Notes under the pieces: generated by a model
The model's input: only the letters and a program-made list of their open reading frames with translations
Databases searched by the model: none
Told to the model about the DNA's origin: nothing
Shown: positions 1 to 64,000 of the stretch, piece after piece
Layout: every line of letters starts with the position of its first letter
How positions within the stretch are numbered: position 1 is the stretch's first letter
Source: Verrucomicrobiaceae bacterium
GTDB taxonomy: Bacteria > Verrucomicrobiota > Verrucomicrobiia > Verrucomicrobiales > Verrucomicrobiaceae
Assembly: GCA_016795485.1 (NCBI GenBank)
Contig: JAEUHM010000003.1
Coordinates: 1 to 64,000, forward strand
Reading direction: 5' to 3'
Length of the DNA: 64,000 bases
Program-made: the position numbers and the translations under genes

Positions 1-12
1 GTTCTCATATTC

Positions 13-100
13 AGCCAAAACATGCATCACGGAAGTAGTTTTGGCTAGATATAAAAACTTATAATCAGCCAAAACAGGTCATCGGAAATGAGTTTTGGCT
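13..100. promoter_or_regulatory. Two tandem 34-bp operator-like dyads upstream of the sugar-oxidation cluster
   Basis: Two dyads of the form agccaaaac-N16-gttttggct lie at 13-46 and 67-100. Both have the same 9-bp arms and the same 16-bp spacer, and their starts are 54 bp apart. The outer bases extend the match (tcagccaaaac / gttttggctga in the second copy). The spacers share a cat-c-ggaa core. They sit just upstream of the oxidoreductase start at 167 and look like paired binding sites for a dimeric regulator. The regulator is not in the window. The loop is too long for a typical terminator. Confidence 0.55.
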
Positions 101-166
101 GAATATATACTGTGGTATGGACTCCGTTGGGAGAAGGTGAATCAGGGCTCCGTATTACCCCCTACC

Positions 167-1603
167 ATGGTCACACCCACACGCCGACGCTTTTTTGAAG
201 ACTCGTTCATGGCCGCTGCGGCGGTCGCTTTGCCGAAATCCATGCTCGCGGCTGACCCGGGGCCAGTATCGGCGAATGAGAAGATCACGGCGGCCATCAT
301 CGGCTGCGGGATTCGCGGGAAGGCTCATGCACGGGAGCTTGCGAGGCTGGCGGATTGCGATGTGGCGTATGTCTGCGATCCAGACCTCGATCGCGCGGAT
401 GAGGTGGGCGCGTTGCTCGTCGAGTTGAAGCGTCCGATGCCGAAGAAGGTGCAGGACTTGCGGAAGGTGCTCGAAGACAAATCCGTCGATGTCGTTTTCA
501 TCGCCACGCCGAACCACTGGCATGCGCTGGCTGCGATCTGGGCGATGCAGGCGGGCAAGGACGTGTATGTCGAGAAACCGGTGAGCCAGAATGTCGAGGA
601 AGGTCGCCGCATCGTGCAGGTGGCGCGGAAGCTCGGCCGCATCGCGCAGACCGGCACGCAGAATCGTTCGCGTGGTGCTTTGGCGGAAGCAGTGAAGTTC
701 ATGCGTGAAGGCAAGCTGGGTGAGGTGAAGCTGGCGAAGAGCATCATCTACAGCGGACGCGGCAGCATCGGCGGCCCGGCGGAGTGTGTGATGCCGCCGA
801 GGTGCGATTACGACCTCTGGGCCGGCCCTGCGCCGATGACGAAGCTCACGCGGCCGAAGTTCCACTATGATTGGCATTGGTTCTGGGACACCGGCAACGG
901 GGAGATCGGCAACAACAACGTTCACTCGCTCGACATCTGCCGCTGGGGCCTCGGCGTGACCGGCCTGGGCCGCAGCGTGCTCAGCTACGGCGGCCGCCTC
1001 GGCTACACGGATGTCGCCGAGACACCGAACTCGCAGGTTGGCATCTTCGACTTCGGCGACAAGACCATCGTCTCCGAAACACGCGGCCTGAAAACCGCGC
1101 CGTTTCATCCGACGATCAAGTCGATGTGGTTCTTCTACGGCAGCGAGGGCATCATCGCCGACACAAGCCTCTTTGATCCGACGGGCAACCTCGTCCGCGC
1201 CTTTGAAGGCAAATCCGAGAACCACTTCGCCAACTTCCTCCGCGCCGTCCGCAGCCGCAAGCACACCGACCTCACCGCCGACATCGAGGAAGGCCATCAA
1301 AGCACCGCGCTCTGCCACATCGCGAACATCTCGTATCGCCTCGGCTCCAAATCGTCCGTGAACGACATTTCGAAGCATCTCGGCGACATCAAAGCCCACG
1401 AGGACGTGCAGGACACGCTGGAGCGCACGCGTCACTACTTCGCCGAAGCCGGAGTCGATCTCGACAAGACCCAGCTCACGCTCGGCCAGCATCTCCGCGT
1501 CGATGGCGACAAGGAATCCTTCCTCGACAACGCCGCCGCGAATGCGCTGCTCACTCGCGAGTATCGCGCTCCTTGCGTGGTGCCGCAGCTAAGTGAAATC
1601 TGA
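167..1603 (+). CDS. Gfo/Idh/MocA family NAD(P)-dependent oxidoreductase, Tat-exported
   Basis: A 478-residue protein beginning at the ATG at 167. An upstream TTG in frame at 95 would overlap the operator-like dyad and put 24 residues before the signal peptide, so 167 is preferred. Residues 6-30 form a twin-arginine signal (R-R-R-F-F, then a hydrophobic alanine-rich stretch and an A-x-A-like cleavage region). A Rossmann nucleotide-binding loop G-C-G-I-R-G is at 46-51, and the family's E-K-P motif at 136-138 follows the conserved A-T-P-N-H-W-H segment. The family oxidises or reduces sugars, inositols and related polyols with NAD(P); periplasmic, Tat-exported members are typical of Verrucomicrobia and Planctomycetes. 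It is the first gene of a cluster with an aldolase and an FAD oxidoreductase, which suggests catabolism of a sugar or sugar acid. The substrate cannot be read from the sequence. Confidence 0.9.
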   Translation: MVTPTRRRFFEDSFMAAAAVALPKSMLAADPGPVSANEKITAAIIGCGIRGKAHARELARLADCDVAYVCDPDLDRADEVGALLVELKRPMPKKVQDLRKVLEDKSVDVVFIATPNHWHALAAIWAMQAGKDVYVEKPVSQNVEEGRRIVQVARKLGRIAQTGTQNRSRGALAEAVKFMREGKLGEVKLAKSIIYSGRGSIGGPAECVMPPRCDYDLWAGPAPMTKLTRPKFHYDWHWFWDTGNGEIGNNNVHSLDICRWGLGVTGLGRSVLSYGGRLGYTDVAETPNSQVGIFDFGDKTIVSETRGLKTAPFHPTIKSMWFFYGSEGIIADTSLFDPTGNLVRAFEGKSENHFANFLRAVRSRKHTDLTADIEEGHQSTALCHIANISYRLGSKSSVNDISKHLGDIKAHEDVQDTLERTRHYFAEAGVDLDKTQLTLGQHLRVDGDKESFLDNAAANALLTREYRAPCVVPQLSEI

Positions 1604-1609
1604 TCTCTC

Positions 1610-2374
1610 ATGCAGCCCTCCGTCGTCCTTCAAAAAATCCGCTCCGGCCAGACCGTCATCACGGCCAAGTCCTGCTACACCGATCCCGAACTGGTCGAAA
1701 TGATCGCGTCATCGGGCTTTGATGCCGTTTGGATCTGCCTGGAGCACAAGCGCGTCGATGCGGCGATGGTTTACTCGCTCATCCAGGCCTGCCGGCTTGG
1801 TGGGGCCGATGCGCTGATCCGCATTCGACCTTCAAACTACACCGAGGTGCTTCAACTCATCGAAGCGGGTGCACGCGGCATCATGCTGCCGCGCGTGCGC
1901 CATCCTGACGAGGTGTGCGAGGTCGTCCGCGCGATGAAATTCCCGCCGCTCGGTGCTCGTGGCTTTGATGGCATCCATGCGGAGGCTGATTTCGGCCGCA
2001 TTCCGCCTGCGGAGTATCTGGCGAAAGCCAATGATGAAAACTTTCTCGCGGTGCAAATCGAAGAACCGGAGGTCGTGCCGCACATCGACGAGATCGCGGC
2101 GATTCCAGGCGTGGATGTGCTCTTTGTCGGCCCGGCGGATCTCACACTCGGTCTCGGAAAGTTCGGCAAGACCGACGATCCCGAGGTGCGGGCCATTTTG
2201 GAAAAGGTGGTCGCCGCCTGCGAACGCCACGGCAAGATCGCGGCCATTCCCTGTGCCCCGGAGCAGGTGAAAAGCTACCACGCGATGGGCTTCCGCTTCT
2301 TCAACGTGATCAGCGATTTCCGCTGCGTCTCCACCGGCATGAAAGCAGCGCGTGCGGCGGTAGATGCTCCCTGA
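1610..2374 (+). CDS. HpcH/HpaI-type class II aldolase
   Basis: A 254-residue protein starting 6 bp after the preceding stop, so probably co-transcribed. It matches the HpaI/HpcH aldolase family, which cleaves 4-hydroxy-2-oxo acids to pyruvate (or a related oxo acid) plus an aldehyde using a divalent metal. Visible landmarks are E45-H46, the R-I-R segment at 71-73, the G-x-x-G-I-M-L-P segment near 87-94, P-P-L-G-x-R-G at 112-118, the metal-binding Q149-I-E151, and G-P-A-D177-L. The length is usual for the family. Together with the neighbouring oxidoreductases it points to breakdown of a sugar-derived 2-keto acid. The exact substrate is inference. Confidence 0.9.
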   Translation: MQPSVVLQKIRSGQTVITAKSCYTDPELVEMIASSGFDAVWICLEHKRVDAAMVYSLIQACRLGGADALIRIRPSNYTEVLQLIEAGARGIMLPRVRHPDEVCEVVRAMKFPPLGARGFDGIHAEADFGRIPPAEYLAKANDENFLAVQIEEPEVVPHIDEIAAIPGVDVLFVGPADLTLGLGKFGKTDDPEVRAILEKVVAACERHGKIAAIPCAPEQVKSYHAMGFRFFNVISDFRCVSTGMKAARAAVDAP

Positions 2375-2382
2375 AATATTCT

Positions 2383-2463
2383 CCAGCAGATTCAGGGAAG
2401 CCCACAGATTGGGTTTTTCATGAACCAATCATAACAATCTGCTGGCCTCCCTGAATCTGTTGG
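2383..2463. repeat. Nested inverted repeat between aldolase and FAD oxidoreductase genes
   Basis: A 16-bp arm at 2383-2398 (ccagcagattcaggga) pairs with 2448-2463, with one mismatch. A smaller dyad sits inside it (gattgggtt at 2407-2415 against aaccaatc at 2423-2430). The cruciform fills nearly the whole gap between the two genes. It could act as an mRNA processing or attenuation hairpin, or be a small non-autonomous insertion remnant. There is no T-tract that would make it a clear terminator. Confidence 0.5.
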
Positions 2464-2480
2464 AAAAAAGAAACTGAGTC

Positions 2481-4313
2481 ATGCCTGTAACTCCCCACAT
2501 CCTCGAAACCGACCTGCTCGTCGCCGGTGGTGGCATCGCGGGAGTGTGTTGTGCGCTCGCAGCGGCACGGCTGGGGGCTCGGGTGATGCTTTGCCAGGAT
2601 CGCAGTGTGCTCGGCGGCAATGCGAGCAGTGAGGTGCGCATGCACATCGTGGGTGCCACGGGCTTGAGCGGCGGCGAAGAAATGCAAAATGAGCTGCGTG
2701 AGGGCGGCATCATTGAGGAATTGCGGCTCGATCTCGCGGTGCAGAATCCGCAACGCTCGCCTGCGCTGATGGATCTGCTGCTTTACGACAAATGCCGCCG
2801 TGAGCCGAACCTCACGCTCTATTTGAATACAACGGTTGTCAGCTCCGTGGTCGAGGATGGCATCATCCGCGAGGTGCGTGCCGAGCGTCCGTCCACCGAG
2901 GATGCGTTCATCATTCGGGCAAAGACATTCGTCGATTGCACGGGCGATGGCCGGCTCGGCATCGAGGCGGGTGCGCCGTTCATGCGTGGACGAGAGAGCA
3001 AGGCGCAGTTCGGCGAATCGCTCGCGCAGGATGAGGCGGATGCGAAGACGCTGGGCTCGTCGATCATGTTTCAGGCTCGCAAGCATGACCGCCCGATGCC
3101 CTTCGCGGCACCGCCGTGGGCGCGACGTTTCACGGCGGACGACTTTAAGCTGCGGCCGTATGGTCAAAGCGGTTTCGATCTCGGTCTCGAATATGGTTAC
3201 TGGTGGATCGAGTGGGGCGGCTGCCTCGACACGCTGAAGGACAACGAGCGCATCCGCGATGAACTGCTCGCCATCACGCTCGGCGTTTGGGACTTTGTGA
3301 AGAACCACTCCGACATCGACGCTTCGCACTGGGCACTGGAGTGGATCGGTTTTGTGCCGGGCAAACGCGAGAGCCGCCGCTTCATCGGCCAGCACATTCT
3401 CACGGAGAGCGATTTGCTCAGCTCGCGGTTTTTTCACGATGCCATCGCCTACGGCGGCTGGCCCATCGACACGCATCCGCCCGAGGGCATCGATGCGCCG
3501 AACGAGCCGCCGTGCACGCAGCATCATTTGCCGTATCTCTACGACATCCCGCTTCGCTGCTGCGTGTCCACCGGCCCGCGTAATTTGATGTTCGCCGGTC
3601 GCAACATCTCCGCCACGCACATCGCCTTTGCCTCCACCCGCGTCATGGCGACGTGCGCCGTTGTCGGTCAAGGCGTGGGCACGGCTGCAGCGCTCGCTTT
3701 GAGGCAAAAGGTGCTGCCTGCGGACATCGCTGCGGAGGCAAAGCTTGTTCACGCGATCCAGCAGCAGCTTTTGCGCGATGATGGCTATCTCATCGGTGTT
3801 TCGAATGAGGATCCAAAAGATCTCGTGCGCACCGCCGCCGCGATCACAGCATCGTCTTCTCAAGCCGGGACCAATCCCGAAAACATCCGCAGCGGCCAGA
3901 CACGCATCGTCAGCAAGCTGCCAGATGCTCGCCAGCAGCCCGGCGTGCATCGCTGGATCAGCGGCGAACTGCCCGCCACGCTCGAAATCCGCTGGAGTGC
4001 GCCCGTTTCACTCCGCGAGGTTGTTTTGGTCTTCGACACCGGTTTGCACCGTCTTCTCACTTTGTCGCAAGCCGACGGCTACACGCAAAAAATGCTCTGG
4101 GGCCGTCCGCAGCCTGAAACGGTGCGTGATTATGAACTCAGTGTCGAATCGCCGACTGGCTGGCAAACCATCGAGACGGCTCAAAACAACCACCAGCGCC
4201 TCCGCAGACACTTTTTGCCCGAAACGATGACCACCACCGCCTTGCGCATTCACATCACCGCCACCAACGGCCTTGATCATGCGCGAGTGGTCGAGGTGCG
4301 GGCCTACGGTTGA
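2481..4313 (+). CDS. FAD-dependent oxidoreductase (FAD_oxidored family) with C-terminal galactose-binding-like domain
   Basis: A 610-residue protein. Residues 11-30 hold the dinucleotide-binding fold with G-G-G-I-A-G at 16-21, followed by the L-G-G-N-A-S-S-E-V-R motif near 48-57 that is typical of the FAD_oxidored family in PVC bacteria and Bacteroidetes. The FAD-binding core ends near residue 430 with the G-x-G-V-G-T-A-A-A-L segment. The last ~130 residues look like a beta-sandwich (discoidin-like) module. There is no evident signal peptide. The family is known mostly from carbohydrate and uronate gene clusters and its reactions are poorly defined. Here it is the third gene after the Gfo/Idh/MocA oxidoreductase and the HpaI aldolase. 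Confidence 0.85.
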   Translation: MPVTPHILETDLLVAGGGIAGVCCALAAARLGARVMLCQDRSVLGGNASSEVRMHIVGATGLSGGEEMQNELREGGIIEELRLDLAVQNPQRSPALMDLLLYDKCRREPNLTLYLNTTVVSSVVEDGIIREVRAERPSTEDAFIIRAKTFVDCTGDGRLGIEAGAPFMRGRESKAQFGESLAQDEADAKTLGSSIMFQARKHDRPMPFAAPPWARRFTADDFKLRPYGQSGFDLGLEYGYWWIEWGGCLDTLKDNERIRDELLAITLGVWDFVKNHSDIDASHWALEWIGFVPGKRESRRFIGQHILTESDLLSSRFFHDAIAYGGWPIDTHPPEGIDAPNEPPCTQHHLPYLYDIPLRCCVSTGPRNLMFAGRNISATHIAFASTRVMATCAVVGQGVGTAAALALRQKVLPADIAAEAKLVHAIQQQLLRDDGYLIGVSNEDPKDLVRTAAAITASSSQAGTNPENIRSGQTRIVSKLPDARQQPGVHRWISGELPATLEIRWSAPVSLREVVLVFDTGLHRLLTLSQADGYTQKMLWGRPQPETVRDYELSVESPTGWQTIETAQNNHQRLRRHFLPETMTTTALRIHITATNGLDHARVVEVRAYG

Positions 4314-4363
4314 AACTGTCCGTTGCATAGCCCGGCGGCACTCACCAAGCTCCCCGCTGTCTT

Positions 4364-5884
4364 ATGAAGAAGCCGTCCGCCTCCAAGAAATCGCGTTTAC
4401 CGGCCAAAACGAAGCCGGACAGCCTCAGTGGCCTGCTCACTGAGGTGCGCCAGCTTATCCAGAGCGCCCGGCGCGGCGTCGCCAGCGTCGTGGATACTTT
4501 TCAGGTGATGACGAACTTTGAAATCGGCCGCCGCATCGTCCAGCACGAGCAAAAAGGCGCGAAGCGTGCAGCGTATGGTGCGGAGCTGCTCAAGGAGCTT
4601 TCGGTGCGGCTGACGGAGGAGTTTGGCTCGGGCTTTTCGCATCGAAATCTCGAATACATGCGGAAGTTCTTTTTGTTCTGGCAAGAGCGCGTCCAGATTT
4701 CGCAACAGCCTGTTGCGAAATTGGGTTCGGAAGGAATTTCGCAATACCCTGTTGCGAAATTACCCCCAGCCAAGATTTCCCAGCAGGCTATTGGGCAATT
4801 TCCAATTTCCGAGCAACCTTCTCGGAAATCAGGCTGCCCTTTCACCCTCAGTTGGACCCACTACCTCGTCCTCCTCACCATCAAAGACCCGGACGAACGC
4901 AGCTTCTACGAGATCGAGGCCACGAACGCTGGATGGTCGGTGCCGGAGTTGAAGCGCCAGAAAGCCTCCTGTCTTTACGAGCGCCTTGCGCTCAGCCGGG
5001 ACAAGGCAGGCATCCGCAAGCTCGCGAAGGAGGGACAGATCATCGTCAGGCCGGAGGATTTGCTGAAAGAGCCGCTCGTGCTGGAGTTCCTCGGCCTGGA
5101 GGAAAAGGCTGGCTACTCGGAAAACGATCTGGAGCAGGCCATCATCGACCGCCTGGAGCACTTCCTCCTCGAACTCGGCAAAGGCTTTCTTTTCGAGGCC
5201 CGCCAAAAGCGCTTCACCTTCGATGAGGACCACTACTTCGTCGATTTGGTCTTCTACAACCGCCTTCTGCGTTGCTACGTCATCATCGACCTCAAGCTCG
5301 ACAAAGCGACGCATCAGGATCTCGGCCAGATGCAGATTTACCCCGTGAGATATGAACATGCACTACGTCTATGTCCTCCGAAGCCTCGCAGACGGCAATT
5401 TCTACGTCGGTTACACCAACGACCTCAAGCGACGCTTCGCCGAACACGAACAGGGCAAGGTGCCTTCCACAAAGTCGCGCTTGCCGGTAGAACTCGTTTA
5501 CTACGAGGCATGTTGGTCGCGCCAGGACGCCACCAAACGAGAGAAGTATCTCAAAACTGCCTGGGGCAAGCGCTACATCAAATCTCGGCTCGCCGATTAT
5601 CTCACGGGGTTCACCCCATGAGATGCAGCGCATTGAAGCCGTCCAGCCAGCGAATGCGGCTATCTCACGGGGTGAATGTGAACTACTACGACCGCGAGGT
5701 GAAGCTCCCCGATGAAAACCCCACTATCGGCCTCCTCCTCTGCAAATCCGCCAAAAAGACCGTCGTCGAACTCACCCTGCCGAAGGACGCCAACATCCAC
5801 GCCAAGGAGTATCAGCTCTACCTGCCCTCGAAAGAGCTGCTGAAACAGAAGCTCGACGAGTGGAGCGTTGCGGTGCAGCGATGA
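4364..5884 (+). CDS. YhcG/DUF1016 PD-(D/E)xK nuclease, interrupted in frame by a GIY-YIG element
   Basis: The reading frame is 506 codons, of which about 394 belong to the host protein. The lysine-rich start is followed by the DUF1016 N-terminal domain (residues ~22-110, including F-E-I-G-R-R-I-V and N-L-x-Y-M-R-K-F). A repetitive linker follows (~111-155), then the C-terminal nuclease domain with D294 in Y-F-V-D-L-V-F-Y and the D309-L-K311 motif. Just after Q-M-Q-I-Y the conserved continuation V-N-Y-Y-D-R-E-V is displaced by 112 foreign codons (5342-5677), then resumes to the natural end at L-D-E-W. Catalytic residues lie before the insertion. YhcG-type proteins are linked to restriction systems and mobile DNA. 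Whether the enlarged protein is functional is unknown, but no stop or frameshift is present. Confidence 0.85.
   Translation: MKKPSASKKSRLPAKTKPDSLSGLLTEVRQLIQSARRGVASVVDTFQVMTNFEIGRRIVQHEQKGAKRAAYGAELLKELSVRLTEEFGSGFSHRNLEYMRKFFLFWQERVQISQQPVAKLGSEGISQYPVAKLPPAKISQQAIGQFPISEQPSRKSGCPFTLSWTHYLVLLTIKDPDERSFYEIEATNAGWSVPELKRQKASCLYERLALSRDKAGIRKLAKEGQIIVRPEDLLKEPLVLEFLGLEEKAGYSENDLEQAIIDRLEHFLLELGKGFLFEARQKRFTFDEDHYFVDLVFYNRLLRCYVIIDLKLDKATHQDLGQMQIYPVRYEHALRLCPPKPRRRQFLRRLHQRPQATLRRTRTGQGAFHKVALAGRTRLLRGMLVAPGRHQTREVSQNCLGQALHQISARRLSHGVHPMRCSALKPSSQRMRLSHGVNVNYYDREVKLPDENPTIGLLLCKSAKKTVVELTLPKDANIHAKEYQLYLPSKELLKQKLDEWSVAVQR
4697..4829. repeat. Four successive in-frame hairpins in the linker of the DUF1016 gene
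   Basis: Perfect or near-perfect palindromes follow each other inside the coding frame. At 4697-4721 there are 11-bp arms around a 3-nt loop (atttcgcaaca/tgttgcgaaat). At 4735-4761 there are 10-bp arms around 7 nt. At about 4775-4800 there is an imperfect copy. At 4805-4829 there are 9-bp arms atttccgag/ctcggaaat. They encode variants of I-S-Q-Q-P-V-A-K-L. The fourth stem has a different sequence yet still pairs, so pairing rather than sequence seems to be kept. Confidence 0.75.
5341..5676 (+). mobile_element. Compact GIY-YIG element with inverted-repeat ends, inserted in the DUF1016 gene
   Basis: The segment breaks the DUF1016 family sequence between Q-M-Q-I-Y and V-N-Y-Y-D. Its ends are a perfect 12-bp inverted repeat: CCCCGTGAGATA at 5341-5352 and TATCTCACGGGG at 5661-5672. 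The same motif occurs twice more as a near-perfect palindrome at 5598-5624, overlapping the end of the GIY-YIG gene. A further small dyad (cgcatt/aatgcg) lies between this palindrome and the right end. Removing 336 bp (5341-5676 or 5342-5677) restores the family sequence exactly. The insert has no stop in the host frame. Mobility is inferred from structure. No target-site duplication is evident. Confidence 0.75.
5352..5621 (+). CDS. Single-domain GIY-YIG nuclease carried by the inserted element
   Basis: An 89-residue protein in a different frame from the host DUF1016 gene. Its first bases overlap the left inverted repeat and its stop lies in the internal palindrome. It is a complete GIY-YIG catalytic domain: the Y-V-Y-V-L-R-S strand (5-11), F-Y-V-G-Y-T (17-22), the L-K-R-R-F-x-E-H helix with the catalytic arginine (25-32), and the K-R-E-K-Y-L-K-T segment with E64, then W-G-K-R-Y-I-K-S-R-L. 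It belongs to the short bacterial group of ~85-90 residues that lacks any extra DNA-binding domain. As the only gene in the element it is the obvious candidate for the mobility nuclease. That role is inferred. Confidence 0.85.
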   Translation: MNMHYVYVLRSLADGNFYVGYTNDLKRRFAEHEQGKVPSTKSRLPVELVYYEACWSRQDATKREKYLKTAWGKRYIKSRLADYLTGFTP

Positions 5885-5912
5885 TCCAACCTGAAGCATC
5901 TTATCAATCCAA

Positions 5913-7133
5913 GTGAACTCCCTGGCCGATCCCATCCTCACAAGCGTTGCATACCCGGACGCAGGCTCCTTCGAATTCACTCCCGAAGGATATGCGAAAA
6001 CATGCTATTGGATACCTGATGATGGGTTTACCTGGGACAGTTTCACTCAACAGAGTTTTGACTCCCTCGCCGAATGTAAAACCAAACGTGCCGAGTTTGA
6101 GTCAGCGAATGCCGGGAAGCTTGAGGTCATGAAGCACTCCTACTGGGAGGGATCGCTGCGAACTCTGCTTCCTGATCGTTGGACCTTAGCCTATTCACGC
6201 AATCGAGCGTGGCGTGTGGTCAACGACGAGAAAGTGCCCCTCTACAGCCAACTGAAGCAAGCTCTCTACTATAAGTCCGTCATTCTTGGCTATGGGGATG
6301 GCCCCATCCATCGAGTCGTTCCAAGCCATGACGTTGCGAAATATATCAAGGAGCAATGCGCTTCTTCGGCAAGATTGAAGGCTATTGCATTGAGAGCATA
6401 TGAGTCGGTGGCGAACATGAGAGGCTATCACACCTGGACTACTGTGAGTCCGCCGATCTTTTTGTGTCTCGCTGCAATGAAGTCTTCGATGGACGCTATG
6501 GCAGCAGTCGTGTGGGCGCTGCTGTTCCACGATCTTCCCAGACGGCTTGTCAAGAAGACCGGTAAAATGGAGCTATTCTTCCCAAGCATGGCTGATCTTC
6601 AAAATAAGCTGCGAGAAAAGAGTCACGCGTTCGGTGATCAGTTTTCGAAGCTGTATAGGAGTCCCTGGTTTACCAAACTTCAGGATGCTCGGGACAAGGT
6701 CATCCATCGCTCTGCAAGCCCTGTGGTTCATGACAACTTTGGTGCCGCCTTCGATTTTGATTTGGGACTATTCAAGGACATGAGACCTGGGCGAGTTCAT
6801 GTGGGAAAGCCAAGAGCAGGCAAGGAGAGACACACAAAGCGCATTCATCTCGACAGGATCGTCAAAGGATTCGTTGTTGGATTGGAAAAGTGGGAAACGA
6901 CGGTCGCAAAAAAGCTAAGCAAGCTTGCTTGGTTTCCATCTTTCAACACCGACGGAATTCTGCTGGGCATCGAGTTTAACGACCAGAATCTCTTGAGAGA
7001 TGGTGCTGGGCCTTCACATATGGTCACCTCACATGCTGAAGGGACGAGGTTCAAATTCAGTTTTGTAGGACTGCATCCGTTCAAGAAAGCGAGGGCAGGG
7101 AAACCCAAGCAAACGGCTCTGACATCACCGTGA
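5913..7133 (+). CDS. Unknown 406-residue protein with HEPN-like Rx4H motif
   Basis: Not recognised as a named family. It begins at a GTG at 5913, 28 bp after the DUF1016 stop. The N-terminal ~100 residues are rich in aromatic and acidic residues. Residues ~140-205 are predicted helical and hydrophobic. Residues 250-268 contain R260-D-K-V-I-H265, matching the R-x4-6-H signature of HEPN-type RNases and their non-catalytic relatives. The surrounding helix pattern (S-K-L-Y-R, then L-Q-D-A-R) would suit that fold. There is no signal peptide, so it is probably cytoplasmic. Codon use looks less GC-rich than in the flanking genes, compatible with horizontal acquisition. HEPN assignment is inference from one motif. 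Confidence 0.65.
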   Translation: MNSLADPILTSVAYPDAGSFEFTPEGYAKTCYWIPDDGFTWDSFTQQSFDSLAECKTKRAEFESANAGKLEVMKHSYWEGSLRTLLPDRWTLAYSRNRAWRVVNDEKVPLYSQLKQALYYKSVILGYGDGPIHRVVPSHDVAKYIKEQCASSARLKAIALRAYESVANMRGYHTWTTVSPPIFLCLAAMKSSMDAMAAVVWALLFHDLPRRLVKKTGKMELFFPSMADLQNKLREKSHAFGDQFSKLYRSPWFTKLQDARDKVIHRSASPVVHDNFGAAFDFDLGLFKDMRPGRVHVGKPRAGKERHTKRIHLDRIVKGFVVGLEKWETTVAKKLSKLAWFPSFNTDGILLGIEFNDQNLLRDGAGPSHMVTSHAEGTRFKFSFVGLHPFKKARAGKPKQTALTSP

Positions 7134-7195
7134 AAGAGATGACAGGGTTCGTCTTTTGACAACTGCTCACAGATTGTGCAGTCAGGGGCAACGGG

Positions 7196-7216
7196 GTCAG
7201 GCTGCAACTGCCTGAC
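7196..7216. terminator. Hairpin between converging genes
   Basis: A perfect 7-bp stem gtcaggc/gcctgac with a 7-nt loop lies between the end of the HEPN-like gene (7133) and the end of a possible minus-strand gene (7234). It could stop transcription in either direction. No long T-tract follows on either strand. Confidence 0.35.
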
Positions 7217-7233
7217 AGATGATTCGCCTTGTT

Positions 7234-7635
7234 TCATTTCACCGCACCGTCGGACAACACGCGCAAGGTATCACTTGCGGACTCCCACCGCAGCAGAGGC
7301 GTGTGATCAGGCTGGGAATCGACGGTGAATTCGAGATCAGCGCCCTTCCATGCCTTGATGTCCACCGCAAAGATGGCGGTCTCGGACAGCTCGCCGAGGA
7401 CGGGCTTGAGAACCTTCCGGAGTTCATCGATGCCGAAGGAGAGCGGGCCATGCCCGGCGCGCCAGACCCAGAGCAGGCGGGGATGACGGAAGATGAGCAC
7501 CTGCATCGCCACTATGTCCTGCCGGGGCTGCCAGTGGCAGTCATTGGTGAGCGGTTCATTCCCATAAGCGGGCATGAACTTCCCCTCGGTAGTGGCCCCC
7601 AGCAATTCTTCCGCCCCAGAAGTTCGATGCCGCAT
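7234..7635 (-). CDS. Possible small protein of unknown function (133 residues)
   Basis: A minus-strand reading frame from an ATG at 7635. The C-terminal ~100 residues look protein-like: alternating hydrophobic strands, an F-G-I-D-E-L-R-K-V-L-K-P-V-L helix, then strand-like segments ending in R-V-L-S-D-G-A-V-K. The opposite strand is also open here but reads as lower-complexity, shadow-like sequence, so the minus strand is preferred. The frame remains open upstream to 8040, across the nucleotidyltransferase gene, where it reads as a shadow. No family is recognised. It could be a gene remnant. It would run divergent from the small gene at 7690. Confidence 0.4.
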   Translation of the reverse strand: MRHRTSGAEELLGATTEGKFMPAYGNEPLTNDCHWQPRQDIVAMQVLIFRHPRLLWVWRAGHGPLSFGIDELRKVLKPVLGELSETAIFAVDIKAWKGADLEFTVDSQPDHTPLLRWESASDTLRVLSDGAVK

Positions 7636-7689
7636 TTGCGCCCAAGTGACGGGTTGAAGAACGGCGAACGGACGCCTAAACTCCCCACC

Positions 7690-7920
7690 ATGATCAGCGC
7701 AGAAGAACTGGTGGGCGAGGAGTGGGCCGAGTGGTATCGGCTGACTCCGGCTCAACGCTGGACAGAGACCTCGCGTCTCTGGCAGACTTACCTTGCACTT
7801 GGAGGCTCCCTTGATCCCGAACCCGATACGCAAAGTCCTTTCTTCGATGCGCGAGCACCAGGTCCAGTGCCTGCTCATGGGCGGCCAGGCCTGCGTGTTA
7901 TACGGCGCAGCGGAGTTTAG
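7690..7920 (+). CDS. Small partner protein overlapping a nucleotidyltransferase (76 residues)
   Basis: The ATG at 7690 gives a 76-residue protein. The first 32 residues form an acidic/aromatic amphipathic stretch (E-E-W-A-E-W-Y, then T-P-A-Q-R-W and R-L-W). A proline-rich segment S-L-D-P-E-P-D-T-Q-S-P-F-F and a basic tail ending R-V-I-R-R-S-G-V follow. I recall similar W-x-x-T-P-A-x-R-W small proteins next to nucleotidyltransferases in other Verrucomicrobia and Planctomycetes, but could not check this. Its last 110 bp overlap the nucleotidyltransferase gene in a different frame. The arrangement resembles a toxin-antitoxin pair; which partner would be toxic is not evident. Confidence 0.65.
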   Translation: MISAEELVGEEWAEWYRLTPAQRWTETSRLWQTYLALGGSLDPEPDTQSPFFDARAPGPVPAHGRPGLRVIRRSGV

Positions 7921-8551
7921 CCGGGATACCGATCTGGCGATCCTCGCCAGCGAGGAAAACGCCGAACGGCTCACGAAGGCCATGCAGGCCCTCGAAGCCG
8001 AGGTCATCGCCGTGCCGCCGTTTCTGCTCCAGCACCTCAATGCCGGCCACGCCGTGCATTTCCGCTGCCGTCACCCGGAAGCCGCAGGCATGAGAGTGGA
8101 CGTGATGTCCCGCATGAGAGGCGTGACTGACTTTCCGACGCTCTGGCAGCGCCGCACCACGCTGGTGATGGACGACGGCACGCTGTGTGATCTCCTGTCT
8201 TTGGGCGATCTCGTGCAGGCCAAGAAAACCCAGCGAGACAAGGACTGGCCGATGATTCGTCGCTTGGTGGAAGCCAACTACTTTGCCAATCAAGCTGACC
8301 CAAGCCCCGAGCAGCTCACTTTCTGGTTCCAGGAACTCCGCACGCCTGAACTCCTGCGTGATCTCGCCAATGCCTGCCCAGGACTTGCCGAGAAAGAAAC
8401 AGCAAACCGGAGCCTGATCCGTCACGCGATCTCGGGTGATTACGATCTGCTAACATCGGCAATGGAAGATGAAGAGCGTCATGAACGGCTCCAAGATCAG
8501 GCGTATTGGCTGCCTTTGAAGCGTGACTTGGAGCGACTACGACGACAGTGA
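7811..8551 (+). CDS. Nucleotidyltransferase-fold protein (MNT/AbiEii-like)
   Basis: A 246-residue protein from the TTG at 7811, chosen because I-P-N-P-I-R-K-V-L is a natural start; a TTG at 7793 is the alternative. The polymerase-beta nucleotidyltransferase signature is complete: G24-G25, D39-T-D41 after S-R, and a third carboxylate D97 in M-R-V-D-V-M-S. A helical C-terminal region (~150-246) is rich in charged residues. Such proteins transfer nucleotides to proteins or tRNA in toxin-antitoxin and abortive infection systems. It overlaps the 76-residue gene by 110 bp, implying translational coupling. It closes a defence-like stretch that begins with the DUF1016 nuclease. Confidence 0.8.
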   Translation: MIPNPIRKVLSSMREHQVQCLLMGGQACVLYGAAEFSRDTDLAILASEENAERLTKAMQALEAEVIAVPPFLLQHLNAGHAVHFRCRHPEAAGMRVDVMSRMRGVTDFPTLWQRRTTLVMDDGTLCDLLSLGDLVQAKKTQRDKDWPMIRRLVEANYFANQADPSPEQLTFWFQELRTPELLRDLANACPGLAEKETANRSLIRHAISGDYDLLTSAMEDEERHERLQDQAYWLPLKRDLERLRRQ

Positions 8552-8692
8552 AGCCCCAAGGCAGTAGGCGGCATCCAAATTGCAGCCGCTCGTCGCGCAT
8601 CAGGTTCCTTCACCCCACTCGACTTTGATGTTGGAGCTGATCACCAGCGTGGATGCACGGACGGGTAAACTGAGGACGTTTGATGGCAGATC

Positions 8693-9769
8693 ATGTCACG
8701 TCTCTTCATCTCGGCTCTCGTTCTGTTTGCCTCGCTTCTCTCCGCTGAGGAGGCTCAAACCCTCGCGTCCGGCGATGACTACCTTGCGTTTCCAACCTTG
8801 ATCGAACTGGGCGACGAGGTGCTGGTCAGCTACAAGCGCGGCAAATCGCACGCGGCGGATGTCGGTGCCACGCAGGAGCTGATGAGGCTGGCGAAGGCGA
8901 CGGGCCAAGTGCTCTCCACGGGCACGCTGGCGGAGGTGAAGGGCGAGATCATGCAGATGGGCGAGTGGGTGCGGTTCCCGAACGGCGACGTGGCGAACTA
9001 CATCGACGCTCAGGAGGCGCAGGGCTCGCTGCGGACGGGATTGGCCGTGGTGAGGTCCAACGACGGCGGCAAGACCTTCGGGCCGGTGCAGCGCTTGGGC
9101 GTGGTCGATGGCGTGGAGTATGGCTATGCGTTTGATTCGATCACGCGTGGCCCGACGACCTGGATGCTGGTCATGACGTTCGCGAATCTCGACGGAGGGA
9201 AGCTCGTTTTCAAAACCAAGAGCCAGCCGGGCTCCGTCGATGTCATCCGCAGCGATGACAATGGCCTCACCTGGCGCTTTGTGCGCAGCATCACCGCCGA
9301 GCTGGGCCATGCGCCGATCAACGAAAGCGCCTTCATGCCGCACGGCGATGGCTTTATCGTCACCGCTCGCGGCTACGACAACCGCCAGTGGCTGCTGCGC
9401 ACGGATGCGGCGTTCAAAGTGCTGCAGAAGGCCGATCTGAATGCCGCGCACGACTTCATCACCTCGCACATCGGCCGTCCGAGGTTGTTTTCACGCGATG
9501 GCGGCAGTTACCTGCTTGGGCGGAACTGGATCGAAAAAGGCGTCATGCAGCTCGCGCTCTTCCAATTCGATCCGGAGACGCTCGCGATCACCCAACACAC
9601 CGTGCTCGACAATGCGAACAAGCAGCGCCTGGCCGATGGTTACTACGCGCAGTCGTATTGGACCGAAAAGGACGGCCGCACGCGCTTTCACGTCATCACC
9701 TACAAACGTGGCAGCGAGAAGAATGCGTCCATCGTGAAGCTCGACTTTGACTGGGAGGCGGTAAAGTGA
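8693..9769 (+). CDS. Secreted sialidase/BNR-repeat glycosidase-like protein
   Basis: A 358-residue protein with an N-terminal signal peptide (hydrophobic 3-16, cleavage near A-E at 18-20). Two Asp-box motifs of the sialidase superfamily are clear: S-N-D-G-G-K-T-F at 122-129 and S-D-D-N-G-L-T-W at 187-194. The pattern and length fit a six-bladed propeller of the exo-alpha-sialidase family, although the arginine triad cannot be assigned with confidence. Many PVC members are annotated as sialidases without proof of sialic acid as substrate. It stands alone, 140 bp after the nucleotidyltransferase and convergent with the PQQ-like gene. Confidence 0.8.
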   Translation: MSRLFISALVLFASLLSAEEAQTLASGDDYLAFPTLIELGDEVLVSYKRGKSHAADVGATQELMRLAKATGQVLSTGTLAEVKGEIMQMGEWVRFPNGDVANYIDAQEAQGSLRTGLAVVRSNDGGKTFGPVQRLGVVDGVEYGYAFDSITRGPTTWMLVMTFANLDGGKLVFKTKSQPGSVDVIRSDDNGLTWRFVRSITAELGHAPINESAFMPHGDGFIVTARGYDNRQWLLRTDAAFKVLQKADLNAAHDFITSHIGRPRLFSRDGGSYLLGRNWIEKGVMQLALFQFDPETLAITQHTVLDNANKQRLADGYYAQSYWTEKDGRTRFHVITYKRGSEKNASIVKLDFDWEAVK

Positions 9770-9924
9770 CTGTTCCTTTCGAGTTGCTCACCCTGTGATG
9801 ATTGGGTGTATTTGCACATTAAAGTTAGGAGTGACGGTGTTGACCGCAGCGGTGTTACAAATGGCGGAGGATTGAGAGAACAAACCAGCCCCCAATTTAA
9901 CCGATTGAGCTTCTTACGCTTCGT

Positions 9925-11145
9925 CTAGCCCTTGACGTTGTAGGCGTGGAGCAGTTCTTGATCGCGTAGGTAGAGAACTCCGTCTGACACCACCGGGTGC
10001 ACCCAGATTTTGCCTTTGGGATTTCGTTGAGTGGTCTGGGGCTCAAGCTTGAAGCGTCCGTGCTCTTTGTAGCCTGACGGACTGGCTTCGATGAGTGCGC
10101 AATTGCCATTGGCCTCATCTAATAGATAAAGCATGCCATCGGCCAAGTGAACGGCTCCTTTGCCCAGGCTCTTGTCCTGCCATTTCACGGTTCCTGTTTT
10201 GAACTCCATGCAGGTCCAGCCTTTTCCATCGCAGTAGCCGTAGAGATGGCCATCGTGGAGGATCACTCCGCCGTGATGGTTAATCATGTCGGTGTTGGAG
10301 TAGACTTCGGTGGCGGTTGTGCCGTCCAACTTGACCATTTTGCAGCCAACTCCGTAACCTGCTGCAACGAAAATGTGTCCGTCGTGGTAGATGGGTGTGG
10401 GAATGACGGCTGTTTTGCCGGGGAAAGGTGCTTTCCAGATGACGGCACCGGTTGCAGCTTCGACACCGGCAACACTTTGCATGGTGAGCTGGACATACTG
10501 GTGCTTACCGCCGTGATCGATAGGAATGGGGGAGGAATACTGGGCTGGGTCTGTCCAGTCGGCAGTCTGCCAGAGGAGCTTGCCAGTGTTTTTGTCGAAA
10601 GCTGCCATGGTGCCCTTTGAACCTCCTGGGGTGGCGACCACGCGCTCTCCGTCGACCAAGACTGACTCCGTGTAGCCCCATCCTGGGACTTTACCACCGA
10701 GGCTGTCCATGGTGACCGACCAAATGGATTTGCCGGTGGTGGCATCGACACAAATGAGCGTTCCTTTTCCGCTCATTGCATAGACCTTCCCGCCGTCCAC
10801 GGTGGGTGTGGAGCGGGGGCCATCCCCCCAACCGTTGGTCAAGATGGGCCCTGCCTCTGTCGACCACTTTTCTTTGCCGGTTTTGGCGTCGATGGCGATG
10901 ACATACTCGGTGGCATCTCGCAGGCCCATGGCATAGATGACGCCGTTTGCCACTGCGATGCCAGAGTAGCCAAGTCCCACGTCTTCATTTGACCAGAGTT
11001 TTGCGGGGCCTGAGGACTCCCACTTCTTTAGAAGTCCGGTGGAGGTGGAGTGATCATCATGAAGAGCGCCGCGCCATCTGGGCCAGTCAGCGTGAACTTG
11101 AGCAGTGGCGGTGATGATGAGGGCTGCGGTGGCAAGGCTTTTCAT
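9925..11145 (-). CDS. Secreted PQQ-like beta-propeller repeat protein
   Basis: A 406-residue protein using the ATG at 11145; an in-frame ATG 4 codons upstream is also possible. A signal peptide covers residues 1-20 and ends at H-A-D. The mature start W-P-R-W-R-G is typical of PVC PQQ-like proteins. Several propeller blades contain the A-x-D-A-x-T-G-K-x-x-W motif (for example I-D-A-K-T-G-K-E-K-W, V-D-A-T-T-G-K-S-I-W, F-D-K-N-T-G-K-L-L-W). The family includes BamB-like scaffolds and non-enzymatic propellers, and there is no sign of a quinoprotein active site. It is divergent from the radical SAM gene, with about 180 bp between them. Confidence 0.88.
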   Translation of the reverse strand: MKSLATAALIITATAQVHADWPRWRGALHDDHSTSTGLLKKWESSGPAKLWSNEDVGLGYSGIAVANGVIYAMGLRDATEYVIAIDAKTGKEKWSTEAGPILTNGWGDGPRSTPTVDGGKVYAMSGKGTLICVDATTGKSIWSVTMDSLGGKVPGWGYTESVLVDGERVVATPGGSKGTMAAFDKNTGKLLWQTADWTDPAQYSSPIPIDHGGKHQYVQLTMQSVAGVEAATGAVIWKAPFPGKTAVIPTPIYHDGHIFVAAGYGVGCKMVKLDGTTATEVYSNTDMINHHGGVILHDGHLYGYCDGKGWTCMEFKTGTVKWQDKSLGKGAVHLADGMLYLLDEANGNCALIEASPSGYKEHGRFKLEPQTTQRNPKGKIWVHPVVSDGVLYLRDQELLHAYNVKG

Positions 11146-11328
11146 GGTGGGCGTCATTTAGAGAGTGTCAGGAGGGTTTTGACCAGACATTTCTGCAAGA
11201 ACGGAGCAGCATTCGGTCGTGTTGCGAAAATGAAGCCATCCCGACGAACTCTAGATGAAAGTGGCTACCTTGTTGCTAAACAGGCGCAACGACCGAAACT
11301 ATGACACCGTTATCGTTTAATCGCAAAA

Positions 11329-12666
11329 ATGTCCGCCCCCACCGAGTCCCTGATCACGAAGAAACCCGAGGCTACTGAGGCTGGGAACTACTTCGTCTCG
11401 AACTATCCGCCGTTTTCTTTTTGGAAGCCGGACTACGTGCCCAAGGTTGCCGAGATACTGCAACAGCCGAGACCCGATGGAGTGCCGCTGGGCGTCTACT
11501 TTCATATTCCTTTCTGCCGGAAGCGCTGCCACTTTTGTTACTTCAAAGTTTACACCGACAAGAATGCTGCGGAGATCCGGGCTTACATCAATGCTGGTCT
11601 GAAGGAGATGGAAACATTTGCGCGGCAGCCCTATATCGCAGGTAGGAAGGCGCATTTCGTCTATTTTGGTGGTGGAACGCCGTCTTATTTGAGTGTGCCG
11701 CAATTGCAGGATCTGTCCTCCCGAATGAAGGACATGGTGCCTTGGGATGAAGCCGAGGAAGTTGCATTCGAGGCTGAACCTGGAACTTTGAGTGAGAAGA
11801 AGCTCGAAGGCATTCGGGAGATTGGGGTCACCCGTCTGAGTCTTGGCGTTGAGCACTTCGATGATCACATCCTGGAGTCTAACGGACGAGCACACCGAAG
11901 CGGTGAGGTGGATAAGGCCTATCGTTTCGCGAGATCACTGGGCTTTGAGCACATCAACATCGACCTGATCGCAGGGATGATGAATGAGACTGAGGAAAAG
12001 TGGCGGTACGCGGTTGGCCGGGCGCTGGAACTCGCGCCCGATGCGCTGACCATTTATCAAATGGAGGTACCTTACAATACGGGCATTTACCAGCAGATGA
12101 AAGCCGAGGGCAAGGTGACAGCGCCTGTTGCGGACTGGCCCACGAAACGCGCCTGGGTGAGTTACGCGTTCGATGAGTTCACCAAAGCAGGTTACACCGT
12201 CACAAGCGCCTATACGGCAGTAAAGGACCCTAATCGCATCAAGTTCGTCTACCGTGACTCATTGTGGGACGGAGCGGACCTTCTTAGCTGTGGTGTGGCT
12301 TCTTTTGGGCACCTCGGTGGCGTTCACTATCAGAATCAAGCCGACGTGGGGCCATACATGCAGGCAGTTGATGCGGGGACCCCTCCGATCTTCAGGGCTT
12401 ATCCCACAACAAAGGAAGAGCGTTTCGTAAGGGAGTTTATACTCAAACTAAAGCTGGGACGTGTCAACGCAGCGCACTATCGCGCCAAATATGGCGATGA
12501 TCCATTAGTGAAGTTCGCCCCTCAATTGGCCTACATCCAATCTGAAGGATTTGGCAGAGTCGATGGAGATGTTGTTGAACTCAATCGAGAGGGTTTGCTT
12601 CAAGTCGACCGTCTTTGTCATGAGTTCTTTCTGCCACAGCACAAGCAATATGCGCGCTATACGTGA
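11329..12666 (+). CDS. HemN/HemW-like radical SAM enzyme (coproporphyrinogen III oxidase family)
   Basis: A 445-residue protein. The [4Fe-4S] motif is C63-R-K-R-C67-H-F-C70, followed by Y-F-K-V-Y, in the context G-V-Y-F-H-I-P-F. The S-adenosylmethionine-binding G-G-G-T-P is at 114-118. The later F-E-A-E-P-G-T, L-S-L-G-V-E and I-D-L-I-A-G segments are characteristic of this branch. The C-terminal HemN-like region (E-R-F-V-R-E-F-I-L-K-L-K-L-G) is present. The family includes anaerobic coproporphyrinogen oxidases, heme chaperones and heme-degrading methyltransferases. The local sequence after the cysteines differs from classical HemW, so the exact reaction is open. It overlaps the next gene by 17 bp, which suggests a joint function. 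Confidence 0.85.
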   Translation: MSAPTESLITKKPEATEAGNYFVSNYPPFSFWKPDYVPKVAEILQQPRPDGVPLGVYFHIPFCRKRCHFCYFKVYTDKNAAEIRAYINAGLKEMETFARQPYIAGRKAHFVYFGGGTPSYLSVPQLQDLSSRMKDMVPWDEAEEVAFEAEPGTLSEKKLEGIREIGVTRLSLGVEHFDDHILESNGRAHRSGEVDKAYRFARSLGFEHINIDLIAGMMNETEEKWRYAVGRALELAPDALTIYQMEVPYNTGIYQQMKAEGKVTAPVADWPTKRAWVSYAFDEFTKAGYTVTSAYTAVKDPNRIKFVYRDSLWDGADLLSCGVASFGHLGGVHYQNQADVGPYMQAVDAGTPPIFRAYPTTKEERFVREFILKLKLGRVNAAHYRAKYGDDPLVKFAPQLAYIQSEGFGRVDGDVVELNREGLLQVDRLCHEFFLPQHKQYARYT

Positions 12667-13213
12667 GGTGTCAGATGATCTACAGCTAGGGCACTTGGCA
12701 CCACTGGTGTTCTTCTACGGCTTGGGTAGCGAGCGGCCACTGGTAGACTTTGTGTCACCCGAGGAGTTGCCAGATGACGCTCGTTGGTTGCTGGTCCATG
12801 CCAGTGACATGACGCCCAGATTACGTGACTATCACAGCAGTGAGATTGACCTTGATGTGCACGGCAAAGGACAAATTGGGCCTTATTACGTGAGAGCTTC
12901 TGTTCTGAGGAGGAGGCAAGATGGTCGTGCCGTTGAGTTCGGTGCAATTGGTATACATCTTGATCAATTGGATGAGGTCGCATCGCGGTTGGTCAAAGAG
13001 GGCAAGGTTCCATTTGGTGCTATTTTAGAGAAACTGGCCGTGCCGCATTCTTCTCATCCTCGTGGTTACTTTAAGATAAGGATCGACCGAAGGCTTGCGG
13101 AACTGTTGGAGGCCAAAGAAGGTGAGGAACTTTTTGGGCGTTGTAACGAGCTTCGGGCTGCAAGCGGCGGTACACTTGCCGATGTGGTTGAGGTGCTTCC
13201 AAAAATTGTTTAG
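12650..13213 (+). CDS. Chorismate-lyase-like (UbiC/DUF98 fold) protein
   Basis: The ATG at 12650, inside the end of the radical SAM gene, gives 187 residues; longer in-frame starts up to 12551 would overlap more deeply. The pattern L-L-V-H-x-S-D-M-T-P-x-L, then Y-Y-V-R-A-S-V-L, V-E-F-G-A-I, and P-F-G-A-I-L-E-K-L with a following S-H-P-R resembles the chorismate pyruvate-lyase fold, in which the conserved arginine and glutamate bind the carboxylates. The assignment rests on this pattern only. Tight coupling with a HemN-like enzyme is unusual and suggests a cofactor-modifying or tetrapyrrole-related step. Confidence 0.6.
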   Translation: MRAIREVSDDLQLGHLAPLVFFYGLGSERPLVDFVSPEELPDDARWLLVHASDMTPRLRDYHSSEIDLDVHGKGQIGPYYVRASVLRRRQDGRAVEFGAIGIHLDQLDEVASRLVKEGKVPFGAILEKLAVPHSSHPRGYFKIRIDRRLAELLEAKEGEELFGRCNELRAASGGTLADVVEVLPKIV

Positions 13214-13270
13214 TGATTTTGTAAGGAAGGGTTGCTAAACCAGTTGGTTGTGTGAGAAACTTCACTAACC

Positions 13271-16200
13271 ATGCGCTCAATTAGTAAGCTCTTAGCGACA
13301 TTTACTGTTATCACTTTCGTCACGCTTGCCGCGTGGTGGCTATTCCAGACAAAGCCAGGCAGACAGGCGGAGGGTCGGAAGCAGCAGGCGTCCAAGTTTG
13401 ACTCTGTTGATGTTACTAGCGATGGCGTCGTTGCTGAGCAGTCGAATATCCAGACAAGCGATCCCAACGAACGTGAACTTGATATCCGTTCAATGGCTCG
13501 TGCAAAGAAGGAGGCGATGACTTCGGGGAAGGTGACAAAAGGGCGTGAAACTGAAACGCCAGGTAGCAGAGACGGTCGACCTTGGGCGGCGATTGATGGA
13601 TGGGAGAAGCTTACGCCGCAGCAACAACTTGAGCAGATATTGGCACGTCCATTCGGCATAATGGACAACGGCAAGGTGAGCGTGTTGAAGGTTGCCCTTG
13701 ATGAGTTGTATATCCGTCAGGAAGATGATCTGTCGAAGAGATTGTTGAAGATCGCGCCTCAGCCAGATGCAGCTTCTTTGCTTCGTGAAGCCACAAAGCT
13801 GGGCTATGTCCGGGGTAAACTAGCCCAACTCGTTTTTTATCCACCCAATGCCGAGCGGAATGAGATGACGAGACGCATTTTGTCCGATCAAGTTCTACTG
13901 GAGTCTGCTGCTCCAGCACAGGCAGCAAGTGTTTTGCGGGCGGCCGGTGTTTCGGATGCCGCTGAAATGAGGGATGCACCGGGTTTTGTTCTTGGGCATG
14001 ACAATCGTTTTCCAGGAGCTGCTTTGACTTCAGCAGCCGCCATGGAAAGAGCTCCAGGTATCGCGGCTGCCAGGCCGCTCATAGCTAGGACGGTCTCCAG
14101 GAGATTTGTTCCTAATGATCCTCTGTTTTCCAAGCAGTGGCACCTCAAGCAAGCTGGATCGAATCACGCAAATGTAAGCACTGTGTGGGACACAAACCGT
14201 GGTGCAGGAGTAACCATCGGGATTATTGATGACGGAGTTCAGCTATTTCATCCCGACCTGGCGGGAAATGCCGATACGCGAAGTCCCACACTCCATTTGG
14301 ACATTGTCGGAGGCGACACAGACCCGAGACCTGCGATCAACACCCCAAACGACGACAGTCACGGAACAGCAGTGGCCGGCCTCGCTGTGGCCCGTGGTAA
14401 CAATGGCCTGGGCGTTGCGGGGGTTGCTCCCGAGGCTAATCTTGTCGGGATCCGCCTGACAGCCGGGGCAATGACCGCAGCTGAGGAGGTTCAGGCATTC
14501 AATCATCGGAACGATGTTATCCACGTGAAGAATAACTCTTGGGGACCTGTAGATGCTTCATGGGTGCTAGGGACCGCTGATCCGTTGGTGACGTCCTCTT
14601 TTGCGAATGTTGCGGCTACGGGAAGAGGCGGACTTGGGACGATTATCGCATTCGCCGCTGGGAATGGGCGCGACATTTATGACCAAAGTAACAAGGACGC
14701 ATATGCGAACAACATTCACACTTTTGCAATTGCGGCGCTCACAAAGACGGGTGCGCCCGCTTATTATAGTGAGTTTGGCTCAAACCTCATCGCAAGCGCA
14801 CCTGCGGATGGAGTGACGACAACGGACCTCGTTGGGGCAGATGGCTACACGACGACCGGGTCTACCAGCGATTACACAGGCAGCTTTAATGGAACGTCTG
14901 CGGCTTGCCCTGTTGCCACTGGTGTGATCGCTCTAATCCTCAAAGCGAATCCAAACCTCGGTTGGCGCGATGTGAAGGAGATTTTGCTTCGGTCTGGAAC
15001 GAAAGTGGCTCCAACGGATGCAGGGTGGAAATCAAGGACCGGGGGGCAGCCAGATCTACCCCAAATAAAGCACAATGAAAAATACGGTGGTGGCATGGTT
15101 AACGCAGGTGCCGCTACCGCTTTGGCGCAGTCATGGACCAATTTAGGTCCGAAAATCAGTAGATCGGTGAGTAATGTCACCTCTGGTGCTATTCTTGATG
15201 CAGGGGGATCGGGTTTGACGAAGAACTTCGACTTCTCAAGCCTCACCCCCATGAGAGTCGAAATGGTCGAGATCAGAGTTGATATCAGCCATACCTATCG
15301 AGGCGATCTTGATATCCAGTTGATTTCTCCAGGAGGAGTGATTAGCAACCTTGTAACCAACAATCCGTATGACGGTGGTGAGGATGCCCTTGATCCTGAC
15401 GACTATTTGCACCCATCGGTCAGGGGATTTCATGATTGGACATTCACTTCTGTTCGTCACTGGGGCGAGAGTTCGCTAGGCGTGTGGAAACTGGTGATGA
15501 GAGATCGCGTGACGGGTGACTTTGGAACTTTTCATGACGCTACCATTACCATCCACGGGCAAGATGCCCCTCCTGTGGCCGTCAACTCAATATCTGGGAA
15601 TGTCCTAGCGATGGAGGGTGAAGATTTGACTCTGACATCCACCAGTTCCGGATTTCCTGTCATCACTCATCAGTGGGCATTGGATGGGACAAATGTCTCT
15701 GGAGCAACGGGGTCGACGTTGAGCCGTGATGACATTACCTTCGGGCAGGGTGGAGATTACACGCTCAAGGCAGCCAACGTCACTGGTTCGGCTTCTGCAG
15801 GAACGAAGGTCGCCGTTATTCGTCCATCGCCTGGGGATGTGATCGTTAATGTGGGAAAAACACTCACTTTGGCGACTGCTGTAAATACTGGGACGGGCCA
15901 GACGGTGAGCTATCGATGGCACAAAAATGGTAACCTTATGAGCAATGATCCAGTGGGACCAAACGCCAGAATCAGCGGTGTCGACAGGGCAACACTAACG
16001 ATTCTGCGTGCCGAAGCTGGCGACACAGATGACTACTCATGTGAAGTGACCGTCGATTCTTTGGCTCCACGTATGACGCCTGTTTCGAATGTAGTCGTTA
16101 GGTTCAAGCCCGAGGTATTGACAGCTGCATTTCCTACGGACCTGATTGTTAGCCGCGCGGTTAACATTCCGCTAAACATCCTGAATGGCTCAACAAGTGT

Positions 16201-17566
16201 TGTGATTTCTGGCCTGCCATCGGGACTCACGTATGACAAAGTAACTGGAACCATTCGTGGTACGCCGAACGTGGATGTAACCAATCTGCCTATCAAAATC
16301 AAAGCCACAAATCCGGCGGGTACGAGTGATGAGGTGACCGTATTGCTGACGATCGCTAGGCTTCCAGATCTTGTGCAGGGTCGGTTTGATGGGCTCTTTG
16401 CTCGAGTGAATCACATTGAAGGAGGCGGGAACTCCGGTGGTCGCCTGAGCAACTTGCTGATTAGCAAGACGGGTTCATTTAGCGGCAAGCTTCAGATCGC
16501 ACAAAACACGCATTCGTTCACAGGACGCTTGATAACTGACGCGAGTGCGGACCCTACGGCTGTGGTTCCGGTGTCTCGGGGTCGGTCGTTGCCCAAAGTA
16601 GAACTCACATTTACGATCCAAAGAAGCAACGGACGTCTTACGGGACAGGTGACTGACTCACCAGGTGCCGCCTGGATGGGGGCCGTGGAAGCTTGGCGGA
16701 CTCCCTACAGCAAGACATCTCCTGTTGCGGGTGTATTGGGGGTCCACAACTTTTGGGCTGCGGGTACTGCGACTGACGCTGCGATTGCGCCCCAGGGACC
16801 GTGTACCGGCAGCATGGTGGTGGCTGGAGACGGCACTGTCGCGATCAGCTTAAAGACTGGAGACGGCGTGTCTGCTACTTCGAGCATGACCGTCGGACCC
16901 CTGGGTGAGGTTGGCATCTTCGCGATGCTGTATTCGAACAAGGGTTCAATCCGAGGGAATGTCCAGATCCATGATCAAGTGGCTCCTGCATTGAACACCG
17001 TGGATGGGACTCTGACTTGGAACAAAGCCGGTCCGATCAATGCATCAGACCGCACTTATGCATCGGGGTTTGATTTTGGTGTGGGCAACGCGAACACGAT
17101 GAGTGCAACCGGAGGTGAATATGTGAAGCCGCTTAAATCAACGCCGCCAACTTTCCTGTGGGGCGTGCCCGATGTCGCTGTGGGCTTAACCAATGCCAAG
17201 ATGGCGTTCACAGGCACGGCGATCGAGGGGAATCCGCTTGTCATTCCCTCGGTGCCCGCCGCTGAAATGCTGGCATCGATCAACCGCACGTTTAGAATCA
17301 ACGGTGCTCACTTGGCCACGTTTGCATCTCCCAATTTGGCAGCCTTAAAGGTGACCATCAATGCTTCCAACGGCACATTTACCGGAAGCGCGGCTCTGAA
17401 GGATGGTGTGCCAGCAGTATCAAGAGCACTGAGCTTCGGTGGAGTCATAGCGAATGGGCAAACCAAGGGCCGAGGCTGGTTCAAGGTTGTGCGCGTGCCT
17501 TTGGTGGGAGAAAAACTGACCAACGCCCCGATACATTCCGGTGTGGTGGAAATGACGAATCCTTAA
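13271..17566 (+). CDS. Large secreted subtilisin/kexin-like serine protease with P domain and Ig-like modules
   Basis: A 1431-residue protein. A membrane segment or signal is at 7-25. A propeptide region runs to ~280. The S8 protease domain has the catalytic triad D320 (I-I-D-D-G-V), H364 (D-S-H-G-T-A-V-A-G) and S543 (N-G-T-S-A-A-C-P-V-A), with oxyanion N465 in A-A-G-N-G. A proprotein-convertase P domain spans ~635-760 (H-T-Y-R-G-D-L-D-I-Q-L and G-V-W-K-L). Two Ig-like domains follow (~765-950), then a putative-Ig module with L-P-x-G-L-x-Y-x-x-x-x-G-x-I-x-G-T-P (~955-1040). Two copies of an ~150-residue beta-rich domain common in Verrucomicrobia exoproteins fill ~1045-1431. The combination suggests extracellular processing of proteins or polymers. 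It is a single gene with short gaps on both sides. Confidence 0.92.
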   Translation: MRSISKLLATFTVITFVTLAAWWLFQTKPGRQAEGRKQQASKFDSVDVTSDGVVAEQSNIQTSDPNERELDIRSMARAKKEAMTSGKVTKGRETETPGSRDGRPWAAIDGWEKLTPQQQLEQILARPFGIMDNGKVSVLKVALDELYIRQEDDLSKRLLKIAPQPDAASLLREATKLGYVRGKLAQLVFYPPNAERNEMTRRILSDQVLLESAAPAQAASVLRAAGVSDAAEMRDAPGFVLGHDNRFPGAALTSAAAMERAPGIAAARPLIARTVSRRFVPNDPLFSKQWHLKQAGSNHANVSTVWDTNRGAGVTIGIIDDGVQLFHPDLAGNADTRSPTLHLDIVGGDTDPRPAINTPNDDSHGTAVAGLAVARGNNGLGVAGVAPEANLVGIRLTAGAMTAAEEVQAFNHRNDVIHVKNNSWGPVDASWVLGTADPLVTSSFANVAATGRGGLGTIIAFAAGNGRDIYDQSNKDAYANNIHTFAIAALTKTGAPAYYSEFGSNLIASAPADGVTTTDLVGADGYTTTGSTSDYTGSFNGTSAACPVATGVIALILKANPNLGWRDVKEILLRSGTKVAPTDAGWKSRTGGQPDLPQIKHNEKYGGGMVNAGAATALAQSWTNLGPKISRSVSNVTSGAILDAGGSGLTKNFDFSSLTPMRVEMVEIRVDISHTYRGDLDIQLISPGGVISNLVTNNPYDGGEDALDPDDYLHPSVRGFHDWTFTSVRHWGESSLGVWKLVMRDRVTGDFGTFHDATITIHGQDAPPVAVNSISGNVLAMEGEDLTLTSTSSGFPVITHQWALDGTNVSGATGSTLSRDDITFGQGGDYTLKAANVTGSASAGTKVAVIRPSPGDVIVNVGKTLTLATAVNTGTGQTVSYRWHKNGNLMSNDPVGPNARISGVDRATLTILRAEAGDTDDYSCEVTVDSLAPRMTPVSNVVVRFKPEVLTAAFPTDLIVSRAVNIPLNILNGSTSVVISGLPSGLTYDKVTGTIRGTPNVDVTNLPIKIKATNPAGTSDEVTVLLTIARLPDLVQGRFDGLFARVNHIEGGGNSGGRLSNLLISKTGSFSGKLQIAQNTHSFTGRLITDASADPTAVVPVSRGRSLPKVELTFTIQRSNGRLTGQVTDSPGAAWMGAVEAWRTPYSKTSPVAGVLGVHNFWAAGTATDAAIAPQGPCTGSMVVAGDGTVAISLKTGDGVSATSSMTVGPLGEVGIFAMLYSNKGSIRGNVQIHDQVAPALNTVDGTLTWNKAGPINASDRTYASGFDFGVGNANTMSATGGEYVKPLKSTPPTFLWGVPDVAVGLTNAKMAFTGTAIEGNPLVIPSVPAAEMLASINRTFRINGAHLATFASPNLAALKVTINASNGTFTGSAALKDGVPAVSRALSFGGVIANGQTKGRGWFKVVRVPLVGEKLTNAPIHSGVVEMTNP

Positions 17567-17620
17567 CGTACACCGAATGCTTGCGTGGAGCCGATGAGCC
17601 GCTACGATGATGGTCCCCAC

Positions 17621-17818
17621 ATGAAAAAGCCTGTTTATGCCCTTTTCGCCCTCGCTGCCGCCCTGTTCCTTGGAGCATGCGACAAGCAATCGTTTGACGA
17701 AACGCGCCAGTTGCAGCCAAGCCACGGCCATGCGGCGGACGGACACGGAGAAAAGGCCAAGAATAGCCATGATGCCAAGCCGGCCGACTCGCACGGTGAG
17801 AAGAAGCCAGCACAATAG
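17621..17818 (+). CDS. Small histidine-rich lipoprotein
   Basis: A 65-residue protein from the ATG at 17621; an in-frame ATG at 17585 would only add a non-signal-like leader. Residues 1-20 form a lipoprotein signal, M-K-K then a hydrophobic run ending in the lipobox L-F-L-G-A-C. The mature part is hydrophilic, with repeated H-G/S-H-x-x-K patterns (H-G-H, G-H-G-E-K, S-H-D-A-K, S-H-G-E-K), so it may bind metal. No family is recognised. It lies 54 bp after the protease gene and converges on the BamE-like gene. Confidence 0.7.
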   Translation: MKKPVYALFALAAALFLGACDKQSFDETRQLQPSHGHAADGHGEKAKNSHDAKPADSHGEKKPAQ

Positions 17819-17862
17819 CGGAGCATCCTGAAGGCAGGGCACCGCGCCAACAGAATGGGCAA

Positions 17863-18279
17863 CTACTGTTTCGGAGATTCCGGGGTTCGGTATCTGTTGA
17901 TGACACTTGCGACTTTCCCGGTTCCGGGTTGCAGGATGATCGTCCGTTCGTGATAATACCCGGCACCGCTCACCGGTAGAGAATAGTGCCACCGGGTGTC
18001 GTCGTCATGGCGCTCGAGAGGAACACCCAAAATCTCAAAGACATCGCGGCCAGTCATGCCGGGTTGGACCTTGGCAAATCCACGCTCTGTGTATTTCTGA
18101 CTCTGGAACTTGGTTTTGGCTTTGGTTGATGTTTGAAACACGACCCACGCATCTCCCATACTGTAGTTGTATTTGGTGGAGATGTAGACTGTGATAAGCA
18201 GGGGCACCGCAACGAGCACTGCGGGCACAAGGAAATACCAGTTCTTCTTCAATGTTTGCAACATGGGTTGATGCTGCAT
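17863..18279 (-). CDS. Membrane-anchored protein with BamE/SmpA-like domain
   Basis: About 138 residues from the ATG at 18279; a GTG at 18330 would overlap the divergent gene, and an ATG at 18264 is also possible. One transmembrane helix follows a short basic N terminus (W-Y-F-L-V-P-A-V-L-V-A-V-P-L-L). The C-terminal half has V-Q-P-G-M-T-G-R-D-V-F-E-I-L-G-V-P and a strand W-H-Y-S, the pattern of the SmpA/OmlA (BamE-like) fold, where M-T-x-x-x-V-x-x-x-L-G-x-P is conserved. In proteobacteria this fold serves outer-membrane protein assembly; here only the fold is inferred. It is divergent from the small membrane protein at 18324. Confidence 0.6.
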   Translation of the reverse strand: MQHQPMLQTLKKNWYFLVPAVLVAVPLLITVYISTKYNYSMGDAWVVFQTSTKAKTKFQSQKYTERGFAKVQPGMTGRDVFEILGVPLERHDDDTRWHYSLPVSGAGYYHERTIILQPGTGKVASVINRYRTPESPKQ

Positions 18280-18323
18280 TGAGTCGGCCTTGCCTGCAAC
18301 GCTATTTCCAGCATCTTTGAACC

Positions 18324-18566
18324 ATGACACTCGGCGATCTCATGGCAGCAGGGCTTAGCGGGCTCTGGATATTGGTTTGTGGTCTTCGGTGGTGGGTCAC
18401 CAACCCGAAGAATACTGGCCAGCGGCGGTTTTTTGCGGTCGCTGCAGGGTTAGGTGCCGCCATGTTTTGGATTATCGGCCAGGGATTGTGGAAGGTCATC
18501 TCATCCAAGCCAGAGGGGGCAGATATCATTCAATCGGGGGCAGAAATCCGTATTCATGGACGCTGA
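18324..18566 (+). CDS. Small membrane protein, 80 residues
   Basis: An ATG-started reading frame with two hydrophobic segments: about residues 8-24, ending in a W-W motif, and 36-58, containing A-A-M-F-W-I-I-G-Q. A basic loop N-P-K-N-T-G-Q-R-R lies between them, which fits a two-pass inner-membrane hairpin. No family is recognised. It lies just upstream of the HMA-like gene and the Mla genes on the same strand, so it may belong to that transcription unit. Confidence 0.55.
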   Translation: MTLGDLMAAGLSGLWILVCGLRWWVTNPKNTGQRRFFAVAAGLGAAMFWIIGQGLWKVISSKPEGADIIQSGAEIRIHGR

Positions 18567-18611
18567 AGGCTTGTCAGACCCAGCATTTTCACATTACCCT
18601 TTAACAAAATC

Positions 18612-18905
18612 ATGACCCCACCCGCCAGTATCGTGCCCGCTGTTGAGATCGAAGTGTATGCTCCAGGACTCCGACATGGAGATGGGATATTGCGGCTTTC
18701 TCACGAACTGGATTTGCTCCCCGGAATCCGCCATAAGATCGATGCCCGGCATGAAATCGTCTATTTTGAAGCCGATGATCCGGCGAACCTGTGTCAGCAG
18801 CAGATCGTAGATATTTTTGAGGCGATAGGCCTACCCATGCGTTTTGTGGGTGATGTGTCAGCCGTCATTTCGGTTGCTTTTGACAGCGAGGATGTCGTTG
18901 ATTGA
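18612..18905 (+). CDS. Small ferredoxin-fold-like protein (HMA-like, no CxxC), 97 residues
   Basis: The ATG at 18612 gives an acidic 97-residue protein. The beta-alpha-beta pattern (V-E-I-E-V-Y, then L-P-G-I-R-H-K-I-D, E-I-V-Y-F-E-A, Q-Q-I-V-D-I-F-E-A-I-G-L, M-R-F-V-G) resembles heavy-metal-associated domains but lacks their two metal-binding cysteines. No function can be assigned. It lies 72 bp upstream of the MlaE-type permease on the same strand, so association with the lipid transporter is possible. Confidence 0.6.
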   Translation: MTPPASIVPAVEIEVYAPGLRHGDGILRLSHELDLLPGIRHKIDARHEIVYFEADDPANLCQQQIVDIFEAIGLPMRFVGDVSAVISVAFDSEDVVD

Positions 18906-18977
18906 GCCTTTCTCGATGTCTAGAAAGCGCCATTGCGCTTTCGTAGTGGCGTGCGAGATTCCGCACGCCCTCACTTC

Positions 18978-19769
18978 ATGAATCTGCTTCGTCTCCCTGG
19001 CCGGCTGTTTCTTGAGTCCCTCTACTATCTTGGCCAGTTGGCCGGACTGGTGGCTGACCTGTTTCACGCCGTCCGCTCTGGTATTTGGCGGTTGAAACTC
19101 ATTGCGAGTCAGATCGTGGCCATTGGCTACGGTTCTCAGACCGTTGTGGTCGTTACGGGAGCGTTTACTGGGGCGGTGTTCACGTTTCAAACCTACGCCA
19201 AGTTCAGGGAGTTTGGCGTTGAGACGAGTGTGGGTGCCATCGTTGCAATTGCCCTTTGTCGCGAGTTGGGGCCCGTTTTGACGGGGTTGATGGTGGCCGG
19301 GCGAGTTGGGGCCGCAATGGCGGCTGATATTGGCACCATGAAAGTCACTGAGCAGGTCGATGCTCTGCGAGTGATGGGAGTAGATCCGGTTGGCTACCTC
19401 GTATTGCCTCGTTTTGCGGCCATGCTTATTTCCATGCCTCTGTTGATCGCCGAAAGCATTACTTTTGGGCTTTTCGCTTCTTACTTGGTGACTGTGCATG
19501 GGTATGGCGTGCCTGAGCCGTGGTTTTGGACGCACACCACCGGTCACACCGACATGACCGACCTCACGGTGGGCATGATCAAGGGATTCGTGTTTGGCAT
19601 CATTATTACTTTGGTCTCGTGCCACCAAGGCCTCATCGCCAAAGACGGCGCCGTAGGTGTTGGGAACGGGACTACCCGAGCAGTTGTAATCTCTTCCTTG
19701 GCTCTTCTCGTTTCCAATTTCTTCCTCTCTATCCTGCTCAACTACTTCTTTCCGTTGGGCACCGTCTAA
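18978..19769 (+). CDS. mlaE: MlaE-family ABC transporter permease
   Basis: A 263-residue integral membrane protein; the ATG at 18978 is chosen, and the extra 15 upstream codons look non-coding. The family signature A-I-A-L-C-R-E-L-G-P-V-L-T-G-L-M-V-A-G-R-V-G followed by A-A-x-I-G-T-M-K-V-T-E-Q-V-D-A-L is present, as are L-P-R and 5-6 hydrophobic segments. MlaE permeases work with MlaF ATPase and MlaD substrate-binding MCE rings to move phospholipids between inner and outer membranes. The ATPase and MCE genes follow directly, so this is an mlaEFD-type operon. No MlaB or MlaC homologue is visible next to it. Confidence 0.95.
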   Translation: MNLLRLPGRLFLESLYYLGQLAGLVADLFHAVRSGIWRLKLIASQIVAIGYGSQTVVVVTGAFTGAVFTFQTYAKFREFGVETSVGAIVAIALCRELGPVLTGLMVAGRVGAAMAADIGTMKVTEQVDALRVMGVDPVGYLVLPRFAAMLISMPLLIAESITFGLFASYLVTVHGYGVPEPWFWTHTTGHTDMTDLTVGMIKGFVFGIIITLVSCHQGLIAKDGAVGVGNGTTRAVVISSLALLVSNFFLSILLNYFFPLGTV

Positions 19770-19784
19770 ACGGGCATCCGAGTC

Positions 19785-20546
19785 ATGGAGAATCTTCAAT
19801 CCCAACCCTTCATCGAACTGCGTGGCGTCCAAAAGAAGCTTGGATGGCAGCAGATTCTGCGTGGGATTGATCTGAAGATCTATCGCGGTGAAACTCTCGT
19901 GATTATTGGGCCCAGTGGTGAAGGGAAGACGGTCATGATGAAACATGTGATCGGTCTTATGCGGCCAGATTCCGGAGAGGTCATCGTAGATGGGCAGCAC
20001 ATCGAGAAAATGCGGGAGCGGGATATGCGCCCTATTCGAGCAAAGGTCAGCATGATGTTTCAAAACGCGGCTTTGTTTGACAGCATGACCGTTTACCAAA
20101 ATGTGGCCTTCCCACTGACAGAGGCCGGAGTAAGGGACCCTAGGGAGGTGGACAAACGAGTGCGTGAGGCGCTAGCGGTGGTAGATCTTTCTGAGCATGG
20201 CGACAAACTTCCCGTCAATCTTTCCGGTGGCATGAGAAAGCGTGCAGGCATCGCCAGAGCGATCGTTGGGCATTCACAGTGCATCCTTTACGACGAGCCA
20301 ACAGCCAGTCTCGATCCCCTGGTTTCAGATGTGATCGATCAGATGATCATCCGCCTAAAAAAACGTTTCAATGTCACGTCATTGGTTGTGACTCATGACA
20401 TGAAGAGCATGTTTAAAATCGCTGACCGCATCGCAATGCTAAAGCGAGGTGTTATCAGGTTTCTAGGCACCCCTGATGAACTGCGCAATAGCGCTGATCC
20501 AGAAGTCCAGGACTTCATCGAAGGCCGCTCTGGCATTACCGCCTGA
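19785..20546 (+). CDS. mlaF: MlaF-family ABC transporter ATP-binding protein
   Basis: A 253-residue ATPase starting 15 bp after mlaE. Walker A G-P-S-G-E-G-K-T is at 42-49, the ABC signature L-S-G-G-M at 146-150 is followed by R-K-R-A-G-I-A-R-A, Walker B with catalytic glutamate C-I-L-Y-D-E at 166-171, and the D-loop S-L-D-P follows. The G-M-R-K-R variant after the signature is typical of MCE-transport ATPases (MlaF/Ttg2A/TGD3). It energises lipid transport with the flanking permease and MCE protein. Confidence 0.95.
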   Translation: MENLQSQPFIELRGVQKKLGWQQILRGIDLKIYRGETLVIIGPSGEGKTVMMKHVIGLMRPDSGEVIVDGQHIEKMRERDMRPIRAKVSMMFQNAALFDSMTVYQNVAFPLTEAGVRDPREVDKRVREALAVVDLSEHGDKLPVNLSGGMRKRAGIARAIVGHSQCILYDEPTASLDPLVSDVIDQMIIRLKKRFNVTSLVVTHDMKSMFKIADRIAMLKRGVIRFLGTPDELRNSADPEVQDFIEGRSGITA

Positions 20547-20569
20547 CTTATTCAACCGCTCCCTTATTC

Positions 20570-21637
20570 ATGGAAGAACGCGACAAGAAAACAGAACTGC
20601 TGGTGGGACTATTCCTGTTCGTTGGGATGCTGCTTCTCGCTGGCCTGATCCTAAAGTTTAGCTCCATCCGTGAGTTGATGAAGGAGAAATACGAGATCAC
20701 TGCACCCTTTCCAGACGCCAGTGGGGTCAAGGTTGGAACGCCGATCATGTTAGGCGGTTCAAAGATCGGGAAAGTGCCTCGGATGCCCACTTTGAACGCG
20801 CAGTTCAACGGAGTGATCGTGCCCATGGAGATCTATGCAGACAACCGCATTCCCAAAGACGCCAAGTTTGCCATTGGAACAGCCGGTTTGCTGGGTGACT
20901 CATTCATTGAGATCAAACCTTCTGGCAAAAAGACCGAATCCTACTTTGAGCCGGGCACGGCTGTAGGTGAATCGAGTGTGGATAGTGGTGGCGGTCTTAG
21001 CGCGCTCACCAGCACTGCCGATAAGGTGGGGAAACAAGCGGACGAGGTTCTTGTCGAGATCAAGGCCGCAGCGGTTGAATTGAAGGGCACCATTGGCCGC
21101 CTCAATGAAGGTGCACTTTCGGACGATACGCTGAAGCACTTTCGCCAGAGCATGGAAAATCTGGACAAGGCTGTTGCGAATGTCTCCGACAAGATCGTGG
21201 GAGATGAGAACGCAGACAATCTTAAACAAGCCATTGCCGATGTTAAGGATGCAGCAGCCTCCTTCAAAGATACGGCTAGTTCTTTGAAGACGACCTCATT
21301 GCAATTGGGAGAGACGCTGAAGAAACTCGATCCGGCGGTCGGCAAGGCGGACAAGGTGATGACGTCGTTGGACGAGGCGCTTGTGTCGTTTAAAGGAGCA
21401 TCTGACAATTTGGCAGAGTTGACCAAAACCTTCGGTAAAGGGGGAGGGAAGGGACTTTTGCCCGCTTTGATGAACGACGAAGTCCTGAAAGAGGATTTCA
21501 AAGACCTGATTTCGAACTTCAAGCGCAATGGAGTGCTGTTTTATCGCGACAATGCCGACAAGTTGGAGGCGGAGCAGAAAACCCGCCAGCAGCAGACCCC
21601 ACCGCCATCTCAGCGAAGAGGCATTTTCGGCCGCTAA
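20570..21637 (+). CDS. mlaD: MlaD-family MCE protein
   Basis: A 355-residue protein starting 23 bp after mlaF. A single N-terminal transmembrane helix (~10-27) follows a charged start. The MCE domain is at ~35-125 with the F-P-D-A-S-G-V-K-V-G-T-P-I-M-L-G-G-S-K-I-G motif. A long helical region (~140-310) of repeated amphipathic segments resembles the needle or coiled-coil extension found in larger MCE proteins. A glutamine- and proline-rich tail ends the protein. It would form the hexameric lipid channel on the periplasmic side of MlaE. Confidence 0.92.
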   Translation: MEERDKKTELLVGLFLFVGMLLLAGLILKFSSIRELMKEKYEITAPFPDASGVKVGTPIMLGGSKIGKVPRMPTLNAQFNGVIVPMEIYADNRIPKDAKFAIGTAGLLGDSFIEIKPSGKKTESYFEPGTAVGESSVDSGGGLSALTSTADKVGKQADEVLVEIKAAAVELKGTIGRLNEGALSDDTLKHFRQSMENLDKAVANVSDKIVGDENADNLKQAIADVKDAAASFKDTASSLKTTSLQLGETLKKLDPAVGKADKVMTSLDEALVSFKGASDNLAELTKTFGKGGGKGLLPALMNDEVLKEDFKDLISNFKRNGVLFYRDNADKLEAEQKTRQQQTPPPSQRRGIFGR

Positions 21638-21713
21638 TCGTTTGAGATGGGCTCTTGCGAGTGGCCCCTTCCCGTGGCATCCAGTCTTCCCCCACCCGAA
21701 GTCAGTAGCACCC

Positions 21714-22106
21714 ATGGCAGATCCGACGTTTGAAGAAGCAGTTAGAAAATCGATTGAACTAGATCCACGATTTCATGCCGCCGCGTACGATTTCGTGAGG
21801 GATGCGCTTCAAGTAGCGGTCAAACGTTTCCGCGGTGGCGATGACATGAAACACGTGAGCGGACAGGAACTGTTAGAGGGTGTCAGGGAACATGCTCTCA
21901 AAGAGTATGGGCCCATGGCGCTAACGATATTGGAGCAGTGGGGTGTCACCAAAGGTCTGCATGTCGGCAACATCGTCTACAACCTCATTGAGGTCGGTTA
22001 CTTTGGTCGTTCCAAGGGTGATTCCCTTGATGACTTTGACAACGGTTACAGCTTTGAAGATGCGTTCACGGAGCCGTTCCTTCCTACATCCGCAAAACGC
22101 GCCTGA
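21714..22106 (+). CDS. Minf_1886 family protein (Planctomycetes/Verrucomicrobia conserved)
   Basis: A 130-residue protein from the ATG at 21714; longer in-frame reading upstream overlaps mlaD and looks like a shadow. The sequence D-P-R-F-x-x-x-A-Y-x-F-V-R-D-A-L, H-V-S-G-Q-E-L-L-E-G-V-R-E-x-A-L, Y-G-P-M-A-L-T-I-L-E-Q-W-G and N-L-I-E-V-G-Y-x-G matches the conserved PVC family called Minf_1886 (Plancto_Ver_chp), recognised from memory. Its function is unknown. It is acidic and probably cytoplasmic. It sits between the mla genes and an M16 peptidase gene that starts 11 bp later. Confidence 0.85.
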   Translation: MADPTFEEAVRKSIELDPRFHAAAYDFVRDALQVAVKRFRGGDDMKHVSGQELLEGVREHALKEYGPMALTILEQWGVTKGLHVGNIVYNLIEVGYFGRSKGDSLDDFDNGYSFEDAFTEPFLPTSAKRA

Positions 22107-22117
22107 TCTGTTGCTTC

Positions 22118-24631
22118 ATGCCCAATCCACAGCTTCACACTCTCACCAACGGACTGGACGTTCTGGTGCAAGAAGACCACAACCATCCACTCGCATCGGT
22201 ACAGGTGTGGGTGCGTGCTGGCAGCATCCATGAAGAAGATTGGTCCGGCGGCGGTATGGCGCACCTGTGTGAGCACATGTTGTTCAAAGGCACCGCTAGC
22301 CGCAGCGCCCAGCAAATCTCCTTGGAGATCCAATCGCTCGGCGGATATGTCAATGCCTACACTTCATTCAACCGCACGGTCTACTACATTGAGGGACTGA
22401 GCGAAAACGTTCCTGGCTACCTTTCCATCCTTGCGGATATGGTCCAGCATTCAAAGCTCGACCCAGAAGAGCTTGCACGTGAGAAGGATGTGATCCGCAG
22501 AGAGATGGCTATGGATCACGACGATGCGGGTTCTTTGGCTCAGCATCTGTTGCAGGCTACAGCGTTTAAGGTTCATCCGCTCCGGCACCCTATCATTGGG
22601 CATCGCTCCGTCTTTGATCAGATCAGCCACGCGGATTTAGTTCGCTTCGTGAAACGGCACTACTCACCCAATCGCTGTTTTGTCGTGGTGACAGGCGCAG
22701 TAGAGGCAGACAAGGTCTTTGCACTCGCTGAAGAGCAGTTTGGGGCATGGGAGAGGCAGCCAGGAGACCCGGTGCATCTTCCGTCGGAGCCAGCACAGCT
22801 TTCGCCGCGAAATGCTCGCCAAACTTTTCCCACGGATATCACACGCGTGATGCTTGGCTGGCCCATCCCAGGAGACACCGCCCCAGATAGGCCCGCACTG
22901 GAGGTCTTGGCATTCTTGCTCTCGTCCGGCCGCAGCAGTCGACTTTATCGTGAGCTCCGAGTTCGTCAGTCTGTGGCGCACAGCGTCTGGGCGGGTGCCT
23001 GGTCTTGCGCCGAGTGTGGTCTTTTCTCGGCAGAGGCAGAATGTGATCCCGCGGATGCAGAGCGCGCAGAGAAGGGGTTGAAGGAAGTCATTGCAACCAT
23101 GGTTGCGAAAGGCCCAACCAAGGCAGAACTGGCCAAGGCAGTGCGTGCGACCATCGCCGGCCAATATCGTCAACTTGCTACAACGAGGGGCCAAGCATCA
23201 ATGCTAGGACAAGGCTGGCTTGTAGCGCACAGCCTGTCTTATCGCCAGGACTACCTCGCAGCCATTGAAAGCCTAACTCCAGCAGCCATCCAGGAGACGG
23301 CCGCTCGCTATTTGAGGCCTGAGGCGATGTCTACCGTGGTCGTTGAGCCGCAGCAAAGTGCGGTGGCAAAAGCAACTTCAGCGATTGTCCCCTTGAAGAA
23401 ACCGGCGGTCACTCGCACTGAGTTGCCGAATGGACTTGTTGTCATTGTCGGCGCTAACGCTCGCCTTCCGTTAGTGTCAGTCCGATCCAGTTTCCTCGCT
23501 GGAGTGCTAGCTGAATCAGAGGATAACGCTGGTATCACTCAGGTGACGGCACAAACGTTGCTTCGTGGCGCGAAGACTCGCACGGCAGATGCTTTAGCTG
23601 CGGCGTTGGAAGATCGTGGCGGCAGTTTGGGTGCCTTAGGCGATGCACATCGCTTCATTTTCTCTGCTGAGGTTGTCAGGGGGGATGAGAGCCTTGCTTT
23701 GGACCTCATTCACGATCTTGCTTCCGCCCCAGTGCTGGCCCCGGCTGCTGTCGAGTCGGTGAAGAAACGTCAACTTGCCAATATCCGTGAGGAACAGGAA
23801 GACCCGCTTACCGTGGCGCTGAGAAAGACACGGCGGCAGATTTTCTCTGGCACGCCATTTGCACGCACAGCCCTTGGGCACGAAGCGAGTGTCAGTTCAT
23901 TGAGCCCTATTGATTGCCGTAACCATCTGAAGACCCATGTCGTTGGTCAGAACGGGGTTATCTCGGTTTTTGGTGACGTTGACCCCCAGAAAGTGCTGAA
24001 GGGCATCAAGAGCACGCTTGGCAAGCTGCCAAAAGGCGCACGCAGAGTGGATACCAGCGTTTTATTGCCCCACAAAGGTAAGGCTGGATCGTGGAAGGTA
24101 CGGATGGAAAAGGAACAGGCTGTGCTGGTGATTGGCTTTCGCACGGCAGCCCTGACTTCTGACGAAACTTATCCGCTGAGTTTGATAGATGAAGCCTGCT
24201 CTGACATGGGCTCCCGCCTGTTTAACCGGATTCGAGAGGAGCTGGGGCTAGCCTACTACGTGGGCACCCAGCATTTCATGGCCATCGGTGGAGGTGCCTT
24301 TTATTTTTATGTCGGCACTGATCCCGCCAAGCTGGACCTCGCCAAAGCCGAGATGCTCAAACAGATCGGCGACTTGGCCAAGAATGGGCTGCACAAAGAC
24401 GAACTTGATCGTGCCCGCACCACGTGGCGTTCTCAGTGGTTACGAGCTCAGCAGGGCAACGGGCCCATGGCGGAGGCGCGTGCTTGGGATGAACTCACTG
24501 GACAAGGATTCCAACATTTTGACCGTCTCCCAGATATCATTGCCAATATCAGTCCGGCTCAAGTCAAAGCCGCTGCACGGAAGTATTTCGATCCCAAAGC
24601 TGCCTTCATTACCGAGGTATTGCCCAAGTAG
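22118..24631 (+). CDS. M16 family zinc metallopeptidase, two fused halves
   Basis: An 837-residue protein with two homologous M16 halves. The N-terminal half has the inverted zinc motif H49-L-C-E52-H53 with the distal glutamate E129 in R-R-E-M. The C-terminal half (from ~430) lacks the motif, as in the non-catalytic half of pitrilysin- or processing-peptidase-like enzymes, and keeps the R-E-E-L-G-L-A-Y motif near 710. No signal peptide is evident, so the enzyme may be cytoplasmic or exported by another route. It is close behind Minf_1886. Confidence 0.92.
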   Translation: MPNPQLHTLTNGLDVLVQEDHNHPLASVQVWVRAGSIHEEDWSGGGMAHLCEHMLFKGTASRSAQQISLEIQSLGGYVNAYTSFNRTVYYIEGLSENVPGYLSILADMVQHSKLDPEELAREKDVIRREMAMDHDDAGSLAQHLLQATAFKVHPLRHPIIGHRSVFDQISHADLVRFVKRHYSPNRCFVVVTGAVEADKVFALAEEQFGAWERQPGDPVHLPSEPAQLSPRNARQTFPTDITRVMLGWPIPGDTAPDRPALEVLAFLLSSGRSSRLYRELRVRQSVAHSVWAGAWSCAECGLFSAEAECDPADAERAEKGLKEVIATMVAKGPTKAELAKAVRATIAGQYRQLATTRGQASMLGQGWLVAHSLSYRQDYLAAIESLTPAAIQETAARYLRPEAMSTVVVEPQQSAVAKATSAIVPLKKPAVTRTELPNGLVVIVGANARLPLVSVRSSFLAGVLAESEDNAGITQVTAQTLLRGAKTRTADALAAALEDRGGSLGALGDAHRFIFSAEVVRGDESLALDLIHDLASAPVLAPAAVESVKKRQLANIREEQEDPLTVALRKTRRQIFSGTPFARTALGHEASVSSLSPIDCRNHLKTHVVGQNGVISVFGDVDPQKVLKGIKSTLGKLPKGARRVDTSVLLPHKGKAGSWKVRMEKEQAVLVIGFRTAALTSDETYPLSLIDEACSDMGSRLFNRIREELGLAYYVGTQHFMAIGGGAFYFYVGTDPAKLDLAKAEMLKQIGDLAKNGLHKDELDRARTTWRSQWLRAQQGNGPMAEARAWDELTGQGFQHFDRLPDIIANISPAQVKAAARKYFDPKAAFITEVLPK

Positions 24632-24719
24632 CGGCCACGGGCACTTTTCCGACCCGTGAGATGCTCAATATTGAGTGCAATCTTTGGTCGGCTCGTTAGA
24701 CTTTCCGTTTCCTTCCGTG

Positions 24720-25622
24720 ATGACTGAAACTGAGAACGATGAGCGGCTAGCACGCATCTTGAAAAAGGTGCGGCGGATCGAGTTGCTGACTCGTGGGCTA
24801 GTGAAGGAGTCCCTTGGCGGCCAGTATCACTCGAAGTTCAAGGGTCAGGGGATTGAGTTCGATGATTTCCGTGAGTATCAGGCCGGGGATGATGTTCGTT
24901 TTATCGACTGGAATGTTACTGCCAGGATGAATGATCCATTTGTCAGAAAATACGTCGAAGAGCGCGAACTTACCGTCATTTTGGCCGTCGATGTGAGTGG
25001 TTCCTCTGAGTATGGAAGTGAAGAGGACTCGAAGCGTGAGCTCGCCGCCGAACTCGCCGCAGTCTTTGCGTTCAGCGCCTGTGCCAATCAGGACAAGGTG
25101 GGGCTCATTTTGTTCTCCGACCAGCTTGAGGCGTATGTGCCCGCACGAAAAGGCCACTCACACGCACTGCGCATCACCCGGGACATTCTTAACCACGTTC
25201 CACGCAGCAGAGGAAGCGATCTGACGCCTGCGCTTAACATCGCCTTGCAGCGTATCTCACACCGGGCGTTGGTGGTAGTCGTTTCTGACTTTCTCTTGCC
25301 AAACTTGAGTTGGGAACACTCGTTGCGTGCACTTGCCACCAAGCATGACGTAGCCGCAGTGCGAGTTTCTGATCCGCGAGAACTGGAACTGCCAGTCGCT
25401 GGTAGATTGACTCTGCAGGACCCTGAAACAGGACTTCAGTGCGTGGTCAACACTTCAAACCCTCGAGTGCGCGAGATATATGCGCAACGTTTGTCAGAGT
25501 TTGATGAGTCGGTGCAAAAAGCATTGCGCCGCTGCGGGGTGAGTAGCATTCCGGTGGCCACTGGAGCCAATTACATCCCTGCTTTGCGAACCTACTTCAA
25601 AGCACGGAGGAAAGTAAAGTAA
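24720..25622 (+). CDS. DUF58 domain protein, first gene of a Bat-type operon
   Basis: A 300-residue protein from the ATG at 24720; the 15 codons upstream do not look coding. The DUF58 core is visible: S-K-F-K-G-Q-G-I-E-F-D-D-F-R-E-Y, then G-D-D-V-R-F-I-D-W, and V-D-V-S-G-S as a degenerate von Willebrand A metal-site. In Bat (Bacteroides aerotolerance) operons DUF58 proteins act with a MoxR AAA+ ATPase and VWA proteins in envelope stress or metalloenzyme assembly. The usual MoxR gene is not adjacent here. The stop overlaps the next start by one base. Confidence 0.88.
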   Translation: MTETENDERLARILKKVRRIELLTRGLVKESLGGQYHSKFKGQGIEFDDFREYQAGDDVRFIDWNVTARMNDPFVRKYVEERELTVILAVDVSGSSEYGSEEDSKRELAAELAAVFAFSACANQDKVGLILFSDQLEAYVPARKGHSHALRITRDILNHVPRSRGSDLTPALNIALQRISHRALVVVVSDFLLPNLSWEHSLRALATKHDVAAVRVSDPRELELPVAGRLTLQDPETGLQCVVNTSNPRVREIYAQRLSEFDESVQKALRRCGVSSIPVATGANYIPALRTYFKARRKVK

Positions 25623-26191
25623 TGCTGGTGCTGGCCCAATTGATCAACCCAGCCCCTGGAGGTCCAGATCAGGGACCTCCACCGTTGCCTTTTCCGGAGA
25701 TTGACCCTCCACCCGTCATTAAAGCGCCGTTGGAGTGGTGGTGGATCGCTTTAATGGCACTGATCTTGTTGCTCGCGTGCCTGATGCTATGGCGAAAACT
25801 CATGGCGGGGCGTCCAGCTTCAGCAACTGCCCCAAAAAGACCGCTCCAAAGTGCCTTGCGCAAGTTGCGCGAACTCCGGTCTCGCACGGATACGATTCCT
25901 CCCTCGGAGACCGGCCACGGCGTGTCAGAGATTTTGCGTGAGTATTACCTTAATCGCTACGGGCTACCTGCTCCGTATCGCACCTCGGAAGAGTTGTTTC
26001 CTGTGGAAGCGATGGCTTCTGAATCATCTCGCCGCCGGCAGTGGCGGGAACGTTTTGAGCCGTTGGCCCCAGCTTATGACCGTCTGGCTTATGCGGCAGT
26101 GCCCGCGACCAGTGCTGAAGCTGTGGCGCTGGTGGAAACGGCGATTCAGTGTCTTGAATCTGAGATCACGTTAGGAGGTGATGCCGCATGA
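25622..26191 (+). CDS. DUF4381-like membrane protein of the Bat operon
   Basis: A 189-residue protein overlapping the DUF58 stop by one base. A proline-rich N terminus (P-P-P-L-P-F-P-E-I-D-P-P) precedes one transmembrane helix (~41-58, W-W-W-I-A-L-M-A-L-I). A cytoplasmic helical domain follows, with E-I-L-R-E-Y-Y-L-N-R-Y-G-L-P-A and R-T-S-E-E-L, characteristic of the DUF4381-like proteins found between DUF58 and BatA. The exact role is unknown. It overlaps batA by 4 bp, so the genes are translationally coupled. Confidence 0.78.
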   Translation: MLVLAQLINPAPGGPDQGPPPLPFPEIDPPPVIKAPLEWWWIALMALILLLACLMLWRKLMAGRPASATAPKRPLQSALRKLRELRSRTDTIPPSETGHGVSEILREYYLNRYGLPAPYRTSEELFPVEAMASESSRRRQWRERFEPLAPAYDRLAYAAVPATSAEAVALVETAIQCLESEITLGGDAA

Positions 26192-27210
26192 AGTTGGCTG
26201 GTGACATTGAGTTTGCATGGCCTTGGGCTCTGGTGGGGCTCATTTGCATTCCTTTTGTTGCTTGGTGGCGCGGCAGGCGGGGAAAGGCACCTGCGGTGAT
26301 GTTTCCGACTGCGTTTCTGCTGATGAATGTCGCCCGCCCTGCCAGATCCTGGCGGGGGGGCATAGCCATGGGGCTCTCCCTCGCCAGCCTCGCTGCTGCG
26401 ATGATTGGTATGGCCAGACCGCAGCGGGTGAAGTCATTTGATGAGGACAAAACGGAGGGCCTTGCGATCTGCCTTACTGTCGATGTCTCTTTGTCGATGC
26501 TCACCCAAGACTTCTTTGTTGGTGGAGTGAGGTCGGATCGTCTCACAGCGGCAAAACGAGTGATGAGGGACTTTATTCGTGGCCGCACAAGTGATCGCAT
26601 CGGCATTGTTGCATTTGCGGGAGCACCCTATCTACCTTGCCCATTGACGCTGGATCATGAGTGGCTCGAGTCGAACATTGAGCGGGTGCAGACGGGGATT
26701 ACAGGAGACGGCACGGCCATCGGCTCGGGAATCGCGTCTGCTGCCGCGCGGTTGGACAAAGAAAAGAAGGTCGCAAGTAAAGTCATCATCCTACTCACCG
26801 ATGGAGCGAACAACTCCGGTCGTCTCAGCCCGCAGGACGCCGCGCGGGCAGCAGCTACTTTGGGCATTCGGATTTACACAATCGCCATTGGCACTCCTGG
26901 GCATCATCTGATTCACACGCCTGATGGCAGGGTGATCAACTCTGGGCGACAGGAGTTTGACGAGCCGACTTTGATTGAAGTCGCAAAGATTGGGAACGGT
27001 GCCTTCTACAAGGCACAAGACCTGGATGCCTTAGATCGCATCTTCAAGACAATCGACCAGTTAGAGCGCACAGAAGTGAAGGTGAAGAAGATCATTGAGC
27101 GGGACGAACTCTTTCACTGGCCAGTTGGATTGGCCCTATTGCTGTTGATCCTGGCATTTTTGCTTCACCTTGTCTTCCTCAGGACATCACCCCTGCCTGC
27201 TGCTGCATGA
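26188..27210 (+). CDS. batA: BatA-like von Willebrand A domain membrane protein
   Basis: A 340-residue protein with N-terminal membrane segments (~12-27 and ~58-75), a VWA domain (~90-280) and a C-terminal transmembrane helix (~311-330). The metal-ion-dependent adhesion site D99-V-S101-L-S103 is complete, followed by R-x-G-I-V-A-F-A-G and L-T-D-G-A-N-N. This layout is the BatA/BatB type. It follows the DUF4381-like gene with a 4-bp overlap and precedes a second VWA protein. Confidence 0.9.
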   Translation: MKLAGDIEFAWPWALVGLICIPFVAWWRGRRGKAPAVMFPTAFLLMNVARPARSWRGGIAMGLSLASLAAAMIGMARPQRVKSFDEDKTEGLAICLTVDVSLSMLTQDFFVGGVRSDRLTAAKRVMRDFIRGRTSDRIGIVAFAGAPYLPCPLTLDHEWLESNIERVQTGITGDGTAIGSGIASAAARLDKEKKVASKVIILLTDGANNSGRLSPQDAARAAATLGIRIYTIAIGTPGHHLIHTPDGRVINSGRQEFDEPTLIEVAKIGNGAFYKAQDLDALDRIFKTIDQLERTEVKVKKIIERDELFHWPVGLALLLLILAFLLHLVFLRTSPLPAAA

Positions 27211-27256
27211 ACCTGTGGAATAATGCAATGCCCTGCTGCCTCATTTTCGATGTCCG

Positions 27257-29275
27257 ATGAAGTTTGAGTCTCCAGACTGGTTGTATGGATTGTGGAGCAT
27301 TCCAGCTCTGCTGCTTCTGCGTGTTCTCGCCCAGCGTGCAGCGAATGTGGCAGCTGGAAAGATTGTCGCTGGTCGACTGAGAGCATGGTTGGTCTCAAGT
27401 GCCTCTGCCAAGCGCTCTACCGTGGTGTTTGCGCTTCAGATATTTGCTCTCGCATGCTTGTTAATCGCTGCCGCACGACCAATTTACGGAAAACAGAAGA
27501 TCGAGCGGCCGGAGAAAGGCAAAAACCTGATGTTCGTGATCGACACAAGCCGATCCATGCTCGCGAATGACGTTCAACCTAATCGACTGATGAAGGCTAA
27601 GCTGGCTACAGAAGACATCTTGACCACACTTGAAGACTATCGCGTTGGGGTGGTGGCTTACGCCGGGCGTGGCTATTTGCAGGCACCTCTGACGTCGGAT
27701 CACGAGGCAGTTATCGAGACGCTTCATGCGCTTGACACGGAGATCATTCCGCGAGGTGGATCTGTTCCAAGTGAAGGCATTCGGGAGGCGCTGACAGCAT
27801 TCAAAAAGACCAAAGCGAAGAACCACGGGGTGATACTTTTCAGCGATGGTGGGGACGAAGATCGGGACTTGGACAAAGTGCTTGAAGAGGCAAAGCGTGA
27901 AGGTGTGACGATCCTTACCATTGGGGTAGGTACTAGTGCTGGATCACTTATTCCAGATCCGGAAGCTCCTGGGACTGACCAAGTCGTGCTGGATCCGCAG
28001 ACCGGGCAGGCAGTTCGCACTCGTTTGGATGATCGCCTTCTGCGGCACATGGCGGAAGCCACAGGTGGCCGGTATTTCACTCTAGGCTCACAGAGCCTGA
28101 CGGGCGGGATTATCCAGCAGGTCATGAGTTCAGTCCAGGCCATGGAAGCTGGTCAAAAAGAGTTAACTCGGCCTATTCAGCGGTTTTATTTGCCGTTGGC
28201 CCTGGGTATTGTGGCGCTCATGAGTGCGCTTCTTCTTCGTCCACTGGGACGGATCCCACAGTTCTCCACCGCCACGGCAGCCGCTGTTATTTGGCTTGTT
28301 GGTGCGAGCGTGTCGCTGTCCGGAAAGGAAGCCACAGGCACCGAAGCCGCCAGGGAAGCCTATGAGGGCAAGCAGTTTCAGCGTGCGAGAGATGTTTATG
28401 CCCGTCAGATGACAGAAGCGCATCAGGAAAGTCAGCGCCAGCAGCTTGCCTATGGCCTAGCGGCTTCCGCTCACCAACTGAAAGACTACGATCGGGCTCT
28501 CGAGAACTACAGCGCTGCACTTCAGTCTTCGGACACTGCCTTACAGCGCATGTCGCACCGCGGCATGGCAAGCGTCCTTTATGACGAGGGTGGCAAGGCG
28601 CTGGCCCAGCAACCGGAGTTTACGCTCAAGGCATGGGAAGACAGTCTGCGCCACTATGATGCTGCTTTGAAAATCCAAGTCGACAACAAAACGGCGCTCA
28701 ATCGCCGTCATGTGGAGGAGCAACTCAAGAAGCTCCGCGAACAGATGGAACAGCAAAAGCAGCAGCAACAACAGAAGCAAAAAGGCGACAAGTCCAAGCA
28801 GGAGAAGCAGGACGGGCAGCAAGGGGACGAAAACGAAGAGGGCGGAGAACCTCAGGATGGGCAGCAAGGCAAACAGCCCCAGCAATCTGGGCAGGATGGC
28901 CAACAACAAGAAGGTAAGAACGGGGAACAAGGCGAGCCGCAACAGCAAAACGGGCAGCAGGGCGGCAAAGAGGGCGAGCAACAACAACAGCAGCAGACTG
29001 GGAAAGACGGTGACCAGCAGGAAGGGCAGCAAGGCAAAGACGGACAGGAGCAGAAGATGGGGGAAGGCATTCCCGATGGGCAGATTCAGGCCCAGGGAAA
29101 CTCTGGAATGACCAAGGAAGAAATCGAGAAGATCCAGCAAATGTTGGAAGACAAAGTGATGGATGCTACCGGCTTCAGTCGGAATCAGGCGCGGGACTTG
29201 ATCCGCACCTATAGTGATCAAATGGCGGCACAGTTTCGCCGCCGCCGTGAACCCCCAGCGGAGAAAGATTGGTAA
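27257..29275 (+). CDS. batB: BatB-BatC fusion: VWA domain, TPR repeats and glutamine-rich tail
   Basis: A 672-residue protein. The first 330 residues are BatB-like, with membrane helices at ~14-25 and ~56-75, a VWA domain with D96-T-S-R-S100, and a helix near 312-330. A second hydrophobic stretch (~340-355) leads into TPR-type helices (~360-500, for example A-R-E-A-Y-E-G-K-Q-F and Y-D-R-A-L-E-N-Y-S-A-A-L) as in BatC. The next ~120 residues are dominated by Q, G, K and E in low-complexity order (28760-29095). A short conserved helix ends the protein (E-I-E-K-I-Q-Q-M-L). BatB and BatC are usually separate genes. Confidence 0.88.
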   Translation: MKFESPDWLYGLWSIPALLLLRVLAQRAANVAAGKIVAGRLRAWLVSSASAKRSTVVFALQIFALACLLIAAARPIYGKQKIERPEKGKNLMFVIDTSRSMLANDVQPNRLMKAKLATEDILTTLEDYRVGVVAYAGRGYLQAPLTSDHEAVIETLHALDTEIIPRGGSVPSEGIREALTAFKKTKAKNHGVILFSDGGDEDRDLDKVLEEAKREGVTILTIGVGTSAGSLIPDPEAPGTDQVVLDPQTGQAVRTRLDDRLLRHMAEATGGRYFTLGSQSLTGGIIQQVMSSVQAMEAGQKELTRPIQRFYLPLALGIVALMSALLLRPLGRIPQFSTATAAAVIWLVGASVSLSGKEATGTEAAREAYEGKQFQRARDVYARQMTEAHQESQRQQLAYGLAASAHQLKDYDRALENYSAALQSSDTALQRMSHRGMASVLYDEGGKALAQQPEFTLKAWEDSLRHYDAALKIQVDNKTALNRRHVEEQLKKLREQMEQQKQQQQQKQKGDKSKQEKQDGQQGDENEEGGEPQDGQQGKQPQQSGQDGQQQEGKNGEQGEPQQQNGQQGGKEGEQQQQQQTGKDGDQQEGQQGKDGQEQKMGEGIPDGQIQAQGNSGMTKEEIEKIQQMLEDKVMDATGFSRNQARDLIRTYSDQMAAQFRRRREPPAEKDW

Positions 29276-29293
29276 GTTGGAGTGTTCTTGTCC

Positions 29294-31801
29294 ATGAGGT
29301 GCTTTTTTTCATGCCCCCTGCTTTTGGTAGTGTTTGGCTTGTTAGCCAACTTGATTCATGCCCAGGAGCCCCGGATCACTGTAACCGTGAGCCAAAATCC
29401 TTTTCCTGCGGGTGAAGTGGTCACGCTCATCATCACCATGCAAAACGTTGCGGGTGATGAGGTGCCCTCGCTCACCCTGCCGGAAGGACTCACTCAGGCA
29501 GGTAACGCAACGAGCGGGATGAGCTACAGCATTCTGAATGGAGTCCAGACCGTGACGCGTGAGTTATCGGTACCCATTACTGCCGCTAAACCCGGTAAGT
29601 ACAAGATTGTGCCCACGCCCTATAAAGTGGGTGACCAGGTAGTTCCGATCAACGAGCTTGAAGTCACCGTAGTGGATAGGGAGGAAATGCCGGGTGATTC
29701 AGCCGACCCCAAGAGCCCGCTTCTGCGACTGCTGATGGGTAAGAATGAGTTCTACCAAGGGGAGATTGTTCCGGTGACGGCTACCGTCTACATGCCACGC
29801 GGCACGGCGCTCCAGCGGATCGGGCTGATTGAGGTAGAGAAAGAGGGCCTTGCGATTCAACGCTTTCCTCAGAATGGCGAGCAGTCGGTCACAAGTCTTG
29901 GAGGCGTGTCATACGCCACATTCAACTTTCGGAGTTCACTCTCGGCTTTGCGCCCTGGCAAACTCAAGGTCGGCCCAGCCAAGGTGGAGCTTAGATATGA
30001 GGTCGATGTAGGCATGCGTCGTGGTCAGTTTGGCTTCTTCGGCGGCATGATGGGAGAGAGCCGGCAAAAAGTCGTGGGTGCACCAGCCATCAGCATCAAT
30101 GTGCTGCCGCTACCCACGGAAGGAAAGCCCAAGACTTTCTCCGGTGCTGTGGGAACCTTCAATTTTAGTGCAACGAGCTCCGTGAGTGAAGTCACCGTTG
30201 GCGATCCTGTGCCAGTGGACATGCACATCGGCGGCACGGGCAATTTCGACGCCATCCAGCCTCCCGTCCTCGCCACTTCACGCGGTTGGAAGGTTTATCC
30301 TGCGCGTCGATACACAATGGATCAGCAAGACCCTAACACCACGGACCTCATCAATCGCCGCGTGGGCTATTCCGTGGTCATAGTGCCTGAGGACGCTGGT
30401 GCCGAGCCTGCCTCATTTGAGTTCAGTTATTTTGATCCGGACAAGAAGACTTATCAGACGCTGAGAAGTCATCCGCTTACTCTCGTGATCAAGCCTGCTG
30501 CTAACGCCTCTGTCGCAGCAGTGGAATCTCCAGGCAACGCTGCCTCCGGACCCGCTCCGGTAGTTAAGCCTCCTGCGCCGCAGGCCGATCTCTCGGATAT
30601 CGTTTCGGTCCTGCCAGCAAGTCCGACATGGGCCACCGTTCATCCCCCCATCCTCAAAGACATGCGCTTTGTGGTGGTGAACTCCGTTCTCGCTCTTGCG
30701 TTTCTCGCTCTCGTCGGATGGGCAGCGTGGCAAAAGTTTTCTCGTGCAGAGATTGATGCGCGTCAGAAGGCCTGGCGAGAGGCTATTCATGCCGCGAGTG
30801 CGCCTGGCCTTGAACGCGGCGAGTTTTATCGCCGTGCGGTGAGGTGCCTCCAGTTGGCCAATCGTCTCACAGATAGCAGCCGTGTAATGGAGCGCTATGA
30901 AGCTCTGAACTTTTCTTCGGCCAAGAACAACGAACCTGTATCTGCTGAAGAACGCACGGCTGTTCTCGCCGAGCTTAGGGCTTTAGAGGCATCCAAATCT
31001 GCACGAAAAATGGCATCGCCCATGACGGCTGTGCTTCTGCTTGGTTTGTTGTCCTCAGTTAACACTTCACTGTTAGCCGCATTGAGCCCAGAGGAACAGT
31101 ATGCAGCCGCATTGGCTGCTCTCGAGAAGCAGAACTTCGTCGGAGCAAGGCAGGCAGCGGAGAATATCGTGAAATCCGGCAATCTGAGCCGAGATGTGCT
31201 CCAACTGGCGGGAAATGCAGCCTATCGTGAAGGCAATCCGGGGCTTGCCGCCATCTGGTATCAGCGGGCAATGCTTTTTCCCACGCCTGGGGTTGAGTTA
31301 CGACAGAATCTCCGCCACGTGAGCGAACGTACCAACGTTTTGATGCCACCACGTAGTGAAACGCTGCTCAACTACGGCCTCTCACTGAGCCGCAATCAGT
31401 GGTTCCTCGTTTTGGCCATTGGCGGTTGGTTGGCACTCTTTAGTCTGACTTTCTTGATCATCGGTGCTCGTCCGCCGTTGACTCTTTGGGCCAGCCTGAC
31501 TCTCGTTTTTGGGTTAGGTACAGTAGCTGCCGGTGCAGTCGGACTCGTAGCGCGTCCTTCCTATGATGAGATCAAGGACCTAGTCTTCGTTATGGCCGAT
31601 AACGCAGATCTCCATAGTGCGGCATCTCTAACATCGAGCCGCGTGATCGCTGCACCGACGGGTAGTGTGTTGCTTAAAGTGCTAGAACGTGGGACCTGGA
31701 GCTACCTTGAAGCTCAAAGTGGAGAAGAGACTCTTCGTGGATGGTTGCCGACTGACCAACTCACACCGTTTTGGCCATATGATCCCGCAGCACTACCGTA
31801 A
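29294..31801 (+). CDS. batD: BatD-BatE fusion: beta-sandwich oxygen-tolerance protein with TPR and SH3-like tail
   Basis: 835 residues from the ATG at 29294; a GTG at 29282 is an alternative. A signal peptide (1-24, ending I-H-A-Q) is followed by BatD-type beta domains (~25-380, including V-S-Q-N-P-F-P-A-G-E-x-V-T-L), a proline-rich linker and a transmembrane helix (~460-480). A cytoplasmic segment and another hydrophobic helix (~575-595) lead into a BatE-like part: TPR-like helices (~597-680), two transmembrane helices (~700-755) and a terminal SH3-like domain ending G-W-L-P. BatE is normally encoded separately. It closes the operon. Confidence 0.87.
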   Translation: MRCFFSCPLLLVVFGLLANLIHAQEPRITVTVSQNPFPAGEVVTLIITMQNVAGDEVPSLTLPEGLTQAGNATSGMSYSILNGVQTVTRELSVPITAAKPGKYKIVPTPYKVGDQVVPINELEVTVVDREEMPGDSADPKSPLLRLLMGKNEFYQGEIVPVTATVYMPRGTALQRIGLIEVEKEGLAIQRFPQNGEQSVTSLGGVSYATFNFRSSLSALRPGKLKVGPAKVELRYEVDVGMRRGQFGFFGGMMGESRQKVVGAPAISINVLPLPTEGKPKTFSGAVGTFNFSATSSVSEVTVGDPVPVDMHIGGTGNFDAIQPPVLATSRGWKVYPARRYTMDQQDPNTTDLINRRVGYSVVIVPEDAGAEPASFEFSYFDPDKKTYQTLRSHPLTLVIKPAANASVAAVESPGNAASGPAPVVKPPAPQADLSDIVSVLPASPTWATVHPPILKDMRFVVVNSVLALAFLALVGWAAWQKFSRAEIDARQKAWREAIHAASAPGLERGEFYRRAVRCLQLANRLTDSSRVMERYEALNFSSAKNNEPVSAEERTAVLAELRALEASKSARKMASPMTAVLLLGLLSSVNTSLLAALSPEEQYAAALAALEKQNFVGARQAAENIVKSGNLSRDVLQLAGNAAYREGNPGLAAIWYQRAMLFPTPGVELRQNLRHVSERTNVLMPPRSETLLNYGLSLSRNQWFLVLAIGGWLALFSLTFLIIGARPPLTLWASLTLVFGLGTVAAGAVGLVARPSYDEIKDLVFVMADNADLHSAASLTSSRVIAAPTGSVLLKVLERGTWSYLEAQSGEETLRGWLPTDQLTPFWPYDPAALP

Positions 31802-31802
31802 C

Positions 31803-31816
31803 TGATGACGTCATCA
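31803..31816. promoter_or_regulatory. Perfect 14-bp palindrome upstream of the NagA-like gene
   Basis: tgatgacgtcatca, a perfect palindrome, lies two bases after the batD/E stop and 64 bp before the NagA-like start. GntR/HutC-type regulators of amino-sugar genes bind short palindromes, so it could be an operator for the two following genes. This is inference from position and symmetry only. Confidence 0.35.
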
Positions 31817-31879
31817 CGACGGCCCTAGTCTCGGCATTCAGAGAGTTGGACTTTTCATGATTGTCGCTCTTCATACATC

Positions 31880-33076
31880 ATGCCTCCGATTCTCTTCACG
31901 AACGTAACAGCCATTCTGCCGGATAGACTGTTGCCATCTGCGTTCGTGCTTTGTCAAAAAGGCAGGCTCACTTGGGTTTCGCAGAAACCTCCAAAGGTCA
32001 CCGAGGATGTGGAGGTCATCGATGGCAAGGGCAGGTATCTTTCGCCAGGGTTTGTCGACATTCACGTTCATGGTGGTGACGGTCATGATTTCATGGATGG
32101 CTCGGCTGACGCTGTCCGTGGGGCGTGTCGTGCTCATGCGCGACACGGCACAACGTCAATCTTTCCAACAACGACCACTGGGTCCACCAACGAGATTCAC
32201 GCGATGCTCAGTGCCAGCATCACGGTTCAAAGAGAGCGTGCGCTGTGCAATGGGGCACGAATCGAGGGCGTGCATCTTTATGGTCCATTCTTTGCAGAAG
32301 ATAAAGTCGGCTGTCATTCGGTGGAGGGAAGGCGGTCGCCGACTGCTCGTGAATACCTGAGTTACTTTGAAACAGGGATCGTCCGCATTTCAACATGTGC
32401 GGCAGAACTCCCTGGTGCCACCGAGTTTTATCGGGAAGCTCGTCGGCGGCGCTGTTTGATCACTTGCGGCCACTCGAATGCTAGCTGGCCCGAGATGGCA
32501 GCGGCTTTTAAAAATGGCATGAGGCACGTGGACCACTTTTGGTGTGCTATGAGCAACGTTTCTTCAGTGCGGACTCGTCTGGGTGTGCCTATGCGTGGGA
32601 GTATGCTCGAGTTTGTGTTAGGCAACTCAACAATGAGCACCGAGGTGATCGCCGATGGAGGTCATCTTGCCCCAGAGTTGCTGGAGTTTGCCTATCGCAT
32701 GAAAGGAGCCAGTCGACTTTGCTTGGTCACGGACAGTAACCGTGCGCTGGATCTCCCGCCGGGACGATATCGGTTTGGTCCTAGAGAGAACGGCTCTTGG
32801 TTCAGAAGTGATGGAAAAGTGGGTTGGGCTCCAAACGGAAGTCTGGCCAGCAGTATCATGGGCATGGATCACATGGTCAGGCAGATGAAGCGCGATACCT
32901 CGGCCACCCTGCCCGAAGTGATTCGCATGGCCAGCCTGACGCCTGCTGAGTTGACCGGAATCTCCAAACGTACTGGCAGCATTGCTGTAGGCAAACTGGC
33001 TGATCTTTTGCTGTTGAGCAGAGACCTGAAGGTCAAAAGGGTCTTCGTTGCCGGACAAGAGTGGGTAGAGCAATGA
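31880..33076 (+). CDS. NagA-like amidohydrolase (N-acetylglucosamine-6-phosphate deacetylase family)
   Basis: A 398-residue protein of the amidohydrolase superfamily. H62-x-H64 in D-I-H-V-H-G-G is the first metal motif. H198 (C-G-H-S-N-A), H219 (V-D-H-F-W-C-A-M) and the catalytic D285 (V-T-D-S) are in NagA positions. The family's L-E-G-P motif, whose glutamate binds the metal, reads H-L-Y134-G-P here, so the ligand is replaced by tyrosine. The usual H-L-F-N-A-M is also altered. It is therefore a divergent member that may act on another acylated amino sugar or use a different metal site. The MFS transporter gene follows after 4 bp, so uptake and deacylation are probably coupled. Confidence 0.8.
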   Translation: MPPILFTNVTAILPDRLLPSAFVLCQKGRLTWVSQKPPKVTEDVEVIDGKGRYLSPGFVDIHVHGGDGHDFMDGSADAVRGACRAHARHGTTSIFPTTTTGSTNEIHAMLSASITVQRERALCNGARIEGVHLYGPFFAEDKVGCHSVEGRRSPTAREYLSYFETGIVRISTCAAELPGATEFYREARRRRCLITCGHSNASWPEMAAAFKNGMRHVDHFWCAMSNVSSVRTRLGVPMRGSMLEFVLGNSTMSTEVIADGGHLAPELLEFAYRMKGASRLCLVTDSNRALDLPPGRYRFGPRENGSWFRSDGKVGWAPNGSLASSIMGMDHMVRQMKRDTSATLPEVIRMASLTPAELTGISKRTGSIAVGKLADLLLLSRDLKVKRVFVAGQEWVEQ

Positions 33077-33080
33077 CCGC

Positions 33081-34325
33081 ATGAACAGGGCGAGTTCAGT
33101 GTGTGCCTCTCCAAGTGACCAACTTCCGCGTGCGTGGTTGGTCGTCGGTGTGCTCTGGGTCGTGGCGGCTTTGAACTACCTGGACCGCATCATGATCACC
33201 ACGATGCGGGATTCGCTCACGCAGGCGGTGCCCATGTCGGATGCGCAGTTTGGGCTGCTGACTTCGGTGTTTCTCTGGGTGTATGGTTTGCTCAGTCCGC
33301 TGGCAGGTTTCATGGCAGATCGCTTCAATCGCAGTCGCCTCATCGTCCTGAGTTTGCTCATCTGGTCGCTTCTGACATGGCTTACCGGCCATGCGCGCAG
33401 TTTTGAGGAACTTATCGCCGTGAGGGCGCTTATGGGTGTTAGCGAGGCGGCGTATCTGCCCGCTGCCTTAGCTTTGATTGCAGATTATCATCGCGGCAGC
33501 ACACGCTCATTAGCCACGGGCATTCACATGACGGGATTGAGTGTTGGCACTGGTCTCGCTGGCCTTGGCGGGTGGCTGTCAGAGAAACAAGGCTGGCGTT
33601 TTGCCTTCGATGTCTTTGGCTGGTTTGGCGTGGCATATGCCGTGGTGCTCTGGTTCGTGTTGCGAGATCCAGTTGAGAAGTGCGAGGCTAAAGTCGAAGT
33701 TCCATCTCCCCGACTTGGCGAGGCGCTTTCCAGTCTTTTCTCGAATCGCTCGTTTTGGCTATTGCTTGCGTTTTGGGGCCTGCTTGCGCTCGCAGGATGG
33801 GCGGTGGCGGGATGGATGCCGACGTATTTCAAAGAGCAGTTCTCGCTCGGGCAGGGCGCGGCAGGGATCTCGGCTACGAGTTACCTCGCGGTGGCGATGT
33901 TTGCCGGAAAAATCATCGGTGGTGCTTGGGCGGATCGTTGGAGTCGCACAAATGACCGCGCACGCATCTTAGTACCAGCCATCGGTCTTTTCATTGCCTC
34001 ACCAGCCACGTTCATGGTCGCCAACACCAGCGTTCTCGCGTTCGCCATCGCCGGATTATCGATCTACGGCCTCATGCGCTCATTTTCGGATGCGAATCTG
34101 ATGCCCATTCTCTGCCAAGTTACCGACAGCCGCTATCGTGCCACCGGGTACGGAGTATTGAATCTCCTATCCTGCACTGTCGGCGGCGTGACGGTCTACC
34201 TCGGCGGCGTTCTACGTGATTCGCAGATCAGTGTGAGCACGCTTTTCATTGCCGCCGCGGGAGGAATGCTCGTGTGCGGCGTATTGATGATCGGTGTGAG
34301 ATTGAGGGTGGTGATAAGAGGCTAA
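33081..34325 (+). CDS. Major facilitator superfamily transporter
   Basis: A 414-residue protein with about 12 hydrophobic segments. The loop 2-3 signature G-F-M-A-D-R-F-N-R-S-R is present near 75-85, N-Y-L-D-R near 34-38, and R-A-L-M-G-V-S-E-A near 114-122 as in the anion:cation symporter branch. It starts 4 bp after the NagA-like gene. The context suggests import of an amino sugar or a sugar acid. The substrate is not identifiable from sequence. Confidence 0.88.
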   Translation: MNRASSVCASPSDQLPRAWLVVGVLWVVAALNYLDRIMITTMRDSLTQAVPMSDAQFGLLTSVFLWVYGLLSPLAGFMADRFNRSRLIVLSLLIWSLLTWLTGHARSFEELIAVRALMGVSEAAYLPAALALIADYHRGSTRSLATGIHMTGLSVGTGLAGLGGWLSEKQGWRFAFDVFGWFGVAYAVVLWFVLRDPVEKCEAKVEVPSPRLGEALSSLFSNRSFWLLLAFWGLLALAGWAVAGWMPTYFKEQFSLGQGAAGISATSYLAVAMFAGKIIGGAWADRWSRTNDRARILVPAIGLFIASPATFMVANTSVLAFAIAGLSIYGLMRSFSDANLMPILCQVTDSRYRATGYGVLNLLSCTVGGVTVYLGGVLRDSQISVSTLFIAAAGGMLVCGVLMIGVRLRVVIRG

Positions 34326-34540
34326 GTCATAGTGGGCAATCCGTGAATGACGTCTTGCTAAGCAGTTGCCATCTGTAGTTGGAGAAAAGGTCCGACCAAG
34401 CTTAGCCAATCGACTCTCAAAGGTTCGTGATGCTGTTATTCGTGTCGGTCGGGTATGCTTGATTCTAAGTTCCTCGGGTGGTTGCACCTGCATTGTGATG
34501 AGTGCGTGCTAGGTCGCAGTGGAGCTGTCCGCGACTGATG

Positions 34541-36688
34541 TCATTGTTTGTCTTGTCTATCGTCGGGCAACGCTATGGCCTCTATCTTGCCAGTCTGCTC
34601 TCCCAAAGTGAAGTCATGATAAGTTTGCTTCGGCATGGAGGTGTAGAACATCGCCCGTCCATTGGTGACGAGGCCCGCGGAGTTGTAGGCGAAGTCGGGT
34701 TTCTTTGAGGTTCCGCTGACGATGAGGCGCACTTTTTCACCGGGTTTCCTGCCCAGTTCGGAGAGCGGGATGAGGAAGCTGTCCACACGAATCTTCTTTC
34801 CGTCGTTGGCGGGGAGGAAGCGGATGCAGCCGCGGCCTTTGGAGTCACGGGAAAGTAGCGTGTTTTTGCCCTCCCCAAGGGATGTCTGCATGTGGATACC
34901 TCGCATGTTGGGGAAGGGGTCGAGTGTGTATTTGCGATCTACCTGGGCCGTGTCCTGCTGATCGGCATCGGCATCAATGAGTAGCAAGGTCTGATCACAA
35001 GAGGGCTTGTCGCTGCCTGCCATGGTGCCCAAGGCATCGTCATCATCGGCCCAGACTACGACCTGCACATAGAGCCAGTCTGCATTGCTCCATGCGCTAA
35101 AGCGGGCCTCCTTGCTGTCGCGGAGGATCTTGGCGGCGGCTTGGGGGAAGCCGAAGGCCCCGTTCTGCCGTAGCTCAGGAGAATCGTGCGTGACAAGCGG
35201 CGGCAACGCCTGTGCGCGGGAGAGTTGGTCCTCGCTGTCGCGTTTCACTTGGAGCGCATCTTCATCGGGGTGCTGATAGGGGGCAGAAGTGGCAAGGCTG
35301 GCCGCAGCGGGTGTGAAATAGGCTGCCAGTCCGCCAGCAATCTTATGAGCCGAGCGGCTGATTTGAAGGGCATCTACAGGCAACGGCTCGTCCCAGGGAG
35401 AGAAAGATCTGACGCCCTTTCTCGCAGCTTCCGAGGCTTCTTTTGATTTGTAGCTTGTGCGATTGCTGACTCCCGCTCTGTCCAAAGCGAGCTTATTGAA
35501 GACGGCCCCCATCGTCGTCAGGGAACCCTTCGGGAAGTAGTAGGTGACCGAGTTCACGGTTTCGGGAGGTGGGTTGGACATCCCACCTTCAGGCATGCGC
35601 ACCAGCTCGATGCGGGAGATGCCTGGAGTAGGCGACTTGTATTCGCGGCTGAACACGGGCCGACCTCCATCAGTAGGTGTGGTGCTTTTCAGGGGTGCGC
35701 CCAGCACCTTCTCGCACTCCTCGTAGGTCTTACCAAGGAATGCAGTGGGTGAGTGAGGGGCAGCCGGAGGGACGGAGGTGAACGGAGTGAGGGGCACTGG
35801 CGGTTTGGCCTGTCTTGGCTTCTCGACTGTTAGGAAGAGAGAGTCTTCGTCAGGGTGCTGATACTGTGGTGGTCGTGTTTTGGTGTTTTCCGCAGTGGCC
35901 CAGATGGCGCGAATCCCTCCCTTGATGCCCTTAAACAGGTCAGAACCCGAGAGCTGTAGCTTGGTGTTTAGAACAGCGTCTTCCAAACCGTCCGTCGAAA
36001 GCCCTGCTGTGGTGAGGGCCTGACCGAGTGTTTCGATTTTACCCTTTGGGAAGTAGATCCACACGGTGTTTACCGTCTCCGGTACCGGCCCGGACATGCT
36101 GCCATCAGGCACACGCTCGAGCTTGATGCGCGAGAGCGCGGGGTTGGCGGACTTGTAGTAGCGGGCGTAGGAGCGCCATTCACCGTTGGGTTCCTCGGTT
36201 TTCTGAGGCTTGCCCAGAACCAACTCACATTGCTCGAAGGTCTTTCCAAACCAGGTCGTTGGATTGCGCACTGGGAGTGGCAGTCCTGATAGTTGGCTGA
36301 GCTTGGCGGCCCCTTCAGCGTCAAAGTAATCTAGAGTCGATCGACGCACTGTGCCATCACGCTGGATCATTTCCACGGTGTTGCCGTTAGCCTTATCGTA
36401 GCGGGCTTCGATCTCAGTGCCGAAGCTGGTCTTCCATATTTGATAGTCGTTCTGCGATGTTCCCCCACCAAGCTTCTTTGCCAACTCCACACTCTCCGGC
36501 TTCAACTTCTCAAAGGGTACTGCAAAGCTTGTGCCGTCTTTCTCGATGATCACAGTCTCACCATCGAGCTTGATGAACTTCGCCTGGATCACGCGGCCAT
36601 CGCTGGATGTCCACGTTTGTGGAGCGGGCGACTGCGCTAGTGCGAGCACGACATTAGCGATCAAGATAGCGAGGAGGATGCGTTTCAT
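34541..36688 (-). CDS. Secreted SHD1-domain protein with two internal repeats and CBM9-like C terminus
   Basis: 715 residues from the ATG at 36688; 22 upstream codons are non-signal-like. A signal peptide (1-18) precedes an SHD1 domain (~24-72: W-T-S-S-D-G-R-V-I-Q-A-K-F, then V-I-I-E-K-D-G, F-A-V-P-F-E-K-L). Two related ~150-residue units follow, each with F-G/L-G-K-T-x-E-x-C-E-x-V-L-G-x-P, P-E-T-V-N-x-V and Y-F-P-K-G and ending near Y-Q-H-P-D-E-D. The last ~190 residues resemble a family 9 carbohydrate-binding/DOMON beta-sandwich. It is the third gene of a three-gene set sharing the N-terminal module. Function is unknown, likely periplasmic or extracellular. Confidence 0.82.
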   Translation of the reverse strand: MKRILLAILIANVVLALAQSPAPQTWTSSDGRVIQAKFIKLDGETVIIEKDGTSFAVPFEKLKPESVELAKKLGGGTSQNDYQIWKTSFGTEIEARYDKANGNTVEMIQRDGTVRRSTLDYFDAEGAAKLSQLSGLPLPVRNPTTWFGKTFEQCELVLGKPQKTEEPNGEWRSYARYYKSANPALSRIKLERVPDGSMSGPVPETVNTVWIYFPKGKIETLGQALTTAGLSTDGLEDAVLNTKLQLSGSDLFKGIKGGIRAIWATAENTKTRPPQYQHPDEDSLFLTVEKPRQAKPPVPLTPFTSVPPAAPHSPTAFLGKTYEECEKVLGAPLKSTTPTDGGRPVFSREYKSPTPGISRIELVRMPEGGMSNPPPETVNSVTYYFPKGSLTTMGAVFNKLALDRAGVSNRTSYKSKEASEAARKGVRSFSPWDEPLPVDALQISRSAHKIAGGLAAYFTPAAASLATSAPYQHPDEDALQVKRDSEDQLSRAQALPPLVTHDSPELRQNGAFGFPQAAAKILRDSKEARFSAWSNADWLYVQVVVWADDDDALGTMAGSDKPSCDQTLLLIDADADQQDTAQVDRKYTLDPFPNMRGIHMQTSLGEGKNTLLSRDSKGRGCIRFLPANDGKKIRVDSFLIPLSELGRKPGEKVRLIVSGTSKKPDFAYNSAGLVTNGRAMFYTSMPKQTYHDFTLGEQTGKIEAIALPDDRQDKQ

Positions 36689-36778
36689 GATATTTGATGG
36701 GTGAAGAGTCTGAGGTGTTGTGAAAGGGGATTTGTTTGGGATTGGCGGGCACAAGCATGGTCTGGCATAAATGTGTAA

Positions 36779-38614
36779 TCAGGGTTTTCCAATCTGAGTT
36801 TCCCACATCAGCCGCCCATGAACCGATGACAGCTTGAATGCCAGGAAGCCTGCGGGCTCGATTTTCCTGATGCAAATCGTGTTGCACTCCTTGTCGGTCA
36901 GGACTCTCCACGCTGATCCGCCGCCGCCCACAGTCCCTGACTCAGCGGACATGTCTTTGTCGTGAATCTTGCTATGGCGTGCATGCTGCCAAAGAGGCTT
37001 CCCATCAGAGCCCGAGAACTTGGACACAGTCCAGATGCCTGATTTCTTTTCGGTAGATCCGGGTTCTGCACGCTCTGCAACGAATATGGCATCGCCCTTG
37101 GCGTCGAGAATCAAACTCTCTTTCATGCCCCACCACACAGGCACCGTCCGCTTTGCCAACTGCCGGACCCACAGCACTTCCCCATCGGCTGAGAGCTTGG
37201 CAAGCATGGGCTGATGTTCGTTGGCGACTGTTCGGCCCCAACCAACGCACAGACTTTCCTTGTCATTGACTAGAGCGGCCAGATCGGGCGACCCATTCCC
37301 GGCACTTGAATGGACCTCTTTGGCGAGCAGTTCGTCCTTTTGCCATGCCTGCCGACCCTTGTTGCGGTCGAACGCCCGGATCAAGAGACTTCCCCCAGGG
37401 TTCTTGCCCACGAAGTAAGCGAGTGTGGTCCTCGTTACGACGACGTGAGAGCCCATCTGCTCTAGTTCAGGAATCTTCGCCTCCCACGCAGTATCGCCCT
37501 CAGGCTTGAGTGAGAGTGTGCGGAACTCACCACCCATGTTTGGATTTGGCACGGTCACGATACCGTTTTGATCGACATGCAAACTTGGCGTGCCCAAGTC
37601 GTCGCCACCTTGGGTCGCCTCCCACAGCACTTTGTCGGCCACGGAGTCGTAGCGGACCACTTTTTGTGTCACAAAGTCGTTCTTGTAGAACACCAGATGC
37701 CCCTCTTCGGTGCTTGCGATCCCGTGAGCCTCCACCGAGCCAGATTCACCCGTCAGTGGCTTGCTTTCCCTCAATACACGCCCATCCACCGCCGAGCAGG
37801 TGACAAAGACTGTGCTCCTGGTCCACGCGTCACCACTCTGCCGCACCGGGCCGCAGGTGACTCCCACCACGAGGTTGCCGTCACGATCCAGGACAAGTGG
37901 TGAAGGTCTTGCGAGTTCGTCTGTGCCCTTGGCTGCCCCATCATAACGCTGTTTCCAGCGCATGGTCCCTTTGTCGTTAGCCACACAGAGGATGTCAATA
38001 TCGGTGCCGACGGGCGTCTCTTTAGTCCCGGACGCCAGGTAAATGGAGTTGTCTCTTCCGAGGAGGATTTTGGGCGCAAAACTCAGCCCGAGTTCTGATG
38101 GCGCGATACTCCAGACGATCTGACCATTGGCTGATGAGATCTTCAGCAAACCTGCGCCCGTTTCATCCCATGTGGAGATGATGACACCGCCATCGTAATC
38201 AAGAAGAGTGTTGCCAGCCCGCAGGCCTTTGGCACCCCAAGCAACCGGAGCAGCTTTCTTACTGTCATCTGAAGAAGGTGAAACCTCATCAGGAGCCGGA
38301 GCTGGAGCTTCAGCCGTCCCTTCACCTTTGGTTTCGACCTGATCCTGACCTCCGAGTTTCTTCGCCTGCTCCACACTCGCGGGTGCCAGTTTGGCAAATG
38401 GCACCACATGCTGCTGCCCTTCTTTCTCGATGACGACGGACTCGCCATCGAGCCTGACAAACTTCGCCTGGATCACGCGGCCATCGTTGGCGGTCCAGGA
38501 GGGGAGGTCTGGAGATTGTGCGTGCCCCGGATGCATCGCCCGAAGCGCGATGATGCCGAAAAGAGCAACTGCACGAGGGCTTGGTAAGGGACGGTGAAGG
38601 ACTGCGAGTGTCAT
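36779..38614 (-). CDS. Secreted SHD1-domain protein with PQQ-like propeller
   Basis: A 611-residue protein with an N-terminal signal (~12-32, ending G-H-A-Q), an SHD1 module (~38-88: W-T-A-N-D-G-R-V-I-Q-A-K-F-V-R-L-D-G-E and V-V-P-F-A-K-L-A-P) and a charged linker. A propeller follows with blades such as I-S-S-A-N-G-Q-I-V-W, C-V-A-N-D-K-G-T-M-R-W-K-Q-R and F-S-G-S-D-G-K-P-L-W, typical of PQQ-like/WD40-like repeats. It starts 9 bp after the stop of the SHD1 gene above it (38624-40312), so the two are co-transcribed. Function is unknown. Confidence 0.82.
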   Translation of the reverse strand: MTLAVLHRPLPSPRAVALFGIIALRAMHPGHAQSPDLPSWTANDGRVIQAKFVRLDGESVVIEKEGQQHVVPFAKLAPASVEQAKKLGGQDQVETKGEGTAEAPAPAPDEVSPSSDDSKKAAPVAWGAKGLRAGNTLLDYDGGVIISTWDETGAGLLKISSANGQIVWSIAPSELGLSFAPKILLGRDNSIYLASGTKETPVGTDIDILCVANDKGTMRWKQRYDGAAKGTDELARPSPLVLDRDGNLVVGVTCGPVRQSGDAWTRSTVFVTCSAVDGRVLRESKPLTGESGSVEAHGIASTEEGHLVFYKNDFVTQKVVRYDSVADKVLWEATQGGDDLGTPSLHVDQNGIVTVPNPNMGGEFRTLSLKPEGDTAWEAKIPELEQMGSHVVVTRTTLAYFVGKNPGGSLLIRAFDRNKGRQAWQKDELLAKEVHSSAGNGSPDLAALVNDKESLCVGWGRTVANEHQPMLAKLSADGEVLWVRQLAKRTVPVWWGMKESLILDAKGDAIFVAERAEPGSTEKKSGIWTVSKFSGSDGKPLWQHARHSKIHDKDMSAESGTVGGGGSAWRVLTDKECNTICIRKIEPAGFLAFKLSSVHGRLMWETQIGKP

Positions 38615-38623
38615 GGCATAGGC

Positions 38624-40312
38624 TTACTTCTGGCTCTGTGGTGAAATGGAAACTCCCAAGACGACCTGATCCATATATGAACCCAGGCGGATCACACAGA
38701 CCCCGTTGTGGAAATGCATTTGGATGTTCCTGTCGCGTGGCGAATACGGACTCGGTGGCACCGTGGGCTCGGATGACAACCTTCCTCTCGGAGGCGGCGT
38801 CAATTCAAGATGGACTGAGGCCGGCTGACCGTTGCTCTCATCTATGAGTTCGAGCTTCAGCGTGTCGGCTTCCACATCAGCCAGCAGCACTCGGCCATCG
38901 GGTAGAATCTCAGTAGCGTAATAGTAGCCGCGCTTGCGTGACGGAACAGTCCACAGCTTGCGTCCATTGGCGCAGTCAAACCGGCTGATGTCTTGCGTGG
39001 TTCCCATCACGCCCTGACCGCGTTCCACCACGTCCTTGGCAATGACGACATGGCCGTTTGCATGGAGTGCAGCAAAACTTCCATCTTGCTCCAGGGTAAA
39101 GGCTCCCGTGTCGCCATCGCAGATGCGGATGACCCGGCGTTTGTCTGGCAGATCAGGCCAGGACTTTAGCCATTTCCCAGACACACCAGTGAGCCCCCAT
39201 TTCTTCGCGTTGGCATCTGACTTCCATTTCCAACTCTTTGCCGCTATGTCATAGGCCCCCAAAGCCCGTGTTCCACCTTCAACCTCAAGGTCGATCAAGG
39301 CGACGTTTCCGATGCTTTGCCAGTTGGGGGACTTCACCTTTGCCTTCCAGTCTGAAGGAGGTGGAGTCAGGTCTGTCTTGATGCCTCCAAAGGGCGCAAA
39401 GTGGGTGGTTTTGTTCGGATCTCCAATTACTCCGGAATTATGCAACACACCGCCCTCAACCCCTGCATAATCGAGGAATTGCTCTGCGGGAATCTTGCAG
39501 TGACGTGTGACACTCGAGAGGTCATCGGCTAGCTCTGCCACATAACCCACTCCCATCAGGGCCATCTTGCTGCCGCATTGAATCAACTCACCGGGGTATT
39601 GCAGCCCAGGAGGCCTATCTCCGTCTTCGTTCTTCTCAGGATCGCTCCATGACCGCCCGATTATTGCCTTCTGGTTGCCAGAAATCGGATCGATCAAACG
39701 AACATAAAATCGCCCCTTGTTGGGTGGGTTGGCTGACGAGTTCACTTTGCCAGAAGTGCTGCTCAGGAGGAAGCCGCTCGGCGTTTCTTTGACGGAACCC
39801 AGGTAGTTGTCGGCTTCGGCGATCTCCTCCGGAGTGAAGGGGACCATGCTCTGCCAGAGAACTTTACCTGACGTGCCATCCACTAACGCGACGGCAATAC
39901 CAGATGCTCCCGCGATGCCCGAACAAAACAACCGTCCACCACTGACTTCGTGCATACGATAGGAAACATGCTCCTCAGGCTTTGCGGGATCGCGCAGTGG
40001 AACCACGTTCAGGCTCCACAGCATGGCGAACTTTGCTGGCTCACTGTTCTGGGACAAAGGAGGTGCCGCCAGCTTCTTCGCCTGCTCCACGCTGGCCGGG
40101 GCAAGTCGTGAAAACGGCACTGCGAAAGTTTTGCCGTCCTTTTCAATAACGACCGACTCACCCTCAAGTCGGACAAACTTCGCCTCGATCACCCGGCCAT
40201 CACTAGCAGTCCAAGAGTGCAGGGTTGAAGTTTGGCTCAGAGCGAAGCTGGCCTCAAGGAGCAGGCAGAGGGTGAGAACGCGAAAATTTAAGAGTTTGAG
40301 AAAAATATTCAC
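38624..40312 (-). CDS. Secreted SHD1-domain protein with propeller-like body, first of three
   Basis: 562 residues from a GTG at 40312. A signal peptide (1-26) is followed by SHD1 (~30-82: W-T-A-S-D-G-R-V-I-E-A-K-F-V-R-L-E-G-E-S, K-T-F-A-V-P-F-S-R-L-A-P-A-S-V-E-Q-A-K-K-L). The body is beta-rich, with propeller-like phrases (V-D-G-T-S-G-K-V-L-W, F-D-C-A-N-G-R-K-L-W), more degenerate than in its neighbour. It is the promoter-proximal gene of the SHD1 set. The promoter should lie in the ~200-bp gap before the divergent sulfatase. SHD1 in eukaryotic Sla1 binds an NPFxD peptide; in PVC bacteria its partner is unknown. Confidence 0.8.
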   Translation of the reverse strand: MNIFLKLLNFRVLTLCLLLEASFALSQTSTLHSWTASDGRVIEAKFVRLEGESVVIEKDGKTFAVPFSRLAPASVEQAKKLAAPPLSQNSEPAKFAMLWSLNVVPLRDPAKPEEHVSYRMHEVSGGRLFCSGIAGASGIAVALVDGTSGKVLWQSMVPFTPEEIAEADNYLGSVKETPSGFLLSSTSGKVNSSANPPNKGRFYVRLIDPISGNQKAIIGRSWSDPEKNEDGDRPPGLQYPGELIQCGSKMALMGVGYVAELADDLSSVTRHCKIPAEQFLDYAGVEGGVLHNSGVIGDPNKTTHFAPFGGIKTDLTPPPSDWKAKVKSPNWQSIGNVALIDLEVEGGTRALGAYDIAAKSWKWKSDANAKKWGLTGVSGKWLKSWPDLPDKRRVIRICDGDTGAFTLEQDGSFAALHANGHVVIAKDVVERGQGVMGTTQDISRFDCANGRKLWTVPSRKRGYYYATEILPDGRVLLADVEADTLKLELIDESNGQPASVHLELTPPPRGRLSSEPTVPPSPYSPRDRNIQMHFHNGVCVIRLGSYMDQVVLGVSISPQSQK

Positions 40313-40509
40313 GATCTTGTGCGCGAGTTAAGCCCATGCAAGGACGGCAGTTGTGGACCAAGTTGGGAGAATGTTGCTTTTCATGGCATATATCAGCGGC
40401 GGCCTATCATTGAAAAGCGTTTCATGGTGTCAACCTTTCTGATGTCGCATGACGATGTCAGGGAGTGATTGCATCTGTTAGATGAATAGATCTGAGCCGT
40501 TTCATTCAC

Positions 40510-42033
40510 GTGGTCCTACGTGCTCTATTTTCCCTTTTGGTTACTTCGGTGCGACTGGTGGCCGAGGATTCTCGCCCCAACATTGTCATCATCCTTGCGG
40601 ATGACATGGGTTTCTCCGACCTTGGCTGTTATGGCGGCGAGATCCAGACGCCGAATCTTGACAAACTTGCTGCCGAGGGCATGCGCTTCTCGCAGTTTTA
40701 CAATTGCGCACTCTGTGGGCCATCTAGGGCCGCTTTGATGACCGGACAGTATCCGCATCGTGTAGGTATGTTGCAGTGGACAGGGCTCTTGAAGGGCAAT
40801 TGCGTGACGATGTTCGAGGTGCTGAACCGTGCGGGCTATGAAACTTGTGCTGTGGGTCGGTTGGACATGCTCACGGCGGAGGATTGGCATGATCCAGTGA
40901 ACCTTTCACACCATGTGGATCGCTACTTTGGCACCACGGGGCATCAAGGTCCGGGCAATTACTTCGCTGATGTGCGCACGACGGCTTTCTATCGCGATGG
41001 AAAGCCCTTCTCGATCCCCGAAGGCGGCTACAAGACGGATCTGATCACTGACTTCACTCTCGAGTTCCTCCAGCATCGTGATAAAACGAAGCCCTTCCTG
41101 CTCTACATGTCCCACTACGCGCCGCATTGGCCGCTGCATGCCAAGGAGGCCGACATCGCAAAGTATCGGAAGCTTTATCGCGAGTTGGGCTGGGATACCG
41201 CGCGAGAACAGCGTCTGAAGCGGCTCATTGAAAAAGGCATCGTGCCCGCGAGCACTCAACTCGCCGCACGCGATGCTAAAGCCAAACCGTGGAGCGAGGC
41301 AGAGCATCTCGACTGGGAAGCTGAGCGCATGGCTGTGTATGCCGCGCAAATCGACAGCCTCGATCAAAGCGTTGGCCGCGTGATGCAGGCGGTGCGCGAC
41401 ACCAACACGCTCGTTTTCTTCCTGAGCGACAATGGCGCGTCCGACAAGTCCGTTGGGCAGCTCGACAAACCCAATCTCACTTGGCGTAGTGACGGCAAAC
41501 GCACCCGAGTGGGCAACAAACCCGACATCATGCCCGGCCCAGGAGATACCTTCGTCACCGCAGGTCCAGCATGGTCCACGTTGTCGAACACGCCCTTCCG
41601 ATCTCACAAGCAGACCAACTACGAAGGCGGCATTTCTTCACCGTTGATCGCTTGGTGGCCTGGAGTCGTCAAAGCGGGTCAAATCAGCACCGAGCTCAGC
41701 CACATCACAGACATCACTGCGACCGTTCTCGATGTGTCTGGCCAAAACGTGCCGCAGAACTTCGACAACCGCACTGTCGCAACCATGGACGGCCAATCTC
41801 TACGACCAGTGTTGGAAGGGAAGCTGCGAAAAGGCCACGAAAGCCTCTGTTGGGCAACGTCAGGCCATCAAGCTGTGCGAATGGCAAATTGGAAGCTCGT
41901 GGCCGAGCCGAAGGGGAAATGGCAGCTTTACGATTTGAGCGAGGATAGGGCTGAAACGAATGATCTAGCTTCAGAACAGCCGGAGCGTGTTGCCTCAATG
42001 ATCAAAGTGTTTGAGGCGTGGAAAGCACAGTGA
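40510..42033 (+). CDS. Secreted arylsulfatase-type sulfatase with formylglycine site
   Basis: 507 residues from a GTG at 40510 with a short signal (3-18). N-I-V-I-I-L-A-D31-D32-M-G supplies metal aspartates. The maturation motif C69-G-P-S-R73-A-A-L-M-T-G is the C-x-P-S-R type converted to formylglycine. G-H-Q-G and the later metal site D-N-G-A-S are present. It hydrolyses sulfate esters, probably on polysaccharides or glycans. It is divergent from the SHD1 operon, so the two may share a regulatory region. PVC genomes are rich in such sulfatases. Confidence 0.93.
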   Translation: MVLRALFSLLVTSVRLVAEDSRPNIVIILADDMGFSDLGCYGGEIQTPNLDKLAAEGMRFSQFYNCALCGPSRAALMTGQYPHRVGMLQWTGLLKGNCVTMFEVLNRAGYETCAVGRLDMLTAEDWHDPVNLSHHVDRYFGTTGHQGPGNYFADVRTTAFYRDGKPFSIPEGGYKTDLITDFTLEFLQHRDKTKPFLLYMSHYAPHWPLHAKEADIAKYRKLYRELGWDTAREQRLKRLIEKGIVPASTQLAARDAKAKPWSEAEHLDWEAERMAVYAAQIDSLDQSVGRVMQAVRDTNTLVFFLSDNGASDKSVGQLDKPNLTWRSDGKRTRVGNKPDIMPGPGDTFVTAGPAWSTLSNTPFRSHKQTNYEGGISSPLIAWWPGVVKAGQISTELSHITDITATVLDVSGQNVPQNFDNRTVATMDGQSLRPVLEGKLRKGHESLCWATSGHQAVRMANWKLVAEPKGKWQLYDLSEDRAETNDLASEQPERVASMIKVFEAWKAQ

Positions 42034-42268
42034 CGGCTATCTTGGCGATTGCTGAAAAGCGAATCCACCGAAGAAGGTGATAAGCTCAGTGACTGGCACC
42101 GAGAACTCGCCGCGCATGGCGGCCAAGCAGAAGCAATCTCCAATCTTGCCCTGCCTCATCAGGCTTCATCTCCTTTGACGGATGCACTAGCGATCACGTG
42201 ATCGCGCTTCCGCGAGGCTGACAGCTTGATCGTGATTACGGTCCCACTCCGCGAAACTCCTAAAGTTT

Positions 42269-42290
42269 GCCCTCTCCCGCAGGAGAGGGC
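42269..42290. terminator. Strong hairpin between sulfatase and ligase genes
   Basis: A perfect 9-bp GC-rich stem gccctctcc/ggagagggc with a 4-nt loop lies 20 bp beyond the end of the minus-strand ligase gene and about 240 bp beyond the sulfatase stop. It may terminate both converging genes. No T-tract is visible. Related cctctcc-type hairpins are common as dispersed repeats. Confidence 0.45.
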
Positions 42291-42310
42291 AGGGGAGTTG
42301 TTCTTGGCTG

Positions 42311-43363
42311 TTAGTAGACGCCTTCGACGATGGTCTTCTCCATCGCGCCGAAAGGACGGACTTCAGCCACACCATCCCACTCATAGGGAGCGCGTGGCTT
42401 GCGGCGGAGAGCTTCATCACGCTCCAGGAAGCGAGGCATGAAGAACTCCTTCGTGAGCGTTGTGAGTTCGACTCGGCCCCAGCTATCGTAGTCGACCGTT
42501 TTGGAGGTCTCGTTGGGATCAACCACACGAAGCACGGCGCGCGGCTGAGGCGCGTAGTAAGTGATGCTAAACTGATCCTCAGGGGTGAGTGGCACGCTTG
42601 CAGCTAGGCCCATCAACGTGTTCCCGTAGGTTGGGTAGAACCCGATGCGATTCTCTAGCACTTCCTCCACGATGAACCGCACATACTGAGGCAACATCGT
42701 CGTGCCACCGCAGAACACACCACGGATGCCGATGTCGAAGATGTTTACTTTCTCGGCAATGGCTTCCAGCAGCTTGGGCGTGGTGAACATCGCCGAGATC
42801 TTGCGGTGCTTCATGACCGTCACTGCTTGATCCACCACGTGATCCATGTATTGACGGGCAACGTCGAACTGCTTGTTGCTGATGAGCTTCTTCACGAAAC
42901 GTGGATCAAGGTCCACGAAGTAGCAGGAGCTTCCGCGATAGTTTGCGAGATGCTCCACTGCCAGACGCAAGCGGCGAGGTCCCGTTGGGCCTACCATGAT
43001 CCATGCTTCACCCGGAGGGAAATGCTTGTCGTCCAGCTTATGGCTGAACTCTTCGTAGTCGCGCTTGAAGTCCTCCCAGCCAATACGCTGTTTGGGCATG
43101 CCAGTGGTGCCGCCGGTCTCGAAGATGTTGTAGGGCTTGCCTTTGAACGCTGCAGGCACCCAGACTTCTGGCTGGAGGTCACGGAGCCACTCGTCCTGGA
43201 AGTGCGGGAAGTTGGCAATGATGTCCGCGTAAGTATTGACCTTGCCACGAGGGTCGAAGTTCTCTTTGGCCCAGTTCAGCCAGAACGGGGAGCCAGTTTC
43301 AGGCGAGAAATGCCAGTTGATGATTTCGCTAACTTGTTTGTCGAGTTTTTCGGCGGCGGTCAT
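42311..43363 (-). CDS. PaaK-like adenylate-forming enzyme, short form
   Basis: A 350-residue protein. The adenylation motif E-T-G-G-T-T-G-M-P-K is at 82-91 and an F-C-G-G-T-T-M-L motif sits near 217-224, followed by Y-P-T-Y-G-N-T-L-M-G. Phenylacetate-CoA-ligase-like enzymes usually have ~430 residues with a C-terminal mobile domain carrying the second-step lysine. Here the protein ends soon after the G-R-V-E-L-T segment, so that domain is much reduced. It may only adenylate its acid, or depend on a partner. It follows rsmB on the same strand after a 258-bp gap, and the gene context gives no substrate clue. Confidence 0.72.
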   Translation of the reverse strand: MTAAEKLDKQVSEIINWHFSPETGSPFWLNWAKENFDPRGKVNTYADIIANFPHFQDEWLRDLQPEVWVPAAFKGKPYNIFETGGTTGMPKQRIGWEDFKRDYEEFSHKLDDKHFPPGEAWIMVGPTGPRRLRLAVEHLANYRGSSCYFVDLDPRFVKKLISNKQFDVARQYMDHVVDQAVTVMKHRKISAMFTTPKLLEAIAEKVNIFDIGIRGVFCGGTTMLPQYVRFIVEEVLENRIGFYPTYGNTLMGLAASVPLTPEDQFSITYYAPQPRAVLRVVDPNETSKTVDYDSWGRVELTTLTKEFFMPRFLERDEALRRKPRAPYEWDGVAEVRPFGAMEKTIVEGVY

Positions 43364-43621
43364 AAGAGGTGGTCAGGGATACGAAGCGTAAGCGGCACAA
43401 GGTCACTGTCGCGGGAAAAAAGAACGCAAATCGAGGCCAAGTTTTACCAAAAAGCTAGCCGAAGAGGGGTCGAAGAGCAGAGAGGCGAAGAATCAAAAGC
43501 ATTCTGCCCCACTGCCTCTTGGCCCCTCTGCGGCAGACATGAACCACCCCGGACCTCATCCATCGCGTGATGACTGGGGCTACTTTTGCCATCCACGGCA
43601 ATCCTAGACCGCCGTATCGCC

Positions 43622-44848
43622 TTATCCTCGGGTCAGGAGGGCAGCGTATGCACCATCCATGTCATTATTGGGAGGCACATTCCGGCGTTCTTCGACGAGC
43701 CTCACATCTGGATGCGCTCGGATGAGGTTCTGGATGACGCCTTCATTCTCCTCCGGGAGCACGCTGCACGTGCTGTAGACGAGCCTGCCTCCGGGTTTCA
43801 GCGCTTTCAGCACTGCCTTGGTGATGGCGAGTTGGGAAGCGGGCAGCGTCTTATAGTCCTGGTCTTTCAGCCTCCAGCGCACATCGATCCTACGGCGCAT
43901 GACTCCCGTGTTGGAGCAGGGCACATCGAGCAGGATGGCATCAAACTTGGGATTTCCGGCCAGACCACCTTCCGTCCAGTCGCATAAGCTCGCATTGACG
44001 TTGGTAATCTTCAGTCGTGCCAAGTTGGAGGCGAGCCGCTTGAGCCTTGCGGGCGATGAATCGGTGGCGGTGATCGTTCCTGCATTGCCCATGAGCTGAG
44101 CCATGAATGCCGTTTTGCCTCCTGGGGCAGCACAGGCATCCAGCACGGCTTCGCCAGCTTGAGGGTTGAGCAGGGCAGGGGCTAGGAGCGTGCTTGGGTC
44201 TTGCGCGTAACATTTACCGTCGGCCAACGCCTCCCGTGGCGTCTGCTCGCAGAGAAAGAAGTCCTCACCGTGCGGCTTGATGCCAGGCAGACTCTTCAGC
44301 GTTGCTTCCGCATCAGGATGAAGGCGGTTGATGCGGACGTAAACGGGAGCTGGCTGCTGATTCCAGTTCAGGAAGGCCTCCAGCTTGTCGTTGGGTAGAA
44401 ACTTAATCAGACGCTCCACCATTCCCTTGGGGTGCGACCAACGGACGGCTGGCTCCAGTGTCTCGATCTGCGCTTTGAGTTCGTCCCGTGAGCGGATGGC
44501 ACTGCGGAGGTTCGCATTGATGAAACCCCTTGCTCGTGTGGCAAGATTCACCGTCTCATTCACCACCGCGTGCTCTGGCATGTCCAGGATGAGCAGTTGC
44601 GCCAGACCCAGACGCAAGAGCATCCGTGAAGCTGGATCGAGATCGCGCCCGCCGCTCAAGTGCCCGCACCAGTGGTCCAGCAAGCTGAGGTTTCTCAGTA
44701 CGGCGTAGACGAGTGTTTGTAGCAGAGCGGTGTCGCGCGGTGCTAGGTCAGCCTGTCGGGCTGCTTGGTCTATGAGTTCAGTGGCGTAGGCTTTTCCGTT
44801 GCTCCACTCACGGAGAACGCTGACTGCTAGGTGGCGTGCGCTTGGCAT
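43622..44848 (-). CDS. rsmB: 16S rRNA m5C967 methyltransferase RsmB
   Basis: A 408-residue protein. An N-terminal NusB-like helical domain (~5-130) is followed by a Rossmann methyltransferase domain with the SAM motif D-A-C-A-A-P-G-G-K at 237-245. The two catalytic cysteines are C311 (D-V-P-C-S-N-T-G) and C361 (Y-S-T-C-S-V). This is the standard RsmB/Sun layout, which methylates cytosine 967 of 16S rRNA. It starts 9 bp after the ugd stop on the same strand. Confidence 0.94.
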   Translation of the reverse strand: MPSARHLAVSVLREWSNGKAYATELIDQAARQADLAPRDTALLQTLVYAVLRNLSLLDHWCGHLSGGRDLDPASRMLLRLGLAQLLILDMPEHAVVNETVNLATRARGFINANLRSAIRSRDELKAQIETLEPAVRWSHPKGMVERLIKFLPNDKLEAFLNWNQQPAPVYVRINRLHPDAEATLKSLPGIKPHGEDFFLCEQTPREALADGKCYAQDPSTLLAPALLNPQAGEAVLDACAAPGGKTAFMAQLMGNAGTITATDSSPARLKRLASNLARLKITNVNASLCDWTEGGLAGNPKFDAILLDVPCSNTGVMRRRIDVRWRLKDQDYKTLPASQLAITKAVLKALKPGGRLVYSTCSVLPEENEGVIQNLIRAHPDVRLVEERRNVPPNNDMDGAYAALLTRG

Positions 44849-44857
44849 AGACAGCGG

Positions 44858-46180
44858 TTACTCAGCTGTACGTTCGGCGTTGATCCCGCGACCAATGCCG
44901 CGATACTGGAAGCCGAAGTTAGTCGCACTTCCTGGATCAAGCAGGTTGCGCCCGTCAAAGATGAGCGGTGTGCGAATGACTTCCCGAAGCTTGGCCAAAT
45001 CCACTGCGGCAAACTCCGGCCACTCGGTGGCGATGATCAGCGCTTCCGCACCTTCGGCAGCTTCCATGGCGCTGTTGGCAAACTTGATCTTGCTGCCCAC
45101 GGGCAGTTCTTTCGCCTTCTCCATAGCTTGAGGATCGTAGGCTGTGACGTTAGCACCCTCGGCCACGAGTTTCTCCACGAGGCTTATCGCCACAGAGCTC
45201 CGGACGTCGTCCGTGTTGGACTTGAATGCTAGGCCCCACACGGCCAGTTGCTTGTCCTTCAGCACCCACAGTGCCTCGCGGATGGCATCCAGGAAGCGCG
45301 TGATCTGCCGCTGATTGATGCTCTGCACTTCCTTCAGCAGGCTAAAGGGCACACCAAGTTGCTCGCTAATGGCGATGAATGCAGCGATGTCCTTTGGGAA
45401 GCAGGAGCCGCCGTAGCCAAGGCCAGCGTTCAGGAACGCACGGCCAATGCGTTTGTCCGTGCCAATACCATCCACCACCTTCAGTACATCTGCTCCGGCC
45501 ACTTCACAGATCTCGCTCAGGGCATTCGCATACGAGATCTTGAGCGCCAGAAAGCTGTTAGCCGCGTGCTTGATCAACTCGGCGCTATTGATGTCCGTCA
45601 CCAGCACCGGAGCCACAAATGGCTCATACACCTTCTGCATCAGCGCTAGGGCACGATCACTGTTGCCTCCGATCACGATCCGGTCTGGCTTCATCAGGTC
45701 CTCCACCGCAGAGCCCTCACGCAGGAACTCAGGATTCGACACCACATCAAACTCCACGCCCGGCTTGGCATAGCGGCGGATCGTTTGAGCCACGCGCTCG
45801 CCCGTCTTCACTGGTACGGTGCTCTTGTCCACCACCACACGATAGCTGTCCAAATACTGCGCTATCTCGCGTGCCACCTTCTCCACGAAGCTCAGGTCCA
45901 CACTGCCATCATCCTGTGGAGGCGTTGGCACCGCGATGAACAACACCTCGCCGTGATCCACACCTTCCTCGATGCTACTGCTGAAGCGTAGACGTCTAGC
46001 GGCCACATTCTTCCTCACCAGCGGCTCCAGTCCTGGCTCATAGATCGGGATTTTGCCTTCCTGGAGGCTCTTCACCTTTCTCTCGTCGTTATCGACGCAC
46101 AGCACTTGGTGACCTACGTCTGCAAAACAAGTGCCGGTGGTGAGACCGACGTAACCAGAACCGATAATCGTAAGCTTCAT
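44858..46180 (-). CDS. ugd: UDP-glucose 6-dehydrogenase
   Basis: A 440-residue protein. The NAD-binding G-S-G-Y-V-G is at 7-12, the active-site lysine K204 lies in E-L-I-K-H-A-A-N, and the catalytic cysteine C260 in G-Y-G-G-S-C-F-P-K-D. It oxidises UDP-glucose twice to UDP-glucuronate for polysaccharide or LPS synthesis. It lies between gmd (104-bp gap) and rsmB (9-bp gap) on the same strand. Together with gmd it supplies nucleotide sugars for exopolysaccharide or cell-surface glycans. Confidence 0.96.
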   Translation of the reverse strand: MKLTIIGSGYVGLTTGTCFADVGHQVLCVDNDERKVKSLQEGKIPIYEPGLEPLVRKNVAARRLRFSSSIEEGVDHGEVLFIAVPTPPQDDGSVDLSFVEKVAREIAQYLDSYRVVVDKSTVPVKTGERVAQTIRRYAKPGVEFDVVSNPEFLREGSAVEDLMKPDRIVIGGNSDRALALMQKVYEPFVAPVLVTDINSAELIKHAANSFLALKISYANALSEICEVAGADVLKVVDGIGTDKRIGRAFLNAGLGYGGSCFPKDIAAFIAISEQLGVPFSLLKEVQSINQRQITRFLDAIREALWVLKDKQLAVWGLAFKSNTDDVRSSVAISLVEKLVAEGANVTAYDPQAMEKAKELPVGSKIKFANSAMEAAEGAEALIIATEWPEFAAVDLAKLREVIRTPLIFDGRNLLDPGSATNFGFQYRGIGRGINAERTAE

Positions 46181-46284
46181 GTAAGATTTAGGGCAGGAAA
46201 GCTACCCCGTGCCGGGAAAGCGTTCAACCGGAGTATTCCGGCCCCCCCAATCATCAAGAAAGTCCCCTTCAAGCCAGCCGCAGC

Positions 46285-47304
46285 CTAGGCTGCACGATCA
46301 GCCGCGCGGTAGCGGGCCTCCTGCTCAGCCAACTTCAAGTCAGCCTCCACCATCAGCTTCACCAGCTCCTTGAACTTCACCTTCGGCTCCCAGCCCAACT
46401 GCCGCTTAGCCTTAGCAGGATCACCGATCAGCAACTCCACTTCCGCAGGCCGCTCATAGCGGGCGTCATGCTTCACATACTGCTGCCAATCCAGCCCCAG
46501 ACAGCCAAACGTCTCCTCCACGAACTCCTTCACCGTGTGCGTCTCATTCGTAGCCACCACATAGTCATCCGGATTGTCCTGCTGAAGCATCAGCCACATC
46601 ATCTCCACATACTCCTTGGCAAAGCCCCAGTCCCGCTTGGCATCCATGTTCCCCAGGTAAAGCGCATCCTGCAGGCCCATCTTGATCCGAGTGGCCGCAC
46701 GCGTGATCTTCCGCGTCACAAACGTCTCACCACGGCGCGGAGACTCGTGATTGAACAAAATACCGTTACTCGCGTGCATGTTGTAGCTCTCCCGGTAGTT
46801 CACCGTCAGCCAGTATGCATACACCTTGGCACACGCATACGGAGAGCGCGGCCAGAACGGAGTCTTCTCCGTCTGCGGCACCTCCTGCACCTTGCCAAAC
46901 ATCTCAGAAGACGACGCCTGGTAGAAACGCACCTTCTTCACCAGCCCCGTCTCGCGGATCGCCTCCAGGATACGCTGAGTGCCCAAGCCCACGATGTCCC
47001 CCGTGCTCTCCGGCACGTCAAACGACACCCGCACATGGCTCTGAGCCCCCAGATTGTAAATCTCATCAGGCTTCAGCTCATACAGCAGCTTTACCAGAGC
47101 CACAGAATCCGTCAGGTCGCCGTAGTGCAAGATCAGCCGATTATTGTGCACGTGCGGATCCTGGTAAAGGTGGTCGATCCGGCTCGTGTTGAAAGTAGAG
47201 GCCCGGCGGATGATGCCATGGACCTCATAGCCCTTCTCTAGCAGCAGTTCTGCCAGATAAGAGCCGTCCTGTCCTGTGATGCCGGTAATGAGTGCGCGTT
47301 TCAT
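46285..47304 (-). CDS. gmd: GDP-mannose 4,6-dehydratase
   Basis: 339 residues from the ATG at 47304; 21 in-frame upstream codons lack similarity to the family start. The NAD(P) loop G-I-T-G-Q-D-G is at 8-14 and the Y156-x3-K160 pair lies in [24 protein letters not shown] is the family motif. It makes GDP-4-keto-6-deoxymannose, precursor of GDP-fucose and GDP-rhamnose. It is the first gene of a minus-strand run with ugd. No fucose synthase (fcl) is visible next to it. Confidence 0.96.
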
Positions 47305-47407
47305 GCGTGGAACCCGTTTCCAAGCACGGCTTCGGCCCAGGATCAAGTCCCGGTCAGCCCCGGACATCAGTATTCCAGAGAGAAAGCGTCAGCCGGCGGT
47401 GAACGGT

Positions 47408-47573
47408 GAGCGGTGGAGTGGTGGAGCGGTGGAGCGGTGGAGCGGTGGAGTGGTGGAGTGATGCGTGATGCGTGATGCGTGATGCGTGATGCGTGATGCG
47501 TGATGCGTGGTGCGTGGTGCGTGGTGCGTGGTGCGTGGTGCGTGGTGCGTGGTGCGTGGTGCGTGGTGCGTGG
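47408..47573. repeat. Nonamer and heptamer tandem arrays
   Basis: About five or six copies of a 9-bp unit (gcggtggag with t/c variants) fill 47408-47460. They are followed by seven copies of atgcgtg (47461-47509) and nine of gtgcgtg (47510-47572). The heptamer array is open in several frames and encodes H-H-A-P-R-T-T type peptides on the minus strand, which I do not regard as genes. The arrays lie just upstream of gmd and are likely to vary in copy number. Confidence 0.9.
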
Positions 47574-47576
47574 GTG

Positions 47577-48310
47577 GTCTCCCCCACCGGCCCAAAGGGC
47601 CGGCAGAGCCCAGCCCAGGGCTGAGCGTAGCGATGCCCTGGGTTCCCGATCCCGCAACGCGAGGTGCCCTGAAGGGGCACGAGAGACTCTGATCCCTCTC
47701 GCGGCCCTTCAGGCCGCACCGCATGGGCCAAACCGAGACCCAGGGCATGGCTCCGCCAAGCCCTGGGCTAAAATCTCCGCCCCACCTTGGGGGCGTCCCT
47801 CCCGCAAAACACCTCGTCACCAGGCCCTGAGCAACCCGACCACCGTTCACCACTCCAACTCTCCCCCCCCCCACCGGCCCAAAGGGTCGGCAGAACCCAG
47901 CCCAGGGCTGAGCGTAGCGATGCCCTGGGTTCCCCATCCACGCAACGCGAGGTGCCCTGAAGGGGCACGAGAGACTCTGATCCCTCTCGCGGCCCTTCAG
48001 GCCGCAACGCATGGGCCACACCGAGACCCAGGGCATGGCTCCGCCAAGCCCTGGACTAAAATCTCCGCCCCACCTTGGGGGCATCCAGCCCGCAAACCAC
48101 CACACCATTTCATCACCCCTCACGCCCAGAGCAACCCGATCACCGAATACCCACCTTACCGACCACCGAACACGCATCACCACTCCAACTCTCCCCCCCG
48201 CTCCGGCCCAAAGGGTCGGCAGAGCCTAGCCCAGGGCTGAGCGTAGCGATGCCCTGGGTTCCCCATCCCGCAACGTGAGGTGCCCTGAAGGGGCACGAGA
48301 GCCCCCGGAA
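47577..48310. repeat. Three copies of a multi-hairpin dispersed element
   Basis: Copies begin near 47583, 47871 and 48200; the third is cut off near 48305 at the end of the GloVer gene. Each full copy (~215 bp) is a string of hairpins: cccagggc/gccctggg around 13 nt, gtgccc/gggcac, gcggcc/ggccgc, then a second cccagggc/gccctggg pair. Copies 2 and 3 also share the preceding caccactccaactctccccc. The element can be translated in several frames, giving S-P-G-L-S-V-A-M-P-W-V peptides that appear in many PVC hypothetical proteins, so such annotations are probably repeat artefacts. No gene is supported between 47305 and 48326. Confidence 0.85.
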
Positions 48311-48326
48311 CCTCCGTTGAGATCTT

Positions 48327-51300
48327 CTACGGCACCGCCACGTGCAGCAAATGCGTGCCACCCGCTGCATCCGTCACCTGCATCACCACCTCGCCGTTGT
48401 TGTTGAAGCTCCTCGTCTGAGCAGGGCTTCCGGTGAGCGGGAGCAGCGCCTTGAAGCTCTTCACGGTGCTGCTGCCGAAGGTGCCTCCTTCTTGGATGAG
48501 CTTCTTCACTTGTCCAAGACTGTCTGTGGCCCAGATACCCGTGTCGCTTGCGGTGGTGATGCCGCCCTGGCCTACTGTCATCGTGGCGTAGAACAATGGC
48601 TTGCGTCCATGCGGCATTGCTACCGAGGTAAATGCCTTCCACTTGGCTCCGGCAGTCACGCCAGCAGGTTGTTCGCCCTCACGAGCCACCAAACTCAGCG
48701 TGCTGCCATCGTGATGCCATACGCCGTCGTTGTTGGTGGAGACTATTCCTGCACTGCTGTTCAGCGCTGTGCTGCCGACGAACGCGAACGCTCCTCCCGT
48801 GCCGTTCACCGGGTCTTTGAACCCGCCGAATACTCCGCTCGTGATCCCTGCCGCTGCTGTGCCTTTGCTCAGTCGTTTCACGGCGAACAGCGAACTGCCG
48901 TAGTCGCCCGTGAAGATCGCTACGTTATTGGCGGTCGTAGCCGAACCACCTTGGACCGTGCCGACGAACGCCAGGAGGCCGCTTCCATCGCTCTGCCCTG
49001 GAATGCCGAAACTCTTCCATGTGGCACCCACACCATAATCAGGCGCTGCGTTCCCGGTGATGTGCTCAAAGAACACAGAGTAGTCGCCTCCCGACGGCAC
49101 AAAGTTCGGCAGCCTGCCCACCGCCACAAGCTTGTTAGTCAAAGTGACCCGCACGGCGATCTGGTCATAAAGCCCATCATAGAGCACACCACCGCCCTGG
49201 CCCGTAGCGGCACGAGCTACCAGAGCGCTGATCACCTTCACCGTAGAACCCAACAAGGGATTGCCCTCACGCAAGACCAGCGTGGTAGTCGTTGTGGCCC
49301 GATCATACATCCACAGGCACTGATCATTGAGCGTTGTGATACCTGCACCGGAGAGCTTGCCGAGAATCGCCACGGCTGTCCCACCGAGCGAAACTGAGTC
49401 AAACGACTTCCACAGTGCAGCACCCACACCGGGAGCCGCTGTGCCCTTGCGAGCCAGCACCACTGCCGCGCCAGCGCCAGAGCCATCCGCATCGAACAAC
49501 AGCGCCGAGTTCGTTGCCGTGGTCACAGCACCCGTGGTGCTCAGAGCGTTAGCCAGACCCGCTACGACTGCCACCGAGCCATCCGGCCCCAGAATGGGGT
49601 CCTTCAGCGTGCCGATGATCGTGTTGGTCAATCCAGGTGCCGCCGCGCCCTTGGCTACTACCAGCGCACCGTCAATGAAGATACCCGCCCCCTTCAGCTT
49701 GCCAGCCACCCACTCGCCATACACCGCTATTTGGCCCGCATCATTGATGGCCGGGATGCCGAGCTTGCTCCAAATCGCCCCTGCCGGGATGCCACTGCCC
49801 ACCACTCCCGCGTTAGGCACCGCCCCGCCTTTGGAGTGCAGCGTGGTGAAGGTGGGGTCGCTGGAGCGAGTGACCGTGAGGACGTAAGCCTGTGCAGTGG
49901 TGCCGTCTTCAGCTGTGACGAGCACGGTGATGACGTTGCTGCCGTGGTTGAGGGCTAGGGGTGCATTAGCAGCGCCATTCACGGTGAAGCTGGCGTTGGT
50001 ATCTGCCAGAGTCGGCGTGAGGGTGAGGCTGCTGACGTTGCTGGGCACGGAGGCGGTGTAGCTCAGCACATTGCTGGCAAAGGATGGCGTCAGCGTGCCT
50101 GCGGAGAGGGTGAGGTCGCTCAGATCAGCGTCATCGTCCAGCGTGGTGAAGGTCATGTCATCGCCATTGCTGGTGCCCTGGCTGTTGTTGGCGCTGAGGC
50201 GGTAGTGGTAAGTGGTGCCGGGAGTCAGGGAGGAGAGCGTGGCGCTTACGTTCTGGTTGGACGTGCCGTTGTCGGGGGAGAGGGTGACGCTGGCGGTGCT
50301 GCCGTAGCTGTCGGTGGTGCCGTATTCAAACTGGGCGGTGGTGGTGAGGCCACCGGGGTTCACCGTGCCGTTGAGGGTGGTCCCGGTGCCGCCAGTACTG
50401 CTGGCAGCTAGCGTGGTAGCTACTGGAGCCGTGCCAAACGTCATCCGCCAGATCACCATCTGGTTGGCGGTGCCGTAGAGGTTGCCATCACTACCAAAGG
50501 TGGGGGTGCCTCGGGGGTAGGCGGCTATACTGCCATCGAAGGAGTAGAGCAAAGTTTGCGTGCCGCTGGCGGTGATCTTGAACACCGTGCCGTAGCTGCT
50601 GGCTCCGCCATTAATGGTGGTGCCGTAGAAGCTGCCATCGCTGCCCTGCACCAGCCCGGCATAAGGCTGGCTGCCATTGGTGCTGTTGAAAGTGTGCAGC
50701 AGGGTGTGGGTGCCGCTGGCGGTGATCTTGAACACCGTGCCGAAGCCGCTCGCTCCGCCTCCATAAGCGGTGCCGTAGAAGCTGCCATCGCTGCCTTGCA
50801 CCAGCCTGGCATAGGGAGAGCTGCCATTGGTGCTGTTGAAGCTGTGCAGCACCGTGTGCGTGCCGCTGGCAGTGATCTTGAACACCGTGCCATTGTTGCT
50901 GGCTCCGCCTTGCTGGGCAGTGCCGTAGAAGCTGCCGTCGCTGCCTTGCACCAGCCCGGCATAGGGATTGCGGCCATTGGTGCCGTTGAAGCTGTGCAGC
51001 AGCGTATGCGTGCCGCTGGCGGTGATCTTGAATACCGTGCCGTTGTCGCTCGCTCCTCCCTGATATGTCGTGCCGTAGAAGCTGCCATCGCTGCCTTGCA
51101 CCAGCCCGGCATAGGGATTGCGGCCATTGGTGTTGTTGAAGCTGTGCAGCAATGTATGCGTGCCGCTGGAGGTGATCTTGAACACCGTGCCGTAATCGCT
51201 CGCTCCGCCAGAGACGGTGGTGCCGTAGAAGCTGCCATCGCTGCCCTGCACCAGCCCGGCCAAGGGATTGCGGCCATTGGTGTCGTTGAAGCTGTGCAGC

Positions 51301-52286
51301 AACGTGTGGGTGCCGCTGGCGGTGATCTTGAACACCGTGCCGTAATCGCTCGCTCCGCCAGAGTAGGTGGTGCCGTAGAAGCTGCCATCGCTGCCCTGGA
51401 CCAGCAAGGATCGGGGAATGCTGCCATTGGTGTTGTTGAAGCTGTGCAGGACGGTGTGGGTGCCGCTGGCGGTGATCTTGAACACTGTGCCGTAGTTGCT
51501 CGCTCCGCCAGAGACGGTGGTGCCGTAGAAGCTGCCATCGCTGCCCAAGACCAGCCCGGCATAGGGATTGCGGCCATTGGTGTTGTTGAAGCTGTGCAGG
51601 ACGGTGTGAGTGCCGCTGGAGGTGATCTTGAACACTGTGCCGTTGTTGCTCGCTCCACCAGAGTAGGTGGTGCCGTAGAAGCTGCCATCGCCGCCTTGAA
51701 CCAGCCCGGCATATGGCTGGCTGCCATTGGTGTTGTTGAAGCTGTGCAGGACGGTGTGGGTGCCGCTGGCGGTGATCTTGAACACCGTGCCAACCCCGCT
51801 CGCTCCTCCCTGATATGTCGTGCCGTAGAAGCTGCCATCGCTGCCTTGCACCAGCCCGGCATAGGGATTGCGGCCATTGGTGTTGTTGAAGCTGTGCAGG
51901 ACGGTGTGAGTGCCGCTGGCGGTGATCTTGAACACCGTGCCGTAGTCGCTCGCTCCGCCATTGACGGTGGTGCCGTAGAAGCTGCCATCGCTGCCTTGCA
52001 CCAGCCCGGCACGCGGAGAGATGCCATCCGTGGAGTTGAAGCTGTGCAGCAGGGTATGAGTGCCGCTGGCGGTGATCTTGAACACCGTGCCGTTACCGCT
52101 CGTTCCGCCTTGCTCGGTGGTGCCGTAGAAGTCACCATCGGTGCCTTGGATGAGGCTAGCGCGGGGGTAGCGCCCCTGATTATCCGAGAACAGCACCTCA
52201 AACGTCTGCGCCTGAGCTGACACCGAGAACAGCAGCGTTCCTGTGACAGCGATCAGCAGAGTTTTGAGAACTAGAGCCTTCTTCAT
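48327..52286 (-). CDS. Giant secreted GloVer-repeat protein with Fn3-like, cadherin-like and C-terminal repeat domains
   Basis: 1319 residues from the ATG at 52286. A signal peptide (1-27, ending A-Q-A-Q) is followed by eleven full and one degenerate 50-residue units of the form G-R-N-P-Y-A-G-L-V-Q-G-S-D-G-S-F-Y-G-T-T, then G-G-A-S-x-x-G-T-V-F-K-I-T-A-S-G-T-H-T-L-L-H-S-F. This matches the tandem-repeat family named GloVer (Gloeobacter/Verrucomicrobia). A fibronectin-III-like domain (~615-705) and a cadherin-like beta-sandwich (~715-800) follow. The last ~510 residues carry about seven ~65-residue repeats around K-G-x-A-A-P-G and W-K-S-F. Probably an extracellular surface or matrix protein. 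No sorting signal is recognised at the C terminus. Confidence 0.9.
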   Translation of the reverse strand: MKKALVLKTLLIAVTGTLLFSVSAQAQTFEVLFSDNQGRYPRASLIQGTDGDFYGTTEQGGTSGNGTVFKITASGTHTLLHSFNSTDGISPRAGLVQGSDGSFYGTTVNGGASDYGTVFKITASGTHTVLHSFNNTNGRNPYAGLVQGSDGSFYGTTYQGGASGVGTVFKITASGTHTVLHSFNNTNGSQPYAGLVQGGDGSFYGTTYSGGASNNGTVFKITSSGTHTVLHSFNNTNGRNPYAGLVLGSDGSFYGTTVSGGASNYGTVFKITASGTHTVLHSFNNTNGSIPRSLLVQGSDGSFYGTTYSGGASDYGTVFKITASGTHTLLHSFNDTNGRNPLAGLVQGSDGSFYGTTVSGGASDYGTVFKITSSGTHTLLHSFNNTNGRNPYAGLVQGSDGSFYGTTYQGGASDNGTVFKITASGTHTLLHSFNGTNGRNPYAGLVQGSDGSFYGTAQQGGASNNGTVFKITASGTHTVLHSFNSTNGSSPYARLVQGSDGSFYGTAYGGGASGFGTVFKITASGTHTLLHTFNSTNGSQPYAGLVQGSDGSFYGTTINGGASSYGTVFKITASGTQTLLYSFDGSIAAYPRGTPTFGSDGNLYGTANQMVIWRMTFGTAPVATTLAASSTGGTGTTLNGTVNPGGLTTTAQFEYGTTDSYGSTASVTLSPDNGTSNQNVSATLSSLTPGTTYHYRLSANNSQGTSNGDDMTFTTLDDDADLSDLTLSAGTLTPSFASNVLSYTASVPSNVSSLTLTPTLADTNASFTVNGAANAPLALNHGSNVITVLVTAEDGTTAQAYVLTVTRSSDPTFTTLHSKGGAVPNAGVVGSGIPAGAIWSKLGIPAINDAGQIAVYGEWVAGKLKGAGIFIDGALVVAKGAAAPGLTNTIIGTLKDPILGPDGSVAVVAGLANALSTTGAVTTATNSALLFDADGSGAGAAVVLARKGTAAPGVGAALWKSFDSVSLGGTAVAILGKLSGAGITTLNDQCLWMYDRATTTTTLVLREGNPLLGSTVKVISALVARAATGQGGGVLYDGLYDQIAVRVTLTNKLVAVGRLPNFVPSGGDYSVFFEHITGNAAPDYGVGATWKSFGIPGQSDGSGLLAFVGTVQGGSATTANNVAIFTGDYGSSLFAVKRLSKGTAAAGITSGVFGGFKDPVNGTGGAFAFVGSTALNSSAGIVSTNNDGVWHHDGSTLSLVAREGEQPAGVTAGAKWKAFTSVAMPHGRKPLFYATMTVGQGGITTASDTGIWATDSLGQVKKLIQEGGTFGSSTVKSFKALLPLTGSPAQTRSFNNNGEVVMQVTDAAGGTHLLHVAVP
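50525..52210 (-). repeat. 150-bp tandem repeats coding for GloVer units
   Basis: The coding repeats have an exact 150-bp period (50 codons) with high identity, for example the recurring gtgccgtagaagctgcc segment. Differences cluster at a few codons (N-N/N-S/N-D, Y-Q/V-S/Y-S). The high DNA identity and constant length suggest recent expansion or gene conversion. The repeats also keep long frames open on the opposite strand (50556-52220) and in another minus-strand frame, which are shadows. Confidence 0.9.
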
Positions 52287-52394
52287 GAAAGTAAGTGAGG
52301 TGACGCACACAAAGCCGCCCAAGATGGGGTGGGTCTGGTGTCGAGGATTTCTTACTGGGCGGGGAAAGTCAATCCTGAAGTGGTGAGGGAGAGG

Positions 52395-53020
52395 CGGGCG
52401 GGGTTTTTTGTCCTTGGGCTTGAATGTAGTCCAACGTCTCCTGGGTCACAGACCCAAGCTACAGTTGGCCCTGGGCTTCGTTATGGCGGTGGGCTTGATG
52501 TAGGCCGTCTCTTCGAGGCGGCAGACGTGGGGCTTAGTTTTTGGCGTTAAGCCTTGAAAGTTGTCCAACGCCTCCTGGGTCACAGACCCAAGCTGCAGTG
52601 GGTCCAGGGCTTCGTTGTGGCGGTGGGCTTGTTGTAGGCCGTCTCTGTGAGGCGGCAGACGTGGGGCTTTGTTTTTGGCGGTGGGCCTTTAAAGTAGTCC
52701 TACGCCTCCTGGGTCACAGACCCAAGCTGCAGTGGGTCCAGGGCTTCGTTGTGGCGGTGGGCTTGCTGTAGGCCGTCTCTGTGAGACGGCAGACGTGGGG
52801 CTTGGTTTCTGGCGTTAAGCCTTGAAAGTGGTCCTACGCCTCCCGGGTCACAGACCCAAGCTACAGTGGGTCCAGGGCTTCGTTTGGGCGGTGGGCTTGC
52901 TGTAGGCCGTCTCTGTGAGACGGCAGACGTGGGGCTTGGTTTCTGGCGTTGGGTGTTGAAGGTTGTTGTTCGCCTCCTGGGTCACAGACCCAAGCTACAG
53001 TGGGCACAGGACTCCGCTGG
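52395..53020. repeat. Five-copy 134-bp tandem repeat with paired hairpins
   Basis: The marker ctgggtcacagaccc (ccgggt in copy four) occurs at 52441, 52575, 52709, 52843 and 52977, an exact 134-bp period. Each unit carries two dyads: gggtc-aca-gaccc and gccgtctc-tgt-gagacggc (the first units show tcttcgagg or tgtgagg variants). The last unit breaks off into the next repeat family near 53009. No reading frame here looks genuine. The array lies upstream of the GloVer start, so that gene's promoter must lie within or just before it. Confidence 0.9.
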
Positions 53021-53440
53021 GCCGCTGATTATTACAGAGCCCCTTGGCCTAACGCGGCGGGCTGAGGACAGCCTCGCCCTACCACGCTAACTCGTAGCGG
53101 AAGCCGCGGAGGCTTCCGACGAGCGGCCCTCGACGGGTAGGGCGGCTTGGTCTTCCGAGCGCCGTCTTGGTTAGGTCCGGGACTCCGCTGGGCCGCCGAT
53201 TACTACAGAGTCCCTTGGCCTAACGCGGCGGGCTGGGGACAGCCTCGCCCTACCACCGCGACTCGTGGCGGATGCCGCGGAGGCTTCCGACGAGCGGCCC
53301 TCGACGGGTAGGGCGGCTTGGTCTTCCGAGCGCCGTCTTGGTTAGGTCCAGGACTCCGCTGGGCCGCTGATTACTACAGAGTCCCTTGGCCTAACGCGGC
53401 GGGCTGGGGACAGCCTCGCCCTACCTTTGCCTGGCCTACG
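53009..53440. repeat. 171-bp tandem repeat, about 2.5 copies
   Basis: actccgctgggccgc occurs at 53011, 53182 and 53353, a constant 171-bp spacing. The unit contains gccctacc paired with ggtagggc and other short dyads, and a purine/pyrimidine-balanced, GC-rich core. The second unit differs from the first at a few positions; the third stops after about 80 bp. It abuts the 134-bp array. The remaining ~90 bp to 53534 hold no visible feature. No gene is supported between 52287 and 53534. Confidence 0.88.
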
Positions 53441-53534
53441 TTTGCAAAATACTGTGGTCCCTCATTTTCCCCTTCCATGCCTAACGGAAATGTGGTGAAA
53501 TGATTTTGTCATTTACCTTTAAATCGATTTGGTC

Positions 53535-53975
53535 ATGAAGGCTTCGTCTCATCCCGGCGATGCTGGGCGGAGAGGCCCAGGCGGGAAGGGCGCATCTCCC
53601 AAGCGGAATCGAGGGCAGTGCCCAGCTCCGGCGAGTCTGCCACGGCAACGGGGCATCGGTCCCAAGGCACGTTTTGACCAGTCCTTTCTCTCCGTGGAGC
53701 GGATCCTTCAGATTTGCAGGGAAAGGGGAGTGGACGTGTATGTGGGCGCACAGGTCATCGTGTGCCAGACACTCATGAAGGAGCTAAAATGGCGACCCAC
53801 CGACCTAGCGTATTTCTCCGGAAACAAGATTGGTCAAACCGCTCTCGTGCTGAAGTTGGGGTGTTTCCCGCCCACGATGTTCTGGCTCAACGTGTGCAAG
53901 GCGTTCCATCTGACCATGGCGCAGTTCGCCCAAAAAGTGCAGGACTGGTGCGCTGACGAAACCTCAAGATCCTGA
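53535..53975 (+). CDS. Putative XRE-type helix-turn-helix protein
   Basis: 146 residues from the ATG at 53535; a TTG two codons upstream is also in frame. The N-terminal ~50 residues are basic, glycine- and proline-rich and probably disordered. From ~75 on, the pattern L-M-K-E-L-K-W-R-P-T-D-L-A-Y-F-S-G, then a hydrophobic helix and F-P-P-T-M-F-W-L-N-V-C-K-A-F-H-L-T-M-A-Q-F-A-Q-K-V fits the XRE-type five-helix DNA-binding fold, though divergent. The product would be a DNA-binding regulator. It sits between two repeat arrays. Confidence is limited because of the unusual N terminus. Confidence 0.6.
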   Translation: MKASSHPGDAGRRGPGGKGASPKRNRGQCPAPASLPRQRGIGPKARFDQSFLSVERILQICRERGVDVYVGAQVIVCQTLMKELKWRPTDLAYFSGNKIGQTALVLKLGCFPPTMFWLNVCKAFHLTMAQFAQKVQDWCADETSRS

Positions 53976-54088
53976 GATGGACTCGGGTGCGTGTTAGGCA
54001 GAAGCTCTGCCCATGAACGCCAGCGCTACTCAGTTCTGTGCCCCTGCCACCGCAGGGCAGAAGCAGGATACGCCAGCAAAAACGGCTA

Positions 54089-54403
54089 GCCGTTTGGCTC
54101 ATCCGGCCAGCCGTTTGGCTCATCCGGCTAGCCGTTTGGTTCATCCGGTCAGCCGTTTGGCTCATCCGGCTAGCCGTTTGGCTCATCCGGCTAGCCGTTT
54201 GGCTCATCCGGCCAGCCGTTTGGCTCATCCGGCCAGCCGTTTGGTTCATCCGGCTAGCCGTTTGGTTCATCCGGCTAGCCGTTTGGTTCATCCGGCCAGC
54301 CGTTTGGTTCATCCGGTCAGCCGTTTGGTTCATCCGGCCAGCCGTTTGGTTCATCCGGCCAGCCGTTTGGTTCATCCGGCTAGCCGTTTGGCTCATCGGG
54401 TCA
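54089..54403. repeat. 15-copy 21-bp tandem repeat open in several frames
   Basis: The unit gccgtttggctcatccggcta starts at 54089 and every 21 bp to 54383, 15 copies in all. Variation is limited to three positions: c/t in ggytcat, and two pyrimidines before the final a. As 21 is a multiple of three, heptapeptides repeat in each frame: S-R-L-A-H-P-A and A-V-W-L-I-R-P on the plus strand, M-N-Q-T-A-G-R on the minus strand. None of the frames has convincing flanking coding sequence, so I do not call a gene. It lies 50 bp upstream of the Fn3-like gene and may affect its expression. Confidence 0.9.
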
Positions 54404-54452
54404 TGCTTTTTGGCCTTTTCGCCCCCATTTCAGCCCCCAAACCCACAAACCT

Positions 54453-55181
54453 ATGCCTGCTCCTCTTCGATGGGATACCAACGGCCTAACTTGGGACTCA
54501 GGTTCCACTTGGGATGAGCAGCAGTCTAACAACCGCAAATCCAAACTCATGAATACCAAAGCCGTTACCTACTTCGGAGACTATACCGAAGCCAGCCTCA
54601 GTCCAGTTTCCCGCGCCATCCATACCGCGCTCACGGCCAACGCGGCCACCTTTGGCACGTTGCCGGTCACGCTCGTCGCGCTGGATGCTCTCATTGACGA
54701 CTACGATACCAAACTGGCCGCCAAGGCAGACAAAAGCAAGTCCTCCACCGTGGCCTTCCGGGTAGCGCGGGAGAACTTGGAGGAGGCCCTGAACAAACTG
54801 GGCAACCACGTCAACAATGTAGCCGAGGGAGACCCCGTCATCGTGACCGAGAGCGGATTTCCCTCCTACAACACCAACCACACGCCAGATGAAAACCCAC
54901 CTGCTGCACCCACTAACGTGCGTCTGAGTTACGGGAAGGTCACGGGCACGCTGGTCGTCCGCTACAAGACGGACCGCAGCCCCAGCATGAATGAGATCCA
55001 ACTCTGCACCGGAGACCCCATGAATGAAGCAGCCTGGCAGGGTGTCGGCTTCTTCCAAGGCGGACGCGCCCAACTCAGCGACCTCACCGCAGGCGCCATC
55101 GTGTGGGTGCGCATCCGCACGCTAGGCCTAAAGAATACCGTGAGTGATTGGAGTGATCCCGCACAGATTAGGATGGTGTAG
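54453..55181 (+). CDS. Protein of unknown function with C-terminal fibronectin-III-like domain
   Basis: A 242-residue protein. A short Trp-rich start (L-R-W-D-T-N-G-L-T-W) is followed by a helical region (~40-115, including D-D-Y-D-T-K-L-A-A-K-A-D and A-L-N-K-L-G-N-H-V-N-N-V-A) and a linker. The beta-sandwich C terminus (~145-242: A-P-T-N-V-R-L-S-Y-G, L-T-A-G-A-I-V-W-V-R-I-R-T and S-D-W-S-D-P) fits a fibronectin-III fold. No signal peptide is present. I recall this type of protein paired with a short protein like the next gene in other Verrucomicrobia, but could not check. A structural or phage-tail-like role is possible but unproven. Confidence 0.72.
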   Translation: MPAPLRWDTNGLTWDSGSTWDEQQSNNRKSKLMNTKAVTYFGDYTEASLSPVSRAIHTALTANAATFGTLPVTLVALDALIDDYDTKLAAKADKSKSSTVAFRVARENLEEALNKLGNHVNNVAEGDPVIVTESGFPSYNTNHTPDENPPAAPTNVRLSYGKVTGTLVVRYKTDRSPSMNEIQLCTGDPMNEAAWQGVGFFQGGRAQLSDLTAGAIVWVRIRTLGLKNTVSDWSDPAQIRMV

Positions 55182-55327
55182 GAATCGTTTGCAATGGTTG
55201 AGGGGCGCTGGTGCGCCGTTGAGCGATTGTTTAGCGATGGTTCTCCTAACAACTGCTCAACAACCCTCAACCATAGCTCAACAACTGCTCAACCATAGCT
55301 CAACCACCGCCAACTCCCCTCTTCCCC

Positions 55328-55585
55328 ATGCCCTTCGATCCTTCCCAACCTGCCGACCACTCTCCGTTGGAGAGTGTGGTGATGCGTGATCAGCTTAATG
55401 CGCTGAATGACGATATCCAGACGCGAGCGACTAACGCGGCTCTGGCGAGTGCTATTGAGAACACCAGCGCTAACACGAATGCGGTGACTACCTTGGACAT
55501 GAACCCGGAGGTGGACTATGACCCGAATCAGTTGCTGCTGATCATCCAGAAGCTGAATGAGTTGATCCTGACGGCGAGGAGGTAG
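55328..55585 (+). CDS. Small helical protein, 85 residues
   Basis: The ATG at 55328 gives a protein starting M-P-F-D-P-S-Q-P-A. Two helical stretches follow (~18-55, rich in N, T and A; ~65-85, L-L-L-I-I-Q-K-L-N-E-L-I-L), which suggests a coiled-coil or a short oligomerising protein. No family is named with certainty. It follows the Fn3-like gene by 146 bp; that gap contains repeated caacc-type inverted motifs (tggttgagg against cctcaacca). The last 156 bp including the stop are duplicated at 57253-57408. Confidence 0.65.
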   Translation: MPFDPSQPADHSPLESVVMRDQLNALNDDIQTRATNAALASAIENTSANTNAVTTLDMNPEVDYDPNQLLLIIQKLNELILTARR

Positions 55586-55591
55586 GGGGGA
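55436..55591 (+). repeat. 156-bp duplicated segment, copy 1
   Basis: This segment covers the 3-prime part of the 85-residue gene and a few bases beyond its stop. It recurs at 57253-57408 with two base differences (g/c in the aacac-aatg and gctgct-atc contexts). The near identity implies a recent duplication or strong conversion. Confidence 0.92.
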
Positions 55592-55686
55592 CGGCTTACA
55601 GTTGGCCACAGGGTGGTTCGTAGCGATGGGTGGTGTAGCCTGGCTCTGTGAGCCAGGAGACGTGGGACTTAGTTCGGAGTCCAGGG

Positions 55687-55740
55687 CGGGAAGCGCAAAG
55701 CGGACAGTCGCTGAAGCGGAGACTCCAACTTGGTGTGACG
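55687..55740 (+). repeat. Short dispersed repeat, copy 1 (second copy at 57118-57171)
   Basis: A ~54-bp segment with aagcg-aaagcgga and ctgaagcg-(g/a)a-actccaactt recurs near 57118-57171 with several mismatches. It is preceded at ~55632 by ggctctgtgagcc, a hairpin related in form to those of the 134-bp array. With the 156-bp duplication, the order is duplicate-element here and element-duplicate at the second site. The stretch 55592-55811 otherwise shows no gene. Confidence 0.65.
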
Positions 55741-55811
55741 GGCGTTGGGGTGCTGCAAGGTTCGCCATATTGGCCTTGCCATGGCTGGGGATGCCTCATT
55801 ACAATCAGAGT

Positions 55812-56123
55812 ATGAAGTCGATCATTCGTCTGATAGTTTGGGGCGTGCCGTTTGGAATCTTGTATGGCATTATCAATTCAAGCCAAGGCGCGAATGAATG
55901 GGCAATCCTCGCAGGAATGCCTGCATTCGTCATCGCCTATTATCTTGACCGAGCCTACTTGGGTGATGCGCAGACCGCGAGCTATCCCGATGAAGTAGGT
56001 GTCTGCATGAAGTGCCGAGGAAGCGGAAAGGTCACCTGCAGCCGATGCCAGGGTAGCGGTCTTGCTTTCGGAGAACCGTGTGGCTGGTGTTGTGGTTCGG
56101 GAAGTGAAGACTGTGTGCATTAG
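55812..56123 (+). CDS. Small membrane protein with DnaJ-type cysteine-rich motif
   Basis: 103 residues from the ATG at 55812; upstream in-frame sequence lies in repeat DNA. Hydrophobic segments at ~3-20 and ~27-42 are followed by a soluble part with C-M-K-C-R-G-S-G-K, C-S-R-C-Q-G-S-G and C-G-W-C-C-G-S-G motifs. These resemble the C-x-x-C-x-G-x-G repeats of the DnaJ central zinc-binding domain. The role could be protein-thiol or zinc related. It is followed by another membrane protein with an N-terminal zinc-ribbon motif. Confidence 0.65.
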   Translation: MKSIIRLIVWGVPFGILYGIINSSQGANEWAILAGMPAFVIAYYLDRAYLGDAQTASYPDEVGVCMKCRGSGKVTCSRCQGSGLAFGEPCGWCCGSGSEDCVH

Positions 56124-56257
56124 ACAACGAAGCTAATTCCAGAGAATGAGGCAGTGTCTCGTCAAATAATGCGTCCTCAAACAGCTAAATCTCGCATAGG
56201 CCTGCTTCGAAGCTTTATCCAGCTAGCTTCTGTCAAAATCTGATATCGACGTTCAAG

Positions 56258-56869
56258 ATGCCATCATGTCCTATTTGTGGTGAAGAGTTCGGTTGTCCCG
56301 ACAATGATAATCCTGGCAGCATGGCGCAACATCGGTGCGCTGGCCCGCAAGCTCAGCAGAGCCTTAATGATTCACCTATCAGCAACGCAACAGGTAGCGA
56401 GATCTCGGATCATTGGTTCCTGTCTACCGGCACCGAAAGGTTCGAGCAGAAAGTATTCGCGGCCTGCTGGGGAGCGACCTCTTTGGTATTCATGCCGGTT
56501 GCCGTCTACCTCCTTTGGATGGTCGTTCTGTGGGGTGTTGAACCATTGAGGTTTTTCAATCAACAAGTGATTTTAGACCAAAAAGCTTCGTTAACGGCAC
56601 TGCGAAGGGCCGAGTCCCAGCCAATTTGGCAGGCTACAACCATCCACCACAGGTGGGCCTTGGCAAAGTGGCCTAGCACAGGCCTTATTGCCTCGGTAAT
56701 TGCCACTGCTTGTCTCGGAGCGGCGATCGGCATTTTTGTTCATGCACGTGGCTGGCATCGTCACAGATCAGCGTCTTACTTTGTGGTGTTTATGGTTATG
56801 GCTGTTCCCGCGATTATCGCACTGAGGTTGGGAATGGCGGCGGTTCGATGGCTGGTTGGTGCCCATTGA
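56258..56869 (+). CDS. Membrane protein with N-terminal zinc-finger-like motif
   Basis: A 203-residue protein. C-P-I-C-G near residues 4-8 with a later H-R-C at 25-27 suggests a small metal site (C2HC-like). A polar linker follows, then three hydrophobic segments (~70-92, ~145-160 and ~172-195). No family is recognised. It probably sits in the inner membrane with the metal motif in the cytoplasm. It lies in the repeat-rich region and may be strain-specific. Confidence 0.6.
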   Translation: MPSCPICGEEFGCPDNDNPGSMAQHRCAGPQAQQSLNDSPISNATGSEISDHWFLSTGTERFEQKVFAACWGATSLVFMPVAVYLLWMVVLWGVEPLRFFNQQVILDQKASLTALRRAESQPIWQATTIHHRWALAKWPSTGLIASVIATACLGAAIGIFVHARGWHRHRSASYFVVFMVMAVPAIIALRLGMAAVRWLVGAH

Positions 56870-56932
56870 GATCCCGGCCTTGCACGCATCTGTTCCCTTC
56901 GGAATCAGTTTTTTTGAGCACAGGCGCATTGA

Positions 56933-57106
56933 ATGGACTTGGGTGATCAGCACGTTGTGACGACTGTGTCGTCTATGCTGTATTTGATCTCGTCCGTTGC
57001 TTGGGTGTTTATTTGGTTTTCGTCACCCGTGGTAAGACACGCGCAGCGCTGGTTGGCCATCGGAATGGTTGTAATGAGTATTCTTGTGATTGGCTGTCCA
57101 CGGTGA
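56933..57106 (+). CDS. Possible small two-pass membrane protein, 57 residues
   Basis: The ATG at 56933 gives a 57-codon frame with two hydrophobic segments: ~13-30 (M-L-Y-L-I-S-S-V-A-W-V-F-I-W-F) and ~41-54 (L-A-I-G-M-V-V-M-S-I-L-V-I-G). A basic loop V-R-H-A-Q-R lies between them, following the positive-inside pattern. The composition is clearly membrane-like. No family is recognised. Translation is not proven and no strong ribosome binding site is visible. Confidence 0.45.
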   Translation: MDLGDQHVVTTVSSMLYLISSVAWVFIWFSSPVVRHAQRWLAIGMVVMSILVIGCPR

Positions 57107-57117
57107 TGGTGATCTTG

Positions 57118-57171
57118 GGAAAGCGGAAAGCGGAGAGCCGGCTGAAGCGAACACTCCAACTTGGGACGACG
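57118..57171 (+). repeat. Short dispersed repeat, copy 2
   Basis: This is the diverged second copy of the ~54-bp element at 55687-55740, sharing the aagcgga, ctgaagcg and actccaacttg blocks. It precedes the second 156-bp duplicate by about 80 bp. Confidence 0.6.
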
Positions 57172-57252
57172 CGCGTTTGGGTGAGTTGGAGTGGAGGCTT
57201 TAGCCGAGGTGGGGAGGGCGGAACGCACAATAAGGACTGCTCAAGGACTGAT

Positions 57253-57408
57253 GCGGCTCTGGCGAGTGCTATTGAGAACACCAGCGCTAACACCAATGCG
57301 GTGACTACCTTGGACATGAACCCGGAGGTGGACTATGACCCGAATCAGTTGCTGCTCATCATCCAGAAGCTGAATGAGTTGATCCTGACGGCGAGGAGGT
57401 AGGGGGGA
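57253..57408 (+). pseudogene. Fragment of the 85-residue gene (156-bp duplicate, copy 2)
   Basis: This copy lacks the M-P-F-D-P start of the intact gene and begins within it at A-A-L-A-S-A-I-E-N. The frame is open through the same stop codon. An upstream in-frame ATG at 57001 would create a hybrid 133-residue product, but its N-terminal part runs through the small membrane gene and the dispersed repeat in another frame, so it looks accidental. Confidence 0.8.
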
Positions 57409-57412
57409 GGGG

Positions 57413-57476
57413 AGACAATGAGACATTGAGACAATCGGACAATGAGGTGGGTGGTTGTCTGATGGTCTCATTGTCT
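57413..57476. repeat. 12-bp perfect inverted repeat within agac/gtct-rich DNA
   Basis: agacaatgagac at 57413-57424 is the exact inverse of gtctcattgtct at 57465-57476. Additional gacaatgag and gactgtctgactgtc motifs surround them. It may form a hairpin downstream of the gene fragment. No other feature is seen between 57409 and the PagL-like gene. Confidence 0.6.
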
Positions 57477-57567
57477 GACTGTCTGACTGTCTTCAAACGC
57501 TGTGGGTTGTTCTCTGAAAGGGGCTTATGACCGTTTGCCTCGTGGCTTTGCGGTGGTTTATTTGGCG

Positions 57568-58152
57568 ATGGTTCGATTCTTTACTCTGCTGACGTTCGTT
57601 GGTTTTTTGGCTGCTTGTTCTCCGCTTGTGGGTGGGGAGATTGGTGCCCGGCAGTTTTTTGACTTGGAAACGGGTGTGCTGGGGAAGATTGGGGGCGATA
57701 CTCCTCATGATTATGTGTTGGTGCCGACGTCGTTTTCCTGGCGCAGTAGGGAGATGTTTGGTTGGTCATTGGATGATGGTGCGCGGCTTTTGGTGAGAAA
57801 TCGGGTGACGTTGATCGCGCAAGCCTACGCTGAGGGGCCTGAAACGATCTATGGGGGCTTCTCGTTCTCGCCGTCGTTGGAGTATTGGAATGCAGCGGGG
57901 ACTTGGTCTGTGTTTGCAGGTGCTGGGGGTGGCCTTGGATGGCTGGACTACCAGGAGGATGTGCCGGGTGCGATGGGGCAGAGCCTTACGCTGAACTGGT
58001 TTGGCCGCTTGGGGGTGGCGTTTGGCGTGAATGATCACATGGAGGTGCGGCTGGCTGCGATGTTTCAGCACATGTCGAATGGGGGCATGTCTGACCCTAA
58101 TCCTGGGCTGGACTCGCTGGGTGGCACGATTGGTTTGACTTGGCGTTTCTGA
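57568..58152 (+). CDS. PagL-like outer-membrane lipid A deacylase
   Basis: 194 residues from the ATG at 57568; in-frame codons from 57502 would put a polar leader before the signal. A signal peptide (1-17) ends in F-L-A-A-C, so a lipoprotein is also possible. The C-terminal motif F-Q-H168-M-S170-N-G-G followed by N-P-G-L-D-S-L-G-G matches the catalytic H-x-S-N of PagL 3-O-deacylases. Alternating strands and a terminal aromatic F fit an outer-membrane beta-barrel. It precedes an AMP-dependent synthetase by 4 bp. Confidence 0.8.
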   Translation: MVRFFTLLTFVGFLAACSPLVGGEIGARQFFDLETGVLGKIGGDTPHDYVLVPTSFSWRSREMFGWSLDDGARLLVRNRVTLIAQAYAEGPETIYGGFSFSPSLEYWNAAGTWSVFAGAGGGLGWLDYQEDVPGAMGQSLTLNWFGRLGVAFGVNDHMEVRLAAMFQHMSNGGMSDPNPGLDSLGGTIGLTWRF

Positions 58153-58156
58153 TCCC

Positions 58157-59575
58157 ATGCGGGGCAATGTCCTGAGTTGGATCGCTGAACGTGCTGATCA
58201 GCGTGCTGTGGCGCTGGAGTGCGCTGGGCGGCAGTTGAGTTATGGCGAGCTTTTGGAGGCGAGTCGGCAGTTGGCTGACCAAATCCGTGCGCGTTGCATG
58301 GACTTGCGTGAGGGGGTGCTGCGGATTGGGCTGCATTTCCCCAGTGGTGTGGACTATGTGCCGTTGGCGATGGCGGTGCTGCAAGCCGGTGCGTGTTTTG
58401 TTCCGGTGCCAGAGGAGCTTTCATGTGTTGAGAAGCAGGACTTGATCCAGCGTACGGCGTTGGATGCGCTGATCACCAGTGACGATCCGCCGGGTGCTCA
58501 TCCAATCAGTCACGGGGCGGTGAGGGCATGGTTGAGCGTGCTGAAGCGTGGTGAGTCGGCATTGGATGAAGTGGCGTTCACGGAGTTGAATCCAGCCTTC
58601 ATCCGGTTCAGCTCTGGCACGACGGGTGCAGCCAAGGGAGTGGTGCTGAGTCATGAGTCGCTCCGAGAGCGCATCATCTGCGCGAATCAAGCGCTGAAGA
58701 TCGGTGAGGGTGATAGGATTCTGTGGGTGCTGCCTATGGCGCATCACTTTGCGGTGTCGATTGTGTTGTATCTGTATTTTGGCGGGACGGCGATTCTTGC
58801 TGAAGGGGCGGCCCTGGGCTCTGACTTGCTAGAGATGGGACGCCGCACGTCTCCGACCGTGATGTATGGCAGCCCGCTTCATTATAGGCAGTTGGTGGGT
58901 GCGTGTGGGGGGGCAAAGGCAGGTTGGAGTGAGCTCCGCTTGGCGATTTCCACCGCTGCTGCCTTGGACTCCGCTACTGCTGATGCGTTTTGCTCGGCGT
59001 TTGGGCTGCCGTTGACTCAGGCGATGGGCATTATCGAAGCGGGGCTGCCTTTGGTGAATCTCGATGATGCAGAAGGTTGTCCGACAGCGGTTGGTAAGCC
59101 GCTGCCGGGCTGGGAGTGCCGCGTGTCTGAGGAGTCGGGTGAACTGCTGTTTCGTGGTCCCGGTATGTTTGATGCCTACCTTGACCCATGGACGTTGAGA
59201 GACGAGGTGCTGGACTCCGAAGGGTGGTTTCACACGGGTGATGTGGCGCAGATGGATGAGGCGGGTCGTGTGGAACTGGTGGGTCGGCTGAAGTCGATGA
59301 TCAACGTGGGCGGGATGAAGGTATTCGCTGAGGAGATCGAGCGGGTGATGGAGCAACATCCGTCGGTAGCGCGAGCGATGGTGACGGGCAGGGACCATGC
59401 TGTGTTTGGGGAGATCCCGATAGCCAAGGTGATGGCCAAAGGTGATGAGCGTGAGAGCAAGGATGTCTTGAGGTGGTGTCGCCAACGTCTAGCAGGCTGG
59501 AAGGTGCCAGCCGTCATCGAGTGGGTGGACCAACTGCCAACGACGGCGAGCGGCAAGCTCAAGCGCGCGGGGTAA
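58157..59575 (+). CDS. AMP-dependent acyl/aryl synthetase
   Basis: A 472-residue adenylate-forming enzyme. The P-loop-like motif F-S-S-G-T-T-G-A-A-K-G is at 151-161, the hinge motif G-R-L-K-S-M-I-N-V-G-G-M-K-V near 375-389, and the C-terminal catalytic lysine is in T-A-S-G-K467-L-K. Unlike the short PaaK-like protein at 42311-43363, this one is complete. It activates a carboxylic acid as acyl-AMP, then probably transfers it to CoA or a carrier protein. It starts 4 bp after the PagL-like gene, so a lipid-related acyl substrate is an attractive but unproven idea. Confidence 0.88.
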   Translation: MRGNVLSWIAERADQRAVALECAGRQLSYGELLEASRQLADQIRARCMDLREGVLRIGLHFPSGVDYVPLAMAVLQAGACFVPVPEELSCVEKQDLIQRTALDALITSDDPPGAHPISHGAVRAWLSVLKRGESALDEVAFTELNPAFIRFSSGTTGAAKGVVLSHESLRERIICANQALKIGEGDRILWVLPMAHHFAVSIVLYLYFGGTAILAEGAALGSDLLEMGRRTSPTVMYGSPLHYRQLVGACGGAKAGWSELRLAISTAAALDSATADAFCSAFGLPLTQAMGIIEAGLPLVNLDDAEGCPTAVGKPLPGWECRVSEESGELLFRGPGMFDAYLDPWTLRDEVLDSEGWFHTGDVAQMDEAGRVELVGRLKSMINVGGMKVFAEEIERVMEQHPSVARAMVTGRDHAVFGEIPIAKVMAKGDERESKDVLRWCRQRLAGWKVPAVIEWVDQLPTTASGKLKRAG

Positions 59576-59606
59576 AGAACGGCACGGTGGACGGCGTAGA
59601 GTCCTC

Positions 59607-62384
59607 ATGCGCTGCACTTTGTTTTTCGTATTGGTTTCCTCCATGGGGCTTGGGGCGGACCTGCCCCCAGACAAGACATCGGAGATCCCTGCTGCTGCCA
59701 AGCGAGAAGCCGTGGTGTCTGCTGGCAAGCCTAACGCTGCTCTGCCCGCACACACGCTGCCAAAAGGTTACACGCTGGAACTTGCCGCTGCCGCCCCTCT
59801 GGTGAATCACCCCATCATGGGCTGCCTGGATGACAAGGGCAGGCTCTATGTGGGCGATGGTGTGGGGGTGAACTGGAACAAGGCTCAACTGGAAGCAAAC
59901 CCGCCCAACCGGGTGCTGATGCTGGAAGACGCAGACCAGGATGGATGGTATGAGAAGAGCACTGTCTTTGCCGACAAGATGACGTTCCCGCAGGGTGCTC
60001 AGTGGTTGGATGGCTCACTCTACGTCTGCTCGCCACCCGGACTGTGGAAACTAACAGACAAAGACGGAGATGGCGTGGCGGAGGAGCGGAAGATGATCGT
60101 CAGCGGCTTTGACTACACCGGAAACGCTGCGGATGTGCACGGCCCGTTTTTGAACCCGAAGAACGGTAGGTTGTACTTCTGCCATGGTCGCAAGGGGCAC
60201 AAGGCTACGGATGCGAGTGGCCATGTGGTGCATGAGGGTCTCGCGTGCGGCATCTGGAGTTGCAAGCCGGACGGCAGTGATCTTGCTTGGCACGCGCTAG
60301 GCTGTGGGGACAATCCGGTGGAGGTGGATTTCACTCCTGCGGGCGATGTCGTGGGAGTTCAGAACTTGTATTACACGCAGCCTCGGGGTGACACGATCGT
60401 GCACTGGCTCTACGGCGGCGTTTATGAGCGCAGTGATCAGTTAAAAGCGATCGTGGGTGAAACGCGAACATTGGAAGCGATGCCTGTGATGTACAACTTC
60501 GGCCACGTGGCGGTGAGTGGCAGTTGCTTCTGGACGAGAAGCGAGTTTGGCAACGGACTTCAGTTCATGGTGACTCACTTCAACACGCAGCGGTTAGTGA
60601 GGATGGAACTAACGCCCCACGGCGGAAGCTTCAAAGCGACGGAGAATGAGTTTCTGAAGCTTGAGAGTCCGGATATTCACTTCACGGACGTGATGGAGCA
60701 GCCAGATGGCTCGTTGTTGTTGCTGGACACGGGTGGATGGTTTCGCATCGGCTGCCCAAGCTCGCTCATGGCTAAACCGGATGTGATGGGAGCGATCTAT
60801 CGCGTGCGGGCCACCAAGTCAGCACCCAAAACTCCAGCGTTGGCATCAACCAATGCTCACGACCAACTGCACCGGTGTGAAGAGATAGCGCAGACGAAGA
60901 ATCGCAAAGACGAAGACCGTGAGTTCTTGTTCGGACTGCTGGCGGGCGAGATAGACGCCCACCTCGAACACGCCGCTCTGCATGCCGTGCGACTCAATGG
61001 TTGGTCATTGCGTGACGCCTATGAGAAATCCCAGAGCACTGCATTTCAGCGGCGGACGTTGCGAATGGCTGCTGCGGAGAAGGATGGAAGTTCTACGTGG
61101 GGTCTGTCTGCTGCGGATAAGGCGCTGGGCTCGTCTGATACGCAACTGGTCCAGGTGGCAGGTCGCGAACTCGCTCAACCGGGATGGGACATCGCCGAAG
61201 TGGCGCGCATCATTGGCCATCATCTGCCGAAAGCCGCCACAAACGCCGAGCTGCGTGCGGCGCTCACTCCAGCCATCATCGCTGCGGGTTCAACCGATGA
61301 CATGACCAACGCGGTGACGTCCCTTTTGAACTCACAGGTCTCGTGGGCGCTGGAGATCATCGCGTCTGGAGGCATCAAGCCAAATGATGCGATGGTGAAG
61401 CGTCTCACGGAGGAACTGGCTGAGCCAAATGGCGCGCTGTTGGACGCAGTGAAGGCTCTCAAGCTGCCCGTCTTCGATGCGGAACTCGCCAAACTCGCGG
61501 ACAATGCAGCTTTGCCTGTCTCGCTGCGTCTGAAGGCGCTGGGCTCCATGACCAAGCGCAATGTCTCAGGGCCAGTGTTCTCCATGGTCGTGGGTATTCT
61601 CATGGATCAAGGAGCGTCTGCGGCAGCACGCATCCAAGCTGCGGGTTTGTTGGCACACTCAAGCCTCTCCCATGAAGAGAAGCGCCAGATGGCGCGAGCC
61701 TTCCGTGTGGTGGGTCCAGTGGAACTGAAGGAACTGCTGGGCCTTGTGCGCGGCTCAAAAGATGAGGCGCTGCTGCGAGAAATGGTGACGCAACTCGCGG
61801 CCAACCCGGCACTGATCAGTCAGCAAGAAAGCATTTACCGCACCGCCCTTGCCGACAAACCAACGGAGCTCTTTGAGAACATTCTGCTGCCCGCCTACCA
61901 GAAGGGCGTGGCGGGTATCGAGAGCAGAAAGCGCCGTCTGAGTGAGTTGGCGGAACTCGCCGCGAACGCTGACCCAGTGGCGGGGAAGAGCGCGTTCGAG
62001 TCAGGGAAGGGGACTTGCATCGCCTGCCATCGTATAGGTGACAAAGGGCGCGCGATTGGACCAGATTTGACCCACATCGGTGCGATAAGGAACGAGCGTG
62101 ACTTGCTCGAAAGCATTCTGTTTCCCAGCAACACACTCGCGCGGGACTACGAAGCGCATTTGATCGAGACGACCAAGGGCGAGAGCATCCTCGGGGTAGT
62201 GAAGAGCCACACCGCAGAGGGTTTGCTCGTCTGTGATGCTGCTGGAATGGAGAGGAACGTTCCCCACGAGACGATCACGGCCGACACGACATTGACCACG
62301 AGCTTGATGCCGATGGGGCTGGATCAGGTGATGCCAGAGGGTGAACTTCTTCAGTTGGTGGCTTATCTCAGAAGCCTGAAGTAG
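59607..62384 (+). CDS. PVC-type heme-binding CxxCH protein (membrane-bound dehydrogenase type)
   Basis: A 925-residue protein with a signal peptide (1-18). A propeller-like domain (~45-400: P-K-G-Y-x-L-E-L-A-A, D-x-G-R-L-Y-V-G-D, L-E-D-A-D-Q-D-G and F-P-Q-G) is followed by a helical HEAT-like region (~430-780). A single cytochrome c motif is C804-I-A-C807-H808, followed by G-P-D-L-T as in C-terminal heme domains of PVC proteins. These proteins are numerous in Verrucomicrobia and Planctomycetes and are thought to be periplasmic electron-transfer or sugar-oxidising proteins; the substrate is unknown. A second CxxCH protein gene follows after about 40 bp. Confidence 0.92.
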   Translation: MRCTLFFVLVSSMGLGADLPPDKTSEIPAAAKREAVVSAGKPNAALPAHTLPKGYTLELAAAAPLVNHPIMGCLDDKGRLYVGDGVGVNWNKAQLEANPPNRVLMLEDADQDGWYEKSTVFADKMTFPQGAQWLDGSLYVCSPPGLWKLTDKDGDGVAEERKMIVSGFDYTGNAADVHGPFLNPKNGRLYFCHGRKGHKATDASGHVVHEGLACGIWSCKPDGSDLAWHALGCGDNPVEVDFTPAGDVVGVQNLYYTQPRGDTIVHWLYGGVYERSDQLKAIVGETRTLEAMPVMYNFGHVAVSGSCFWTRSEFGNGLQFMVTHFNTQRLVRMELTPHGGSFKATENEFLKLESPDIHFTDVMEQPDGSLLLLDTGGWFRIGCPSSLMAKPDVMGAIYRVRATKSAPKTPALASTNAHDQLHRCEEIAQTKNRKDEDREFLFGLLAGEIDAHLEHAALHAVRLNGWSLRDAYEKSQSTAFQRRTLRMAAAEKDGSSTWGLSAADKALGSSDTQLVQVAGRELAQPGWDIAEVARIIGHHLPKAATNAELRAALTPAIIAAGSTDDMTNAVTSLLNSQVSWALEIIASGGIKPNDAMVKRLTEELAEPNGALLDAVKALKLPVFDAELAKLADNAALPVSLRLKALGSMTKRNVSGPVFSMVVGILMDQGASAAARIQAAGLLAHSSLSHEEKRQMARAFRVVGPVELKELLGLVRGSKDEALLREMVTQLAANPALISQQESIYRTALADKPTELFENILLPAYQKGVAGIESRKRRLSELAELAANADPVAGKSAFESGKGTCIACHRIGDKGRAIGPDLTHIGAIRNERDLLESILFPSNTLARDYEAHLIETTKGESILGVVKSHTAEGLLVCDAAGMERNVPHETITADTTLTTSLMPMGLDQVMPEGELLQLVAYLRSLK

Positions 62385-62421
62385 CGCAAGCCGCAGGCGA
62401 CTGGCTGCGTTCTAGTCCCCC

Positions 62422-64000
62422 GTGATCTTGTTTCGAACGTTCGTCCTCATTCTGCCTACTGCACTGCTCGCCCAGGATGGGAGGGTTGAGTTTTTTGAGA
62501 AGAAGATTCGGCCAGTGCTGGCCCAGGAGTGCTACGAGTGTCACTCGGCTGCTGGGAAGCAGAAGGGCGGCCTCCTTCTCGACTCCCGTCCCGGCTGGCA
62601 GGCTGGGGGCGACAGTGGCGAGGCTATCCTGCCCGGTAATGCGAGTGCCAGTCTGCTCATGCAGACCATCCGTCACACCCATGAAGACCTGAAGATGCCG
62701 AAGAACGGAGCACAACTGGATCCAGTTGTGCTAGGGGACTTTGAACGATGGATCAACGAAGGAGCCGTTGATCCGCGCGACCAACCGCCCTCAGCAGAGG
62801 AAGTGACACGCGACACGGACTGGAAGGCGGTGCTGGAACGGCGCAAACAGTGGTGGGCATTTCAACCGCCGAAGGTGAGTCGTTCAGATGGTCTTTCGAT
62901 GGATCACTTCGTGAATGAGAAGCTGGCTGAGAAGGGGCTTCAAGCAGCACCGCGCGCTGATGATGGCACGCTCATGCGGCGCTTCCATTACGTGCTAACA
63001 GGTTTGCCACCGTCAGTCGAGGAATCTGAGGCTTACCTCGAAGCCTGCAAAACCGATAGGCAACGGGCAACTCGGGATCTTGTAGACCGATTGCTCGAAT
63101 CGCCTCGATTTGGTGAGAAGTGGGCGAGGCACTGGATGGATTGGGTGCGCTATGCGGAAAGTTATGGAAGTGAGGGCGACCCACCCATTCCGTATGCTTG
63201 GAGATACCGGGATTACCTCATCCGAGCCTTCAATGCGGATGTCCCGTATCCACAGATGGTGAGAGAGGCGATTGCAGGTGATGTGCTGCCCAATCCTCGC
63301 ATCAATACGGAACTCAACATCAACGAGTCGGCTATCGGCATCGCGCAGTTGCGTATGGTGCTTCATGGCTTTTCTCCCACCGACTCGTTAGACGAGATGG
63401 TGACGTTTACCGACAATCAGATCGACACGGTGTCCAAGACCTTTCAGGCAATGACACTAAGCTGTGCGCGCTGCCACAATCATAAGTTCGATGCCCTGGG
63501 CCAAGCCGACTTCTACGCATGGTTTGGCGTCTTCAGCAGCACGCATCCTGGGGTGCTGGATGTTAATCTCCCGCAGCAAGAGGTGCGAGCCAAGCTGGTA
63601 AGCATCAAGGAGCAGATTCGTTCAGAGATAGGAAAAAGCTGGTTAAGTGCTGCAAAAACACTGCCAAAGACGCCCGCAAAAGACGCCAGCATGGGTTCTG
63701 TGACCCAGGAGACGTGGTGTCATCCAAAAGCACGCGCGGGAGACTTCTCGGTGGCATTGGAAGGAGACCGGATCATCCAAAGAGTCTATCCGGCAGGGAT
63801 GGTCAGCGACTTGATCACGGATCGGGAGCGAGTCGTGACCATCTCACCGACTCAGAAGTGTGAAGGAGGAACCCTGTGGGTGCGGTGTGCTGGCGGTGGC
63901 GGTGCTCGTGTGCGCTACATTGTGCAGAACTATCCGCGCACCGGAACCATCCACAAAGCAATCGATCTCAGTAAGCCAGAGGACAGTAAGTTCCGCTGGC
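62422..64000 (+). CDS. DUF1549/DUF1553-type CxxCH protein (PSD1-like), truncated by window end
   Basis: The frame starts at a GTG at 62422 (a TTG two codons later is possible) and runs off the window without a stop. A signal peptide (1-18) precedes a cytochrome c-like motif C37-Y-E-C40-H41 in the Planctomycete cytochrome C domain, with G-G-L-L-L-D. The DUF1549 region (~150-360) contains R-L-T-type sequences, W-M-D-W-V-R-Y-A-E-S and a second motif C348-A-R-C351-H352-N-H-K-F-D. The DUF1553 part lies beyond the end. Such proteins often follow PVC CxxCH genes, as here, and are presumed secreted redox proteins. Confidence 0.88.
   Translation, partial: MILFRTFVLILPTALLAQDGRVEFFEKKIRPVLAQECYECHSAAGKQKGGLLLDSRPGWQAGGDSGEAILPGNASASLLMQTIRHTHEDLKMPKNGAQLDPVVLGDFERWINEGAVDPRDQPPSAEEVTRDTDWKAVLERRKQWWAFQPPKVSRSDGLSMDHFVNEKLAEKGLQAAPRADDGTLMRRFHYVLTGLPPSVEESEAYLEACKTDRQRATRDLVDRLLESPRFGEKWARHWMDWVRYAESYGSEGDPPIPYAWRYRDYLIRAFNADVPYPQMVREAIAGDVLPNPRINTELNINESAIGIAQLRMVLHGFSPTDSLDEMVTFTDNQIDTVSKTFQAMTLSCARCHNHKFDALGQADFYAWFGVFSSTHPGVLDVNLPQQEVRAKLVSIKEQIRSEIGKSWLSAAKTLPKTPAKDASMGSVTQETWCHPKARAGDFSVALEGDRIIQRVYPAGMVSDLITDRERVVTISPTQKCEGGTLWVRCAGGGGARVRYIVQNYPRTGTIHKAIDLSKPEDSKFRW

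Follow-up and report, generated by a model that had tools for sequence, protein, structure and literature searches.

The repeats that lie between two genes of this bacterium are most likely mobile DNA, namely gene-less copies of the hairpin ends of an IS200-like transposase. With a probability that we put at about 0.85, they are non-autonomous REPIN- or MITE-like single-stranded DNA (ssDNA) elements mobilised in trans by a Y1 transposase of subclass 1.2. The repeat is REP-like and transposase-linked, which is a known general kind, in a variant that we did not find described in the literature. The window mentioned below is the whole 64,000-nt stretch analysed.

In the window, the repeats sit between the gmd gene (46285-47304, minus strand) and a large repeat-protein gene (48327-52322, minus strand), where the earlier note had located them. 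That note counted three copies of about 215 bp with four strong hairpins each. We found two full copies of about 210 bp (~47586-47798 and ~47873-48086) and one half copy (48204-48301), and instead of four hairpins a full copy has a set of three (A, B and C) in each of two halves, which are inverted relative to one another. The halves, ~100 nt each, follow the order A-B-C...C'-B'-A' around a centre of ~10 nt; they make the full copy an imperfect palindrome and are 73% complementary over 74 nt. The positions of the halves come from a covariance model, R1, built from 33 aligned transposase ends, two of them from this genome. Element 1 (47586-47798, plus strand) has its halves at 47588-47685 (plus) and 47696-47795 (minus). 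Its first half consists of hairpin A (CGGCCCAAAGGGCCG, 47588-47609, plus strand) with the tag CAGAG, hairpin B (AGCCCAGGGCTGAGCGTAGCGATGCCCTGGGT, 47612-47643, plus strand), and hairpin C (GTGCCCTGAAGGGGCAC, 47664-47685, plus strand), seen in the sequence and by profile, with the tag GAGAG. After the palindrome centre (47686-47695) comes the inverted second half C'-B'-A' (47696-47795, minus strand), recognised by complementarity as well as by R1. Element 2 (47873-48086, plus strand) is 96% identical to element 1, with halves at 47875-47973 (plus) and 47984-48082 (minus). Half element 3 (48204-48301, plus strand), found by DNA search and R1, has A-B-C only and stops about 26 bp short of the 3' end of the repeat-protein gene. 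All five halves were recovered by R1, a model made almost wholly from the transposase ends of other genomes, and of all its matches in the 6.5-Mb genome the highest-scoring one (79.6 bits, E 1.7e-12) is at window 47588-47685.

The folding z-score of the window repeat is -7.9, and none of 200 shuffled sequences was equally stable. Halves 1 and 2 keep the same three hairpins despite many differing stem bases, as seen in hairpin A (CCGGCCCAAAGGGCCGG in half 1 versus GCCCCCAAGGTGGGGC in half 2) and in hairpin C (GTGCCCTGAAGGGGCAC versus GCGGCCTGAAGGGCCGC). The peptide S-P-G-L-S-V-A-M-P-W-V, which had been traced to such sequence, is indeed a reading of hairpin B, in the ORF at 47500-48240. Three repeat ORFs searched against Pfam gave no significant match (best E 0.031, under the cut-off of that family), and the protein-coding reading was dropped on this result. 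We also observed that window 47400-47575, directly adjoining the element, is made of tandem 7-8-bp repeats (GGTGGAGC, GATGCGT, GGTGCGT), and that the spacers between the window copies are of a similar low-complexity, CACCGATC-type sequence.

Elsewhere in the genome, a DNA search located copies on at least 13 contigs, many of them arranged in arrays and several being solo halves. The covariance model counts 64 half-units, and an iterated profile retrieved 57 full-length halves in the genome stretches covered, nearly all ending with GAGAG or AAGAG or just before it. The window copies are 76-82% identical to those beside the transposase gene described next and form a separate sub-family; no second transposase beside this sub-family was seen on the C19 stretch. 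Another sub-family of the same end structure occurs at G000:C28:51184-51270 (46 bits to the Rfam family RF01687), apparently within or at the end of a reading frame.

The earlier note proposed looking for a cognate transposase of the TnpA-REP type, and the genome holds one. Among its seven Y1_Tnp matches, the strongest (C7:82997-83446, 150 aa, 89 bits) has a half A-B-C on one side (82863-82962) and an inverted half on the other (83548-83646), so that the gene occupies the place of the 10-nt centre of the window copies. This nesting supports the suggestion of a REP-like mobile repeat. The C7 protein matches the IS200/IS605 family of NCBIfam (NF033573, 60.6 bits), and the solved structures nearest to it are IS200/IS605 TnpA. 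It carries the HUH motif DHAH, WQAG and YIRNQREHH with the catalytic tyrosine; Y---Q--HH was present in 29 of 30 homologues examined. Subclass 1.2 of TnpAY1 is defined by the signature DH[IV]H, WQ and Y---Q--HH, a size of ~148 aa and a low copy number (PMC6006769). The C7 protein fits this subclass, as assigned by motif and not by tree, in its motifs, its size and its copy number, the genome having a single transposase of this type; in the HUH motif alanine takes the place of Ile/Val, where many relatives have Val. The remaining Y1 genes (two on C2, one each on C10, C17, C20 and C41) were rejected as cognate, the ends near them differing from the window repeat. Three Y1_Tnp genes of ~351 aa (G000:C2:321039, C10:12679 and C17:4758) form a separate family with partly common flanks (GGGGTCAGGTGTTTTC...).

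Homologues of the C7 transposase recur across the phylum, in 101 of 143 relatives, and the same architecture is present there. Results showed inverted repeats in the flanks above shuffles at 26 of 30 homologous loci, with scores up to 166, compared with a median of 22 and a maximum of 33 at 37 gmd control loci. The order of the parts does not vary: hairpin A, tag, hairpin B, a spacer of 18-35 nt, hairpin C, tag, gene; in relatives the core of hairpin B is CCCAGGG...CCCTGGG. In the 33 aligned ends 94.5% of cells pair, a figure read with a consensus structure drawn from the same ends, which biases the slid control in favour of the structure. The covariance check proposed by the earlier note was positive, with a covariation score of 0.304 against 0.097 in shuffles that do not preserve the relatedness among the ends (0/500). 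Hairpin A pairs in 100% of cells and has compensatory changes in five of its six pairs. R1 also matched at all 20 loci left out of the model (59 matches in 37 kb), 15 of which have a plus match before the gene and a minus match closely after it, while the gmd control loci gave 8 matches in 815 kb, about the genome-wide density. Structured ends accompany homologues on two plasmids of Bacteroidota. The one from Persicobacter has the same A-B-C ends, at 35.7 bits to RF01687, just under its cut-off. On the Bernardetia plasmid NZ_CP147018.1 (476467-480916) the ends have two hairpins and a common following sequence TAATATTTGTAGAA; lacking hairpin B, they are a simpler version of the unit.

The short tags at the feet of hairpins A and C vary between families (GAGAG, GGA(G), CCTA, AACAA, GAGACA). 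Within one end, the two tags match at 3.05 of 5 positions versus 2.26 when permuted (0/5000), and the more identical two proteins are, the more alike are their tags (Mantel r 0.68 for tag C, 0.56 for tag A, 0/5000), in tests that leave shared ancestry uncorrected. Repeat and protein also go together in the exact 32-nt hairpin B, which occurs in three of 68 genomes of the family: this one (30 copies), G070 (5) and G015 (1). Transposase identity to the C7 protein is 100%, 90% and 87% in these genomes, the next best being 69% in a genome without the exact hairpin B, and every exact copy in G070 and G015 is on the contig of the transposase. No conserved target sequence was found next to the elements.

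A complete element would read [A-B-C] - Y1 transposase gene - [C'-B'-A'], and the window repeats would derive from such a form. The C7 transposase is the enzyme most likely to act in trans on the gene-less units, and may act on those of the window sub-family, at 76-82% identity to its own flanking copies. It would bind hairpins A and C as single strands and go on to nick ssDNA and join it again, with replication forks as the probable place. In IS200/IS605 and TnpAREP systems, a tetranucleotide 5' of the hairpin guides cleavage (PMC8266576). By analogy, we suggest that the foot tags act as guides: GAGAG/AGA, read as 5'-CTCTC before the hairpin on the other strand, may be the counterpart of the GTAG foot or of the IS200/IS605 guide. 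That the units move in trans, which strand serves, where cleavage falls and what hairpin B does are inferences on our part.

The best surviving alternative, which we nonetheless consider unlikely, is that the HUH protein has become a housekeeping one, as proposed for some RAYTs, and that the units are binding, terminator or mRNA-stability sites of little current mobility. The single gene of the C7 type and the location of the units between genes would fit this. So would the half copies co-duplicated with gene 3' ends: the same half as element 3 follows paralogous large repeat-protein genes on contigs C24, C29 and C32 at equal distance, and these half copies seem to have been duplicated together with the gene, and not to be fresh insertions. 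On contig C60, a half-unit stands beside a mere short remnant of the 3' end of such a gene. Against this alternative are the 30 exact copies of hairpin B in the genome, the lack of a T-run after the hairpins, unlike intrinsic terminators, and the differences between congeners; moreover, domestication is itself compatible with past mobility. As to the congeners, the element is missing from G009 at three of four G016 sites tested, with flanks mostly 89-93% identical (one 80%), and at the fourth site both genomes have an insert of ~200 bp. Some of the intergenic sequence beside the polymorphic sites differs too, which blurs the exact insertion joints; deletion, or replacement by other sequence, is possible there. 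Points against our main reading are that neither a transposition event nor a precise empty site came to light, that no conserved target was found, that the window copies diverge from those at the transposase, and that the half copies look co-duplicated. The place of one G016 element is taken in G009 (C18:261345-261551) by an unrelated stretch of ~200 bp with seemingly its own inverted repeat, perhaps another mobile repeat.

It is less probable still that recombination, gene conversion and tandem duplication of intergenic DNA spread the repeats with no transposase involved. Arrays of two to five copies on several contigs speak for such processes, as do the gene 3' ends common to the repeat sites on C24, C29, C32 and C49 and the gene-end fragment at C60. 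They do not account well for the dispersal over at least 13 contigs, for the co-occurrence of repeat and cognate transposase (exact hairpin B in only three of 68 genomes) or for a nesting around the gene that is conserved in two phyla. A structured non-coding RNA, acting in trans or as an mRNA 3' element and beside the transposase by coincidence, is the least credible reading: it would explain the strong folding, the base-pair covariation and the sRNA type of the Rfam entry, but covariation is equally expected of ssDNA hairpins bound by a Y1 protein, and the units are palindromic, stand in inverted pairs around one gene family, have tags that track the protein, and differ in copy number and sites between congeners. 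RNA was dropped as the primary reading because it leaves the arrangement around the transposase unexplained. Of the structured RNA envisaged by the earlier note, the covariation stands and the RNA itself is not needed, what is conserved being a pair of ends around the gene of an ssDNA transposase. The G-T wobble pairs lean to one strand and are compatible with RNA and ssDNA alike.

The reading as transposase ends extends to a motif already in Rfam. Acido-Lenti-1 (RF01687; Weinberg et al. 2010, PMC2864571), filed as an sRNA without a known function and first described in Acidobacteria and Lentisphaerae, covers hairpins B and A in the same order and spacing, on the strand opposite to that of element 1 as given above; on the strand modelled by Rfam, hairpins A and C each have their tag on the 5' side. 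Hairpin C, the second half and the transposase gene are absent from that entry. The gathering cut-off of RF01687 is 37 bits. Two copies in this genome pass it (C19:1236-1290 and C19:1555-1609, 39.7 bits), while the window copies reach 15.8-21.6 bits, under the cut-off (hairpin B of element 1, 21.6). Matches above the cut-off were found in 39 of 57 genomes. Among the matches listed, RF01687 lies within 1 kb of 13 of 84 transposase genes where 0.1 would be expected, and the gene is within 1.5 kb of 9 of 49 RF01687 loci, against none in 815 kb of controls. The gaps between outward-facing RF01687 matches are of two classes, a gene-less one (27-298 bp) and a gene-sized one (547-643 bp), and a Y1 gene was present in the larger gaps wherever checked (several). 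Across genomes, RF01687 and the transposase also co-occur (Fisher p 1e-5); since this weakens to p 0.06 when one genus lacking the gene is left out, we do not use it as a main argument. None of the papers we read ties RF01687 to a transposase. The claim that the element is undescribed has to be narrowed: hairpins B and A are already in Rfam and REP or TIR repeats linked to Y1 proteins are a known kind, and what we did not find in the literature is this variant. We think it probable that Acido-Lenti-1 is part of the DNA ends of widespread subclass-1.2 transposases thought to be end-less, and either no RNA gene at all or one only in a secondary way. Together these would make up a system like a REPtron, its unit consisting of three hairpins and its foot tag varying in coevolution with the protein, in at least two phyla, the window's own and Bacteroidota being those that our comparison covered.

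How does this variant relate to known systems? Quentin et al. (2018, PMC6006769) reported subclass 1.2 mostly from Cyanobacteria and Bacteroidetes, with neither a REP nor, as a rule, terminal IS200 structures. Here, by contrast, three-hairpin ends are conserved around the genes, copies of the ends are dispersed, and the genes are common in the order of the window. As in REP/REPIN systems with a RAYT (TnpAREP, REPtron), there is a hairpin with a short foot tag, repeats are dispersed as single units and inverted pairs, and the transposase gene is flanked by them. A canonical GTAG REP was ruled out, as there is no GTAG (or GT[AG]G) foot; the unit also differs in having ~100 nt and three hairpins, and the protein is of class 1, with Y---Q--HH, unlike class 2 RAYTs with their Y..NP-type motif. 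IS200/IS605-related MITEs (PATEs) are likewise gene-less derivatives of a Y1 element; the ends here are three hairpins, inverted, and the likeness is one of description. In TIRYTs (TIRtrons), described by Di Nocera et al. (2013, PMC3733652), a RAYT-like gene has long terminal inverted repeats, some self-complementary, that also occur as dispersed families and as dimers; 20 of the 26 TIRYTs described belong to subclass 2.1 (PMC6006769). The gene here is similarly flanked by terminal inverted repeats forming a repeat family; unlike in most TIRYTs, the GGGGWSAS motif is missing by inspection from its own halves (GGGGCACGAG). Class 3 TnpAY1, from Planctomycetes and Acidobacteria, has 'atypical secondary structures' in high copy number (PMC6006769); structured ends and their high copy number are shared with it, and Y---Q--HH and other feet replace its Y----Q and CnGA foot.

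These findings bear on annotation: the repeat gives rise to spurious 'hypothetical proteins'. Tags that vary with the protein, of which nature supplies many, make up a ready collection for learning how Y1 enzymes read guide sequences. If our reading is true, a transposase subclass described without any terminal structures would have them, with substrates testable at once. It would also give a function to an orphan 'RNA' of 2010 that is still invoked to explain biology: a 2026 paper (PMC13298647) proposes protease genes of Tannerella as possible regulatory targets of Acido-Lenti-1 'ncRNAs', and reports no mobile elements there.
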